Positions 1 to 43,105 of a stretch of DNA of 43,105 bases are shown piece after piece. This stretch comes from Candidatus Thalassospirochaeta sargassi (GTDB lineage: Bacteria; Spirochaetota; Spirochaetia; UBA9216). The position numbers were made by a program, and so were the translations under genes. Numbering within the stretch: the stretch's first letter is position 1; the number at the start of each line of letters is the position of its first letter. The notes beneath the pieces were generated by a model. The model did not search any database. It saw only the letters and a program-made list of their open reading frames with translations, and had not been told where the DNA came from. The stretch is taken from the NCBI GenBank assembly GCA_028532855.1, contig JAQQAL010000009.1, positions 1 through 43,105 of the forward strand, given 5' to 3'.

Positions 1-1
1 T

Positions 2-1696
2 GAGGCTGTTGCCGTTGCTGACGGTAAAATAGCAGCGGTAGGCAGTACGGAAGAGATCCTTGACTGGATCAGTGAAGAAACAGAAGTAATTGATCTTGAT
101 GGAAAGTTGTTGATGCCGGCATTTGTTGATTCGCATATGCATCCTGCGATGAGTGCGGTTCCATATTTTTTTGAGATTCAGCTGCGGGGGGAATTTTCTG
201 TTGAGGGATATCTTAAAAGGATTCAGGACTTTGCAGATGAGAATCCGGATCTGGAATTTTATTCCGGCGGGGGCTTTCAGCGGTCGGTTTTTGATGAAAC
301 CGGGCCGAGAAAAGAAGACCTTGATGCGATAATATCCGACAAGCCGATGGCTCTTGATTCTGTAGACGGTCATTCCATCTGGGTGAACTCCAGGACGCTT
401 GAGATGGCCGGCATAACGAAAGAAACACCCGATCCACCGGGTGGAGTAATAAAGAGGGATCCGGTTTCCGGAGAACCCTCCGGGCTGCTTTCGGAATCAG
501 CACGTGGAGCGGTGCAGGATTTATTCCCGCCGCCGAAAAAGGAACAGTATAAGCAGGGGCTTTTAAAGCTTCAGGAAATGCTCAATTCAGTTGGTTTGAC
601 AAGCTGCCATGATGCCATCGTGAAATATGATCCGGATTATTATAACGCCTATGAAGATCTGGCAAGAGAAGGACTTCTTACAGTCCGCTACAGGGGGTCC
701 TGGCATATAACTCCGGAGATGGTAGGCGGCGGAGAAGGGCAGCCCGAAGATTTTAAACCTGAAATGACTATAGACGAAGCTGTTAAAAAGGGTGTTGAGA
801 TATCAAAATCTTTTAAAACTCCCTATTGGCAGGTTAAGTCGTTCAAGTTTTTTGCTGATCAGGTTATTGAAGAAGAGACCGGCTATCTAAAAGAAACCTA
901 TGTCCACAGAGATGACAACTGGCGTGGTATACGCGTCTGGAAACAGGAAGCGATAAATGAAGCATTCAGGTTGATTGATGCTGAAGGTTTCAACATTCAT
1001 ACACACCAGATAGGTGATGCGGCTGCCGAATATGCTCTTGATGCAATCGAATATGCGGTTGCGGAGAACGGTGTCAGAGATTCCAGACATACCCTTGCCC
1101 ATGTTCAGATGATAGAGCAGAAAGACTCGGAACGAATGGCTGAATTAGGTATGACAGCTGTTATAGCGCCATATTGGTCGGTTATAGATGATTATTACTG
1201 GAAACTGTATCATCCATATCTGGGAGCCGACAGGGCATACAGCAAACAGTACCCGGCTGCGAGCCTGATACGCGCCGGAATCAACACCGCATTTCATTCC
1301 GACTTTTATGTGACAGATCCAGATTATGGGTGGGCTCTCTACAGTGCTGTTACCCGCACCCAGCCTGAAAAGATCTTCAGAATGGAACAGGGTGAATCAG
1401 CGGACTCTACCCTTCGAACAACAGATTATTCTGTAAAGCTTGATTCGGGGCAGATCGGACCGCTGGGACCTGAGGAAGAGTGCATGAGCATTGAAGAAGC
1501 TGTTGCCGCCGCGACAATAAACGGTGCAAAAGCTGATTTTCTGGAAAAAGAAACAGGATCAATAGAGATTGGAAAATCAGCAGACATAATTGTAGTTGAT
1601 CGAAATATTTTTAAGGTTGATATCGAAGAGGTTTCAGAAATGAAGGTTCTTATGACATTTTTTGAAGGAAAGAATGTGTTTTCAGCGGAATGTTAG
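2..1696 (+). CDS. Amidohydrolase, YtcJ-like (amidohydrolase family 3), 5' end outside window
   Basis: The reading frame is open from base 2 with no start codon, so the N-terminus lies left of the window. It opens with the beta-sandwich segment (VADGKIAAVG) and then a metal-binding HxH in VDSHMH at about residues 45-47. Further family-3 hallmarks are the DGHSIWVNS segment and the HTHQIGDAAAEYALDAIE segment around bases 990-1050, which carries metal-ligand histidines. The C-terminus has the typical GSIEIGKSADIIVVD strand. The family hydrolyses exocyclic or ring amide bonds using bound metal, usually in the cytoplasm; the substrate cannot be read here. A peptide ABC transporter follows on the same strand but behind a terminator, so a shared substrate is plausible but the genes are not one transcription unit. 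The family call is firm; substrate unknown. Confidence 0.9.
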   Translation, partial: EAVAVADGKIAAVGSTEEILDWISEETEVIDLDGKLLMPAFVDSHMHPAMSAVPYFFEIQLRGEFSVEGYLKRIQDFADENPDLEFYSGGGFQRSVFDETGPRKEDLDAIISDKPMALDSVDGHSIWVNSRTLEMAGITKETPDPPGGVIKRDPVSGEPSGLLSESARGAVQDLFPPPKKEQYKQGLLKLQEMLNSVGLTSCHDAIVKYDPDYYNAYEDLAREGLLTVRYRGSWHITPEMVGGGEGQPEDFKPEMTIDEAVKKGVEISKSFKTPYWQVKSFKFFADQVIEEETGYLKETYVHRDDNWRGIRVWKQEAINEAFRLIDAEGFNIHTHQIGDAAAEYALDAIEYAVAENGVRDSRHTLAHVQMIEQKDSERMAELGMTAVIAPYWSVIDDYYWKLYHPYLGADRAYSKQYPAASLIRAGINTAFHSDFYVTDPDYGWALYSAVTRTQPEKIFRMEQGESADSTLRTTDYSVKLDSGQIGPLGPEEECMSIEEAVAAATINGAKADFLEKETGSIEIGKSADIIVVDRNIFKVDIEEVSEMKVLMTFFEGKNVFSAEC

Positions 1697-1719
1697 TAAA
1701 TTTTTTATAAAAAATTTTA

Positions 1720-1759
1720 GGCGTATTCGAAATATTTCTTTCGGATACGCTTTTTTTTT
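1720..1759 (+). terminator. Rho-independent terminator after the amidohydrolase
   Basis: An inverted repeat, GCGTATTCGAAA and TTTCGGATACGC (one G-T pair), encloses a short loop and is followed directly by nine T residues. It begins 24 bases after the amidohydrolase stop codon and separates that gene from the peptide transporter operon. Confidence 0.92.
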
Positions 1760-1776
1760 ACAAATTGATTAAAATA

Positions 1777-1832
1777 GATTGGTCAATCATACAATAACGT
1801 GGCTTATTAGGGCCGAATCCTACATTAATGTA
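1777..1832. promoter_or_regulatory. Two palindromes, candidate upstream activator sites
   Basis: GATTGGTCAATC (1777-1788; 5-bp arms, 2-bp centre) and the perfect 12-bp palindrome TACATTAATGTA (1821-1832) lie about 85 to 140 bases upstream of the -24/-12 promoter at 1917. That spacing suits an enhancer-binding protein of the sigma-54 activator class. The two palindromes differ in sequence, so they need not bind the same protein. Regulatory function is inferred from symmetry and position only. Confidence 0.35.
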
Positions 1833-1916
1833 ACTCCTGCGGGCTGATTTCCCCCAAAAAGAGGTTTTCAGGCTTATTTTGCATGAATTTGACGCATTTC
1901 TGGGCTAAAAAATCAC

Positions 1917-1933
1917 TTGGCATAAAAGTTGCA
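1917..1933 (+). promoter_or_regulatory. Sigma-54-type (-24/-12) promoter for the peptide transporter operon
   Basis: TTGGCATAAAAGTTGCA matches the RpoN consensus: a GG at 1919-1920 and a GC at 1931-1932 separated by exactly ten bases, with TTGGCA and TTGCA flanks. The predicted start is near 1944, giving a leader of about 23 bases before the ATG at 1967. No good sigma-70 -10 box sits 16-18 bases from TTGGCA, which favours RpoN. A dedicated activator would be required; none is encoded in this window. Confidence 0.68.
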
Positions 1934-1966
1934 GTTATTATTGCATAATTATTGAAGGAGTATTAA

Positions 1967-3616
1967 ATGAAAAAAAACTTACCGATTTTGAAATTTATTG
2001 CAGCGGCGTTATTTATAATAACATTCTCTACAACAGCATTCGCCGGGGGAGCTCAGGAATCCGGAGCTGCGGAAAAGACAAGACTGAATGTTGCCTGGAC
2101 TGCCGGTCAGAGCCTTGATTCGCTTATCATAGATGAAAACTGGCAATATCTTGAGATGGGTTGTACGTTATGGCAGCTTTGTTATGATCAGCTCTGGATA
2201 ATGGGTGATGCTGAATCAGGATATGCTGCTCAGCCGATGCTGGCTACCCATTGGGATGTTTCGGAAGACAAAAGAACATGGACTTTTTATCTGAGAGATG
2301 ACGCTGTTTTCCATGATGGAACTCCTGTTACTGCTTATGACGTAGAGTTTACATTTGAATACCTTCCGGCGTCTGATCCCGCCTGGGATATGGTCGACTT
2401 CTACTATGAGTCAATGACTGTAATTGATGATTATACAATTGAGATTACCATGGTGAACCCATTCGGTATGCCCTATCCTCCAATGTACTGGGCTCCTATT
2501 CTTCCGAAGCATATCTGGGAACCGTATAAAGACAATTTCAAGTCTTATGAGAATGACCACATGCTCGGATCCGGTATGTATAAGATAAAGGAATTCAAGG
2601 CCGGGCAGTATGTATGGCTTGAAGCCAATGAAGATTACTGGGGCGGGGCTCCGGGGGTGGATGAAATCGTATTCAAGATATACGGAGCTGAAGATACGCG
2701 AAATATGGCGATCCAGAACGGTGAAGCCGATATGGTCGGATATCTCGGTATTTCACCGTTAACAATTGAAGACTTTGAAGATGTTGAGGGGATTGATGTT
2801 CTGATTTCTCCGGATATTAATATCTACTGGCTGAATTTCAACCTGCATCAGAAAAACGGAATTCAGGATCTTGAGGTAAGAAAAGCAATTATGCATGCGG
2901 TTGATGTCGAACGTATTATCGAAATGGCGCTTGTAGGATATGGTGAACCTGCCGACAGTTTTGTATACAAAGAACTTGAATGGTATAATGATGATATAAC
3001 CCGATACCCCTACGATGCAGCCAGGGCTGAAGCTATTCTTGATGCAGCCGGTTACAAAGACACCGATGGCGACGGTGTCAGAAATGAGAAAGACGGCAGC
3101 GGCAACATGAGCTATGAACTGCTTGCGACTGCGGATGTTTCCGAAGAAGTAAAGGCCGCAACTATTATCGCTGAAATGCTTGGTGATGTTGGCATCGATG
3201 TACAGCTGAAACTGGTAGATACCGATACCTATTACAACTATCTCTATACACCTGATGAAGATTACTTTGATTTCTCATTGTCGACGGAAGGACCGGGGCC
3301 GAACGGTGAGTGGTTCTGGGATTTCTGCCGTGGATGGGATAACGGAGGCGCAGGCTGGAATACCGCTTACTACAGCAGCGATGAATTTGATACTGCGATG
3401 GATAATATGATGGCTTCCAACACGCTTGAAGAAAAGAATATGTACCGCAAAGAGATGCAGAAAATTATTTCTGAAGACATCCCATACGGCATAATTTTCA
3501 GAAAAGAGATTATCTGTCCGGTTAACACGGCGGAGTTCACCGGCTATACAGCAACCATGGGTGGTACATCAAACTGGATAAATCCTTGGTCGTTTCTTAA
3601 TATCGAGGCTAAATAA
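1967..3616 (+). CDS. Peptide ABC transporter substrate-binding protein (SBP_bac_5 family)
   Basis: This 549-residue exported protein captures oligopeptides, or a related ligand, in the periplasm for the permease encoded downstream. The N-terminus is a signal peptide (KK, then a hydrophobic stretch to about residue 25, with AFA before GGAQE). The cleavage context has no lipobox cysteine, so it looks soluble rather than a lipoprotein. The body shows family-5 features, such as the TWTFYLRDDAVFHDGTPVTAYD segment near residues 105-125 and VRKAIMHAVD in the middle. A Ca-binding-like DTDGDGVRNEKDGSG loop lies near residue 365. The start is supported by GAAGGAG seven bases upstream of the ATG. It is the first gene of a five-gene transporter operon. 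Ligand unknown; dipeptide, oligopeptide, glutathione and nickel-type clades cannot be separated by eye. Confidence 0.93.
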   Translation: MKKNLPILKFIAAALFIITFSTTAFAGGAQESGAAEKTRLNVAWTAGQSLDSLIIDENWQYLEMGCTLWQLCYDQLWIMGDAESGYAAQPMLATHWDVSEDKRTWTFYLRDDAVFHDGTPVTAYDVEFTFEYLPASDPAWDMVDFYYESMTVIDDYTIEITMVNPFGMPYPPMYWAPILPKHIWEPYKDNFKSYENDHMLGSGMYKIKEFKAGQYVWLEANEDYWGGAPGVDEIVFKIYGAEDTRNMAIQNGEADMVGYLGISPLTIEDFEDVEGIDVLISPDINIYWLNFNLHQKNGIQDLEVRKAIMHAVDVERIIEMALVGYGEPADSFVYKELEWYNDDITRYPYDAARAEAILDAAGYKDTDGDGVRNEKDGSGNMSYELLATADVSEEVKAATIIAEMLGDVGIDVQLKLVDTDTYYNYLYTPDEDYFDFSLSTEGPGPNGEWFWDFCRGWDNGGAGWNTAYYSSDEFDTAMDNMMASNTLEEKNMYRKEMQKIISEDIPYGIIFRKEIICPVNTAEFTGYTATMGGTSNWINPWSFLNIEAK

Positions 3617-3645
3617 AATAATAAATCTGTTAAAAGATAAATTAG

Positions 3646-3671
3646 ACAGAGGCGGCTTTTGTCGCCTCTGT
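3646..3671 (+). other. Intercistronic hairpin between binding-protein and permease genes
   Basis: ACAGAGGCG (3646-3654) pairs perfectly with CGCCTCTGT (3663-3671) around an 8-base loop. No T tract follows, so it is not a standard terminator. Stable hairpins here commonly protect the binding-protein mRNA 3' end or give partial read-through, raising binding-protein level over permease; that role is inferred. Confidence 0.75.
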
Positions 3672-3688
3672 TATGAGAGGTATCGTAA

Positions 3689-4678
3689 TTGAATATTAAA
3701 TTCGTCGCCAGAAAGATCCTGGCTTCTTTTCTAACACTGCTAGCGATAACCTTTGTAAATTTCGCGATTTTCAGAATGGTGCCCGGAGATCCTATAAGGA
3801 TGATGTTTAAGGACCCCCGGGTTTCAATTGAAGATATTGAAGCAATGAAGGTTAAATACGGTCTCGATAAACCGATGATGGGTCAGTACATAAATTATAT
3901 GAAAAATCTGGCAAAGGGAGAACTCGGTATATCATTCTGGCAGAAAAAACCTGTCGGTAAGGTTATAGCCGAAAGAATTCCGCGAACACTCGGACTGATT
4001 GGTCTGTCTCTCTTCCTCGCAGTTGTTATTGGAACGATTCTTGGAGCAGTTGCCGGATGGAAGGGGGGATCAAAAACTGATTCGGCAATAATGGGAATAT
4101 CTATGACGCTCTATTCCGTACCGAGTTTCGCCTTTGGTATTCTACTAATGCTTGCATTTGCGTATCATTTCGCAATCTTTCCTCTTGGAGGCATTGAAAC
4201 ACCGGCTTCCGGGTTCACAGGTATCAGAAAAATATTTGATATTGCGCGGCACATGGTGCTGCCTTCCTTTTCTATTGTTCTCTGGTATATCGGACAATAT
4301 ATCCTGATTACCCGAAGCTCAATGAAGGATGTTTTGAGTCAGCCGTATATTGTCACGGCCAGGGCAAAGGGTGTCAGAGAGCGAAGAATCCTGACCCGAC
4401 ACGCCCTGCGAAATGCTTTTCTACCATTAATAACAATTACCGGTGTAAACATTGCATTCATGACCGGCGGAATAATTGAAGCGGAAACGGTATTTTCATG
4501 GCCGGGGTTGGGAAGACTTTTCTATGATGCGGTTATGAAGCGGGACTATCCCCTTCTTCAGGGTTGTTTTCTTGTGTTTGCGGTTGCTGTAGTTATACTC
4601 AATTTTGCAGTTGACCTGCTTTACACCAGAATAGATCCCCGCGTCAGGATAAACGGGGAGGCTGTCAATGAGGGTTAA
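3689..4678 (+). CDS. Peptide ABC transporter permease, DppB/OppB type
   Basis: This 329-residue inner-membrane permease half has about six hydrophobic helices. It starts with an amphipathic segment and the family pattern VNFAIFRMVPGDPI, then a short extracytoplasmic region. The EAA loop that docks onto the ATPase is visible near residues 225-245 (YIVTARAKGVRERRILTRHALRNA). The start is a TTG with GAGAGG eight bases upstream; no ATG lies nearby. The gene overlaps the next permease by 11 bases, implying translational coupling. It should pair with the DppC-type product to form the channel. Confidence 0.93.
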   Translation: MNIKFVARKILASFLTLLAITFVNFAIFRMVPGDPIRMMFKDPRVSIEDIEAMKVKYGLDKPMMGQYINYMKNLAKGELGISFWQKKPVGKVIAERIPRTLGLIGLSLFLAVVIGTILGAVAGWKGGSKTDSAIMGISMTLYSVPSFAFGILLMLAFAYHFAIFPLGGIETPASGFTGIRKIFDIARHMVLPSFSIVLWYIGQYILITRSSMKDVLSQPYIVTARAKGVRERRILTRHALRNAFLPLITITGVNIAFMTGGIIEAETVFSWPGLGRLFYDAVMKRDYPLLQGCFLVFAVAVVILNFAVDLLYTRIDPRVRINGEAVNEG

Positions 4679-5546
4679 CAGCTATAAACTTCAAAAAGCC
4701 GGAGACTTCTGGGCAATGTTCTTTTCTCATCGTATGGGGAGAACAGGGTTTCTGATTTTCTGTTTCTTCATTTTTCTGGCTTTATTTGCGCCGATATTAA
4801 GGACAGTACCGCCTGAGATAAGCGGATCAGCTGATCGAATCCTGACCGGTCCGGATGGAATTTCCTGGCTTGGAACAGATGATCTGGCCCGCGATGTTTG
4901 GAGTCAGGTAATCTTCGGAAGCCGGGTGTCGCTGATAATCGGTTTTGTTACTGCGATTATTACAGTTTTTACAGGAACCCTTGTTGGTCTTGTTGCCGGG
5001 TTTAAGGGCGGTATTGTAGATGAGATTCTAATGCGTATAGTTGATTTTTTCATGATGCTGCCTCATCTTCCACTGATGATAGTGCTTGCAGCGGTAATGG
5101 GTGCAAGTATCTGGAATATTGTTATTGTTATCTCTATCGTCAGCTGGCCGTCTACCGCGAGACTGGTGCGATCTCAGGTTTTATCGCTTAAAGAACGACC
5201 GTTTGTTGAAGCAATCAGATGCCTTGGTGCAAATGATATCACAATGATGATGTCTGAAATTCTGCCTAATGTATTTCCCGTAATGTTTGCTCAGGGCGTT
5301 TTGATGGTAACAGAAACCATCTATGCTGAATCAGTACTTAGTTTTCTAGGGCTCGGTGATCCCACCACTATAAGCTGGGGGACAATGCTCCATTTCTGTT
5401 TTGAATCCGGTGCAATGGCCAGATCTCCGTGGTGGGTATTTCCGCCGATTGTCTGCATAGTATCATTGATCATCAGTTTTTCATTTCTAGGTACCGCAGT
5501 CACGGATATTCTGACCCCCGGTTACAAAGAGAAAATGGGATATTAG
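4668..5546 (+). CDS. Peptide ABC transporter permease, DppC/OppC type
   Basis: This 292-residue second permease half has an N-terminal helix (GRTGFLIFCFFIFLALFAPI) followed by the characteristic HWLGTDDLARDV-like segment (ISWLGTDDLARDVWSQVIFGSR), which defines the OppC/DppC subfamily. Four to five more helices follow, with an EAA-type loop around residues 180-200 (PFVEAIRCLGANDITMMMSEILPN). The ATG is preceded by GGGGAG and lies inside the 3' end of the upstream permease gene. The ATPase gene begins eight bases after its stop. Together with the upstream gene it forms the translocation pathway of a type I peptide importer. Confidence 0.93.
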   Translation: MRVNSYKLQKAGDFWAMFFSHRMGRTGFLIFCFFIFLALFAPILRTVPPEISGSADRILTGPDGISWLGTDDLARDVWSQVIFGSRVSLIIGFVTAIITVFTGTLVGLVAGFKGGIVDEILMRIVDFFMMLPHLPLMIVLAAVMGASIWNIVIVISIVSWPSTARLVRSQVLSLKERPFVEAIRCLGANDITMMMSEILPNVFPVMFAQGVLMVTETIYAESVLSFLGLGDPTTISWGTMLHFCFESGAMARSPWWVFPPIVCIVSLIISFSFLGTAVTDILTPGYKEKMGY

Positions 5547-5554
5547 GAGGCCGT

Positions 5555-6523
5555 ATGTCGTTACTGGAAGTGAAAAATCTTTGTGTTGATTATGAAATGA
5601 GACGGGGAACCGCACGTGCGGTTAATAATGTGAACTTTACCCTTGAAAAGGGTGAAACCCTTGGTTTGATTGGAGAATCCGGCTGCGGTAAGACTACTGC
5701 TGCTATGTCTATTCTGGGATTTGTAACCTCACCGGGCAGAATTGCTGAGGGGGAAGTGATTTTCAAGGGTAAAAACCTCCGCAACTTTACGGATGAACAG
5801 ATGCGTCAACTTCGCGGTATGTCAATGTCCATAGTCCGGCAGGAGGCACAGAATGCCCTTAACCCTGTGTTAACCGTCGGAGAACAGATTGGAGAAGTCC
5901 TCAGGGAACACGGGATCAGGAATAAAATTGATGTCGAGGACCGAGTAGACAGCCTTCTTGAAATGGTAGGGATCAGCCCTGAGCGGAAAAAGAGTTATCC
6001 CTTCGAATTCAGCGGTGGTATGCGACAGAGAGTTATGATTGCACTTGCCGCAATTGCTGAGCCTGAATTGATGATTCTGGATGAACCTATTACCGGACTG
6101 GATGTTATTGTGCAGAGACAGCTGTTGAATCTGCTTAATGATTTGAAAAATAAAATGAATTTAACAGCATTGCTGATTGCCCACGATCTCTCAGTCATTG
6201 CTGAGATGTGCAGCCGGGTAGCGGTTATGTACGGAGGTTTCATAGTTGAAAAAGCGGATGTAGTCGATCTTTATGAAAAACCGCTTCATCCCTACAGTAA
6301 GGCTTTGATTGAATCCTATCCAAGGATACATGGTGAAAAGAAGAAGCTTGTCAGCATACCGGGCTCGCCCCCTCATCTGTTATCACCTCCTGAAAGCTGT
6401 CTTTTTGCAGAACGATGCAAAAAGGCCACCGAGAAATGCTTTCGCTGTATCCCGGAAGAAACAATCATAGATAGTAGGATGGTGAGATGTCATCTCTACA
6501 GCGAAGAGGAATGCAATGTCTGA
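5555..6523 (+). CDS. Peptide ABC transporter ATP-binding protein, DppD/OppD type
   Basis: This 322-residue ATPase shows Walker [10 protein letters not shown], a Q-loop region ([20 protein letters not shown]), signature FSGGMRQR, Walker B LMILDEP and an H-loop (IAHDLSV). The C-terminus is the oligopeptide-transporter extension with a cysteine cluster ([17 protein letters not shown]), which in this subfamily often ligates an Fe-S cluster. The frame is open further upstream, but the ATG at 5555 has a perfect GGAGG five bases before it and the product then starts [13 protein letters not shown] as the family does. It overlaps the next ATPase gene by eight bases. Confidence 0.93.
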
Positions 6524-7508
6524 TAATGAACTGGTGCTCAAGGTAAGAAACCTTAAAAAATATTTTCCTGTGAAACAGAAAGAGGGAAAGCGAAACAAGA
6601 AAGCCATGCTCCGGGCGGTTGATGGTCTGAATTTTGATGTGAAAAGAGGAGAAATCCTCGGTTTTGTCGGAGAATCCGGCTGCGGTAAATCAACTATGAG
6701 CAGAACCATTTTAAGATTAATAAGCCCTACCGGTGGTAAGGTATATCATTGCGGAGAAGATATCGCGGCAATGAGTGATGAAGAAATGCGTAAAAGACGC
6801 AGAAGTATGCAGATGATTTTTCAGGACCCATTCGGATCTATTAATCCCAGGCGTTCTGTATCTGAGACGATAAGAATGGTATTGAAGATACATAAGATTT
6901 GTGATTCAAGAGCAGAGGAAGACAGTGTTATTCGCAATATTCTAGAAGAAGTGGGTCTGACGCCGGTTGAATCATACTGGGATAAATTCCCTGCAATGAT
7001 GAGCGGAGGGCAGCTTCAGCGTGTAAGTATGGCAAGGGTTCTTGTGCTGAAACCGGAATTTATAATTGCGGACGAACCTGTATCAATGCTTGATGTCTCC
7101 GTCAGGATTGGAATTCTTGATCTTTTGCTTTCAATGCGTGAAAAACATAATTTGTCATTTATCTACATAACGCATGATTTGGCTACCGCTCGATATGTAT
7201 GCGACAGAATTGCCATAATGTACATGGGGCGTATAGTTGAAACCGGACCTACTGAGGAAATACTAGGTAATCCGCAGCACCCGTATACCAAAGCATTGAT
7301 TGCTGCAGTTCCTGAACCAGATCCAACAAGAGAAATAAATGAACTTCCCCTGAAGGACTGGACTGCCGAGGTTGGAGGCGAGGACTCCGGATGCAGGTTT
7401 TATCCCCGTTGTCCAGTAGGAATTGATTCCTGTCTCTTGAAAACACCCATCCTTACAGAAACTGCTGAGGGACATAAAACCGCCTGCCTGTCCTTTGATA
7501 AGCTATGA
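6516..7508 (+). CDS. Peptide ABC transporter ATP-binding protein, DppF/OppF type
   Basis: This 330-residue second ATPase of the importer has Walker [10 protein letters not shown] and the DppF-type [14 protein letters not shown]-loop. Its ABC signature is MSGGQLQR, and the Walker B region [16 protein letters not shown] and an H-loop histidine (ITHDL) follow. A C-terminal extension with [14 protein letters not shown] resembles the Fe-S-type tail of its partner. The QLQR variant of the signature is usual for this clade. It forms a heterodimer with the preceding gene product on the cytoplasmic face of the two permeases. A terminator lies 33 bases after the stop, closing the operon. Confidence 0.93.
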
Positions 7509-7541
7509 TTGAAAATCCCGTATCCGCAGATTAATGTTCAG

Positions 7542-7567
7542 CCGCAGAGGTTATCTGCGGTTTTTTT
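7542..7567 (+). terminator. Rho-independent terminator closing the peptide transporter operon
   Basis: CCGCAGA and TCTGCGG form a perfect 7-bp stem with loop GGTTA, followed directly by seven T residues. Because it would fall within the first codons of the longest possible frame of the next gene, it also argues that the symporter starts downstream. Confidence 0.93.
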
Positions 7568-7568
7568 A

Positions 7569-7577
7569 TGATATAAT
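7569..7577 (+). promoter_or_regulatory. Extended -10 promoter for the glutamate symporter gene
   Basis: TGATATAAT is an exact extended -10 element (TG, one base, TATAAT). No convincing -35 box is seen 17 bases upstream, as is usual for extended -10 promoters. The predicted start near 7584 gives a leader of about 28 bases to the GTG at 7612. Confidence 0.6.
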
Positions 7578-7611
7578 CATTCACACATTGATTTGCACAG
7601 GGAGATTAACA

Positions 7612-9045
7612 GTGGCTTTCAATTGGACCTTTTATATTCATGCGGGAATTATCGCAGCCGGCTTAATTATTGCGATGTTTTTAAGATTCCGGATAAAGTT
7701 TCTACAGAAATTTCTGATACCGAACTCGATTATCGCAGGTTTTCTCTTGATGCCTTTGTATAATTTTGTTTTTCCGAAAATAGGTTTTAATCAGGAATAT
7801 CTGGGGGAAATTGCATACCATCTATTAAGTATTTCGTTCATAGCCCTTTCGCTCAGGGCGATGAAACGCTCCAGGCGTGCGAATCGAAACAGACAGGGAC
7901 ATGCTGTAGTTCTGCTTAATCAATATGGGGTGCAGGCATTTGTAGGAATTATTCTTACGTGGATCTTCATGAATACATTCAAGCCCGATCTTTTTCATAG
8001 TTTCGGTTTTCTCTTTCCGTTGGGCTTTGCGCTCGGTCCCGGTCAGGCTTTTGCTATAGGCGAGGGATGGCGCGTATTCGGAATAACAGATGCGGGAACT
8101 GTCGGACTGACTTTCGCCGCTCTCGGTTTTATAATGGCCAGCTTCGGTGGGGTTTTTCTGATTCATTACGGAATCAGACATAAGTGGATAAGTCCGGAAT
8201 ATATGAATAAGATAAGGCAAACCGATGTTAAAACCGGGATTTTTCCAAGAGGAGTAAAACTGCCGGTCGGTTCATTTCAGACTACCCAGACCGAAGCCAT
8301 GGATTCGCTCACCGCCAATGTAATTTTCATCCTGTTATGCTATGTCCTAAGTTACTTTTTTCTCAAGGCAATAGGCTGGCTGCTGGCTTTCGCTGGTCCT
8401 CTGGGGGTAGAGCTGGCAACAAATCTATGGGGTATCAGTTTTATTTTTGCAGCCCTTGTAGCGTTATTAGTTAGACGGATAATGGACGGGCTGAGGATTG
8501 ATCATATTCTGGATGACAGAACACTCAGTCGTGTTTCGGGTCTGTCGGTCGACATAATGGTTACTAGCTCTATTGCGGCCATCAGTCTTGTTGTGGCCTA
8601 TAAATACTGGTTGCCGATTCTTATTGTTACAGTTATCGGCACAATCCTTATCCTGATTCTGGTTCCCTGGATGTGTTCGCGTGTTTTCAGCAACAATAGG
8701 TTTCTCCGGACAATCATTATCTTCGGGGCTGTTACCGGAACGCTTACTACCGGCCTGGCTCTTCTTCGAGTGCTTGATCCCGAGTTTGAAACACCTGTCG
8801 CCTCGGATTACAGCTATGCTTCAGGAATAACCTTTGCCGCTGCTATTCCATTTATCCTTGCGATAAATTTTCCGGCTAAAGCCTTTCAAACCGGTGATAT
8901 GCGATGGTTTGCGGCCGGTATTGCTGTAGCGCTCGGGTACATCATTTTCACAATGATCTGGTATATGCTGCTCGCAAAGAAAAAATCATTTGCCAGAGGC
9001 TCTCAGGTCTGGGCTCTCGACAGAAAAAAAAATTTTATAAACTAA
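7612..9045 (+). CDS. gltS: Sodium:glutamate symporter family protein (GltS, ESS family)
   Basis: This 477-residue, strongly hydrophobic protein has roughly 10-12 membrane segments. The two GltS-type motifs are visible: FLIPNSIIAGFLLMPLYN near the N-terminus and FPLGFALGPGQAFAIGE in the first half. The second half repeats the hairpin and helix arrangement expected for the ESS fold. The family imports glutamate with sodium. The GTG at 7612 is chosen because GGGAG lies seven bases before it and both the terminator and the promoter lie upstream; a longer frame from 7534 would start inside the terminator. It is a single gene with its own promoter, next to peptide uptake, which fits amino-acid nutrition. 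The exact substrate is inferred. Confidence 0.87.
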   Translation: MAFNWTFYIHAGIIAAGLIIAMFLRFRIKFLQKFLIPNSIIAGFLLMPLYNFVFPKIGFNQEYLGEIAYHLLSISFIALSLRAMKRSRRANRNRQGHAVVLLNQYGVQAFVGIILTWIFMNTFKPDLFHSFGFLFPLGFALGPGQAFAIGEGWRVFGITDAGTVGLTFAALGFIMASFGGVFLIHYGIRHKWISPEYMNKIRQTDVKTGIFPRGVKLPVGSFQTTQTEAMDSLTANVIFILLCYVLSYFFLKAIGWLLAFAGPLGVELATNLWGISFIFAALVALLVRRIMDGLRIDHILDDRTLSRVSGLSVDIMVTSSIAAISLVVAYKYWLPILIVTVIGTILILILVPWMCSRVFSNNRFLRTIIIFGAVTGTLTTGLALLRVLDPEFETPVASDYSYASGITFAAAIPFILAINFPAKAFQTGDMRWFAAGIAVALGYIIFTMIWYMLLAKKKSFARGSQVWALDRKKNFIN

Positions 9046-9057
9046 ATTTTTAAATCA

Positions 9058-9066
9058 TGATATAAT
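9058..9066 (+). promoter_or_regulatory. Extended -10 promoter for the radical SAM gene
   Basis: TGATATAAT, identical to the element before the symporter gene, begins 13 bases after the symporter stop codon. The predicted start is near 9073 with an 18-base leader containing AAGGA before the TTG at 9091. No good -35 box is visible. Confidence 0.55.
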
Positions 9067-9090
9067 GCTCCGGTAATAAGGATAACATCA

Positions 9091-10455
9091 TTGAAGAAGC
9101 TACTCCTGATAAATCCAGTTAGAAAAAAAAGCGGATATTTACTCAGCCGATTTACCCGATTCCCCCCGCTTGGCCTCGCATACCTAGCCGGAGTGACCCC
9201 GGATGACTGGGATGTGAAGATTTTAGATGAAAATTTTGATCCCTTTGTTTTTGAAGAAGCTGACCTTGTAGGTATTACAGCCTTTACCTCAAGCATCAAC
9301 AGGGCCTATGAGATATCCGGAATGTATAAGAACGCCGGAATCCCCGTTGTTCTGGGTGGAATACATGCTTCCATGATTGAGGATGAGGTTTTGAATTTTG
9401 CTGACGCGGTGGTTGCCGGGGAATGTGAATCCGTCTGGCCGGAGCTTCTGAAGGATTTTGAAGCCGGAAATCTGAAGAGGGTATACAGGGGGGAGCGTAT
9501 TGATCTTTCGGATTATCCGCCTCGTCCTCGTCGTGATCTACTGGATGAGCGCTATGTATGGCAGACAATACAAACATCACGTGGATGTCCCTTTAACTGT
9601 ACTTTTTGCTCAGTTACCAAATACCTTGGTTCAGGTTTCAGGCAGCGCAGTGCAGAAGATGTTCTTGATGAACTTGAAGAAATGCCCGGTCGTTATGTCG
9701 CATTTGTTGATGATAATCTCATAGGTTCAACTGCTGAAAGCAGGGATAGAGCCAGAAAGATTTTTCAAGGCATGATAGACCGGAAATTGAAAAAACGCTG
9801 GTGGATGCAGACTTCAATAAATGCTGCAGCAGATGAAGATCTTCTAAGGCTTGCCGCCCGTTCAGGATGTTACACTGCCTTTATAGGTTTTGAGACTATC
9901 GATCAGGCTGGTTTGAAGGCAATGCACAAGGGTGTTAATGTTAAGATTGGTGTAGACGGATACAAGTCTGTAGTAAATACCTTTCATAAATTCGGAATAG
10001 GTGTTATGGGGGGATTCATTATCGGAAATGATTTTGAATCTGCCGCTTACTACCGAAGATTCGGTGAGTTTCTGGTAAAATCTGGAATAGATATCTGCCA
10101 GATATCTATTCTTACCCCGCTGCCGGGGACAGATTTATATCAGAAAATGAAGGAAGAAAATAAACTCGTAGATAATTCATTCCCGAAAGACTGGGAGAAA
10201 TATCGTCTGTCCAGGGTTGTTCACCGGGCAGAGGGTGTTGAGGCGGACATGATTTATCGCGGCGATAACTATCTTAAAAAAAAGATCTACACAGGTTTCG
10301 GTATGATTTCAAGGATGATAAAAAGTGCACTTGCTTTACGCCGGCCTTTCCGGATTGCAGGAATACTGATTCTAAACAGAGCAATGAAGCGAAGCTGGAT
10401 GAAGTCATATTACTATTCCAGATTTCCGCATGATCTAGGTGATGCAGATGAGTAG
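9091..10455 (+). CDS. Radical SAM protein with N-terminal B12-binding-like domain
   Basis: This 454-residue protein belongs to the B12-binding/radical SAM superfamily. Residues 1-140 resemble the Rossmann-like cobalamin domain (LLINPV, PPLGLAYLAGV, VVLGGIHAS). However, the DxHxxG cobalamin-ligand motif is not seen; the corresponding place reads DENFDPF. The radical SAM [4Fe-4S] motif is CPFNCTFC (C166, C170, C173), followed by FVDDNL and GFIIGND elements of the TIM-barrel. About 80 C-terminal residues are basic and specific. It starts at TTG with AAGGA eight bases upstream. Its end overlaps a methyltransferase gene by eight bases, so the two probably modify the same small molecule or lipid. 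Reaction unknown; BchE/HpnP-like enzymes share the layout. Confidence 0.88.
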   Translation: MKKLLLINPVRKKSGYLLSRFTRFPPLGLAYLAGVTPDDWDVKILDENFDPFVFEEADLVGITAFTSSINRAYEISGMYKNAGIPVVLGGIHASMIEDEVLNFADAVVAGECESVWPELLKDFEAGNLKRVYRGERIDLSDYPPRPRRDLLDERYVWQTIQTSRGCPFNCTFCSVTKYLGSGFRQRSAEDVLDELEEMPGRYVAFVDDNLIGSTAESRDRARKIFQGMIDRKLKKRWWMQTSINAAADEDLLRLAARSGCYTAFIGFETIDQAGLKAMHKGVNVKIGVDGYKSVVNTFHKFGIGVMGGFIIGNDFESAAYYRRFGEFLVKSGIDICQISILTPLPGTDLYQKMKEENKLVDNSFPKDWEKYRLSRVVHRAEGVEADMIYRGDNYLKKKIYTGFGMISRMIKSALALRRPFRIAGILILNRAMKRSWMKSYYYSRFPHDLGDADE

Positions 10456-11266
10456 CGAAGAAAAAAGATCATCTTATATAATGGAAAGTTGTAATGAAAT
10501 AAAGCGGCTTGAAAAGAAAACCGGTTTCAGATCGCTTGAAGAGCAGGCTGTCTGGGCCGGGTTGAAACCGGGTATGCGGGTTGCTGATATAGGATGCGGA
10601 AGCGGAAAAACCTCTTCCTATCTCCGGGAATTAACCGGTGATGAGGGTGAGGTTGTCGGCATGGACAGTTCCTCTGAGCGAATAGAATATGCCCGTCAGA
10701 ATTATCAGGCTGAGGGATTATCTTTCGTAGAGCGGGATGTGTATGGAAATCTTGATGATATCGGCACCTTCGACTTTATCTGGGTTAGATTTTTTCTTGA
10801 GTATCATCGAAATTCTCAGTTTGAGGTCGTTAAAAAGCTGGCGTCTCTTTTATCTCCGGGCGGTATACTCTGTCTGGCTGATCTTGATCACAATAATCTT
10901 AACCACTACGGGCACTCAAAGCGTCTTGAAACTGCTCTAGCGTCAAGCATCATGGCTCTAGAAAAATACCATGATTTTGATGCCTATGCCGGTAGAAAGC
11001 TGTATACCCATCTATATGATCTGGGGTTGGAAAATATAGATGTACATGTTACATACCATCATCTGATTTTCGGAACTCTGGAGGAAAGTGAGGAATTCAA
11101 CTGGCTGCAGAAAGTTGCCGTCGGAGGTAAGTCCTCAGGCTATGATTTTCCGGAATATGAGGGAGGTTTTGATGATTTTTATCGGGATTGTCGCGATTTT
11201 TTTCATGATCCGAGAACCTTCACATACACTCCCCTGATAATCTGCCGGGGAATTCGGCCCTTATAG
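10448..11266 (+). CDS. Class I SAM-dependent methyltransferase
   Basis: This 272-residue protein has motif I VADIGCGSGKTSSYL, the acidic end of strand 2 (VVGMDSS), and a post-I/II region FVERDVYGNL, all typical of the UbiE/Methyltransf_11 fold. A motif III-like LLSPGGILCLADLDH follows. The C-terminal 80 residues are family-specific. Upstream in-frame GTG (10439) and ATG (10442) exist, but AGGTG sits just before the ATG at 10448, giving an ATGAGTAG overlap with the stop of the radical SAM gene. The pair is therefore translationally coupled. Its stop is separated by one base from the stop of the convergent HD-GYP gene. Substrate unknown. Confidence 0.85.
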   Translation: MSSEEKRSSYIMESCNEIKRLEKKTGFRSLEEQAVWAGLKPGMRVADIGCGSGKTSSYLRELTGDEGEVVGMDSSSERIEYARQNYQAEGLSFVERDVYGNLDDIGTFDFIWVRFFLEYHRNSQFEVVKKLASLLSPGGILCLADLDHNNLNHYGHSKRLETALASSIMALEKYHDFDAYAGRKLYTHLYDLGLENIDVHVTYHHLIFGTLEESEEFNWLQKVAVGGKSSGYDFPEYEGGFDDFYRDCRDFFHDPRTFTYTPLIICRGIRPL

Positions 11267-11267
11267 A

Positions 11268-13217
11268 TCAGCTGAGACTTACTGCACCTGCTGTCTTTTC
11301 AATCTTTGCCTGGGTGTCGGCTAGATATTCACAGAAAACCTTCACTACTTTTGGATCCAGATGTGATCCTGATTCTGCTTTGAGAATTGAAACAGCCTCG
11401 TCAAAGGGCATGGGGTTGCGGTAATGCCTCTGTGACGTTATTGCATCATAGAAATCTGCGGCTGCTATTATTCTTGACTCTAGGGGGATTTCCGGACCTG
11501 CAAGACCGTTAGGATAACCCCTGCCGTCAAGGCGTTCATGGTGAGCACCGGCTATGTTCGGAATTTCGCAGTAATCATCTTCAAAGTTTATCTGGTTAAG
11601 TATCGAGGTTGTTTTCCCTGCATGAGTTTTAATTATTTCAAATTCGTCTACTGTGAGTTGACCGTTCTTTTTCAGAATGTGATCAGGAACACCGATTTTT
11701 CCGTAATCATGCAGAAGGGAGGCAATACGTATTACGTCCCGTTCTTTTTTAGCGAAACCCATCCGTTTTGCAATTTCATCAGAATAAACAGCAACCTTTT
11801 CGGAATGACCGGCAGTCAGCGGATCCCTCGCATCTATACTGGATGCAAGTACCTTGATGATTGACTGAAACTGAGATTCACGAGCCTGCAGCAGCTGCAC
11901 CTTTTTTATTCCGACTCCTATAACAGAAGCAATGGCCATCAGCTGACTGATATCACTCTGAATAAGCGGACGTTGAGAATGAAGATTGTCTACCGAAATA
12001 ATTCCGATGGCTTCGTTGTCACAGATTATAGGACAGCATATGAAAGATTTACTGCCGAGGCTTTTGGTAAATGCGATGCTCCTGAGGCTGAGATCCTTCT
12101 TGATATCTTCCACATTGTTGATTAAAAAAGGCCGTCTTTCCTTAAAACATACTACGAAAACACCCTTTGATAGAGGATTATTAAGGTTGAACGCTGTTGT
12201 TGCCAGAAGTTCCTGATATCCGGCATGATAGCCATAGCCGGTTCTGAATTCCAAAGCCGTTTTTCCCTTGTTTGCGAGAAGAATCAGACCGCGGTCGAAC
12301 TCCAGGCCTTTTTCGGTGATACTGATTGCTTCATCCAGTATTTCATCAACCGAAAGCTTTTCATTTACAGCCTGTCCCAGTTCCTGGGAAATCTTGGTAT
12401 TGTTATGATTTAAATCAATCTGATGAATCAACTCATCAGTTGTACTTAGCGCTGATTTGACTTTCTCTGAGAGCTCTTTTACCTGTCGTCGTTTAACCAG
12501 GGCATAGAACAATAAAGAGCCGAAGATGGAAGTCGGGAGAATATAGCTCAAAGTAAGATCTGGATTTGTGACTGCTGCAATGATATTGCCAACGGCTACG
12601 ATAGGAATAACCATGCTCTCGATTCTTCGGGCTTTTACTGCACGGGAGTCCTCCCATGAAATGATATATCTGCAGGTTTCGCCGCCTTTGAAACGGCATT
12701 CCGGATGTTCGATTTTAGGCAGTTTGTGGTTGAACAGCATTGGAAGCGCTTCTAACATGCCTATTCTGTTTTCACATTGATAGGGTTTTTCTTCTACGTC
12801 TCCCTTTAAATGTACGCTTACTTCAACGCAATTTCTGGTAATTTTTTTTACCTTGTATTCAGTATAATTAGTAAAGCTTCTTGAAACATATTCAACCTGC
12901 TCGAAACCGCCTATCGGCCCGATAAGGCTGAGGAGATATTTTCTAAGAAGATTTCCCTCGTGAAAATGAGCGAAGAATTGACCGGCTTCCCTTGCCAGCT
13001 TTTTATTTCCCGTAAGCTGAACAGCTCTTTCATAAAAGAGATCTACCTGTTCCTGGTTAAACCAGTGAGCCTGATCAACTATTTCGTATTCTTTCATTCC
13101 GGCATAGGAATAAATATCGCTCAAGTCGACGGAGGGATATCGTTTCTGTAAGAGTTTTACATATGCGTCGATGATGCGACTCGAATAAGGCCGGTCAAAG
13201 TTGGTTAATTCCTTCAT
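11268..13217 (-). CDS. HD-GYP c-di-GMP phosphodiesterase with V4R-like, membrane and GAF regions
   Basis: This is a 649-residue multidomain sensor. Residues 1-190 contain a region ending in GMLEALPMLFNHKLPKIEHPEC and GGETCRYIISW; its cysteine/histidine pattern is reminiscent of V4R (4-vinyl reductase) ligand domains. Two membrane helices follow at about 203-243, then a short coiled coil, a GAF domain (about 285-440), and the HD-GYP domain (about 450-625). The catalytic pair is HD in LLHDYGKIG, and the GYP motif is intact in HHERLDGRGYP, so it should hydrolyse c-di-GMP. The ATG at 13217 has AGGAG at a good distance (a TTG codon precedes it). It starts nine bases after the stop of the PilZ gene, so the two form an operon. 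Confidence 0.88.
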   Translation of the reverse strand: MKELTNFDRPYSSRIIDAYVKLLQKRYPSVDLSDIYSYAGMKEYEIVDQAHWFNQEQVDLFYERAVQLTGNKKLAREAGQFFAHFHEGNLLRKYLLSLIGPIGGFEQVEYVSRSFTNYTEYKVKKITRNCVEVSVHLKGDVEEKPYQCENRIGMLEALPMLFNHKLPKIEHPECRFKGGETCRYIISWEDSRAVKARRIESMVIPIVAVGNIIAAVTNPDLTLSYILPTSIFGSLLFYALVKRRQVKELSEKVKSALSTTDELIHQIDLNHNNTKISQELGQAVNEKLSVDEILDEAISITEKGLEFDRGLILLANKGKTALEFRTGYGYHAGYQELLATTAFNLNNPLSKGVFVVCFKERRPFLINNVEDIKKDLSLRSIAFTKSLGSKSFICCPIICDNEAIGIISVDNLHSQRPLIQSDISQLMAIASVIGVGIKKVQLLQARESQFQSIIKVLASSIDARDPLTAGHSEKVAVYSDEIAKRMGFAKKERDVIRIASLLHDYGKIGVPDHILKKNGQLTVDEFEIIKTHAGKTTSILNQINFEDDYCEIPNIAGAHHERLDGRGYPNGLAGPEIPLESRIIAAADFYDAITSQRHYRNPMPFDEAVSILKAESGSHLDPKVVKVFCEYLADTQAKIEKTAGAVSLS

Positions 13218-13226
13218 CAACCTCTC

Positions 13227-15371
13227 CTAATGGTTAATTGTTTTTAAGAGAGTTTTTAAATGTTTAAAGTAGGCATCGCCTGCTTCGGTATTCAGTATCC
13301 AGAGAGTATAGTTTTTTTCCTTCTGAATACCCAGTTTCTCTGCGCTATATTCCGGATACATAAGTACAGGAACCCTGTTGTCGTTTTTGAACAAAACTGA
13401 AACTTCATATATGAAGCTTTGTATTATATCATATGTCAGGTCTGAAAGGCTGATAATAAAAACTTTTATAGAATTCGTAAGGTTGGATAAATTCAACCCG
13501 GTTTCCGACTGATCAGCCATGATTATACTCTTGCATTCCCCATTATGATTTAACGAAAACAGCTTTATGTCGCGGTTAAATCCGGCGCTTTCATATGATT
13601 TAAGCAGGTTGTTGTTTGAGCCTCCACCGTTTGTGAGATTCATCGCTTTGAGCATCAGTCCCCCGGATTCCTTCTGATAAAAGCTTTCAAGGTTTTTAAG
13701 GTCGCTGCTTGTGGTCTCATCCAGAGTCCATCCATCGTAAAGACCGGCTGGCCTGGTATCGGAGCGGGTGCAGAAAAAATAAGCCCAGGAATCAAGCGAT
13801 AACTGGTTTTTATTATCGGCATTTTTTGCTATATCCCCGAAAACTCTTCTGGGAAATCTGTTTTCTTCGCGATAATAACACATAAGATAAAGCATATGCA
13901 TGCTTCGTATACGGTGGCTGCTGTTACTGAAGCTGCCCACCTGGTTAAGAACGTGGAGGCCGGCATTTTTGTTGTTTATAGATGTGGCTGCGTGATGGTG
14001 TAGGAGCCACGAATTCTCATAGGAACGCAGCATCGACATATGACCCTCTATACGGTGCCCTTCATGGTAAATGAAATGGCGGGCTATGCCGGGACTTCTT
14101 GTGTACAGACGTTCATATATGTCTTTCATCCGCTCTTTAGAGTTTGCGAGGTGTTTGTATTTTTCAGGATAGATGAAACCTGATTCAAAAAAGAACCTCC
14201 ATAGAGCGGCAGTATCTACCGGTGCGCATACTGATGAATTGCTGTCGTTTGTCTGGTGAATAAAATTCAGCAATGTGGAATGGTGTGCCGGATCCATGTC
14301 GAGCAGGGCCATCCCGTATCTGTACTCATCGTTGCGGGATTCCTCTTTATCTCTATATATGACCTGAGTACGGCATTTAAGCGGACTGCCGCCCGGCAGG
14401 CTGAGCTCCATCTCCGGAATGATAAGGCCAGGGATAAGTACGGAATGAGAAGAATTCTCAGTTAATCTGAGCCCGGATGCGGAAATATCTATTGCCTGAA
14501 TCCGGCATCGTTCCCCGGAAAGCGGATGGACGAAGGAGATTTGAACCGGAGACTGCAATTCGTATCGTTCAGCCCTGTATTTTTTCTTTTTGAACCTCTG
14601 AATCTTTGAATTCAAAACTTTGAAAACATGCAGTACGGCATCGTCGTATTCTCTAGTTGAAAGAAGGCTGCACCCTCCGGTGAAAATGGTTCCGTCTTCC
14701 TTTTTAAGCATCATATGAAACTGATCATCGGGATTGAGCCATCTAAGCTCCGGATTATCTTTTTCATACAGAGAGACAAGGAATGAGTCCGAGTTGAAGT
14801 TGATCAGTTCTCCCTCATAAAAGCAGCCGTTTTGAGTCATTACAGCATTAATATTCTCAGCGGGGAATCTTTCCGCTTTTCTGTAATTGAGGATCTCTCC
14901 AGAGAGCGGAAGAGTCAGATTCATTCCGTTTGGAGTCAAATTGTATTCTGTCGGTGAAACCGATAGAATTAGTTCACCGTCAGGAATGAGTATTTTAGTA
15001 CATTCGAATTGCTCCAGAGCCTCTTCGGAGCTGCCGTCTAACCATTCAAGTTCAAGGGTTTCCTTTGTGCAGGGTGAGGGGGTTGCCTGTAGACTTATAC
15101 TCCTCGCGAATATTTTATGCTGAAATACGATATTTAAGGGCTCGCAAATGAAATTAGCGTAATTTATTGCATTTATATACCTTTTTCGCTTAATTGCTTT
15201 GATCAGAGGTTCATTTTTTTCTACTTCAACGCTCGATTCTACAGTTGCAATATCCAAATCCGGGATTCCTTTTACTCGCTTCATTATTATATCGGTGCAT
15301 TCTATAGGGCATATGAGCGGAAGATTTATGAGTTTACGGTACCGTAAAATTTTTATTACCCATGAATCCAT
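13227..15371 (-). CDS. Tandem PilZ-like protein with C-terminal acyltransferase (GNAT)-like region
   Basis: This 714-residue cytoplasmic protein has a canonical PilZ domain at about residues 262-375, with the RAERY arginine region and DISASGLRL, the c-di-GMP-binding signature. A second, weaker PilZ-like segment precedes it (about 163-255, RKAERFP and INAVMTQNG). The C-terminal half (about 395-714) looks like two GNAT-type acyltransferase repeats (GHMSMLRSYENSWLLHHHAA in the first, YESAGFNRDIKLFSL and GLNLSNLTN in the second), possibly FeeM-like; this is tentative. The first 160 residues are unrecognised. No Shine-Dalgarno precedes the ATG at 15371, so the start is uncertain. It is upstream of and coupled with the HD-GYP gene: a c-di-GMP receptor and hydrolase made together. 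Confidence 0.75.
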   Translation of the reverse strand: MDSWVIKILRYRKLINLPLICPIECTDIIMKRVKGIPDLDIATVESSVEVEKNEPLIKAIKRKRYINAINYANFICEPLNIVFQHKIFARSISLQATPSPCTKETLELEWLDGSSEEALEQFECTKILIPDGELILSVSPTEYNLTPNGMNLTLPLSGEILNYRKAERFPAENINAVMTQNGCFYEGELINFNSDSFLVSLYEKDNPELRWLNPDDQFHMMLKKEDGTIFTGGCSLLSTREYDDAVLHVFKVLNSKIQRFKKKKYRAERYELQSPVQISFVHPLSGERCRIQAIDISASGLRLTENSSHSVLIPGLIIPEMELSLPGGSPLKCRTQVIYRDKEESRNDEYRYGMALLDMDPAHHSTLLNFIHQTNDSNSSVCAPVDTAALWRFFFESGFIYPEKYKHLANSKERMKDIYERLYTRSPGIARHFIYHEGHRIEGHMSMLRSYENSWLLHHHAATSINNKNAGLHVLNQVGSFSNSSHRIRSMHMLYLMCYYREENRFPRRVFGDIAKNADNKNQLSLDSWAYFFCTRSDTRPAGLYDGWTLDETTSSDLKNLESFYQKESGGLMLKAMNLTNGGGSNNNLLKSYESAGFNRDIKLFSLNHNGECKSIIMADQSETGLNLSNLTNSIKVFIISLSDLTYDIIQSFIYEVSVLFKNDNRVPVLMYPEYSAEKLGIQKEKNYTLWILNTEAGDAYFKHLKTLLKTINH

Positions 15372-15471
15372 GAAGCGAATAATGAATATATCGGGAACGT
15401 GTCATCTGAATTGATCACAGCTTAAGAGTGCGTTTTAAATCTGATAATTTATGGTTCGGTCGAGGTTATCG

Positions 15472-16008
15472 TTAGAACTCATAGATGTAGACGGGGGTTC
15501 GAAGGGTGCCCCCCGCATGTTCCACCCTGGTTTCAGTCCAGCCCGGCATTCTGAATGCTATTGAGATAAGAACTCCGTTGCCCGGCTGGTCTCTCTCGAA
15601 TGAGGCCCGTAATTTCTTCATCGATGAACCCGAAAGGTATGTGATATATGCCGCGTTGTCATCGAGTGTTGTGGTGAAAATATCAGCCATGGAGTTTATT
15701 GTCACCGGTCCGCCGGAGAGTCCTGAAATAAGTTTTGAGAAAAAATGCGGCACAAACGAGTACTCAACGGCAGTGACCCTTTTGCCGGGATATCTGCGGC
15801 TAATGCTCCGGGCCAGGCCTCCCCAGCCGGATCCTAAATCAGTAATGTTTTTAATATCTTTATAATTCCCTAGTATCTCCAGGACAAGCCGGCGTTCGGA
15901 TGGCAGTGACGGCATCGGTACTACCCCTGTTTGGAGACTTGCGGTGATTATAAAAACGCTCGACAGTGCAGCGATAATTGCAGCAGTTAAAAGCAGGGTC
16001 AGAAGCAT
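15472..16008 (-). CDS. Membrane-anchored SAM methyltransferase-like protein
   Basis: This 178-residue protein starts with one hydrophobic helix (about residues 1-27), followed by GVVPMPSLPSER. The SAM-binding motif I is DLGSGWGGLARSI (about 57-69), with an acidic strand-2 residue in VTAVEYS. The end (GVLISIAFRMPGWTETRV) matches a small family of N-terminally anchored methyltransferases, distantly similar to FAM173-type lysine methyltransferases. It is short for a full Rossmann methyltransferase but appears intact. No Shine-Dalgarno precedes the ATG; instead a -10-like TATTAT lies six bases upstream, suggesting a leaderless message. It diverges from the next methyltransferase gene with 36 bases between the two ATGs. 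Target unknown. Confidence 0.72.
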   Translation of the reverse strand: MLLTLLLTAAIIAALSSVFIITASLQTGVVPMPSLPSERRLVLEILGNYKDIKNITDLGSGWGGLARSISRRYPGKRVTAVEYSFVPHFFSKLISGLSGGPVTINSMADIFTTTLDDNAAYITYLSGSSMKKLRASFERDQPGNGVLISIAFRMPGWTETRVEHAGGTLRTPVYIYEF

Positions 16009-16044
16009 CTGCCAATAATAGCATTAATAGTGTATATTGTTTCA
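16009..16044. promoter_or_regulatory. Divergent promoters with -10 boxes six bases from each ATG
   Basis: On the plus strand TATATT (16033-16038) ends six bases before the ATG at 16045. On the minus strand TATTAT (16020-16015) ends six bases before the ATG at 16008. Neither gene has a Shine-Dalgarno site. A transcription start about 7 bases after each -10 would coincide with the ATG, i.e. leaderless mRNAs. CTGCCA (plus, spacer 18) and TTGAAA (minus, spacer 19) are possible but imperfect -35 boxes. Confidence 0.45.
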
Positions 16045-17031
16045 ATGCCGAATACAGACATGGATGCTCTTGAAGCGTTGATTACTAAGAATATTAAATC
16101 GTTAAGCCTGCCGCTTTCCACACAGGGGCTGCCTCTATGTCCCTCAAGGCTTCTAAACGGCAGGGGAGGTTGCGCGCCGGGGTTCGATAATGTAAACATT
16201 GATCTTTATCCGCCTCTGCTCTTTGTCACCCTCTACAGCAAGTATTCCGACCCCGAGGTGAATTCTCTGGTTCAAAAACTGATGTCTATGTTTGAAGGTT
16301 TTCCGCTGCTGGTTCAGGACAGATCTGTTCGGCCTGCGGATACGAGATTTTTGTCAGAGGATGCGCACGGAGAGATCATAGTTGAAGAGGCGGGGCTGCG
16401 GTATTATCTGCATCCCGGGCGGGGTCAGAATCCCGGATTCTTTCCGGATATGCGAAGGGGGCGAGAGCTTATCAGATCGATTATTCAGGAGAATCTTGAA
16501 AAGAGCGGCTGTAAACAGTCTGTTCTTAACCTTTTTGCCTATACCTGTTCGCTGTCGGTCGCCTCACTGTCAGCAGGGGCTTCAAAGGTCGTCAACATTG
16601 ATAAAAATAAGCGATCACTTGATATCGGCCGGCGGAACCACCGCCTTAATGACGGTTTTTTCTCCGGAACTTCTGCGGGTAACACCATCTATCTTCCCCA
16701 CGATATCTTCAAATCAATCGGCAGACTGAAAAGAGAAGGTCCGTATAACCTGATAATTGCCGACCCTCCTCCTACACAGAAGGGCAGCTTTATGATGTTG
16801 AAAGACTACCCAAGGCTGTTGAGGCGCCTTCCTGAAATGCTCGTGGACGGAGGGATTCTTATGCTGACGCAGAATGGCCCTTCGTGGTCATGGAATGATT
16901 TTGAAAAAATGATAAGAGAAAACCTTCCTGAGTTTACTGCTTTGACAAAGGTACAGCCGCCGCAGGATTTTGCTCCGGCGATAGACGGCCGGGGACTGAA
17001 AATTATAACTGCAAGAAAACCTGCCGGCTGA
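16045..17031 (+). CDS. Class I SAM methyltransferase, RlmI/RlmK-like rRNA methyltransferase family
   Basis: This 328-residue protein has the arrangement of the COG1092/Methyltrans_SAM family. An N-terminal region leads to HPGRGQNPGFFPDMRRGREL, where the family usually has a tGfflDqR-type motif. Motif I follows (VLNLFAYTCSLSVASLSAGA), then the strand-2 acidic residue (VVNIDKNKRSLDIGRRNHRLN) and the catalytic-site ADPP in LIIADPPPTQKG. The family methylates rRNA bases, mostly at cytosine C5 or guanine N2. Here the PUA domain of RlmI is not apparent. An in-frame GTG lies at 16030, but the ATG at 16045 is preferred because of the -10 box six bases upstream. Exact target unknown. Confidence 0.8.
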   Translation: MPNTDMDALEALITKNIKSLSLPLSTQGLPLCPSRLLNGRGGCAPGFDNVNIDLYPPLLFVTLYSKYSDPEVNSLVQKLMSMFEGFPLLVQDRSVRPADTRFLSEDAHGEIIVEEAGLRYYLHPGRGQNPGFFPDMRRGRELIRSIIQENLEKSGCKQSVLNLFAYTCSLSVASLSAGASKVVNIDKNKRSLDIGRRNHRLNDGFFSGTSAGNTIYLPHDIFKSIGRLKREGPYNLIIADPPPTQKGSFMMLKDYPRLLRRLPEMLVDGGILMLTQNGPSWSWNDFEKMIRENLPEFTALTKVQPPQDFAPAIDGRGLKIITARKPAG

Positions 17032-17044
17032 TAAAGATATTCAA

Positions 17045-17073
17045 TTTACGACTTCTGAAATTTATTTTATAGT
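17045..17073 (+). promoter_or_regulatory. Sigma-70-type promoter for the cupin gene
   Basis: TTTACG (17045-17050) and TATAGT (17068-17073) are separated by exactly 17 bases, matching four and five of six consensus positions. The start would be near 17080, giving a leader of about 24 bases that contains AAGGAGA before the ATG at 17104. Confidence 0.55.
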
Positions 17074-17103
17074 TTATAGGAACAGAAAAAAAGGAGAACT
17101 AAA

Positions 17104-17496
17104 ATGAATAAAGATTCAAAACTTTTCATTGTAAAAAATATTGAGAACATTGCAGCATCATCGGAAGAAGAGCGGCTGGAGTTCGAACCGATAGAAGGAC
17201 TACAGGGCTGGTATCTGCAGACATACACGGCTGAAGAAGCCGGACTTGACTGGGTTGTTCTGAGCTGTGAAGCAAATGCCGATGTAAACCCGCTGCACAG
17301 CGGCGGTGATGTTAACTGGCTAGGCTGGGTTGCAGATGGCCCAATAGAAATGATTCTGGGTGGCGCCGATGAGGTCCAGACTTCTTCGAGGATTGTGCAG
17401 CCGGGCGACTATCTTACCTTCGCACCTGATACCTTTCACGGCTGGGTGCCCGGTTCCAATCCTGCCAGATTGGTCTTTGTAAAGCTTAAGGGTTAA
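17104..17496 (+). CDS. Small cupin-domain protein
   Basis: This 130-residue protein has a single cupin barrel. Cupin motif 1 is represented by VNPLHSGGDVNWLGWVADG and motif 2 by PGDYLTFAPDTFHGWVPGSN, with a histidine in each (H in NPLHSGG and H in TFHGW) that can bind metal. The spacing fits a single-domain cupin of the mannose-isomerase-like or sensor type; the enzymatic role is not determinable. AAGGAGA lies eight bases before the ATG, and a sigma-70-type promoter lies just upstream. The yaaA gene follows after 26 bases on the same strand, so the two may be co-transcribed. Confidence 0.82.
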   Translation: MNKDSKLFIVKNIENIAASSEEERLEFEPIEGLQGWYLQTYTAEEAGLDWVVLSCEANADVNPLHSGGDVNWLGWVADGPIEMILGGADEVQTSSRIVQPGDYLTFAPDTFHGWVPGSNPARLVFVKLKG

Positions 17497-17522
17497 ACTC
17501 ACAGCAACTATTTGCTCCTCCT

Positions 17523-18320
17523 ATGATTATACTACTGTCACCTACAAAACAAATGGATTTTGATTCACCCTTACCAGCTGCTTTCAAACAGCAGAATGAT
17601 ACAGGTGATTGGGGGCTTCCCCGCTTTTCTACGGAAGCTGCTGGAATAATGGAAGATCTGAGTTTGTTCAGTCGTAGTGAACTGGAAACCCTTATGCAGA
17701 TAAGTCCCGCAATATCAGCTGCTGTCATCCGGATGATCAGTGATTTCAGTAAAGACTCCTGCACTATCCGACCCGCAATAACAGCGTACAGCGGTACCGT
17801 TTTTAAGGCGATGAATGTTGCGACACTGGAAGATGAGCAGCTTCTGTTTGCTGAAAACCGGCTTAGAATTCTCTCGGGGCTCTATGGTGTACTGAAGCCC
17901 TTTGACGGGATTAAAGCTTACAGGCTTGAAATGAAAACACCTCTTTGTCTTAATAACGGAGAAAAACTTTCAACGTTCTGGAGACCCAGAATAACTGCAG
18001 CACTCGCTTCGGAGAAAGATTTATCAAATCCTGATGAGCCGATTTTGAATCTGGCGTCCGGTGAATATATGAAGGCTGTTGATATAAAAAAAATTCATAA
18101 CCCTGTGATTTCAATTCACTTCAGAGACATTATTCATGGTAAACTGAAAACTGTAGGTATGTATTCGAAGGTTGCGAGAGGGAAGGCTGTCAGATTAATT
18201 CTCGAACATAAAATCAACAGGCCTGAACAGTTTAAATCTATTCCTGTTGGAGGATACAACTACAATAGTGAACTAAGCACTGAGAGTGAATTGGTTTTTA
18301 TCAGGAGAGAAGATGGCTGA
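17523..18320 (+). CDS. yaaA: YaaA family protein (UPF0246, peroxide stress)
   Basis: This 265-residue protein has the YaaA/UPF0246 signatures: N-terminal MIILLSPTKQMDF, NRLRILSGLYGVLKPFDGIKAYRLEMKT in the middle, LNLASGEYMKAVD, and a C-terminal VARGKAVRLI segment. In Escherichia coli YaaA limits intracellular iron and DNA damage during hydrogen peroxide stress and binds DNA. The length matches the family. The start agrees with the family N-terminus, but no Shine-Dalgarno precedes it (the upstream stretch is pyrimidine-rich). Its stop overlaps the start of the next gene (ATGGCTGA), so an ArsC/Spx-like protein is made with it; a redox-stress link is plausible. Confidence 0.9.
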   Translation: MIILLSPTKQMDFDSPLPAAFKQQNDTGDWGLPRFSTEAAGIMEDLSLFSRSELETLMQISPAISAAVIRMISDFSKDSCTIRPAITAYSGTVFKAMNVATLEDEQLLFAENRLRILSGLYGVLKPFDGIKAYRLEMKTPLCLNNGEKLSTFWRPRITAALASEKDLSNPDEPILNLASGEYMKAVDIKKIHNPVISIHFRDIIHGKLKTVGMYSKVARGKAVRLILEHKINRPEQFKSIPVGGYNYNSELSTESELVFIRREDG

Positions 18321-18678
18321 AAGTATTATTTATCAGTATCCAAATTGTTCAAGCTGCAAAAAGGCATTGGACTGGATGGATGAGAAAAAAATAGAATATA
18401 AGTCAATTCATATTGTTGAAGCCCCCCCGAGCGCCCGGGATCTGAAAGAGCTGATTGAAAAGAGCGGGCTGCCTGTCAGGAAATTTTTTAATACATCCGG
18501 CAGGAGATACAGAGAACTCGGATTGAAAGATAAACTTGATTCAATGTCAATTGATGAAGCTGCAGAGCTTCTGGCTGGAGACGGAATGCTGATTAAGCGT
18601 CCGCTTCTGGTGAATGGAGATACTATCCTGCCCGGGTTTAAGGATAGTTTATGGGGCTCGAGTATAGTAACGGAGTGA
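18313..18678 (+). CDS. ArsC/Spx-family thioredoxin-fold protein
   Basis: This 121-residue protein begins MAESIIYQYPNCSSCKKALDW, where C12 and C15 form a CxxC motif as in Spx/YffB-type members. It continues with the ArsC-family segments PVRKFFNTSGRRYRELGL and LIKRPLLVNGD. True arsenate reductases keep the first cysteine plus a basic triad; the CxxC form is more typical of YffB/Spx-like thiol proteins, so arsenate reduction should not be assumed. The ATG at 18313 has AGGAGAG at a good distance and overlaps the yaaA stop by eight bases; a longer in-frame start at 18286 lies within yaaA and is not preferred. Confidence 0.85.
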   Translation: MAESIIYQYPNCSSCKKALDWMDEKKIEYKSIHIVEAPPSARDLKELIEKSGLPVRKFFNTSGRRYRELGLKDKLDSMSIDEAAELLAGDGMLIKRPLLVNGDTILPGFKDSLWGSSIVTE

Positions 18679-18704
18679 GTGAAGAATATTCCGACGCCTG
18701 ATGA

Positions 18705-20033
18705 CTATTTGTAAATAAAGCCCTTTTCCTGTTTTAGATAGCGTCTATACTCGTTGCGGCTTCGGACCATCGCAGCCTTCTCTGCATGGGTTAGTTTGAA
18801 TTTATCAGGGGCTTCAAGAGCTTCATACAGAGGGAGAATCCTGTGATCGATATTTCCGTTTCTCTTGCGTCTGCTGAAAAACATCGGTCTCATCTGTGCG
18901 CCTGATATTTCCGCTTGTCCGGTGTCTGCATTCTTCTTAACTGCAACCTTTACCTGCAGGGAAAGGTTCTGCATTGGAAACGGGAGGGTGCTGCTCGTAA
19001 GATTACCTAATGAATAAAAACACAGACATCTGCGGCCGTCCCTTCTTTTGTACCACTGGGCAGGGTTCAGCATGTGCGGGTGGTGTCCTATTATTAAATC
19101 TATACCGGCTTCCATCAGATCCTGGCCACGTTCCATTATTCTTTTTGGAGGATAATATTCAAACTCAACGCCCCAGTGAAGTTGTGCTACAATCAGCTCG
19201 GCTCCCTGCTTCTTCGCTTCTTCAATCTGACGATGAATGATTGAAGGATCATAGTCATCCTCATTTATTGCATTAAATCGTACAAGATTCAGGCCGTAAT
19301 CCTTGTCTTCTTCAAGATTAATCCCGTTGGTGGAAAATGTGTATGCGAGGACTGCTGTTTTTATTCCGCCTATTTCGATAACGGGAAATTCCGGGTTTTT
19401 CATGCCTCCGTAATATGAACCCGTATGGTAAATGTTCCTTTCATTAAGATATTCTATCGAACTCTGTACTCCGTCAGAAAGGGTGTCGTTTATATGGTTG
19501 TTGGCAGTAGACAGAAAGTCAAAGAATTTGTCTCCGGGTCTGAGCAGTTGGTCGGCAATTACTGATCTTATGGAAAAGCGAATAGTCTTCTCAATAACCT
19601 CGTTATCGTTTACGGCAAACTCCATATTACCCATTACAAAATCTGAATCAAAAAGATCTTCTTCAACCGAGTCCCATAATGAAGGGCTTACCCCATTGGT
19701 GAAATCTTTGCGGAACATGATATCTCCAACCGCAGAAATAACAATGCTGTCATCCGATTGTTGCCTGCAGAAGGTTGCATTTTCTTCTGTCTTTGGTGCT
19801 GAATCTACAGCCTCTGTCATGAAGAATCTATGGTTATACCTGCTGTTTCTGCTGCTTCGTTTTGTGGGTACCAGATATTTTGCGCCGTAGTAGTTGTAAA
19901 AAAAGAAAAACCATTCCTTGTTTGAAAGATCGCTTTCTGTCAGGCGGGGGCGTTTGAACGGGTTCAGGGAGTAGAGAACAAGCAGTACAAGATAAAGAAC
20001 GATAATTGAGAGAAGAATTACTATAATAATCAT
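18705..20033 (-). CDS. CapA-family (PGA_cap) metallophosphatase-like protein
   Basis: This 442-residue protein has one N-terminal membrane helix (about residues 2-22) and then an extracytoplasmic CapA-type domain. Metal-site motifs of the calcineurin-like fold are GDIMF (about 103), GNMEFAVND, STANNHINDTLSDG, AQLHWGVEFEYYP and GHHPHM, in the expected order, followed by FYSLGNLTSS. CapA proteins are involved in poly-gamma-glutamate capsule synthesis or polymer release, but most homologues outside capsule loci are uncharacterised, and no capBC genes are here. The ATG overlaps the stop of the MMPL exporter gene (ATGA), so it is the last gene of a HAD-MMPL-CapA operon. A role in envelope or surface polymer handling is inferred. 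Confidence 0.85.
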   Translation of the reverse strand: MIIIVILLSIIVLYLVLLVLYSLNPFKRPRLTESDLSNKEWFFFFYNYYGAKYLVPTKRSSRNSRYNHRFFMTEAVDSAPKTEENATFCRQQSDDSIVISAVGDIMFRKDFTNGVSPSLWDSVEEDLFDSDFVMGNMEFAVNDNEVIEKTIRFSIRSVIADQLLRPGDKFFDFLSTANNHINDTLSDGVQSSIEYLNERNIYHTGSYYGGMKNPEFPVIEIGGIKTAVLAYTFSTNGINLEEDKDYGLNLVRFNAINEDDYDPSIIHRQIEEAKKQGAELIVAQLHWGVEFEYYPPKRIMERGQDLMEAGIDLIIGHHPHMLNPAQWYKRRDGRRCLCFYSLGNLTSSTLPFPMQNLSLQVKVAVKKNADTGQAEISGAQMRPMFFSRRKRNGNIDHRILPLYEALEAPDKFKLTHAEKAAMVRSRNEYRRYLKQEKGFIYK

Positions 20034-22396
20034 TCCGATATTTCCTTGAAGGGTTTAGTCCATTTTATAAGTACAGGGGTAATTATCAAGTCGGCTGCAA
20101 GTGCTGCAATTATACCTACCATTGTTAATAATCCCATATTGACCATTGATTGAACCCTGGAAAATGAGAATATAAAGAAGGTGATGCATAGAATAATGGT
20201 TGTTTGAATTACAGATTTACCAACAGCCCTGAAGGTCTCAGGCAGGGCAATGTCATATGAGCCAGTCCGGTTGTAGACTGTTTCAATATGGGTTATAAGA
20301 TGAATTGTATTATCTACCGAGAGGCCAAGCAGCATCGGAGCTACGGTCATTGTAACGAATTCGAGCGGAACGTTTAAATAGCCCATAAGCCCACCCGCGG
20401 CAATTACCGGGGCAATATTGGGAATTATTCCAATCAAACCGAGTTTAAAGCTCCTGAATGCCAGCATCAGTATTACTATTATTGCTATCAAAGCAGCACC
20501 GACCGACTGGACCAGCCCCTTGGTTACGTATTGATTCATCGTTGCCATTTGAACCACACCGCCTGTGACGAGGACCTTTATTCCGGGATATTCATCTTCT
20601 GAAAAGATTCTGCCAATCTCATTTTCAACCTTTACAATATGATCCGCCAGTTCGGAGGATGACATTTCAATAACCTTTACATTCAGTCGAAGGCTGGTAT
20701 GATCTTCACTCAGCCATGAATCGAGATCATTACCTTCTATTCTTGAATAGAAATTCACAAGTCCTCTGATTCCGGCGTCACTCTGAGGTAGCCTGTATTG
20801 GCCTTCGGCATCCATAAATCGGATAAGATTGAATTCTTTCAGACTTTCATTAATTCCCCTGGTGTCTTTTATCAGCGTATATTCTTTTATAAAATCCGAG
20901 AGTTCATCGAGTTTGCCGAGGGTTTCCGATGTTAAAACCTGGTTTTTGTCTTCAAACACCAAAGCAATGTCATATGACATAATTACGCCGATTTCTGTTC
21001 GGCTTATATAAATCTGGTCTCTTGAATGCGGAAGCTTGGTTCCCATCATCTTGTTCGTATTCAAATTTACATCAAGTCTGAGCATTCCAAGCGATAGAAT
21101 AATCAGGATAACAGCCGAAAGCGGCACAAATATTTTACCGTTTCTAACGAAAAAATTACCTATCTTTTCAAATGCGGCGTCATTATCCCTGTTCCTTTTT
21201 TCATCTCTGGCTGTATATTCCTTCGGCCCGAAGGACAGCAGGGCGCAGTAGAATATCATGATATATATGTAGACGCAGAAAATGCTGATTGATGACACTA
21301 TCCCAACCCAGCGGATAGGGAATATAGGTACGAAAACGAATGATATCAGCGCAATAATTGTAGTAAATGCTGTAAATAGAATCGGCCATCCGGTTTCTCG
21401 AAAAGCCATAATTACAGCTTCTTTACGGTTTTCTGTTTTTTTTAAGTGTCGTTTGAAGAAATTTGTAACATGAACAGTATAACCGACAGTAATTGCAATG
21501 GTTAACAGCATAGGTACAAGCATAAAGGTTGTATCTGCCGTTATTCCAAGACCGCCGAGCGCGCCGAAGACGGTTAAAATTGAACCGGCCATAATAATCA
21601 TCGAGCCGGCAACACCCATAGGTGTACGAATAAGAAATATAATACAAATCAGGGCCGCTATGCCTGCTATCAGAATGACTCGGGTAAGGTCTTCCATCAT
21701 CTCTTTCGCTTTACGAAAAGCGAGAACTGGAACACCGGTAGGGGTAATATCAATATTGTCGTTCTGGAATTCTTCAATAATTTCCATCATTTTATGCCCT
21801 GTATACATAGGCGGTTCTTCATTGCTCTCCCATACCTGCGGATATTCCTGAAGATTGACCAGTATCCAAGCCTGTTTGTAATCTTTAGAGTAAAGGACTG
21901 ACCTCATACTGCGACGTTTATCAAATCGGCTGCGGAGATCTTCAAGTGCAGCTTCATCATCAGTCAGGATATCATTTTCAAAATGAAATGAGGCGCCGCC
22001 TAAAAGAGCAGGTACTGTAGTCGGGATTGAAGTAATTGAACTTACATAAGGAACCCTTTCAATTATCTCGTTATTCAGATCATGCATTGTCTGAATTACC
22101 TCAGGGGCAAATACATCATCCGCTTCAACCAGAATTCCAATAAAGTCATTGTTTTGGAAAATTGATTCGAACTGATCCCGTTTTGCCACCAGAGGGTCGT
22201 CCTGCAGGAAAAAACTGTCGATTGAAGTCGTTGTACGCAGCTGCATGATTCCAAATATTGAAAAAGCCATCAATGCGGCGAACAGGATCACTACAACTAC
22301 CCTGATTCTGATAACGAATGCAGCTAATGCAGCAAACCAGTTCTGCAATGCTTCAGATGATTTCGGCTTTTCGGGTTTATTTTTAATTTCAGACAT
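20030..22396 (-). CDS. MMPL/HAE3-family RND-type membrane transporter
   Basis: This 788-residue protein has the two-fold RND architecture: one helix, a large extracytoplasmic domain (about residues 55-230), five helices, then the same again (helix near 430, domain to about 620, five helices). Characteristic segments are TSIDSFFLQDDPLV after the first helix, MLLTIAITVGYTVHVTNFF in the first transmembrane block and PMLLGLSVDNTIHLITH in the second. The HAE3/MMPL group exports lipids, hopanoids or other hydrophobic compounds using the proton gradient; no adaptor gene accompanies it. AGGAG precedes the ATG, which overlaps the HAD gene stop by one base (TAATG). It lies between a HAD hydrolase and a CapA-like protein. 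Confidence 0.88.
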   Translation of the reverse strand: MSEIKNKPEKPKSSEALQNWFAALAAFVIRIRVVVVILFAALMAFSIFGIMQLRTTTSIDSFFLQDDPLVAKRDQFESIFQNNDFIGILVEADDVFAPEVIQTMHDLNNEIIERVPYVSSITSIPTTVPALLGGASFHFENDILTDDEAALEDLRSRFDKRRSMRSVLYSKDYKQAWILVNLQEYPQVWESNEEPPMYTGHKMMEIIEEFQNDNIDITPTGVPVLAFRKAKEMMEDLTRVILIAGIAALICIIFLIRTPMGVAGSMIIMAGSILTVFGALGGLGITADTTFMLVPMLLTIAITVGYTVHVTNFFKRHLKKTENRKEAVIMAFRETGWPILFTAFTTIIALISFVFVPIFPIRWVGIVSSISIFCVYIYIMIFYCALLSFGPKEYTARDEKRNRDNDAAFEKIGNFFVRNGKIFVPLSAVILIILSLGMLRLDVNLNTNKMMGTKLPHSRDQIYISRTEIGVIMSYDIALVFEDKNQVLTSETLGKLDELSDFIKEYTLIKDTRGINESLKEFNLIRFMDAEGQYRLPQSDAGIRGLVNFYSRIEGNDLDSWLSEDHTSLRLNVKVIEMSSSELADHIVKVENEIGRIFSEDEYPGIKVLVTGGVVQMATMNQYVTKGLVQSVGAALIAIIVILMLAFRSFKLGLIGIIPNIAPVIAAGGLMGYLNVPLEFVTMTVAPMLLGLSVDNTIHLITHIETVYNRTGSYDIALPETFRAVGKSVIQTTIILCITFFIFSFSRVQSMVNMGLLTMVGIIAALAADLIITPVLIKWTKPFKEISE

Positions 22397-23025
22397 TAAA
22401 TATCTCCTGAGAATTTCATCGGGAAAAGAGGCCAGCTTTTCTCATTGATGAGGAAAAAATCCATTCCTGCTTCTTCAGCTCCTTTACCGTCTTTTTCTAT
22501 TTTATCTCCAGCAACAAGTATTTTTGAAGGTTCAATACCCATGCACTCTGCTGTGTACCTGAATACATTGACAGAAGGTTTCAGCCCTCCAGCGTCGCCG
22601 CTGTAAATTCTGCAGACGAAAAGTTCAGGATCAATCCCCAAAGCTCTTAGCCTGTCGTCTACCCGGTCGTAGTCGGACAGCACCGCGCAGGGGACGTTCA
22701 AGTTCCTTATCATCGCTTCAAGGCCCGGACGGGGGCAATAATCTCTGTGAAGCAGATCGGTAAAGTTTTTGTAGAATCCTTTTTCCCATTGCTCGATTTC
22801 AGAAACAGACATTTTGAGATTAGCTGCCGTCATCCCGTAGTATTCTTTGAAAAATGCCTCTCTGCTGTCAAAAGAGCTGCCGCTGAGATTTTTAAGTGTT
22901 TTCCTGGATGCATGAAGAATCCGGAGTTTGAAAAACTGACGAATGGCCATCCTGATGTTCAGATTCTTCATGGAATACAGGGTGCCGTCTAGGTCAAAGA
23001 TTACCCCGGAATAACAACTCGACAA
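22396..23025 (-). CDS. HAD-superfamily hydrolase (phosphatase-like)
   Basis: This 209-residue protein has HAD motif I FDLDGTL (D11, D13), a C1-type helical cap (about 20-85), motif II VLSDYD, motif III lysine in GGLKPSVNVF, and motif IV AGDKIEKDGKGAEEAGM. All catalytic positions are present, so it should be an active small-molecule phosphatase or phosphotransferase. The start is a TTG with AGGAG about ten bases upstream; no ATG is nearby. It is the first gene of the minus-strand operon leading to the MMPL exporter and CapA-like protein. Substrate unknown; a phosphorylated precursor of the exported material is one possibility. Confidence 0.85.
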   Translation of the reverse strand: MSSCYSGVIFDLDGTLYSMKNLNIRMAIRQFFKLRILHASRKTLKNLSGSSFDSREAFFKEYYGMTAANLKMSVSEIEQWEKGFYKNFTDLLHRDYCPRPGLEAMIRNLNVPCAVLSDYDRVDDRLRALGIDPELFVCRIYSGDAGGLKPSVNVFRYTAECMGIEPSKILVAGDKIEKDGKGAEEAGMDFFLINEKSWPLFPMKFSGDI

Positions 23026-23353
23026 AATGGATGGATCTCCTATTGTTCCGATGAAACATTAATTTTAGATAGATAGTAATTCATTTTTTTATCTAAAACA
23101 AGTATGGGCTTTTTTCTGAAATCACTTGTATTTGAATTGATTATACAGTGTTTTCTTGGAAGGTCTAAACATGCGAAACAGAGATTCAGATCTATTCCAC
23201 CGCTTATCAGCGGGTTGTCCCGATATAGTATGAATGATATTCTTGGTTTTGTGGTTTTTTATACAAAAAGGCTCTCGGTTGAGTATAAGAACGATAAGGA
23301 TCGGTAACCATCACTGGAAAAGACAACAAAATAAATTCTGGGGCTGACGCGGC
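23026..23353. other. Divergent intergenic region, 328 bases, no supported gene
   Basis: This region separates the HAD operon (minus) from the phosphatase/kinase pair (plus). It holds the inverted repeat at 23063-23098. It also has a short plus-strand frame at 23171 (GGAAGG seven bases before an ATG, 20 codons), followed in another frame by a 25-codon frame at about 23231. A 67-codon frame (23104-23307) lacks a ribosome site. A small hairpin CCGC-TTATCA-GCGG lies near 23200. No tRNA or known riboswitch was recognised. It may be regulatory or a decayed short gene. Confidence 0.5.
23063..23098. repeat. Inverted repeat in the HAD operon promoter region
   Basis: TTTTAGATA (23063-23071) and TATCTAAAA (23090-23098) are perfect 9-base inverted arms. 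They lie 38-73 bases upstream of the HAD gene start and overlap a plausible minus-strand promoter (TTGTTT, 17 bases, TACTAT). An operator is a possible reading, but AT-rich symmetry can arise by chance. Confidence 0.4.
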
Positions 23354-23848
23354 ATGAACACTGACAGAACATCAATTAATATTATATTTGTGTGTACCGG
23401 CAATATCTGCCGCAGCCCCTCCGCTGAAGGTATATTCAAATCGATAGTTGCTGAAAACGGGCTTGAAGACCGCTTCAATATAGACTCTGCAGGAACTGAC
23501 TCCTACCACAACGGCGAGGCGGCTGACAGCAGAATGCGGAAGCATGCCGGAAAGAGGGGCTACAGTCTGACTTCGAGATCGAGAAAGCTTAACCATGATG
23601 ATCTTGAAAAATTCGATTACATAATTGCCATGGACTACGGTAACTATCAGCAGATATCGCGCTATGATCGTAAAGGGCTGGCTGATGGCAAGCTTTGCAT
23701 GATGAACGATTTTTCTGCTGTGTTTGAAGGGCTTGATGTTCCTGATCCATGGTACGGCGGCCCCGATGGTTTTGAAACTGTTCTCGATATGCTTGAAGAC
23801 GGATGCCGTGGGTTGTTGGAGTATTTAAAAAAAGAATATGAACTTTAG
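23354..23848 (+). CDS. Low-molecular-weight protein-tyrosine-phosphatase family protein
   Basis: This 164-residue protein has the LMW-PTP P-loop CTGNICRS (CX5R, C14 to R20), directly after the first beta strand IIFVC. The general-acid aspartate is in the DVPDPWYGG segment near residue 130. The full family length and both catalytic motifs are present, so it should be an active phosphatase. It overlaps a fructosamine-kinase-family gene by 11 bases. In several bacteria such pairs act in protein deglycation, the LMW-PTP homologue removing phosphate from protein-bound ribulosamine 5-phosphate. The alternative is a tyrosine phosphatase of an exopolysaccharide system, but no tyrosine kinase gene is here. 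Shine-Dalgarno weak. Confidence 0.9.
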   Translation: MNTDRTSINIIFVCTGNICRSPSAEGIFKSIVAENGLEDRFNIDSAGTDSYHNGEAADSRMRKHAGKRGYSLTSRSRKLNHDDLEKFDYIIAMDYGNYQQISRYDRKGLADGKLCMMNDFSAVFEGLDVPDPWYGGPDGFETVLDMLEDGCRGLLEYLKKEYEL

Positions 23849-24653
23849 CAGCGTAATTAATGAGGAAATTCTTCGAGTAAGACCGTTGCTTGGCGGTGAT
23901 ATCGGTCAAAGCTTTCATGTCACAACGATCAGATCGGAATATTTTGTTAAATATTACAGGACTCCCGGTATGGCAGGGGCTGAGGCAGCAGGGCTTGCTG
24001 CAATGTCCCAATCTACAACTGTTTCGCTGCCTGAGCTTGTAGATTCCGATGATCATTTTCTCGTACTGAGGTTTATTAATTCAGCAGCAAGACGGCATGA
24101 TTTTCAATCCGTTCTGGGCAGGCAGCTTGCAGCAATGCATAAGAAAACTGAATCTGAAGGTTTTGGTTTTGAGACTGACAATTTCATCGGCAGAACACGA
24201 CAGAAAAACAGCTTTAAGTCTGATTGGTCAAGCTTTTTAACAGAGAACCGGCTTGGATATCAGATTGAGCTTGCCGGTGATAAGATGCTGGCTGAGGCCT
24301 GGAACAGGCTGCGAAGCAGGCTTCCTGAGCTGCTTGCTGGTACCGAAGAGCCACCCTGTCTTATTCATGGTGATCTCTGGGCCGGGAATGTGATAAGCGG
24401 ATCCGCAGGGGAGCCTGTGCTGATAGATCCGGCGGCCTATTACGGCCACCGGGAAATGGAACTTGGAATGACAATGCTTTTCGGCGGGTTTAATGAAGAT
24501 TTCTACGCATCCTATGATGAGGAATATCCCCTTCTGCCCGGATGGCGCGGCCGAATGAATCTATACATCCTTTACCACGTGTTGAATCATTACAATATGT
24601 TCGGCGGCGGCTACCGTTCTCAGGCCCTCAGTCTGATGCGCGGCTACTGCTGA
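23838..24653 (+). CDS. Fructosamine/ribulosamine-3-kinase family protein
   Basis: This 271-residue kinase-fold protein has the fructosamine-kinase active-site sequence CLIHGDLWAGNVI, where D is the catalytic base, and the metal-binding VLIDPAAYYGHREMELGMT segment. The N-terminal LLGGDIGQSFHV replaces the glycine-rich loop, and FVKYY carries the ATP-site lysine. The family phosphorylates ketoamines on glycated proteins at O3, which destabilises and removes the sugar. It overlaps the phosphatase gene by 11 bases (translational coupling). Its 3' end overlaps the convergent VWA-FHA gene by ten bases. Aminoglycoside kinases share the fold, but the HGDLWAGN form favours a fructosamine kinase. Confidence 0.9.
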   Translation: MNFSSVINEEILRVRPLLGGDIGQSFHVTTIRSEYFVKYYRTPGMAGAEAAGLAAMSQSTTVSLPELVDSDDHFLVLRFINSAARRHDFQSVLGRQLAAMHKKTESEGFGFETDNFIGRTRQKNSFKSDWSSFLTENRLGYQIELAGDKMLAEAWNRLRSRLPELLAGTEEPPCLIHGDLWAGNVISGSAGEPVLIDPAAYYGHREMELGMTMLFGGFNEDFYASYDEEYPLLPGWRGRMNLYILYHVLNHYNMFGGGYRSQALSLMRGYC

Positions 24654-25987
24654 ACTATGGTGCTGTCTGGTTCATCAAATATTATCGTGCTGCCCTCAAT
24701 TCGAATAACATCGCCCGGGCTCAGCGTTTTCGTTTTTACTTTTCGGTTGTTAACCCGCACCGGCCGCTTGCTGACAATGGTATAGGCGCCGGTTTTATCA
24801 TCCTTAACAATTGTTGCATGCTCAGGGTCCGCCCCGCTGCCTCCCGCCAGGGTGAAGTCTGCGTCCCGGCTGGCTCCGATAATTGTTGAACCCTCACTGA
24901 GGATTGTTTTTTGATTTGAGTCCAGGCCCTGAATCTGAGGATTCTTCGAAGGCCGGTCGAAGGGGATGATGAAAAGGGCCGCTATGCCGGCAGCAGCAGC
25001 TGCAAGCAGGATCAGCAGTACGGGCATACTGGATTCTGAGCTTCCACCGAAAAGCAGAGGGACCATAAGCATCCGACTGTCGCTATGAGTCTGCCAGGCA
25101 AGTGTAATTTCACCGATGCTGCCGTCGAGCGGAGGGGCTTCAACTGTAATTTTGTACTCGTTAAGAATTTTTTCACGTATTGCCGAATAGACTCCGCTGA
25201 TTTCCTCGGTCGAGCGTACATCATAGAACCTTCCACCGCTCTCGGCGCAGATCATGCCGAGGGCTGCATCCCTGTTATCGGATATGCTTATTCCGTCGAG
25301 GGTGACCCCGTTTTCATGATATGCCGTAATGATTTCATCCGGTTCGGCAACCTTATTTTTCCAGAACGGATGACTGCTGCCGCTGTGCTCTGAAACGGAA
25401 TAGTTTTCACCGTCGGATAATACAATTACAGCCCGTCGTCCTGCCTTTCCGGGGAAGGCGGATGCTGTACTGATTAGTGAATTATAGAGTTCGGTGTATG
25501 AACCGGCTGTATCCGGCTGGGAAATCGTTGAAAGACTTCGCCTGATTCCGGGTATGTCGGTTCCGAGTTCGGCGGCTTCCTTTAAATCTGTGTTGAATGT
25601 GTATACAGCAGCGTTGTCTCCGGATTCCTCTATTTCATCAAGAAATGCTTCGAGTGCAGTTCTTGCCTGTTCCATTCTCTGCTCGCCCTGAAAGCTTTCT
25701 TCGTACATTGAACCGGAATTATCCACAAGCAGGATGAAGTCGATAGCCGCTTTTTCATTCGGTCTGGTTTCGAAGGATGTAATCTTCATCACGCCGGCTT
25801 TTTTCTCGATAACGCTGAAGTCTTCCGCCTTAAGGCTTGATGAATCAGCACCCGGCAAAGAGAAGTAAATGTCTATTTCACCCTTGAACATCAGGGCGTT
25901 GGAGTCAATCTGTGAGATTCTCAGGTCCTGCGACCATAGCAGGACTGTTGAAAGCAGCAGTGCTGTTATCAGTATAGGTTTCTTCAT
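24644..25987 (-). CDS. VWA domain membrane protein with C-terminal FHA-like domain
   Basis: This 447-residue protein has an N-terminal signal peptide (to about residue 19). An extracytoplasmic von Willebrand A domain (about 80-275) carries the metal-binding MIDAS start DNSGSM (89-94) and a later VLSDGEN. A membrane helix follows at about 322-342, with a cytoplasmic FHA-like domain at about 360-440. The FHA has IIGASRDADFTL, the EHATIV strand and VRVNNRKV, but the classical GR and SxxH residues are altered (GAS, DPEH), so phosphothreonine binding is uncertain. It is the last gene of the operon with the Ser/Thr kinase, 12 bases after the FHA membrane gene. It could transmit cytoplasmic phosphorylation to an external adhesive or complex-forming domain. 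Confidence 0.85.
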   Translation of the reverse strand: MKKPILITALLLSTVLLWSQDLRISQIDSNALMFKGEIDIYFSLPGADSSSLKAEDFSVIEKKAGVMKITSFETRPNEKAAIDFILLVDNSGSMYEESFQGEQRMEQARTALEAFLDEIEESGDNAAVYTFNTDLKEAAELGTDIPGIRRSLSTISQPDTAGSYTELYNSLISTASAFPGKAGRRAVIVLSDGENYSVSEHSGSSHPFWKNKVAEPDEIITAYHENGVTLDGISISDNRDAALGMICAESGGRFYDVRSTEEISGVYSAIREKILNEYKITVEAPPLDGSIGEITLAWQTHSDSRMLMVPLLFGGSSESSMPVLLILLAAAAAGIAALFIIPFDRPSKNPQIQGLDSNQKTILSEGSTIIGASRDADFTLAGGSGADPEHATIVKDDKTGAYTIVSKRPVRVNNRKVKTKTLSPGDVIRIEGSTIIFDEPDSTIVQQ

Positions 25988-25999
25988 AATTATAATCCT

Positions 26000-26911
26000 T
26001 TATAGTGAGAGGTAGATCATCTTAAGATTGCCGAGCTGGATGACGTCCTGATACTTCAGGGTCTGCTCGTCTGTCAGCGGTTTATCATTGAGAAGGGTAA
26101 CACCGGTAGCCGCCGGGGGTTCTTCAACGTCTGAAGGCTCCTGTAATGTGAGCCTGATGTCATCACCACTGCGAACAAGAAGGCCTGTCAGGAGATTTTC
26201 ATAATTATCGATTGCAATGTCGCATCGAAGCCCGGGACCGACTGTAGTTTTATTTTTTATTATCAGGTATTCACGATCCTTCAGCGGGCCGTTCAGAATC
26301 CGGAGTCTTGCAAAGCTGAATCTTCTCTCGAATTCTCCGATAAAAAGTCCGGTGACGGCACCCATGATAATCAGTCCGGCGGCCTTTATGTATATCGCAC
26401 CGGGCAGCATTCTAATTAAGAACTCGAATATAAACCCGCCCGTCAGTCCTCCGATAAGACCGCCTGCAGCTCCGGCAGCAGCCCGTCGAAAGGCTTTTTT
26501 CTGCAAACCGTCTATAGCGCCTATTGCAGCTCCCATCAGCATCCATCCGATTCCGCGCCATACAGCGGGAAGCAGATTACCGGACTCTCCGGGGGCAGGG
26601 GCTGAAAGTGAGGCGGTCAGCAGCATGCCCTGCGAGGCAAGCACTTGCGCTGCCGCGGCGGTTACAGCGCCTGCAGCGGCTGCGATGAGCGCGCGAAGAA
26701 GTCCGGATTTCAGTTCCTTGTATATTATGCCGTCGGCAAAACCGAAACTGAAGCCGAAGATGAAGCCCAGTGCCGAACCCTGAAAAAGAGCAAGCATCAG
26801 ATAATTCGGCAGTCCAGAGAGCGAAAGTATTTCAACAGCCGCGAACGAAGCCGTTCCTGCTGCTATGCCGAGCAGAAGATATAACACCATTTTTTTATTT
26901 CCTGTCATCAT
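26000..26911 (-). CDS. Multi-pass membrane protein with C-terminal FHA-like domain
   Basis: This 303-residue protein is very rich in glycine and alanine over residues 1-195, forming about six membrane segments with GxxxG-like repeats (for example GAAGGLIGGLTGGF). The soluble tail (about 202-303) resembles an FHA domain: RILNGPLKDREYLI, TVGPGLRCDIAID, GVTLLNDKPL and a final hydrophobic strand. The usual GR of the first loop reads GP, so phosphopeptide binding may be lost or altered. GGGGAGG precedes the ATG, which overlaps the kinase stop by four bases (ATGA). Co-translation with the kinase suggests a membrane substrate or docking partner. No specific transport function is recognised. Confidence 0.75.
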   Translation of the reverse strand: MMTGNKKMVLYLLLGIAAGTASFAAVEILSLSGLPNYLMLALFQGSALGFIFGFSFGFADGIIYKELKSGLLRALIAAAAGAVTAAAAQVLASQGMLLTASLSAPAPGESGNLLPAVWRGIGWMLMGAAIGAIDGLQKKAFRRAAAGAAGGLIGGLTGGFIFEFLIRMLPGAIYIKAAGLIIMGAVTGLFIGEFERRFSFARLRILNGPLKDREYLIIKNKTTVGPGLRCDIAIDNYENLLTGLLVRSGDDIRLTLQEPSDVEEPPAATGVTLLNDKPLTDEQTLKYQDVIQLGNLKMIYLSL

Positions 26912-28482
26912 TTCTGTTCCTCCCCGTTTTGCGGGATAAGTTCCGCCTGAAAACGCAGAACTTTTTGATCATTATTGATTCTGAGAACCCATTCCTGTTC
27001 CCTGTATCCGTCTGCTGTTATACGGAAGCTGTAAACCGCTCCCGAATAAATTTCGGTTGTATCGACTGGCACATAGCTACCCTCATTGTAAACCTCGACC
27101 CTGGCTTCTGATCTGATATCTGCGCCCGTAACCGAATTGTTTATGCTCCAGTCGATGCTTATCGGAGCTGCTTCAGTCTCAAATGCATCTATTGTTATGC
27201 TCCGCATTTCGTTACTGTCGGCAGCTGGGCTGAGTTCGAATGAGGACCATATAATCTCGTTTCCTATTATCGTTTTGGCCCTGTATCGTCCTGCTTCAAG
27301 AATAACAGGCAGGCTGCGGTATTCAGATTTCCTCCTGAGGTAGCGTACTGCAGAATCGACCCGTGGAATATCTTTGCCGTCGTCTATAAACATCGTGGTC
27401 TGAGGAATAAAACCGGCTCCTCCTGCAGGATTTTCAATGGTGAACTCGAGCCGCCCATAGCGCGACGGATAGAATAAAAGCCTGTGCAATCCACTGATCC
27501 TGCAGATGCTGAAGACGACAGCGGCGGCAGCGAGCAATATTATTCCCGCTGTTATGTAAAGTTTTCGGGATGTGCCCCGCTTTCGGCTTACCGGCGGCGG
27601 AGCCTGTTCTTCTATCATTGCGCATAATCTGGCTCTTACATCATCCATGCTGTATCGTGCAAGCCAGGCTTCGAGTCTTTTAATTACCTTATCTATGTCC
27701 CTGCACCTTGAGCGCGGTCGCGGTTTGATAAGCGAGTTTATGATTCTGCGAAGAGGTTTCGCAATCGATGGGTTTATTCTTCCCGGAGGCTTGTATTTCC
27801 CTTTTTGAATTCTCCGCACAGTTTCAGGTGAAAAACTTCCCGGAAAGGGTTTCAGTCCTGTAAGCGTTTCATACATCATTACCCCGAGCGAGTATAAATC
27901 GGCTCGGTAGTCTACAGTCCGTGAGTTTTCAAACTGTTCAGGTGCCATATACGCCGGTGTCCCGAGCGTCATACCTTCGGTTGTAAGAGTGTCGTCTTCG
28001 AAGTCGCCGGCAGTTGATGATGCAATGCCGAAATCAGCGAGCTTTATTTCACCGGTACGGGAAATAAGGATATTTCCCGGTTTTATGTCCCTGTGTACAA
28101 CACCCTTTGAGTGGGCGTATTTCAGCGCCTTTGCCGTGTACAGAAGGATGTATGCCGCTGTGCAGCTGTCGAGGTACCGCTGTTCATCGAGAAGGTCTTT
28201 CAGCGACTGCCCGTCTACATATTCCATTACGATATAATGACTTCTTCCCTGAACAAAGTGGTCCTGGACATCAACAATGTTGTCGTTCCTGAAATCCATT
28301 AGAATACGGGCTTCACGCTTGAACCTTTCGGTTATTGTTGCATTGCCGCGAAGAGTGAGTTTCTTGAGTATAACAGGACGCTTAAGTGTCGGATGAATCC
28401 CCTTGAAAACAGCACCCATTCCGCCTGTTGCGACCAGTTCTTCGATTTTGTATTTATCGATCTGATCAGGTATTTTTGCCAC
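26908..28482 (-). CDS. Membrane-anchored Ser/Thr protein kinase (eukaryotic type, PknB-like)
   Basis: This 524-residue protein has a complete Hanks-type kinase domain (about residues 8-275). It shows glycine loop ATGGMGAVFKG, ATP-site lysine in VILKKL (about K40), catalytic HRDIKPGN (H130-R131-D132), DFG (151-153 region) and APE in AYMAPEQ. The threonine-rich loop EDDTLTTEGMTLGT would be the activation segment. A single membrane helix lies at about 309-328, and an extracytoplasmic domain of about 190 residues follows with no PASTA repeats (ends ELIPQNGEEQK). It starts at GTG with GAGGGAG upstream and overlaps the phosphatase gene by 17 bases. Likely substrates are the FHA proteins next to it. 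All catalytic residues present. Confidence 0.92.
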   Translation of the reverse strand: MAKIPDQIDKYKIEELVATGGMGAVFKGIHPTLKRPVILKKLTLRGNATITERFKREARILMDFRNDNIVDVQDHFVQGRSHYIVMEYVDGQSLKDLLDEQRYLDSCTAAYILLYTAKALKYAHSKGVVHRDIKPGNILISRTGEIKLADFGIASSTAGDFEDDTLTTEGMTLGTPAYMAPEQFENSRTVDYRADLYSLGVMMYETLTGLKPFPGSFSPETVRRIQKGKYKPPGRINPSIAKPLRRIINSLIKPRPRSRCRDIDKVIKRLEAWLARYSMDDVRARLCAMIEEQAPPPVSRKRGTSRKLYITAGIILLAAAAVVFSICRISGLHRLLFYPSRYGRLEFTIENPAGGAGFIPQTTMFIDDGKDIPRVDSAVRYLRRKSEYRSLPVILEAGRYRAKTIIGNEIIWSSFELSPAADSNEMRSITIDAFETEAAPISIDWSINNSVTGADIRSEARVEVYNEGSYVPVDTTEIYSGAVYSFRITADGYREQEWVLRINNDQKVLRFQAELIPQNGEEQK

Positions 28483-29497
28483 TCTGTACTCCCTCGTCCA
28501 AGCGAATAATGTCTCGTTCCGGATTAAAAACCTGCATATCAGTAAATGCCGCTATCAGCCATTTGTCGGGACGATTTATTTGAATATACCGACCGTCCTG
28601 TCTGGATGAATACAGCCCTTTCACGGCTCTGTGCCCTCCGAATATTCTGCTTGCCGGTATATGTTTGTCGAAATTATTAAGGGTTCCGGCCGCACTGCCT
28701 GATTCAGCCCGGTCATTATCTGTCCATGTAAGACTGTATATGACTTCTGAATTGTCATACGCGTTGATTACCTCGTCTCTGCCTATAACCCTCCCGGGTT
28801 CTGAATGGCATACCAGAAAATCAGGTCCTTCCGCAAGTAGCGGCAGCGTCTTTTCCCATTTATAGATTGTATCGAAAACATCCATGCCCATAAACATCTG
28901 AACCCAGAGTTTAACCATTTCACCCTCGTGGGCATATTTCCTGAATGGGAAGTTCCCTTCAGCCTGTTCATTGGCAATATTCTCATGATTGCCTTTAAGA
29001 AAATGAAAATTATCAGGAAAGGCTGTTTTGACAGTCGCAATCATTTCAAGGAGTCCCAGATTTTCCTTCATCTCCTGATCGATGTTGCGATGTTTTTTAT
29101 ATCCGCCTATCCATTCCTGCATTGCTCTTCCCCAGCGCTTCTTTCCACGGATTTCCGAGTGAAAGGCGTCGCCTACACAAATGACCCTGGCAAAACCCTC
29201 TTCCATGTCTGTCAAAACAGTTCGGCCGGAAAAGCCCTTCCAATTCATTACCGTGTTAAAGAAACCGGTCCGTCCGTGCAGATCCGGAACTATAATGTAA
29301 TATCCGCCCGGGGATAGCCTGACAAGGCTGCCTGCTTTGCCGCTGCGGGTTCTGGGGCGGTTATTTTCATGAAGCATGGTGGAGATAGCTGCTTCAAGAT
29401 TATTCTGTAAAGCATCGGCCTCGGGAAGCCCGCGCCGCTTGAGAATGAACTCAAGCTTTGCGGCGGCTTCCTTCGCGCCTGTTCCGTGTCCGTTCAA
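28466..29497 (-). CDS. PPP-like metallophosphatase (Ser/Thr phosphatase fold)
   Basis: This 343-residue protein carries calcineurin-like phosphatase motifs in order. These are DLHG at 72-75, GDAFH at 109-113, GNHE at 169-172, VCHSEPG with H231, and FGGHR at 287-290, with an arginine-bearing loop after the last. These supply the two-metal site of PPP phosphatases. Unlike PPM-type phosphatases, which more often partner Hanks kinases in bacteria, this is a PPP-type member. The start is TTG with GAGG six bases upstream, eight bases after the stop of the acidic YSGS-protein gene; its end overlaps the kinase gene by 17 bases. It probably reverses the kinase's phosphorylations. A nucleotide phosphatase role remains possible. 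Confidence 0.82.
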   Translation of the reverse strand: MNGHGTGAKEAAAKLEFILKRRGLPEADALQNNLEAAISTMLHENNRPRTRSGKAGSLVRLSPGGYYIIVPDLHGRTGFFNTVMNWKGFSGRTVLTDMEEGFARVICVGDAFHSEIRGKKRWGRAMQEWIGGYKKHRNIDQEMKENLGLLEMIATVKTAFPDNFHFLKGNHENIANEQAEGNFPFRKYAHEGEMVKLWVQMFMGMDVFDTIYKWEKTLPLLAEGPDFLVCHSEPGRVIGRDEVINAYDNSEVIYSLTWTDNDRAESGSAAGTLNNFDKHIPASRIFGGHRAVKGLYSSRQDGRYIQINRPDKWLIAAFTDMQVFNPERDIIRLDEGVQSGKNT

Positions 29498-29505
29498 ACT
29501 TTACC

Positions 29506-30051
29506 TCAGAATTCCTGAATAGTAGTTTTATTGATTGCGGCGAAATCCTGGGCAAGGATCATTGTTACTTCATCAAGCAGTTCTTCTTCCTGCTCCGGTT
29601 CCATTTCTTCCTTAAAGACTGCTATTGCATAGACTGCACTGCTTTTAAGAATTGGACCCTTGTCGAATTCAACTGACGCACCTTTTTCGATATTCTTCAT
29701 AAGCACAGATTCTTCCTCCGATGCACTTTCCGGTACGTCGTTTCTGAGACCGATGCTGAGATAATCAACTGATCGATAATCGTTCTGCTCGGGGCCGAGG
29801 TTGATCAGTGAACCGGAATAGGTCATTATCAATGCACCCCTGGTGTCATCCATATCAAGGCCGTCAGTTTCTTCCATCTCATGCTGTTTGGTCTGTTCGA
29901 AGAATGACTGCTGTTTTTCAAGCCAGCCTTCCGAAAGCTTTTCAAGTGCGTCGTCGAATGATGCAATGTTCTCTTCAAGCTTTGCTGTCTTAACCAGATT
30001 TTTTATATGTCCCTGTACCTCAGGTGCGAGGCTATCAAATTTTTCTCCCAT
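29506..30051 (-). CDS. Small acidic protein of unrecognised family (YSGS domain), first gene of kinase operon
   Basis: This 181-residue, strongly acidic cytoplasmic protein shows no signal peptide and no known motif. It is clearly related to the N-terminal 180 residues of the divergently encoded HU-fusion protein: both share a W-x2-K-x4-F-x-EQ-x-K helix, D-x-RG ahead of YSGS, then GP, a YSI/YLSI-x-LR segment with VP, VE-x-DK, and IAV near the end. The helical N-terminus and beta-rich middle suggest one globular domain. The frame is open further upstream, but the ATG at 30051 has GGAG seven bases before it and the paralogue aligns from there. Eight bases separate it from the phosphatase gene, so it heads the kinase operon. 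Function unknown; a regulatory subunit is one guess. Confidence 0.8.
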   Translation of the reverse strand: MGEKFDSLAPEVQGHIKNLVKTAKLEENIASFDDALEKLSEGWLEKQQSFFEQTKQHEMEETDGLDMDDTRGALIMTYSGSLINLGPEQNDYRSVDYLSIGLRNDVPESASEEESVLMKNIEKGASVEFDKGPILKSSAVYAIAVFKEEMEPEQEEELLDEVTMILAQDFAAINKTTIQEF

Positions 30052-30200
30052 TGTGTTACTCCTGTTATCAAATATTATATGCAGCTGCGAAGATAATCCT
30101 ATACCTATTTTCAAAAAAAAACCATTTTTTCCGGAAAAATATGAAAAAATGTTGTTTTTTTTATAAATTTGCCCTATTTTATTAACAGGAGATACGGAAA
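30052..30200. promoter_or_regulatory. Divergent promoter region of the paralogous YSGS genes
   Basis: Plus strand: TTGTTT (30152-30157), 17 bases, TATTTT (30175-30180), then AGGAG before the ATG at 30201. Minus strand: a perfect TATAAT lies at 30079-30074 with no good -35 box. Between them is the perfect 14-base palindrome TTTTTCCGGAAAAA (30126-30139), flanked by A/T tracts that should bend DNA. The site could be bound by the HU-fusion protein encoded alongside (inference). Confidence 0.5.
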
Positions 30201-31082
30201 ATGGACGGAAATATGATATTTGAAGACCTGCCTGAAGCAATCGGGAGGCATCTGCAGGGTCTTGCAGCAGAGCAGGAAAAGCTTGAGGATCAGGATTATC
30301 TTGCCAGTCTGGCCGATGTCTGGAGGCAGAAAGAGGCTCTGTTCCGGGAGCAGGCGAAGTCGGTGAAGCTTGAAATAGTAGATTCGGTTTCTAATAAGGA
30401 CGGACGCGGCATGATGATTCTAAGCTATTCGGGATCGATTCTATGCGTGGGTCCGGTTTTTATGACATCTACAAATATCAACTTCAGCAGATGGACTGAG
30501 TACTCGAGTATAAAACTGCGCACCGAGGTTCCTGATATTATTATGGAGAAAGCCGCGACGCTGGAGGCTCCTGTTGAGGTTGATAAATCCGTTCTGCTCG
30601 GAAACTCCAGGGTGAAGGCTACAAGCCCCGCCTACCTTATAGCCGTATGTCCTGAAGATCTGAATGAGGATGAGCAGGATAAACGCATCCGCGAGAGCGC
30701 TGTTTTTATTACTGCCGGTTTTATGAAGTATAACCAGACTCTTCAGCTTGATACCAAATCAGTTCCTGATCAGTTTACTATGAAATCCATGGTGCGCTTC
30801 ATTGCCAAAAAGCACGGACTGACCGGTCAGGAAGCGAAACTGGTTATTGATGATTTTATTACCCTAATTGAAACCGGGATGCTGATGGGGGATTCAGTCC
30901 CCTTCGGCCGTTTGGGAAAGTTTTCTATAAAGACGAGGGATGCCCAGAAGGCAAGGGTTGTTAAGCATCCGCAGACCGGTGAGGAGATGACTGTAGGGGC
31001 AAAACCTGCAAGGGGAGTTCCCAAGATATCATTTTCGAGTTATCTGAAAGAGCGTGCTGAGGGTGTTGTTTCCGACGAATGA
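30201..31082 (+). CDS. YSGS-domain protein fused to an HU/IHF-type DNA-binding domain
   Basis: This 293-residue fusion has residues 1-180 homologous to the small acidic protein encoded on the opposite strand (helix WRQKEALFREQAK, then GRGMMILSYSGS at 69-79). Residues about 193-285 form a complete HU/IHF-like domain: two helices (FIAKKHGLTGQEAKLVIDDF), then VPFGRLGKFSI, the arm-forming KARVVKHPQTGEEMTV, PARGVPKISFSSYLKER. The arm holds the family's proline-containing ARxxxxPQTG pattern, so DNA binding or bending is likely. It starts at ATG with AGGAG nine bases upstream. Divergence from the kinase operon suggests co-regulation and a role as its DNA-side output or repressor; this is inference. 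The architecture was not recognised as a named family. Confidence 0.85.
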   Translation: MDGNMIFEDLPEAIGRHLQGLAAEQEKLEDQDYLASLADVWRQKEALFREQAKSVKLEIVDSVSNKDGRGMMILSYSGSILCVGPVFMTSTNINFSRWTEYSSIKLRTEVPDIIMEKAATLEAPVEVDKSVLLGNSRVKATSPAYLIAVCPEDLNEDEQDKRIRESAVFITAGFMKYNQTLQLDTKSVPDQFTMKSMVRFIAKKHGLTGQEAKLVIDDFITLIETGMLMGDSVPFGRLGKFSIKTRDAQKARVVKHPQTGEEMTVGAKPARGVPKISFSSYLKERAEGVVSDE

Positions 31083-31111
31083 TGGTTGAGGTTTTGATGT
31101 CTATGCCTTCA

Positions 31112-31801
31112 TCAGCCGGACTGTTTTAGGAATCTCTTGATAGCGTCTTTTGACGGGGGGCAGCCTTTGAGGCATTTCTGATTTTCTCCACATGTGCATA
31201 TACCGATACCGGTCTTTCCGGCTGGAAGGCCGATGCCTTTGAAGTCCTGTCCAATAAGGATTGATCCGGGCTCATTCAGTAATTCTGCCAAACTGCTGCC
31301 CTCGGTATATAATTCGCGCAATGCTGATGTCAGATTCCTGAAACATGCAGAGCAGGCAGAACGCTGATCGACTATCCTGCTAATCCAATTCTTAATGCTG
31401 ATGTTTTCAGGGCTGCCGCCTTCCTCCCGGCTCCGGGTCACAGTTTTATCCGACCACCAGGGTGAAAGCAGGCTTCCATCTTCGTCAGCAAGACTGGCAA
31501 TGGTCTCACAGATTCTATAATTATCACCCTCAATTGTTGTCTCAACCGGTGAGTCTGCTGTAGATCGATAAGACTGATTCCGTACTTTTGCGCCAGAGGG
31601 ATTTACCCGCATACTTTAAATGCCTTTGATGTTGAATCTCCCACCCGGGAGCCCCCGCTATACCGATGTTCTTATAGCCTTAATCGAGCAGGAATTCTAT
31701 AACCGCAGCTGCTATTTCCGGATGGGGGGTGGGCCTCCGGAAGCTGGGCTGCTTACCACGAGATTAGGTTTCAGCAGGATTGGTGGATGAGGAGCTCCAA
31801 G
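31112..31801 (-). pseudogene. Decayed DUF362-family gene
   Basis: Read on the minus strand, pieces of a DUF362 protein appear in different frames. First comes ILLKPNLVVSSPASGG (frame ending at 31712), then HPEIAAAVIEFLLD in another frame beyond a run of six C near 31729-31724. A TAA follows in place of the usual lysine before GYKNIGIAG. GDSTSKAFKVCG is then in a third frame, ending in a stop. The remaining open stretch (31112-31612, 166 codons) ends with ACSACFRN, SILIGQDFKGIG and KGCPPSKDAIKRFL, resembling a DUF362 C-terminus. The central part expected in a protein of about 400 residues is missing. At least two frameshifts, one nonsense change and a deletion indicate a dead gene; residual translation of the 3' part is possible. 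Confidence 0.72.
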
Positions 31802-31804
31802 CCA

Positions 31805-31930
31805 ATCGGTTGCTGAAGATACATCAGCTTCTTTATCTATAAGAACCGTATTTAATTCATACTGAGACAGTTTTCCTGCAACTGCGGCGCCGCTTACACC
31901 GGCACCGATTACAGCAGCATCATATTTCAT
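31805..31930 (-). pseudogene. Truncated N-terminus of an FAD-dependent oxidoreductase
   Basis: From the ATG at 31930 the frame encodes KYDAAVIGAGVSGAAVAGKL, a perfect FAD-binding dinucleotide fold (GxGxxG). ELNTVLIDKEADVSSAT follows, as in LhgO/anaerobic GlpA-like enzymes, where the next residues are normally SKANSAIVHAG. After about 41 codons the similarity stops abruptly and the frame continues straight into DUF362 sequence. This is a deletion junction between two former genes, not a functional fusion. Confidence 0.72.
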
Positions 31931-32081
31931 AGATATATGATTGACCGTTTCTTTTTGATTTGCAAGAGAAATTGTAAAAGAGTGTTATAATAAAAGGAAT
32001 CACATTGCGACTTATAATGAAACGGGGGTGAATTTCTGAAAATTAATCCTTCAACTATGCAGACTGACCAGCTTTTGGAGT

Positions 32082-32393
32082 TTATAACACCTTGTCAATT
32101 TCAGCCTTCAGAGATTCATAAGGTAGAGCCCCCTGCAGGCGCATCAGCTGCTTCCCCTTATGAAACATCATTATAGTCGGTATTGACTGAATGGAGTATT
32201 CCGCAGCGATAGCCGGTTTTTTTTCGGTATTGATTTTGACGGTTGTAATTCTGCCCTTGTACTCCCTGGCAAGCTGTGCGATTGTCGGGCTCAGCATCTT
32301 GCATGGACCGCACCAGTCTGCGTAGAAGTCTACAAGCACAGGAAGGTCATTCATATTAATGAGTTCGTTAAATCTGTTCGGTAAGTCAGCCAT
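32082..32393 (-). CDS. trxA: Thioredoxin
   Basis: This 103-residue protein is a classical thioredoxin: FYADWCGPCKMLSP gives the WCGPC active site, TVKINTEKKPAIAAEYSIQSIPTIMMFHKGK includes the cis-proline (IPT), and the C-terminal helix is short. Length and motifs match cytosolic thioredoxins, with no signal peptide. GGAG lies seven bases before the ATG at 32393. It reduces disulfides and supplies electrons to reductases such as ArsC-type or peroxide-defence enzymes. It is a single gene, divergent from the alcohol dehydrogenase gene with 83 bases between. Confidence 0.95.
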   Translation of the reverse strand: MADLPNRFNELINMNDLPVLVDFYADWCGPCKMLSPTIAQLAREYKGRITTVKINTEKKPAIAAEYSIQSIPTIMMFHKGKQLMRLQGALPYESLKAEIDKVL

Positions 32394-32440
32394 AGGGTTT
32401 CTCCGTCATTGTGTTATTTTCTCAAGTTACTAATTTTTTT

Positions 32441-32470
32441 TTCAGACGGCAAGCATGATTATGTTATAAT
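32441..32470 (+). promoter_or_regulatory. Promoter for the alcohol dehydrogenase gene; message probably leaderless
   Basis: TTCAGA (32441-32446) and a perfect TATAAT (32465-32470) are separated by 18 bases. The ATG begins seven bases after the last base of the -10 box, where the transcript should start. No Shine-Dalgarno site lies between them, so the mRNA is predicted to begin at, or within a base of, the start codon. Confidence 0.65.
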
Positions 32471-32476
32471 TGAATT

Positions 32477-33649
32477 ATGAATAATTTTGAATTTAGAAAC
32501 CCTGTACAGATAGTCTTCGGGAAAAAAACGGAAGAGCGGGCAGGTGAGCTTGCCGCGCAGTATGGCGCAAAAAAAGTTCTTCTGCACTACGGCGGAGGAA
32601 GCATAAAGAAAAGCGGCCTCTACGACAGGATTGTGAAATCACTTGAATCATCCGGAATAGTCTGGGCTGAGCTGCCCGGTGTAAAACCGAATCCCAGGCT
32701 GAGCCTTGTCCGTGAGGGGGTCACGCTCTGCCGTGAGGAGAACATCGATCTGATTCTGGCGGTCGGCGGCGGAAGTGTAATTGATTCAGCAAAGGCTATC
32801 GGAATCGGCGTCAAGTATGACGGTGATGTATGGGATTTTTATACTGGGAAGGCTGAGCCGCAGGAATCATTGCCGACGGCAGTTGTTCTGACCATTCCCG
32901 CTGCCGGGAGTGAATCAAGTCAGGGCAGTGTAATTACGAATGAAGACGGAGGTCTTAAACGGCCGGTAAACGCCGCTTGTATGTTTCCGGCTTTTTCAAT
33001 CTGCAACCCGGAACTGGCGTTCACCCTGCCGGTGCACCAGATTGCTGCCGGAACTGCCGATATCTTTGCCCACATGCATGAACGATATTTTACCAATATT
33101 AAACATGTTGATCTTACAGACAGGCTGATTGAAGCCGGAATGAGAAATATTATTCATCATGCACCAAGGCTGCTTGATGCGTCTGAAGACTACGACACCT
33201 GGGCTGAGGTTATGTGGACCGGTACTGTGGCGCATAATAATATTCTTGATACGGGAAGACTCGGTGATTGGGCGTCTCATGATATTGAGCATGAGCTTTC
33301 CGGAATGTTTGATATTGCCCACGGTGCCGGACTCGCGATAATTATTCCTGCATGGATGAAGTTTGTCTATAAACATGATGTCGAGCGTTTTGCACAGTTT
33401 GCCGAGAGAGTGTTTTTTGTAGAGCGCGATTACGCAGATCCTGAGAAAACAGTACTTGAAGGTATATACCGCCTAGAGCAGCATTTTAAAAGAATGGGAA
33501 TGGCAGTGCGTCTTTCTGAGGTAGGAATTACCGCCGACTCATTTGAAGAAATGGCGGATAGGGCGACCTCCGGGGACACTGCAACCCTCGGTAATTTCGT
33601 CAAGCTCGATAAGGAGTCTATTATCCGAATCTTAAAGCTGGCTGAATAG
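32477..33649 (+). CDS. Iron-containing alcohol dehydrogenase (butanol dehydrogenase/YqhD-like)
   Basis: This 390-residue protein is a group III (Fe-ADH) alcohol dehydrogenase. The dinucleotide-binding GGGSVIDSAKAIG lies near residues 96-108, GGGSIKK in the N-terminus, and ESSQGSVIT in the linker. The metal ligands are in GTADIFAHMHERYF (D and H) and HDIEHELSGMFDIAHGAGLAI (two H). The butanol-dehydrogenase/YqhD clade reduces short aldehydes to alcohols, usually with NADPH; here it could serve fermentation or aldehyde detoxification. No Shine-Dalgarno is present, but TATAAT sits six bases before the ATG, indicating a leaderless transcript. A small unknown gene follows 15 bases later. Confidence 0.93.
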   Translation: MNNFEFRNPVQIVFGKKTEERAGELAAQYGAKKVLLHYGGGSIKKSGLYDRIVKSLESSGIVWAELPGVKPNPRLSLVREGVTLCREENIDLILAVGGGSVIDSAKAIGIGVKYDGDVWDFYTGKAEPQESLPTAVVLTIPAAGSESSQGSVITNEDGGLKRPVNAACMFPAFSICNPELAFTLPVHQIAAGTADIFAHMHERYFTNIKHVDLTDRLIEAGMRNIIHHAPRLLDASEDYDTWAEVMWTGTVAHNNILDTGRLGDWASHDIEHELSGMFDIAHGAGLAIIIPAWMKFVYKHDVERFAQFAERVFFVERDYADPEKTVLEGIYRLEQHFKRMGMAVRLSEVGITADSFEEMADRATSGDTATLGNFVKLDKESIIRILKLAE

Positions 33650-33664
33650 GTTCGAAATCAGGTT

Positions 33665-33868
33665 ATGTTGACTGATCTTGAAATCAGGCTGAAAAATCTG
33701 CCTCCTGAAAAACAGGAGGAGTTTTTTTATCGGGCCGCGAAATTTTTTTCAAACAGTGAGTTATCCTGCATTATTTCTGAGGTTAAGAATGGTGAAAATC
33801 TATTTTCTGCTCATGTTAAATCCGGGGTAATAAAGAAGTATTTTGTGGATCTTGAAAAACTTTTATAG
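33665..33868 (+). CDS. Small protein of unknown function
   Basis: This 67-residue frame starts 15 bases after the alcohol dehydrogenase stop. It is rich in charged residues with predicted amphipathic helices (LEIRLKNLPPEKQEEFFYRA and a C-terminal KKYFVDLEKLL); no membrane helix or known motif is seen. A weak CAGG lies close to the ATG. The nearest gene downstream is convergent, ten bases from its stop. It is probably co-transcribed with the dehydrogenase if real. Balanced composition and position support a gene, but no family is recognised. Confidence 0.5.
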   Translation: MLTDLEIRLKNLPPEKQEEFFYRAAKFFSNSELSCIISEVKNGENLFSAHVKSGVIKKYFVDLEKLL

Positions 33869-33878
33869 TTCGATGAAT

Positions 33879-34169
33879 CTAACGGCAGCCGAACTCTGTT
33901 TTTATTATTAGTTTTTTACCCCAGAAGGTGTCTTCAAGGATTATTGAAGCGCCATCAAGATACCGTACAATAGAAGCTCTTGCGTGGATGTTTATATCTG
34001 ACTTTTCAATTATTTCGTCGTCTTCTAAAGGCGTCTGCATTTCTAGTTTAATAACCGGCGTACCGCATCCCGCCCCTGCTGACAACAGCGTTGGTTTCAG
34101 GGATTTATCTTCCGTCTGTTCGATTAGTTCCAGGATAAAGGCAATCGCATCATCAGAAATTTCACACAT
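33879..34169 (-). CDS. IscA/HesB-like protein with reduced cysteine set
   Basis: This 96-residue protein has the A-type Fe-S carrier fold pattern: an N-terminal helix (SDDAIAFILELIEQ), then LLSAGAGCGTPVIKLEM with one conserved cysteine (C35) and INIHARASIVRYLDGASI. It ends in FGCR rather than the CGCG-type pair of IscA/ErpA. Only one C-terminal cysteine (C95) remains and the chain ends immediately after it with TAG, so this is not a selenocysteine TGA. It belongs to the HesB-like branch and may bind a cluster or metal differently from IscA. AAGGAG lies seven bases before the ATG. No suf or isc genes are adjacent. Confidence 0.75.
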   Translation of the reverse strand: MCEISDDAIAFILELIEQTEDKSLKPTLLSAGAGCGTPVIKLEMQTPLEDDEIIEKSDINIHARASIVRYLDGASIILEDTFWGKKLIIKTEFGCR

Positions 34170-34210
34170 TCGGTTCTCCTTGTTTTCCCCCTTTATTTAT
34201 CGGGAATTAA

Positions 34211-34219
34211 TGATATTAT
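34211..34219 (+). promoter_or_regulatory. Extended -10 promoter immediately before ywbE
   Basis: TGATATTAT (TG, one base, TATTAT) ends eight bases before the ywbE ATG at 34228 and no Shine-Dalgarno lies between. A transcript starting six to eight bases after the -10 would have at most a two-base leader. Confidence 0.45.
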
Positions 34220-34227
34220 CAACCCTA

Positions 34228-34419
34228 ATGGATGGAAAAACAAGAGCAAATATTAAACCCGGCCTGAAGGTGGCCATTGTATTGAAGAAAGACCAGCGGA
34301 GCGGAACGCTTACCGAGGGTGTAGTTGCAGATCTGCTGACCAAGTCTCCGAACCATCCGCACGGTATCAAGGTGCGACTGACTGACGGACAAGTCGGCAG
34401 GGTACAGAAGATCCTGTAA
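34228..34419 (+). CDS. ywbE: YwbE family protein (DUF2196)
   Basis: This 63-residue protein closely matches the YwbE pattern: MDGKTRANIKPGLKVAIVLK, then KDQRSGTLTEGVVADLL, SPNHPHGIKVRL and DGQVGRVQKIL. The family is a short beta-rich domain of unknown role found in Firmicutes, bacteroidetes and spirochaetes. The frame is open far upstream but there it is antisense to the HesB-like gene; family members start with M-[ND]-G, fixing the ATG at 34228. It has no Shine-Dalgarno, and an extended -10 element sits just upstream. It converges on the efflux/two-component operon, sharing two bases with that operon's terminator. Confidence 0.88.
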   Translation: MDGKTRANIKPGLKVAIVLKKDQRSGTLTEGVVADLLTKSPNHPHGIKVRLTDGQVGRVQKIL

Positions 34420-34439
34420 AAAACCCAAGCAGGCTGGGT
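34418..34439 (-). terminator. Rho-independent terminator of the efflux/two-component operon
   Basis: On the minus strand ACCCA and TGGGT form a 5-bp stem with a 7-base loop, followed directly by six T residues (34423-34418). It starts 16 bases after the histidine kinase stop codon. The stem is short, so efficiency may be moderate. Confidence 0.7.
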
Positions 34440-34454
34440 GGGGAAATGACTTAA

Positions 34455-35819
34455 CTATGTCAGCAGCGGCAGCTGGATAATGAATCCGGCACCTCCGAGG
34501 GCGGATGGTTCGTATTTGATTGAACCGCCGTGGTTTTCGATTATGGTTTTTGCTGATGTCAGACCAATTCCTATGCCTCGGGTATTACGACCGGAGTCTG
34601 CACGGTAGAAACTGTTGAAGATATGTTCTCTATGTTTCTCTTCAATTCCGCTTCCTGAATCTTCAAACCTGATCATAACATAGTTACCGCTGCTATTGGC
34701 TTTTATTTCAATTTTGTCGTGTTCCTCGGTATACCTGCAGGCGTTATCGAATAGATTTTCAAAAACCTGAAATAAAAGCTTTCTGTCGCCCGCTATCATC
34801 ATTCCGTCGGTCAGTCCGTTTATAAAGGTGAACTGTCTTCTACGAATAAAAGCATCATTGCGGAAGATGTCATCAGCTTCATCAAGAAGTTCATTGATAG
34901 AAAATTTTTCAAACCTGCTCTGCCAGTCGGATGTTCTGAGTTTCGCGAAATAGATCAGGTCGTTAATCCTTTCTTCAAGCAGCATGGACCTGTCATAGAT
35001 AACATCAGCATACTTTGTTATTTCTTCCGGTGTCCTGGCCATTCCATCCCTCATTGCCTCGATGTAACCTTTGATAAGGGTAAGCGGTGTTTTCAGATCA
35101 TGTGAGATTGCCATCATAATCCTATTCTGTGTTTCGTGGTTTTCTTTCAGTTCCAGCCGCATTCGCTCGAATGCATTTACCAGCGATTCTACCTCTTTAA
35201 TTCCATAACGCTTCCGTCCCGCGCTCCTCTCAACGACGACTGAAGAGTCAAGGTTGCCTCGTCCAATCTCGTAGGCTGCGCTCTCAAGGTTTACCAGTGA
35301 ACGCAGTATTGGTCTCGAGTTAACTGAGAAAATTATTACGGGCAGACAAATCAGGCCGAAGTACATCGCAATTATTACCGCCGAGTGAACCCTGAAAAAT
35401 TTCTGCCCTGCGAAAAACTCTTCAACATATAGGACGAGACCTGCACGGTCTTTGTAAGTATAGACAGCAATGTTGATTGGAATTTGAGGCATCTTCGCCA
35501 TTAACTCAGCATATGCTTCTTCCATGCTGTTCCAGTTAAATTTGTCAATCTCCTTCTTTGCCTGCGGTGCAATGTAGATTGTCTTGCCCTTGTCGTCGAG
35601 CACAAGGATTATACCGGCAAATCTGGAGCTTGCCTCTTCTTTTCCCTTTAGAACACTGAGCAGAGGTGTGTGCAGAAAGCGGGGAACTGAGAGTCCTTCG
35701 GATTCTTCCCAGCTGAGAGTCCAGTTTACAAAAATGACTGAGCTTGTAATCAATATTGCTATCAGAGGGATGATAAGAACAGTTACAGCAATAATTCTTA
35801 TACGGGAATTAAGTTTCAT
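34455..35819 (-). CDS. Sensor histidine kinase
   Basis: This 454-residue membrane kinase has helices at about 9-32 and 146-166 flanking a periplasmic sensor of about 110 residues. A HAMP-like segment follows (about 167-225), then the HisKA domain with phospho-acceptor H240 in MAISHDLKTPLT, and the HATPase domain with N-box (FENLFDNACRY), DSGSGI, and GIGIGLTSAK. All catalytic motifs are intact. The ATG at 35819 has GGAG six bases upstream and lies inside the 3' end of the response-regulator gene, an 11-base overlap; a longer frame to 35858 lacks a ribosome site. Being encoded after the RND pump, it likely senses envelope stress or the pump's substrate and controls the operon (inference). Confidence 0.92.
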   Translation of the reverse strand: MKLNSRIRIIAVTVLIIPLIAILITSSVIFVNWTLSWEESEGLSVPRFLHTPLLSVLKGKEEASSRFAGIILVLDDKGKTIYIAPQAKKEIDKFNWNSMEEAYAELMAKMPQIPINIAVYTYKDRAGLVLYVEEFFAGQKFFRVHSAVIIAMYFGLICLPVIIFSVNSRPILRSLVNLESAAYEIGRGNLDSSVVVERSAGRKRYGIKEVESLVNAFERMRLELKENHETQNRIMMAISHDLKTPLTLIKGYIEAMRDGMARTPEEITKYADVIYDRSMLLEERINDLIYFAKLRTSDWQSRFEKFSINELLDEADDIFRNDAFIRRRQFTFINGLTDGMMIAGDRKLLFQVFENLFDNACRYTEEHDKIEIKANSSGNYVMIRFEDSGSGIEEKHREHIFNSFYRADSGRNTRGIGIGLTSAKTIIENHGGSIKYEPSALGGAGFIIQLPLLT

Positions 35820-36510
35820 TCTTGTCTCCGGTAGTACAGAGATAGTATCCGAAGCCATAGGATGTTTTGATGTACTGCGGGTTGGCCGGATCTTTCTCGA
35901 TCTTTTTTCGCAGGCGCTGTATGTGTACCGATACGGTTGTCAGATCTCCGTAGCTGTTGTGCCAGATTTTGGCATAGAGATCTTCCTGGCTGAACGGTTT
36001 CTCCGGTGTTTCAGCAAGAGCTGTCAGCAGAGCCATTTCTTTCGGGGAAAGTTCCAGACGTTCTCCGTGTTTTTTAAGCCATATGTTGCCGGTGTCGAGA
36101 AGGTATGGACCGAAGCTGATTTGGCTGTCGAGGGAGGAGTCTCTGTTTTTACTGCGTTTGAGATTTGCCCGTACCCGGGCGGCTAACACCTTGGGGCTGA
36201 AAGGTTTTGAAACATAGTCGTCAGCCCCTATGCCAAAGCCCATGATCATATCCTCGTCTTCCTGTCGGGCGGAAACAATGATGACGGGAAGCTCCTCGAT
36301 GCGCCTGATTTTCTGGAGTACCTCGAAACCGTCCATGCCGGGAAGATTGATATCAAGGATGATTAGATCTATATTGCCAACCTGCAGAAGCTCAAGACCG
36401 TCTTCGCCGGTAAGAGTGTGCTTCGTATCTATACCTTCTTTTTTCAGGTATAGCGAAATGAGTTCAGCTATCTGGGGCTCATCCTCAATTATCAATACTG
36501 TTGCTTTCAT
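35809..36510 (-). CDS. OmpR-family response regulator
   Basis: This 233-residue protein has a receiver domain (1-120) with acidic pocket E9-D10, phospho-acceptor D53 (LIILDINLPGMDG), S80 in IIVSAR and K102 in SKPF. A C-terminal winged-helix domain (about 125-228) has LELSPKEMALLTAL and the recognition-helix region VSVHIQRLRKKIE, with a final GFGYYL wing. AGGAA precedes the ATG. It sits 11 bases after the PII-like gene and overlaps the histidine kinase, so a complete two-component system is carried within the efflux operon. It probably regulates this operon's own promoter upstream of the TolC gene. Confidence 0.94.
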   Translation of the reverse strand: MKATVLIIEDEPQIAELISLYLKKEGIDTKHTLTGEDGLELLQVGNIDLIILDINLPGMDGFEVLQKIRRIEELPVIIVSARQEDEDMIMGFGIGADDYVSKPFSPKVLAARVRANLKRSKNRDSSLDSQISFGPYLLDTGNIWLKKHGERLELSPKEMALLTALAETPEKPFSQEDLYAKIWHNSYGDLTTVSVHIQRLRKKIEKDPANPQYIKTSYGFGYYLCTTGDKNET

Positions 36511-36521
36511 TCCCGTTCCTG

Positions 36522-36812
36522 TTAAAGTTCAATTATGCCTGCATGTTCAAAGGCTGCCAGTCCCAGCCGGGGGAATCGTTCACGGATCCCTTTAATTTTC
36601 TGTTTGAGAGTCTCAAGCCTGTCATCATCAAGGTATAGGATGAACATGACGTTTTCCTCAGGCCATACATCATTCCCAAGACAGAATCCTGAGTAACCGG
36701 ATCCGTCCACCTGTTTAAGCATTGTGTAGCAGGGTTTGCCGTTATTTTGAGGCATTATTTCCATCAACTGGCTCTCTAACGCCTGATTTGCGATAATCTC
36801 AAGTTTAGTCAT
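36522..36812 (-). CDS. PG0541-type transporter-associated PII-like protein
   Basis: This 96-residue protein has a ferredoxin-like, PII-type pattern (MTKLEIIANQALESQLMEIM at the start, MLKQVDGSGYSG in the loop, and ENVMFILYLDDDRLETLKQKI near the end). These features match the small PG0541-type proteins encoded next to RND pumps in Bacteroidetes and spirochaetes. They probably sense a small ligand and modulate the pump, but the mechanism is unproven. It overlaps the RND gene by eight bases and is followed 11 bases later by the response regulator gene. A nitrogen-regulator role is unlikely from context. Confidence 0.78.
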   Translation of the reverse strand: MTKLEIIANQALESQLMEIMPQNNGKPCYTMLKQVDGSGYSGFCLGNDVWPEENVMFILYLDDDRLETLKQKIKGIRERFPRLGLAAFEHAGIIEL

Positions 36813-39800
36813 TCTGCGCCTCCGCGATTGCAGGTAATTCCTGTTTGTAGGCCTTTCTGTGCAGCATCAAGTATAACACAGGCACAAGAAAGAGCGTTAT
36901 AATTGTATTTGATGTCAGGCCGCCGATGACGGTAAGACCTATCGGCTTTACCATATCAGTGCTTGTCCCGCCGGAAAATGCCATTGGAACCATAGCAAGG
37001 ACGGTTGTCAGTGTAGTCATGAGTACCGGGCGCAGGCGGTTTGCAGCAGCCTCCCGACATGCTTCGAAGACATTTAATCCGCGTTTCCGATGGAGGTTGA
37101 TAGAATCTACGAGGATGATTCCGTTGTTAACAACAAGCCCCAGCAGCATGACTATTCCTATCAGCGACGGCATACTCAGGGGTTCCCCGATTATCAGATA
37201 GATTCCTACAACACCTATCAGCAGCATCGGAATCATTGCAAAGATGATGAAGGGTGATTTCAGAGATTCGAACTGGCTGACCATGACGGCGAAGACAAGC
37301 AGTGCTGCGAAAATAAATACCAAAATGAGGCCGTCGGTCATATCGGCAATCATCTCCATCTGCCCGCCCGTGCTGGTTGTAACACCTTCGGGTAGAACCA
37401 GCTTTTCATCAACAAGGGATTCAATCTGTCCCTGCACAAAGTTTGCGGCCGAGCCGGGAGCTATATCTCCTGATAATGTGATAGTCTTTACCCTGTCTTC
37501 ACGGTAGATGGACATCGGGCCTGTTGTCTTTTTAACCTCACCGAAGTTTGAGAAAGGAACCTTAGCTCCTGTAGCGGTTGTAACGAAGATTTTGTCTATA
37601 TCAAATGTTGAGTCACGGTCTTCTTCACGAAGCTGCAGAACAACATCATAGGTTTCACCGTCGAGTGTCATCGTCGTTGCGGTTGTTCCTGCTATCTGCG
37701 CACGCAGCTCATTGGCTATTGTTGCTGTATTAAGTCCGAGATCAAACAGCTTCTGTCTATCCAGCTCAAGCTCAAGCTCGGGCAGCGCGTTCGAGTGGCT
37801 GCTTGTAATCTCCAGCACTTCCGGTATTTCCGCTTTAACAAGGGCTGTCAGTTCATTACTGACTTTTACCAGATCGTCAAGATCGTTACCGTGGAAATTG
37901 ATTGACACATCGCTGCTTCCCGTCATCATACGTGCCTGGTCGGTGGTTGAAAAACTAATTGTCGCGTCAGGGAAGAGTTCAAAGTATGATCTGAGAATTT
38001 CTTTAATGTCCGTGTCGGTCATTGTTCTGTTTTCTGCTGCAGGAAGTGATATCTCAAGTGTTCCCGTATGGGAGCCCCCTGATGTTCCCATGCCGCCTGC
38101 CGCGCCGGAGGTTACAACTATGTTCTGACGTTCTGATTCAGGAATTTCGCTTTCAGCAATATACTGCCACTGAAGCATTGCCTCTTCAGTGCTTTTGAGC
38201 GCGGTTCCCTCCGGGAGGGTTACGTCAAGGATAATAGAAGTTTCACCTGAGGGCGGAACCATTATAAGCCCCAGCTGTGGAAGTTGTACTATTGAGCCTG
38301 CCAGCAGAATCAGGGAAACGGCAACGATGATAATCTTATGATTAAGACACCAGCCTACAGCCTTGCGGTAACCGTTGGTAAACCTTGTATTTGATTTATC
38401 CAGCGAGGAGTCGAGGGACATCAGTGCCCTGCTTTTGATCGGTTTTTCTTCTCTGGTATAAATCGGAAACACCTTTGATGCAAGCACCGGTACAAGAAGC
38501 ACAGATACGGCAAGCGAGGCAAGCAGTGCAACAACAATTGTGAAAGCCATATCTTCGAACATTATTCCTATCATTCCGAGATCGTTTTTAAATATCAGAA
38601 TAGGCAGGAATACACAGATGGAGGTCAGGATTGAGCTTGTAATAGCTCCGATCACCTCCTGTGTTCCCAGTTCGGCGGAGGTCTTCTGGAGCGCTCCCTT
38701 CTGACGATATCGGAAGATGTTCTCAATAACGACGATCGACCCGTCGACTATCATTCCCAGAGCGAGAATCAGTCCTGTGAGGGTTATCATGTTAAAGGTC
38801 TTGCCTGCCATGCTCATTCCGCCGATTGTGATAAGAAGACTGACCGGAATTGAGATAGCGACAATCAATGTTGTTTTTATTCGTCTTATAAAAAATATTA
38901 GAACTATCACGGCAAAAAGAATACCGAGTATAGCGGAGTTGATAACCTGCTGAAGAACAGAGTTTACCTGCACCGAATTATCTGACAGTATGGTAAGGGT
39001 GTTTCCATAGGGAAGAGCTTCCTGCATTTTCCCGGCTACAAGCTTAACCTCATCGACAACCTCGACCATATTTGCGTCGTCGGTTTTCTTTATCGATATC
39101 TGAATTCCCTCCTGTCCGTTTATAAGGACTATACTGTCCCTGTCTTTTGTGCCCATTCCGACATCGGCAACATCCCGTAAAAGCACTTCATATGCTGAAG
39201 ACGGTCCTAGGGGTTTTATGGAAACAACAGTATTTGCCAGATCATCAAGTGAGCCAATTTCTCCGTTTGTTTCTATGAGATAATTCATACCGCCATCTAC
39301 AAGAGACCCTGCTCCCAGGCTCATGTTCTGGGCGGAGAGCATGCTTGAAACAGTGTTGATGCTTAGTCCAAGTGCGTCAAGCCTCTCCTGGTAAAAGCTG
39401 ACCTGTACAATTTCTTCGAGTCCGCCGGAGAGTGCTACTTCGGCAACACCGCTGATTCGTTCAAACTGCGGCTGCAGCTCCTCTTCAGCGAGCTTTAATA
39501 AATCCTCCAGGCCCTGGTCTCCAGTCAGCGCAATCTTGATGACAGCTTGTGAGTTCGGATCAAACTGAAAAACCGTCGGCTGGTAACAGTCCTCCGGTAG
39601 GCTGTTTTCAATCCCGTCCAGTGCATCACGCACATCGGCTGTTGCATCACTTATGTCGACATCATAGTCCATCATCATGATTATCAAACTGTAATCGTCA
39701 TAGGAATAGGAAGTCAGAGAATCAAGACCTGATATATTCACCAGTTCTTCTTCAATCTCTTTCGTAACATCTTCTTCAACCTCGGATGGAGTTGCCATCG

Positions 39801-39954
39801 GATAGGTGGTAACAACGGCCATTCCGGGTATGTTCATATCTGGCAGAAGGTCGGTTGCAAGTCTGGTAGTAAGAACCCCTCCGGCTATTGTTGCGACTAT
39901 GAAGACGATAATCATCGTCATCGGTCTGCTTAATATTCTTCGTGAAAAAGTCAT
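36805..39954 (-). CDS. RND efflux pump inner-membrane permease (AcrB/HAE family)
   Basis: This 1049-residue protein has full RND length and layout: a first helix (MTIIVFIVATIAGGVL), a large periplasmic domain with FQFDPNSQAVIKIAL, and a central transmembrane block with LALGMIVDGSIVVIENIFRY (helix 4, with a single aspartate). A second helix and periplasmic half follow, then GIVMLLGLVVNNGIILVDSIN and the final block RPVLMTTLTTVLAMVPMAF. It exports drugs, dyes or lipophilic compounds in exchange for protons. The ATG overlaps the adaptor stop by one base (TGATG). It works with the adaptor and TolC-like protein encoded upstream. Substrates unknown. Confidence 0.95.
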   Translation of the reverse strand: MTFSRRILSRPMTMIIVFIVATIAGGVLTTRLATDLLPDMNIPGMAVVTTYPMATPSEVEEDVTKEIEEELVNISGLDSLTSYSYDDYSLIIMMMDYDVDISDATADVRDALDGIENSLPEDCYQPTVFQFDPNSQAVIKIALTGDQGLEDLLKLAEEELQPQFERISGVAEVALSGGLEEIVQVSFYQERLDALGLSINTVSSMLSAQNMSLGAGSLVDGGMNYLIETNGEIGSLDDLANTVVSIKPLGPSSAYEVLLRDVADVGMGTKDRDSIVLINGQEGIQISIKKTDDANMVEVVDEVKLVAGKMQEALPYGNTLTILSDNSVQVNSVLQQVINSAILGILFAVIVLIFFIRRIKTTLIVAISIPVSLLITIGGMSMAGKTFNMITLTGLILALGMIVDGSIVVIENIFRYRQKGALQKTSAELGTQEVIGAITSSILTSICVFLPILIFKNDLGMIGIMFEDMAFTIVVALLASLAVSVLLVPVLASKVFPIYTREEKPIKSRALMSLDSSLDKSNTRFTNGYRKAVGWCLNHKIIIVAVSLILLAGSIVQLPQLGLIMVPPSGETSIILDVTLPEGTALKSTEEAMLQWQYIAESEIPESERQNIVVTSGAAGGMGTSGGSHTGTLEISLPAAENRTMTDTDIKEILRSYFELFPDATISFSTTDQARMMTGSSDVSINFHGNDLDDLVKVSNELTALVKAEIPEVLEITSSHSNALPELELELDRQKLFDLGLNTATIANELRAQIAGTTATTMTLDGETYDVVLQLREEDRDSTFDIDKIFVTTATGAKVPFSNFGEVKKTTGPMSIYREDRVKTITLSGDIAPGSAANFVQGQIESLVDEKLVLPEGVTTSTGGQMEMIADMTDGLILVFIFAALLVFAVMVSQFESLKSPFIIFAMIPMLLIGVVGIYLIIGEPLSMPSLIGIVMLLGLVVNNGIILVDSINLHRKRGLNVFEACREAAANRLRPVLMTTLTTVLAMVPMAFSGGTSTDMVKPIGLTVIGGLTSNTIITLFLVPVLYLMLHRKAYKQELPAIAEAQND

Positions 39955-40895
39955 CAGCGCGCATCCTCATTATTGAGTATTCTTACTTTTGCGCCGTCCG
40001 AGAGGAGGGATACTCCCTCAATTGCAATCATATCTCCCTCGGAGAGGCCGCCGGTGATTTCGATAAACCCGCCGTCTCTAAGCCCTGTTGAAACCTCAAC
40101 CTTCTCTGCGCGTTCGTCGTTTATTCGATAAACATAGTTGCCTTCATCCCTTGATAGTACTGCTTTCTCAGAGATTACGAGACTGTTTTCAGAGGTTGAG
40201 GTTCGCAGTTCAATCCCGACGAACATACCTGCCTTGATTGGTGAGCCCTCAATTATTGCGAGCTCGATTTCCAGGGTTCTGCTACTGGGGTTTACTACCG
40301 GAGAAATGGCTGTGACTCGTGCTTCATATGTTTCACCGGGGGCTGCGGTGGTTGAAATCCAGGCACTTTGACCCTTTTCTACCATGTATATGTATCGTTC
40401 AGGCACATTTGTCGTTATTATAAGTTTGCTTATGTCACCAATTGTTGCAAGCGGCATCTGCGCGCTGACGGTTGCTCCGGGATCGGCATTAACAGCAGTA
40501 ATTGTTCCGCTGATAGGAGCTTCAACAGGGCTTTCGGCGTATTTCATCCCGGGTTTTGAGGGATCAACCTTTGCGATTACCTGGTCTTCTCGAACCCAGC
40601 TGCCCACTTCAATGTAGACTGCGCTCAGCTTGCCCATTGCTTCGGGGTATACATCTACGGATGTTGATGCTTCAACATCGCCTGAGAGCATCAGCTTGCT
40701 CGATATATCTCTGCGAGCAACTGTATCGGCTTTGATGTTGAAACTCTTTTCAACCGCTTCCTGAACGTTTGAAGCCTGAGCTCCCGGTCGCCCCGGAAAA
40801 CCGCCCGCACTCCTGCCTTCGGCCGGGGTACAACCGGCTAACATAAAAGCAGCTGCAGTTATTGTAATAATTGTAATTATCAGTTTTCTTTTCAT
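39954..40895 (-). CDS. RND efflux periplasmic adaptor (membrane fusion protein)
   Basis: This 313-residue lipoprotein has a signal peptide ending in the lipobox LAGC (C22), so it is anchored by lipid. The barrel-sandwich (lipoyl) halves are visible as GKLSAVYIEVGSWVREDQVIAKVD and APISGTITAVNADPGATVSA with almost no alpha-hairpin between them, an unusually short bridge (about 10 residues). Beta-barrel and membrane-proximal domains follow (SRTLEIELAI, GMFVGIELRT, VSTGLRDGGFIEITGGL). It links the RND pump to the TolC-like channel. It lies ten bases downstream of the TolC-like gene. The short hairpin may mean a different docking geometry from AcrA. Confidence 0.92.
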   Translation of the reverse strand: MKRKLIITIITITAAAFMLAGCTPAEGRSAGGFPGRPGAQASNVQEAVEKSFNIKADTVARRDISSKLMLSGDVEASTSVDVYPEAMGKLSAVYIEVGSWVREDQVIAKVDPSKPGMKYAESPVEAPISGTITAVNADPGATVSAQMPLATIGDISKLIITTNVPERYIYMVEKGQSAWISTTAAPGETYEARVTAISPVVNPSSRTLEIELAIIEGSPIKAGMFVGIELRTSTSENSLVISEKAVLSRDEGNYVYRINDERAEKVEVSTGLRDGGFIEITGGLSEGDMIAIEGVSLLSDGAKVRILNNEDAR

Positions 40896-40905
40896 TTTTC
40901 ACACC

Positions 40906-42318
40906 TTAATTAGATAGATTCTGATTTATTGCTTCCTCAAGATTCAGAAGCGATGAAATATAATTGTATTTCTCCGAGACCAGATCCAGTTCGGCCTGTA
41001 GAAGTTCATTCTCCGCTGTTTCAAGATCAAGCAGGGAGAGTTGCCCGCTGTTGTATGCCTCAAGGCTCATGTCGTAGCTTTTCTGGTTGATTTCAATAGA
41101 TTCGGTCCGCACCTTCATACTTTCTATGCTTGTGTTAAGTGTCATAACCAGGGCGCGAATCTCCATCTCGGCTGCCAGGAGCGCCAGTTCTTTCTGATGA
41201 GCCATGTTACTGATTTCATTCTGAGCATCGGCTATATCGTTTGAGGTTCCGGAATGGGGGAGCCAGTCTTCGACCGGCAGTGAAAGTGTGACAGAGAATG
41301 AACCGCTGTCGTCAAAATAATCTTCTTCTCCCCAGTACTCACTGTCGAAGGGGTCAACCTGATAGGGACTGTAGGACCAGCTGAGAACCAGGGTCGGAAG
41401 CCGGCCGTTTGCCGTTGCTGATTTTGCGTTTGCAAGCATCTCTTCGGTAACAGTCAGCTGCTGGATATCGATTCTGTCCGCCATATAGGTGTTGACAAGA
41501 TAGTTTCCGTCCAGCAGTTCGGGCGATACCTCAACAGCGCCTTCAAGAGTTACCTCCTGATTGAAGTCAAGCCCTAAATCCATCAGGAAGACCATTTTAA
41601 GCTGCTCATATCCGTTTTCAATCTGCAGCAGTGTTGGTCCCAACGAAGACAGTCCGGCTTTTGTGTTCAGGACATCGAGTTCAGTCACATAGCCGTAATT
41701 ATACATCTCCTCCATACTCTCAAGCCTTGCTTCGGTTGTTTCAATATTTTTTTTCAAAACCTCAATCTGCTCCTGAAAAAGCAGCAGGTTGTAAAAATTT
41801 GTCTTGATGCTTGTTTCCGTGCTGAGTTTCGCAGATTCCATATCAAGAATCGCATTCTGGTAATTCAACTCAAGCGCTTTGACGCCGTTTATCATCGCAG
41901 GGCTCAGTGCCAGCTGTGCGGAGAAATTTCCAACTGCGGTCCAGGGACTTATCTCGTAGTCATAGGATTGAAACAGCATGTAGTCGTAGATTCCGTCGTC
42001 GGAGGAAGCGCTAAGCCCGTAGGCGTCATTGGCCCCGAGGTAGTAGGTTCCGCTACCCGAGGTTGAACTGTTGCTGCGGCTGAGTGTTGCAGAAAGCGAT
42101 ACATCAGGTAAAAGAACATTCCACGCGTCGTTATTATTACGTTCGGCACCGGCAGCCTTGTTTGCCTGGACCTTAAGGTTGAAGTTGTTCTCAAGTCCCA
42201 GTTCAACCGCTTTCTCAATAGTAAGGATAAGCGGTTCTCCGTTATTCTGAGGTTTGTCAGAAAATACCGGCAGCGAAACAGCTGTTGCGGTAAAAAATAT
42301 TAATAGAAATTTTTTCAT
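40906..42318 (-). CDS. TolC-family outer-membrane efflux protein
   Basis: This 470-residue protein has a cleavable signal peptide (MKKFLLIFFTATAVSLPVFS) and the two-repeat OEP layout. Long coiled helices recur: AVELGLENNFNLKVQANKA and FQEQIEVLKKNIETTEARLESMEE in the first half, AEMEIRALVMTLNTSIESMKVR and YNSGQLSLLDLETAENELLQAELDL in the second. A serine/glycine-rich insert (NSSTSGSGTYYLGANDAYG) lies in the first beta region. It forms the outer-membrane exit duct of the efflux complex. GGGAG precedes the ATG. It is the first gene of the efflux operon; 91 bases separate it from the upstream diguanylate cyclase gene, without an obvious terminator. Confidence 0.93.
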   Translation of the reverse strand: MKKFLLIFFTATAVSLPVFSDKPQNNGEPLILTIEKAVELGLENNFNLKVQANKAAGAERNNNDAWNVLLPDVSLSATLSRSNSSTSGSGTYYLGANDAYGLSASSDDGIYDYMLFQSYDYEISPWTAVGNFSAQLALSPAMINGVKALELNYQNAILDMESAKLSTETSIKTNFYNLLLFQEQIEVLKKNIETTEARLESMEEMYNYGYVTELDVLNTKAGLSSLGPTLLQIENGYEQLKMVFLMDLGLDFNQEVTLEGAVEVSPELLDGNYLVNTYMADRIDIQQLTVTEEMLANAKSATANGRLPTLVLSWSYSPYQVDPFDSEYWGEEDYFDDSGSFSVTLSLPVEDWLPHSGTSNDIADAQNEISNMAHQKELALLAAEMEIRALVMTLNTSIESMKVRTESIEINQKSYDMSLEAYNSGQLSLLDLETAENELLQAELDLVSEKYNYISSLLNLEEAINQNLSN

Positions 42319-42409
42319 AAAGTACTCCCGACTTTTGGTTATTGTAATAATACACGTCGATTTTGGCTGTTAACATTAAAGGGAGGTTACATGATCTTAA
42401 ACGAATTGT

Positions 42410-43105
42410 TTATAATGTGATGATTTTATAGTTATTTTTACCGGATTTTTTCACCTCATACATTGCTGCATCAGCTACGTGCATTACTTCTCCGAAATCA
42501 ACTTTGGAATCCGGCTTAACGGAAGCTATACCGATACTTGCACCAATGCTGATCTTATGTCCGTCAATATTAAATTCGGTGAATAACCTGGCCAGGATTT
42601 TTTCCGCAACGGCTGAGCAGTCAAGTTTTTCACTTATCTGCGTCAGGAGTATTACGAACTCATCTCCGCCGAACCTGCCTGCTGTATCAGTCTCCCTGAT
42701 ACAGTTTTGGAGTACCACACCTATTTGCGTAAGCAATTTATCTCCTGTGCTGTGACCGTATTTATCGTTTACCGGTTTGAAACCGTCGAGGTCGATGAAC
42801 ATTACCGAATAGATATAGCCGTATCTCTTGGCTTGTGCCGATGCCTGGACAACTCTTTCTTCAAAAAGCTTCCTGTTCGGCAGGCCGGTTAGCTGATCGT
42901 AGAGAGCTGATTCTTTCAGTGCCGACCTGTATTTATCTCTCTGTATTATCAGAATTGTGATAAAGATTGCTGCGGCAATGTTTATAAAAAGCGCGACAGA
43001 TGATATTTTAAGCATGTTTTTTCTAAGGCTTGCCCTGTCAATTTTTATATCTTCAAACGGAATCGTATTTAGAAGTATATAGTATCTGTTGGATGAAATA
43101 TTCTT
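42410..43105 (-). CDS. Diguanylate cyclase (GGDEF domain), 5' part outside window
   Basis: The frame is open through the right window edge, so the N-terminal (probably extracytoplasmic) sensor is missing. The visible 231 residues comprise the end of that sensor (SSNRYYILLNTIPFEDIKID), a membrane helix (about 34-52) and a complete GGDEF domain. This has LYDQLTGLPNRKLFEERV, MFIDLDGFKPVNDKYGHSTGD, active-site FGGDEFVILL, and ISIGASIGIA. An RETD sequence lies exactly five residues before GGDEF, the classical I-site, so the enzyme should make c-di-GMP with product inhibition. It could oppose the HD-GYP protein elsewhere in the window. It ends at a TGA 91 bases before the TolC-like gene. Confidence 0.93.
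   Translation of the reverse strand, partial: KNISSNRYYILLNTIPFEDIKIDRASLRKNMLKISSVALFINIAAAIFITILIIQRDKYRSALKESALYDQLTGLPNRKLFEERVVQASAQAKRYGYIYSVMFIDLDGFKPVNDKYGHSTGDKLLTQIGVVLQNCIRETDTAGRFGGDEFVILLTQISEKLDCSAVAEKILARLFTEFNIDGHKISIGASIGIASVKPDSKVDFGEVMHVADAAMYEVKKSGKNNYKIITL

Follow-up and report, generated by a model that had tools for sequence, protein, structure and literature searches.

The TerY-P triad consists of linked VWA, PP2C and kinase genes, and PppA, the phosphatase of the PpkA-PppA-Fha pathway of the type VI secretion system (T6SS), is also of the PP2C type. In this T6SS pathway the VWA domain is carried by the kinase and Fha reads the phosphothreonine (pThr) of TssL (PMC3953482; PMC1262709 for the VWA domain of PpkA). 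Neither Treponema pallidum nor Borrelia burgdorferi had a Ser/Thr kinase of this kind in a survey from 2005 (PMC1262709). The window analyzed here, a stretch of 43,105 nucleotides from Candidatus Thalassospirochaeta sargassi, contains a six-gene locus with the following features:

29506..30051, minus strand: YSGS protein, 181 aa, pI 4.24, first gene of the operon
28466..29497, minus strand: PPP-fold metallophosphatase, 343 aa, atypical signature
26908..28482, minus strand: Hanks Ser/Thr kinase, 524 aa, GTG start, Pkinase E=8.9e-51
26000..26911, minus strand: multi-helix membrane FHA protein, 303 aa, glycine-rich, degenerate C-terminal FHA
24644..25987, minus strand: VWA-FHA protein, 447 aa, signal peptide, VWA, membrane helix, degenerate FHA
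30201..31082, plus strand: YSGS-HU fusion, 293 aa, divergent from the operon, PF00216 E=5.1e-15
30109..30133, no strand assigned: phased A-tract element TTTCAAAAAAAAACCATTTTTTCCG, in the divergent promoter, conserved

The locus resembles the T6SS pathway in that a membrane Hanks kinase, a cognate phosphatase, FHA and VWA domains are encoded together (PMC3953482; PMC1262709 for the VWA domain of PpkA), but here a single protein with a degenerate pocket combines VWA and FHA, and the locus additionally has YSGS and HU. No T6SS genes were recognized by eye among the window ORFs and the flanks examined; with no such genes seen, a PPP rather than a PP2C phosphatase and degenerate FHA pockets, it falls outside T6SS threonine phosphorylation. 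VWA protein, phosphatase and kinase are linked as in the TerY-P triad, whereas the phosphatase has a PPP fold, the VWA domain is predicted to be extracytoplasmic and is joined to FHA, and no Ter genes were seen. The GarA and OdhI switches of Actinobacteria are small FHA proteins with a phosphorylatable N-terminal Thr, and beside related loci there is, recurrently, a small FHA partner with a D-x-T-I threonine near its N-terminus and a complete pThr pocket; such a protein is present in many relatives but was not found in this genome, and YSGS shows no sequence relationship to FHA and has a fold without match. In being anchored in the membrane and having lost the pThr residues, the FHA folds recall those of YscD, PrgH and MxiG of type III secretion, where their use is structural (PMC3635987), but this locus is without secretion genes and its FHA proteins are coupled to a kinase and a phosphatase.

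Organization of the locus and genome inventory

The six genes lie at the coordinates and in the orientations given by the original prediction, which had been made from the sequence of the window. The five minus-strand genes are separated by gaps or overlaps of less than 20 bases (+8, -17, -4 and +12 bases in the order from YSGS to VWA-FHA), and YSGS-HU is transcribed divergently from the opposite strand across an intergenic region of 149 bp. YSGS starts at the ATG at 30051 with AGGAG upstream, and a 244-aa ORF with a TTG start was rejected as an over-extension. The protein features described earlier also agree with our data, including the acidity of YSGS, the single membrane helix of the kinase (residues 308-326), the single helix of VWA-FHA (323-341), which follows the VWA domain, and an FHA-tailed membrane protein with about five hydrophobic helices, whose FHA-like tail was detected through a sub-cut-off match to Yop-YscD_cpl.

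The locus had been called a self-contained Ser/Thr module. The 3.84-Mb genome (100% complete) has only one Pkinase (PF00069) match, the operon kinase, and no PP2C_2 match; a canonical FHA (PF00498) was not found in it, the repeat search having been run without a positive control. Together with the very strong gene linkage described below, this inventory supports the earlier view. A single Pkinase match was also obtained in 13 of the 31 YSGS genomes.

On the plus strand at 23354-24653, a low-molecular-weight tyrosine phosphatase gene (LMWPc E=6.7e-41) overlaps a fructosamine-kinase-like gene (E=1.1e-78), and the 3' end of the latter extends 10 bases over the end of the oppositely oriented VWA-FHA gene. 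On the other side, 31112-31984 (minus strand) appears to be a decayed FAD-dependent oxidoreductase gene, with a Rossmann-like N-terminal part MKYDAAVIGAGVSGAAVAGKL encoded in one frame and, in another, a Cys-rich ORF of 166 aa that has no Pfam match. Several relatives carry a canonical FHA gene in this position on the HU-fusion side.

Gene linkage across Spirochaetota

YSGS was present in 44 of the 393 Spirochaetota genomes searched, which belong to at least two classes. When 84,980 species genomes were scanned with the phosphatase alignment, 233 relatives were obtained, of which the best 80 were all labelled spirochaete except one 'Deferribacteres' MAG. Loci were drawn from the YSGS bait (L033-L072) and from the best phosphatase matches (L073-L151), so that remote family members are under-sampled, and the 90 distinct phosphatase loci left after duplicate removal were the basis of the linkage counts. 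Among testable loci, YSGS lay upstream of the phosphatase in 79/84, the kinase lay downstream of it in 79/85 and VWA-FHA was present in 61/67. The five-gene set was kept in the same order and on the same strand in 57/63 testable loci (in three of the 57 the two FHA proteins form one ORF), indicating that the arrangement is not due to chance; the scattered, unlinked homologues that would have spoken against the prediction were not found in this neighbourhood analysis. In most loci the genes for PPP and the kinase overlap or are almost contiguous. YSGS-HU was divergent upstream in 38/70 testable loci and not beside the operon in 32/70, and a strong PPP match was found in 28 of the 29 genomes with full-length YSGS-HU. 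A plasmid match for YSGS-HU, as a sign of plasmid-borne spread, was sought and none was obtained. In one locus (L118, 6974-14975) the PPP-kinase pair occurs in two opposing copies.

A literature search did not find a description of the locus. The six genes constitute a real and conserved phosphosignalling module of spirochaetes, apparently not described before, which is a variant of kinase-phosphatase-FHA circuits.

An intact kinase and a divergent PPP-fold phosphatase

The kinase is predicted to consist of a catalytic domain, the membrane helix and a C-terminal extracytoplasmic domain. Its Pkinase match (173 bits) is over the cut-off, and the catalytic Lys, HRDxKxxN and DFG of Hanks kinases are present; HRDIKPxN, DFG and the activation loop LT..gmtLGTPxYMxPEQ are conserved over 26 loci.

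The phosphatase matched Pfam Metallophos just under the cut-off (E=8.8e-4). Its AF2 model (pLDDT 91.3, pTM 0.92) has PP1, PP2A and PP5 as best PDB matches, with E-values of about 1e-10 to 1e-11 (best 2.5e-11) and TM scores mostly of 0.5-0.6. The protein reads PDLHGR, GDAFHSE, KGNHEN, HSEP and GGHR, and D72, H74, D110, N170, H171, H231 and H289 are invariant in alignment A3 (24 sequences); the fold, six metal ligands and catalytic His of the PPP family are thus in place. Of the PPP signature (GDXHG, GDXXDRG and GNH(E/D); PMC535813) only GNHE is kept, since the family reads PDXHAR for GDXHG and GDxxHxE for GDXXDRG, without the Asp-Arg of the latter, and the protein therefore represents a divergent PPP-fold family. 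Its designation as a PPP-type metallophosphatase held for the PP1/PP2A fold and metal ligands but not for the signature. It shares fold, metal ligands and catalytic His with bacterial-type PPP phosphatases and ApaH, but differs from them in its altered GDXHG and GDXXDRG and forms a conserved Spirochaetota family of its own. GDXXDRG is absolutely conserved outside ApaH-like groups, and alterations mark ApaH and its relatives (PMC535813); protein-phosphatase activity, predicted from gene context, is therefore likely rather than proven.

Membrane FHA domains and the canonical FHA partner

The best Pfam match of the membrane FHA protein is Yop-YscD_cpl (PF16697; E=0.0025, under the cut-off). VWA-FHA contains a VWA domain (E=3.6e-12), in which the MIDAS residues (DxSxS, then Thr and Asp) are conserved as DNSGS, TE.Y and LSDG, and an FHA domain resembling Rv0020c (E=2.3e-4). 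The two FHA domains had been expected to read phosphothreonine, for which the GR, SxxH and NG residues are diagnostic (PMC1262709), and these were scored on an alignment to the Rv0020c FHA. The GR arginine was kept in 6/62 membrane FHA and 2/57 VWA-FHA proteins, the SxxH serine in 10/62 and 0/57, and the NG motif was lost in almost all members of both families, whereas a control FHA family adjoining PPP-kinase pairs (family f3) retained GR, SxxH and NG in 10/10. On these counts the two domains were rejected as pThr readers, and with their binding residues lost they are probably scaffolds. In several genomes (among them L038, L054 and L055/L103) the two proteins are matched by a single ORF, which suggests that they act in a shared complex.

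Family f3, from the same class and suspected to be treponemes, has the PPP-kinase pair without YSGS, in the gene order FHA-PPP-kinase (L152-L160, L171), which means that the pair can do without YSGS. The f3 FHA protein (114-123 aa), encoded before the pair, has an N-terminal D-x-T-I conserved in most members, and judged by this motif and its intact pThr pocket it may be a GarA-like switch outside Actinobacteria. A minority of YSGS loci also have an FHA orthologue near the HU fusion or the operon, and a canonical GarA-like FHA is a recurrent seventh module partner in relatives. The f3 gene order and these orthologues suggest that the ancestral core was likely a kinase, a PPP phosphatase and a GarA-like FHA, to which YSGS, membrane FHA and VWA-FHA would have been added outside f3. 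A PF00498 match was obtained somewhere in 26/31 YSGS genomes, in a few of them only to the degenerate membrane FHA, and the notion that YSGS replaced FHA as sole reader phylum-wide was dropped; for the present genome alone it is a possible reading.

An orphan YSGS gene in locus L068 lies within the same 20 kb as a 182-aa FHA ORF, apparently fused to a LuxR-type helix-turn-helix, which might be a further link from FHA to DNA.

YSGS and YSGS-HU

YSGS had been regarded as one member of an unrecognized paired family. It has no match in Pfam or NCBIfam. Its AF2 model is confident (pLDDT 92.6, pTM 0.88), and Foldseek at E<=0.001 retrieved no match from PDB or from BFVD (viral models), so a known family was ruled out; the predicted fold is apparently new, meaning without match among solved and viral structures. 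In a tree, 88 YSGS and 54 YSGS-HU sequences split perfectly (support 0.993), indicating that the two are paralogues from one old duplication.

Alignments were made of 30 YSGS sequences (A1) and of YSGS-HU (A2). The two proteins have 18 conserved positions in common, many of them polar, including K46, S79, G80, S81, R93, Y97, S99, R103, D105, S138 and N174; the shared polar positions would suit a candidate binding site. No conserved exposed Ser/Thr stood out as a YSGS phosphosite. YSGS-HU is composed of an acidic YSGS domain (residues ~1-185, pI 4.7) and a basic HU domain (~190-293, pI 9.7), of the DNA-bending kind, with the PF00216 fold and NPxTG arm, the arm proline being present in 16/22 sequences and replaced by Phe or Leu in the others.

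The divergent promoter element

The region between YSGS and YSGS-HU carries TTTTCMAWAAAAACCATTTTTTYCG, in which C-rich steps about 10 bp apart alternate with A/T tracts. This A-tract element (~25 bp) recurs in the same position in 12 loci, the phosphatases of which go down to ~42% identity to ours, and in most of them a TTGAAA-like sequence follows. The core motif occurs 19 times in 1.63 Mb of loci, nearly always at the divergent promoter, and the extended pattern has a single site in the whole genome with up to 3 mismatches allowed. A regulon defined by the element was rejected on this count, and the one other short match, overlapping the start of an unrelated ORF, looks like chance. Its restriction to this promoter suggests a site of local autoregulation. 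Scanning for sigma-70 promoters was uninformative, as shuffled sequences yielded more hits than the real one.

Discussion

We propose, at a probability of about 0.5, that the locus encodes a transmembrane Ser/Thr phospho-switch specific to spirochaetes. The VWA domain, predicted to be extracytoplasmic, and the ectodomain of the kinase would face the periplasm and may sense there, and VWA-FHA and the multi-helix FHA protein would build a single membrane scaffold via FHA-like domains that have ceased to read pThr. The kinase and the PPP-fold phosphatase would set the phosphorylation state of cytoplasmic clients, with YSGS as their cognate adaptor or substrate, and YSGS-HU, possibly in contact with YSGS, would carry this state to DNA as feedback, most simply by binding the A-tract element of the shared divergent promoter. 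The proposal is supported by the conserved five-gene order, the sole Pkinase match in a genome without a PP2C_2 match, the conserved kinase, MIDAS and metal-site residues, the PPP match in 28/29 YSGS-HU genomes, the 18 shared positions and the unique promoter element. Counted against it are the lack of a YSGS phosphosite candidate, the phosphatase without Asp-Arg, the HU fusion missing beside the operon in 32/70 loci and the f3 pair without YSGS.

Several of these observations would also fit an output confined to proteins, in which YSGS is a cytoplasmic GarA- or Fha-like adaptor for an enzyme or envelope machine and YSGS-HU either acts as a dedicated autoregulator or is a nucleoid protein with a borrowed domain, sending no wider signal to DNA. 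The single genomic site of the A-tract element at this promoter, the frequent separation of the HU fusion from the operon and the canonical FHA filling the slot beside the f3 pair all favour such an arrangement, but the HU domain is DNA-competent by its sequence, YSGS-HU is inherited in parallel with YSGS phylum-wide and almost always accompanies a strong PPP match, and we consider this reading possible but tentative. The phosphatase might instead hydrolyze nucleotides, as ApaH does, or other small phosphoesters, so that the locus couples a nucleotide signal to the kinase and phosphorylation is not reversed. In favour are the changes from GDXXDRG to GDxxHxE and from GDXHG to PDXHAR, alterations in the first of these motifs being a mark of ApaH and its relatives (PMC535813); this is nevertheless unlikely given the PP1, PP2A and PP5 folds as best matches, the conserved tight linkage to the kinase gene, the pThr-type FHA protein that travels with the f3 pair and the failure to find a PP2C_2 match elsewhere in the genome.

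An FHA circuit as first proposed, with the membrane proteins reading pThr through non-canonical residues, could draw on the fold-level similarity to Rv0020c, on the VNN/VND asparagine kept in 62/62 membrane FHA and 57/57 VWA-FHA proteins and on the SxxH histidine kept in most. The GR arginine, SxxH serine and NG motif have gone from almost all members, however, and the related YscD and PrgH domains lost the same residues, with pThr binding by PrgH judged unlikely (PMC3635987), which makes this the least probable explanation by our estimate.

To return to the phospho-switch, the most original part of the module is the pair of YSGS and YSGS-HU, with its predicted new fold and proposed adaptor role. 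A bolder and rather doubtful extension is that YSGS is a phospho-reading or phospho-switched adaptor of undescribed fold doing the job of a pThr-binding FHA, its HU-fused duplicate converting the signal of a Hanks kinase directly into chromosomal DNA control. With the phosphatase, the PP1/PP2A fold gains a further, divergent branch in bacteria. Spirochaete Ser/Thr phosphosignalling has hardly been described. The present phylum-wide module comprises one kinase, an unusual phosphatase, a new-fold adaptor pair and a DNA-binding fusion, and since this genome has no other Hanks kinase to compete with it, the substrate, the reader and the output can be tested directly.
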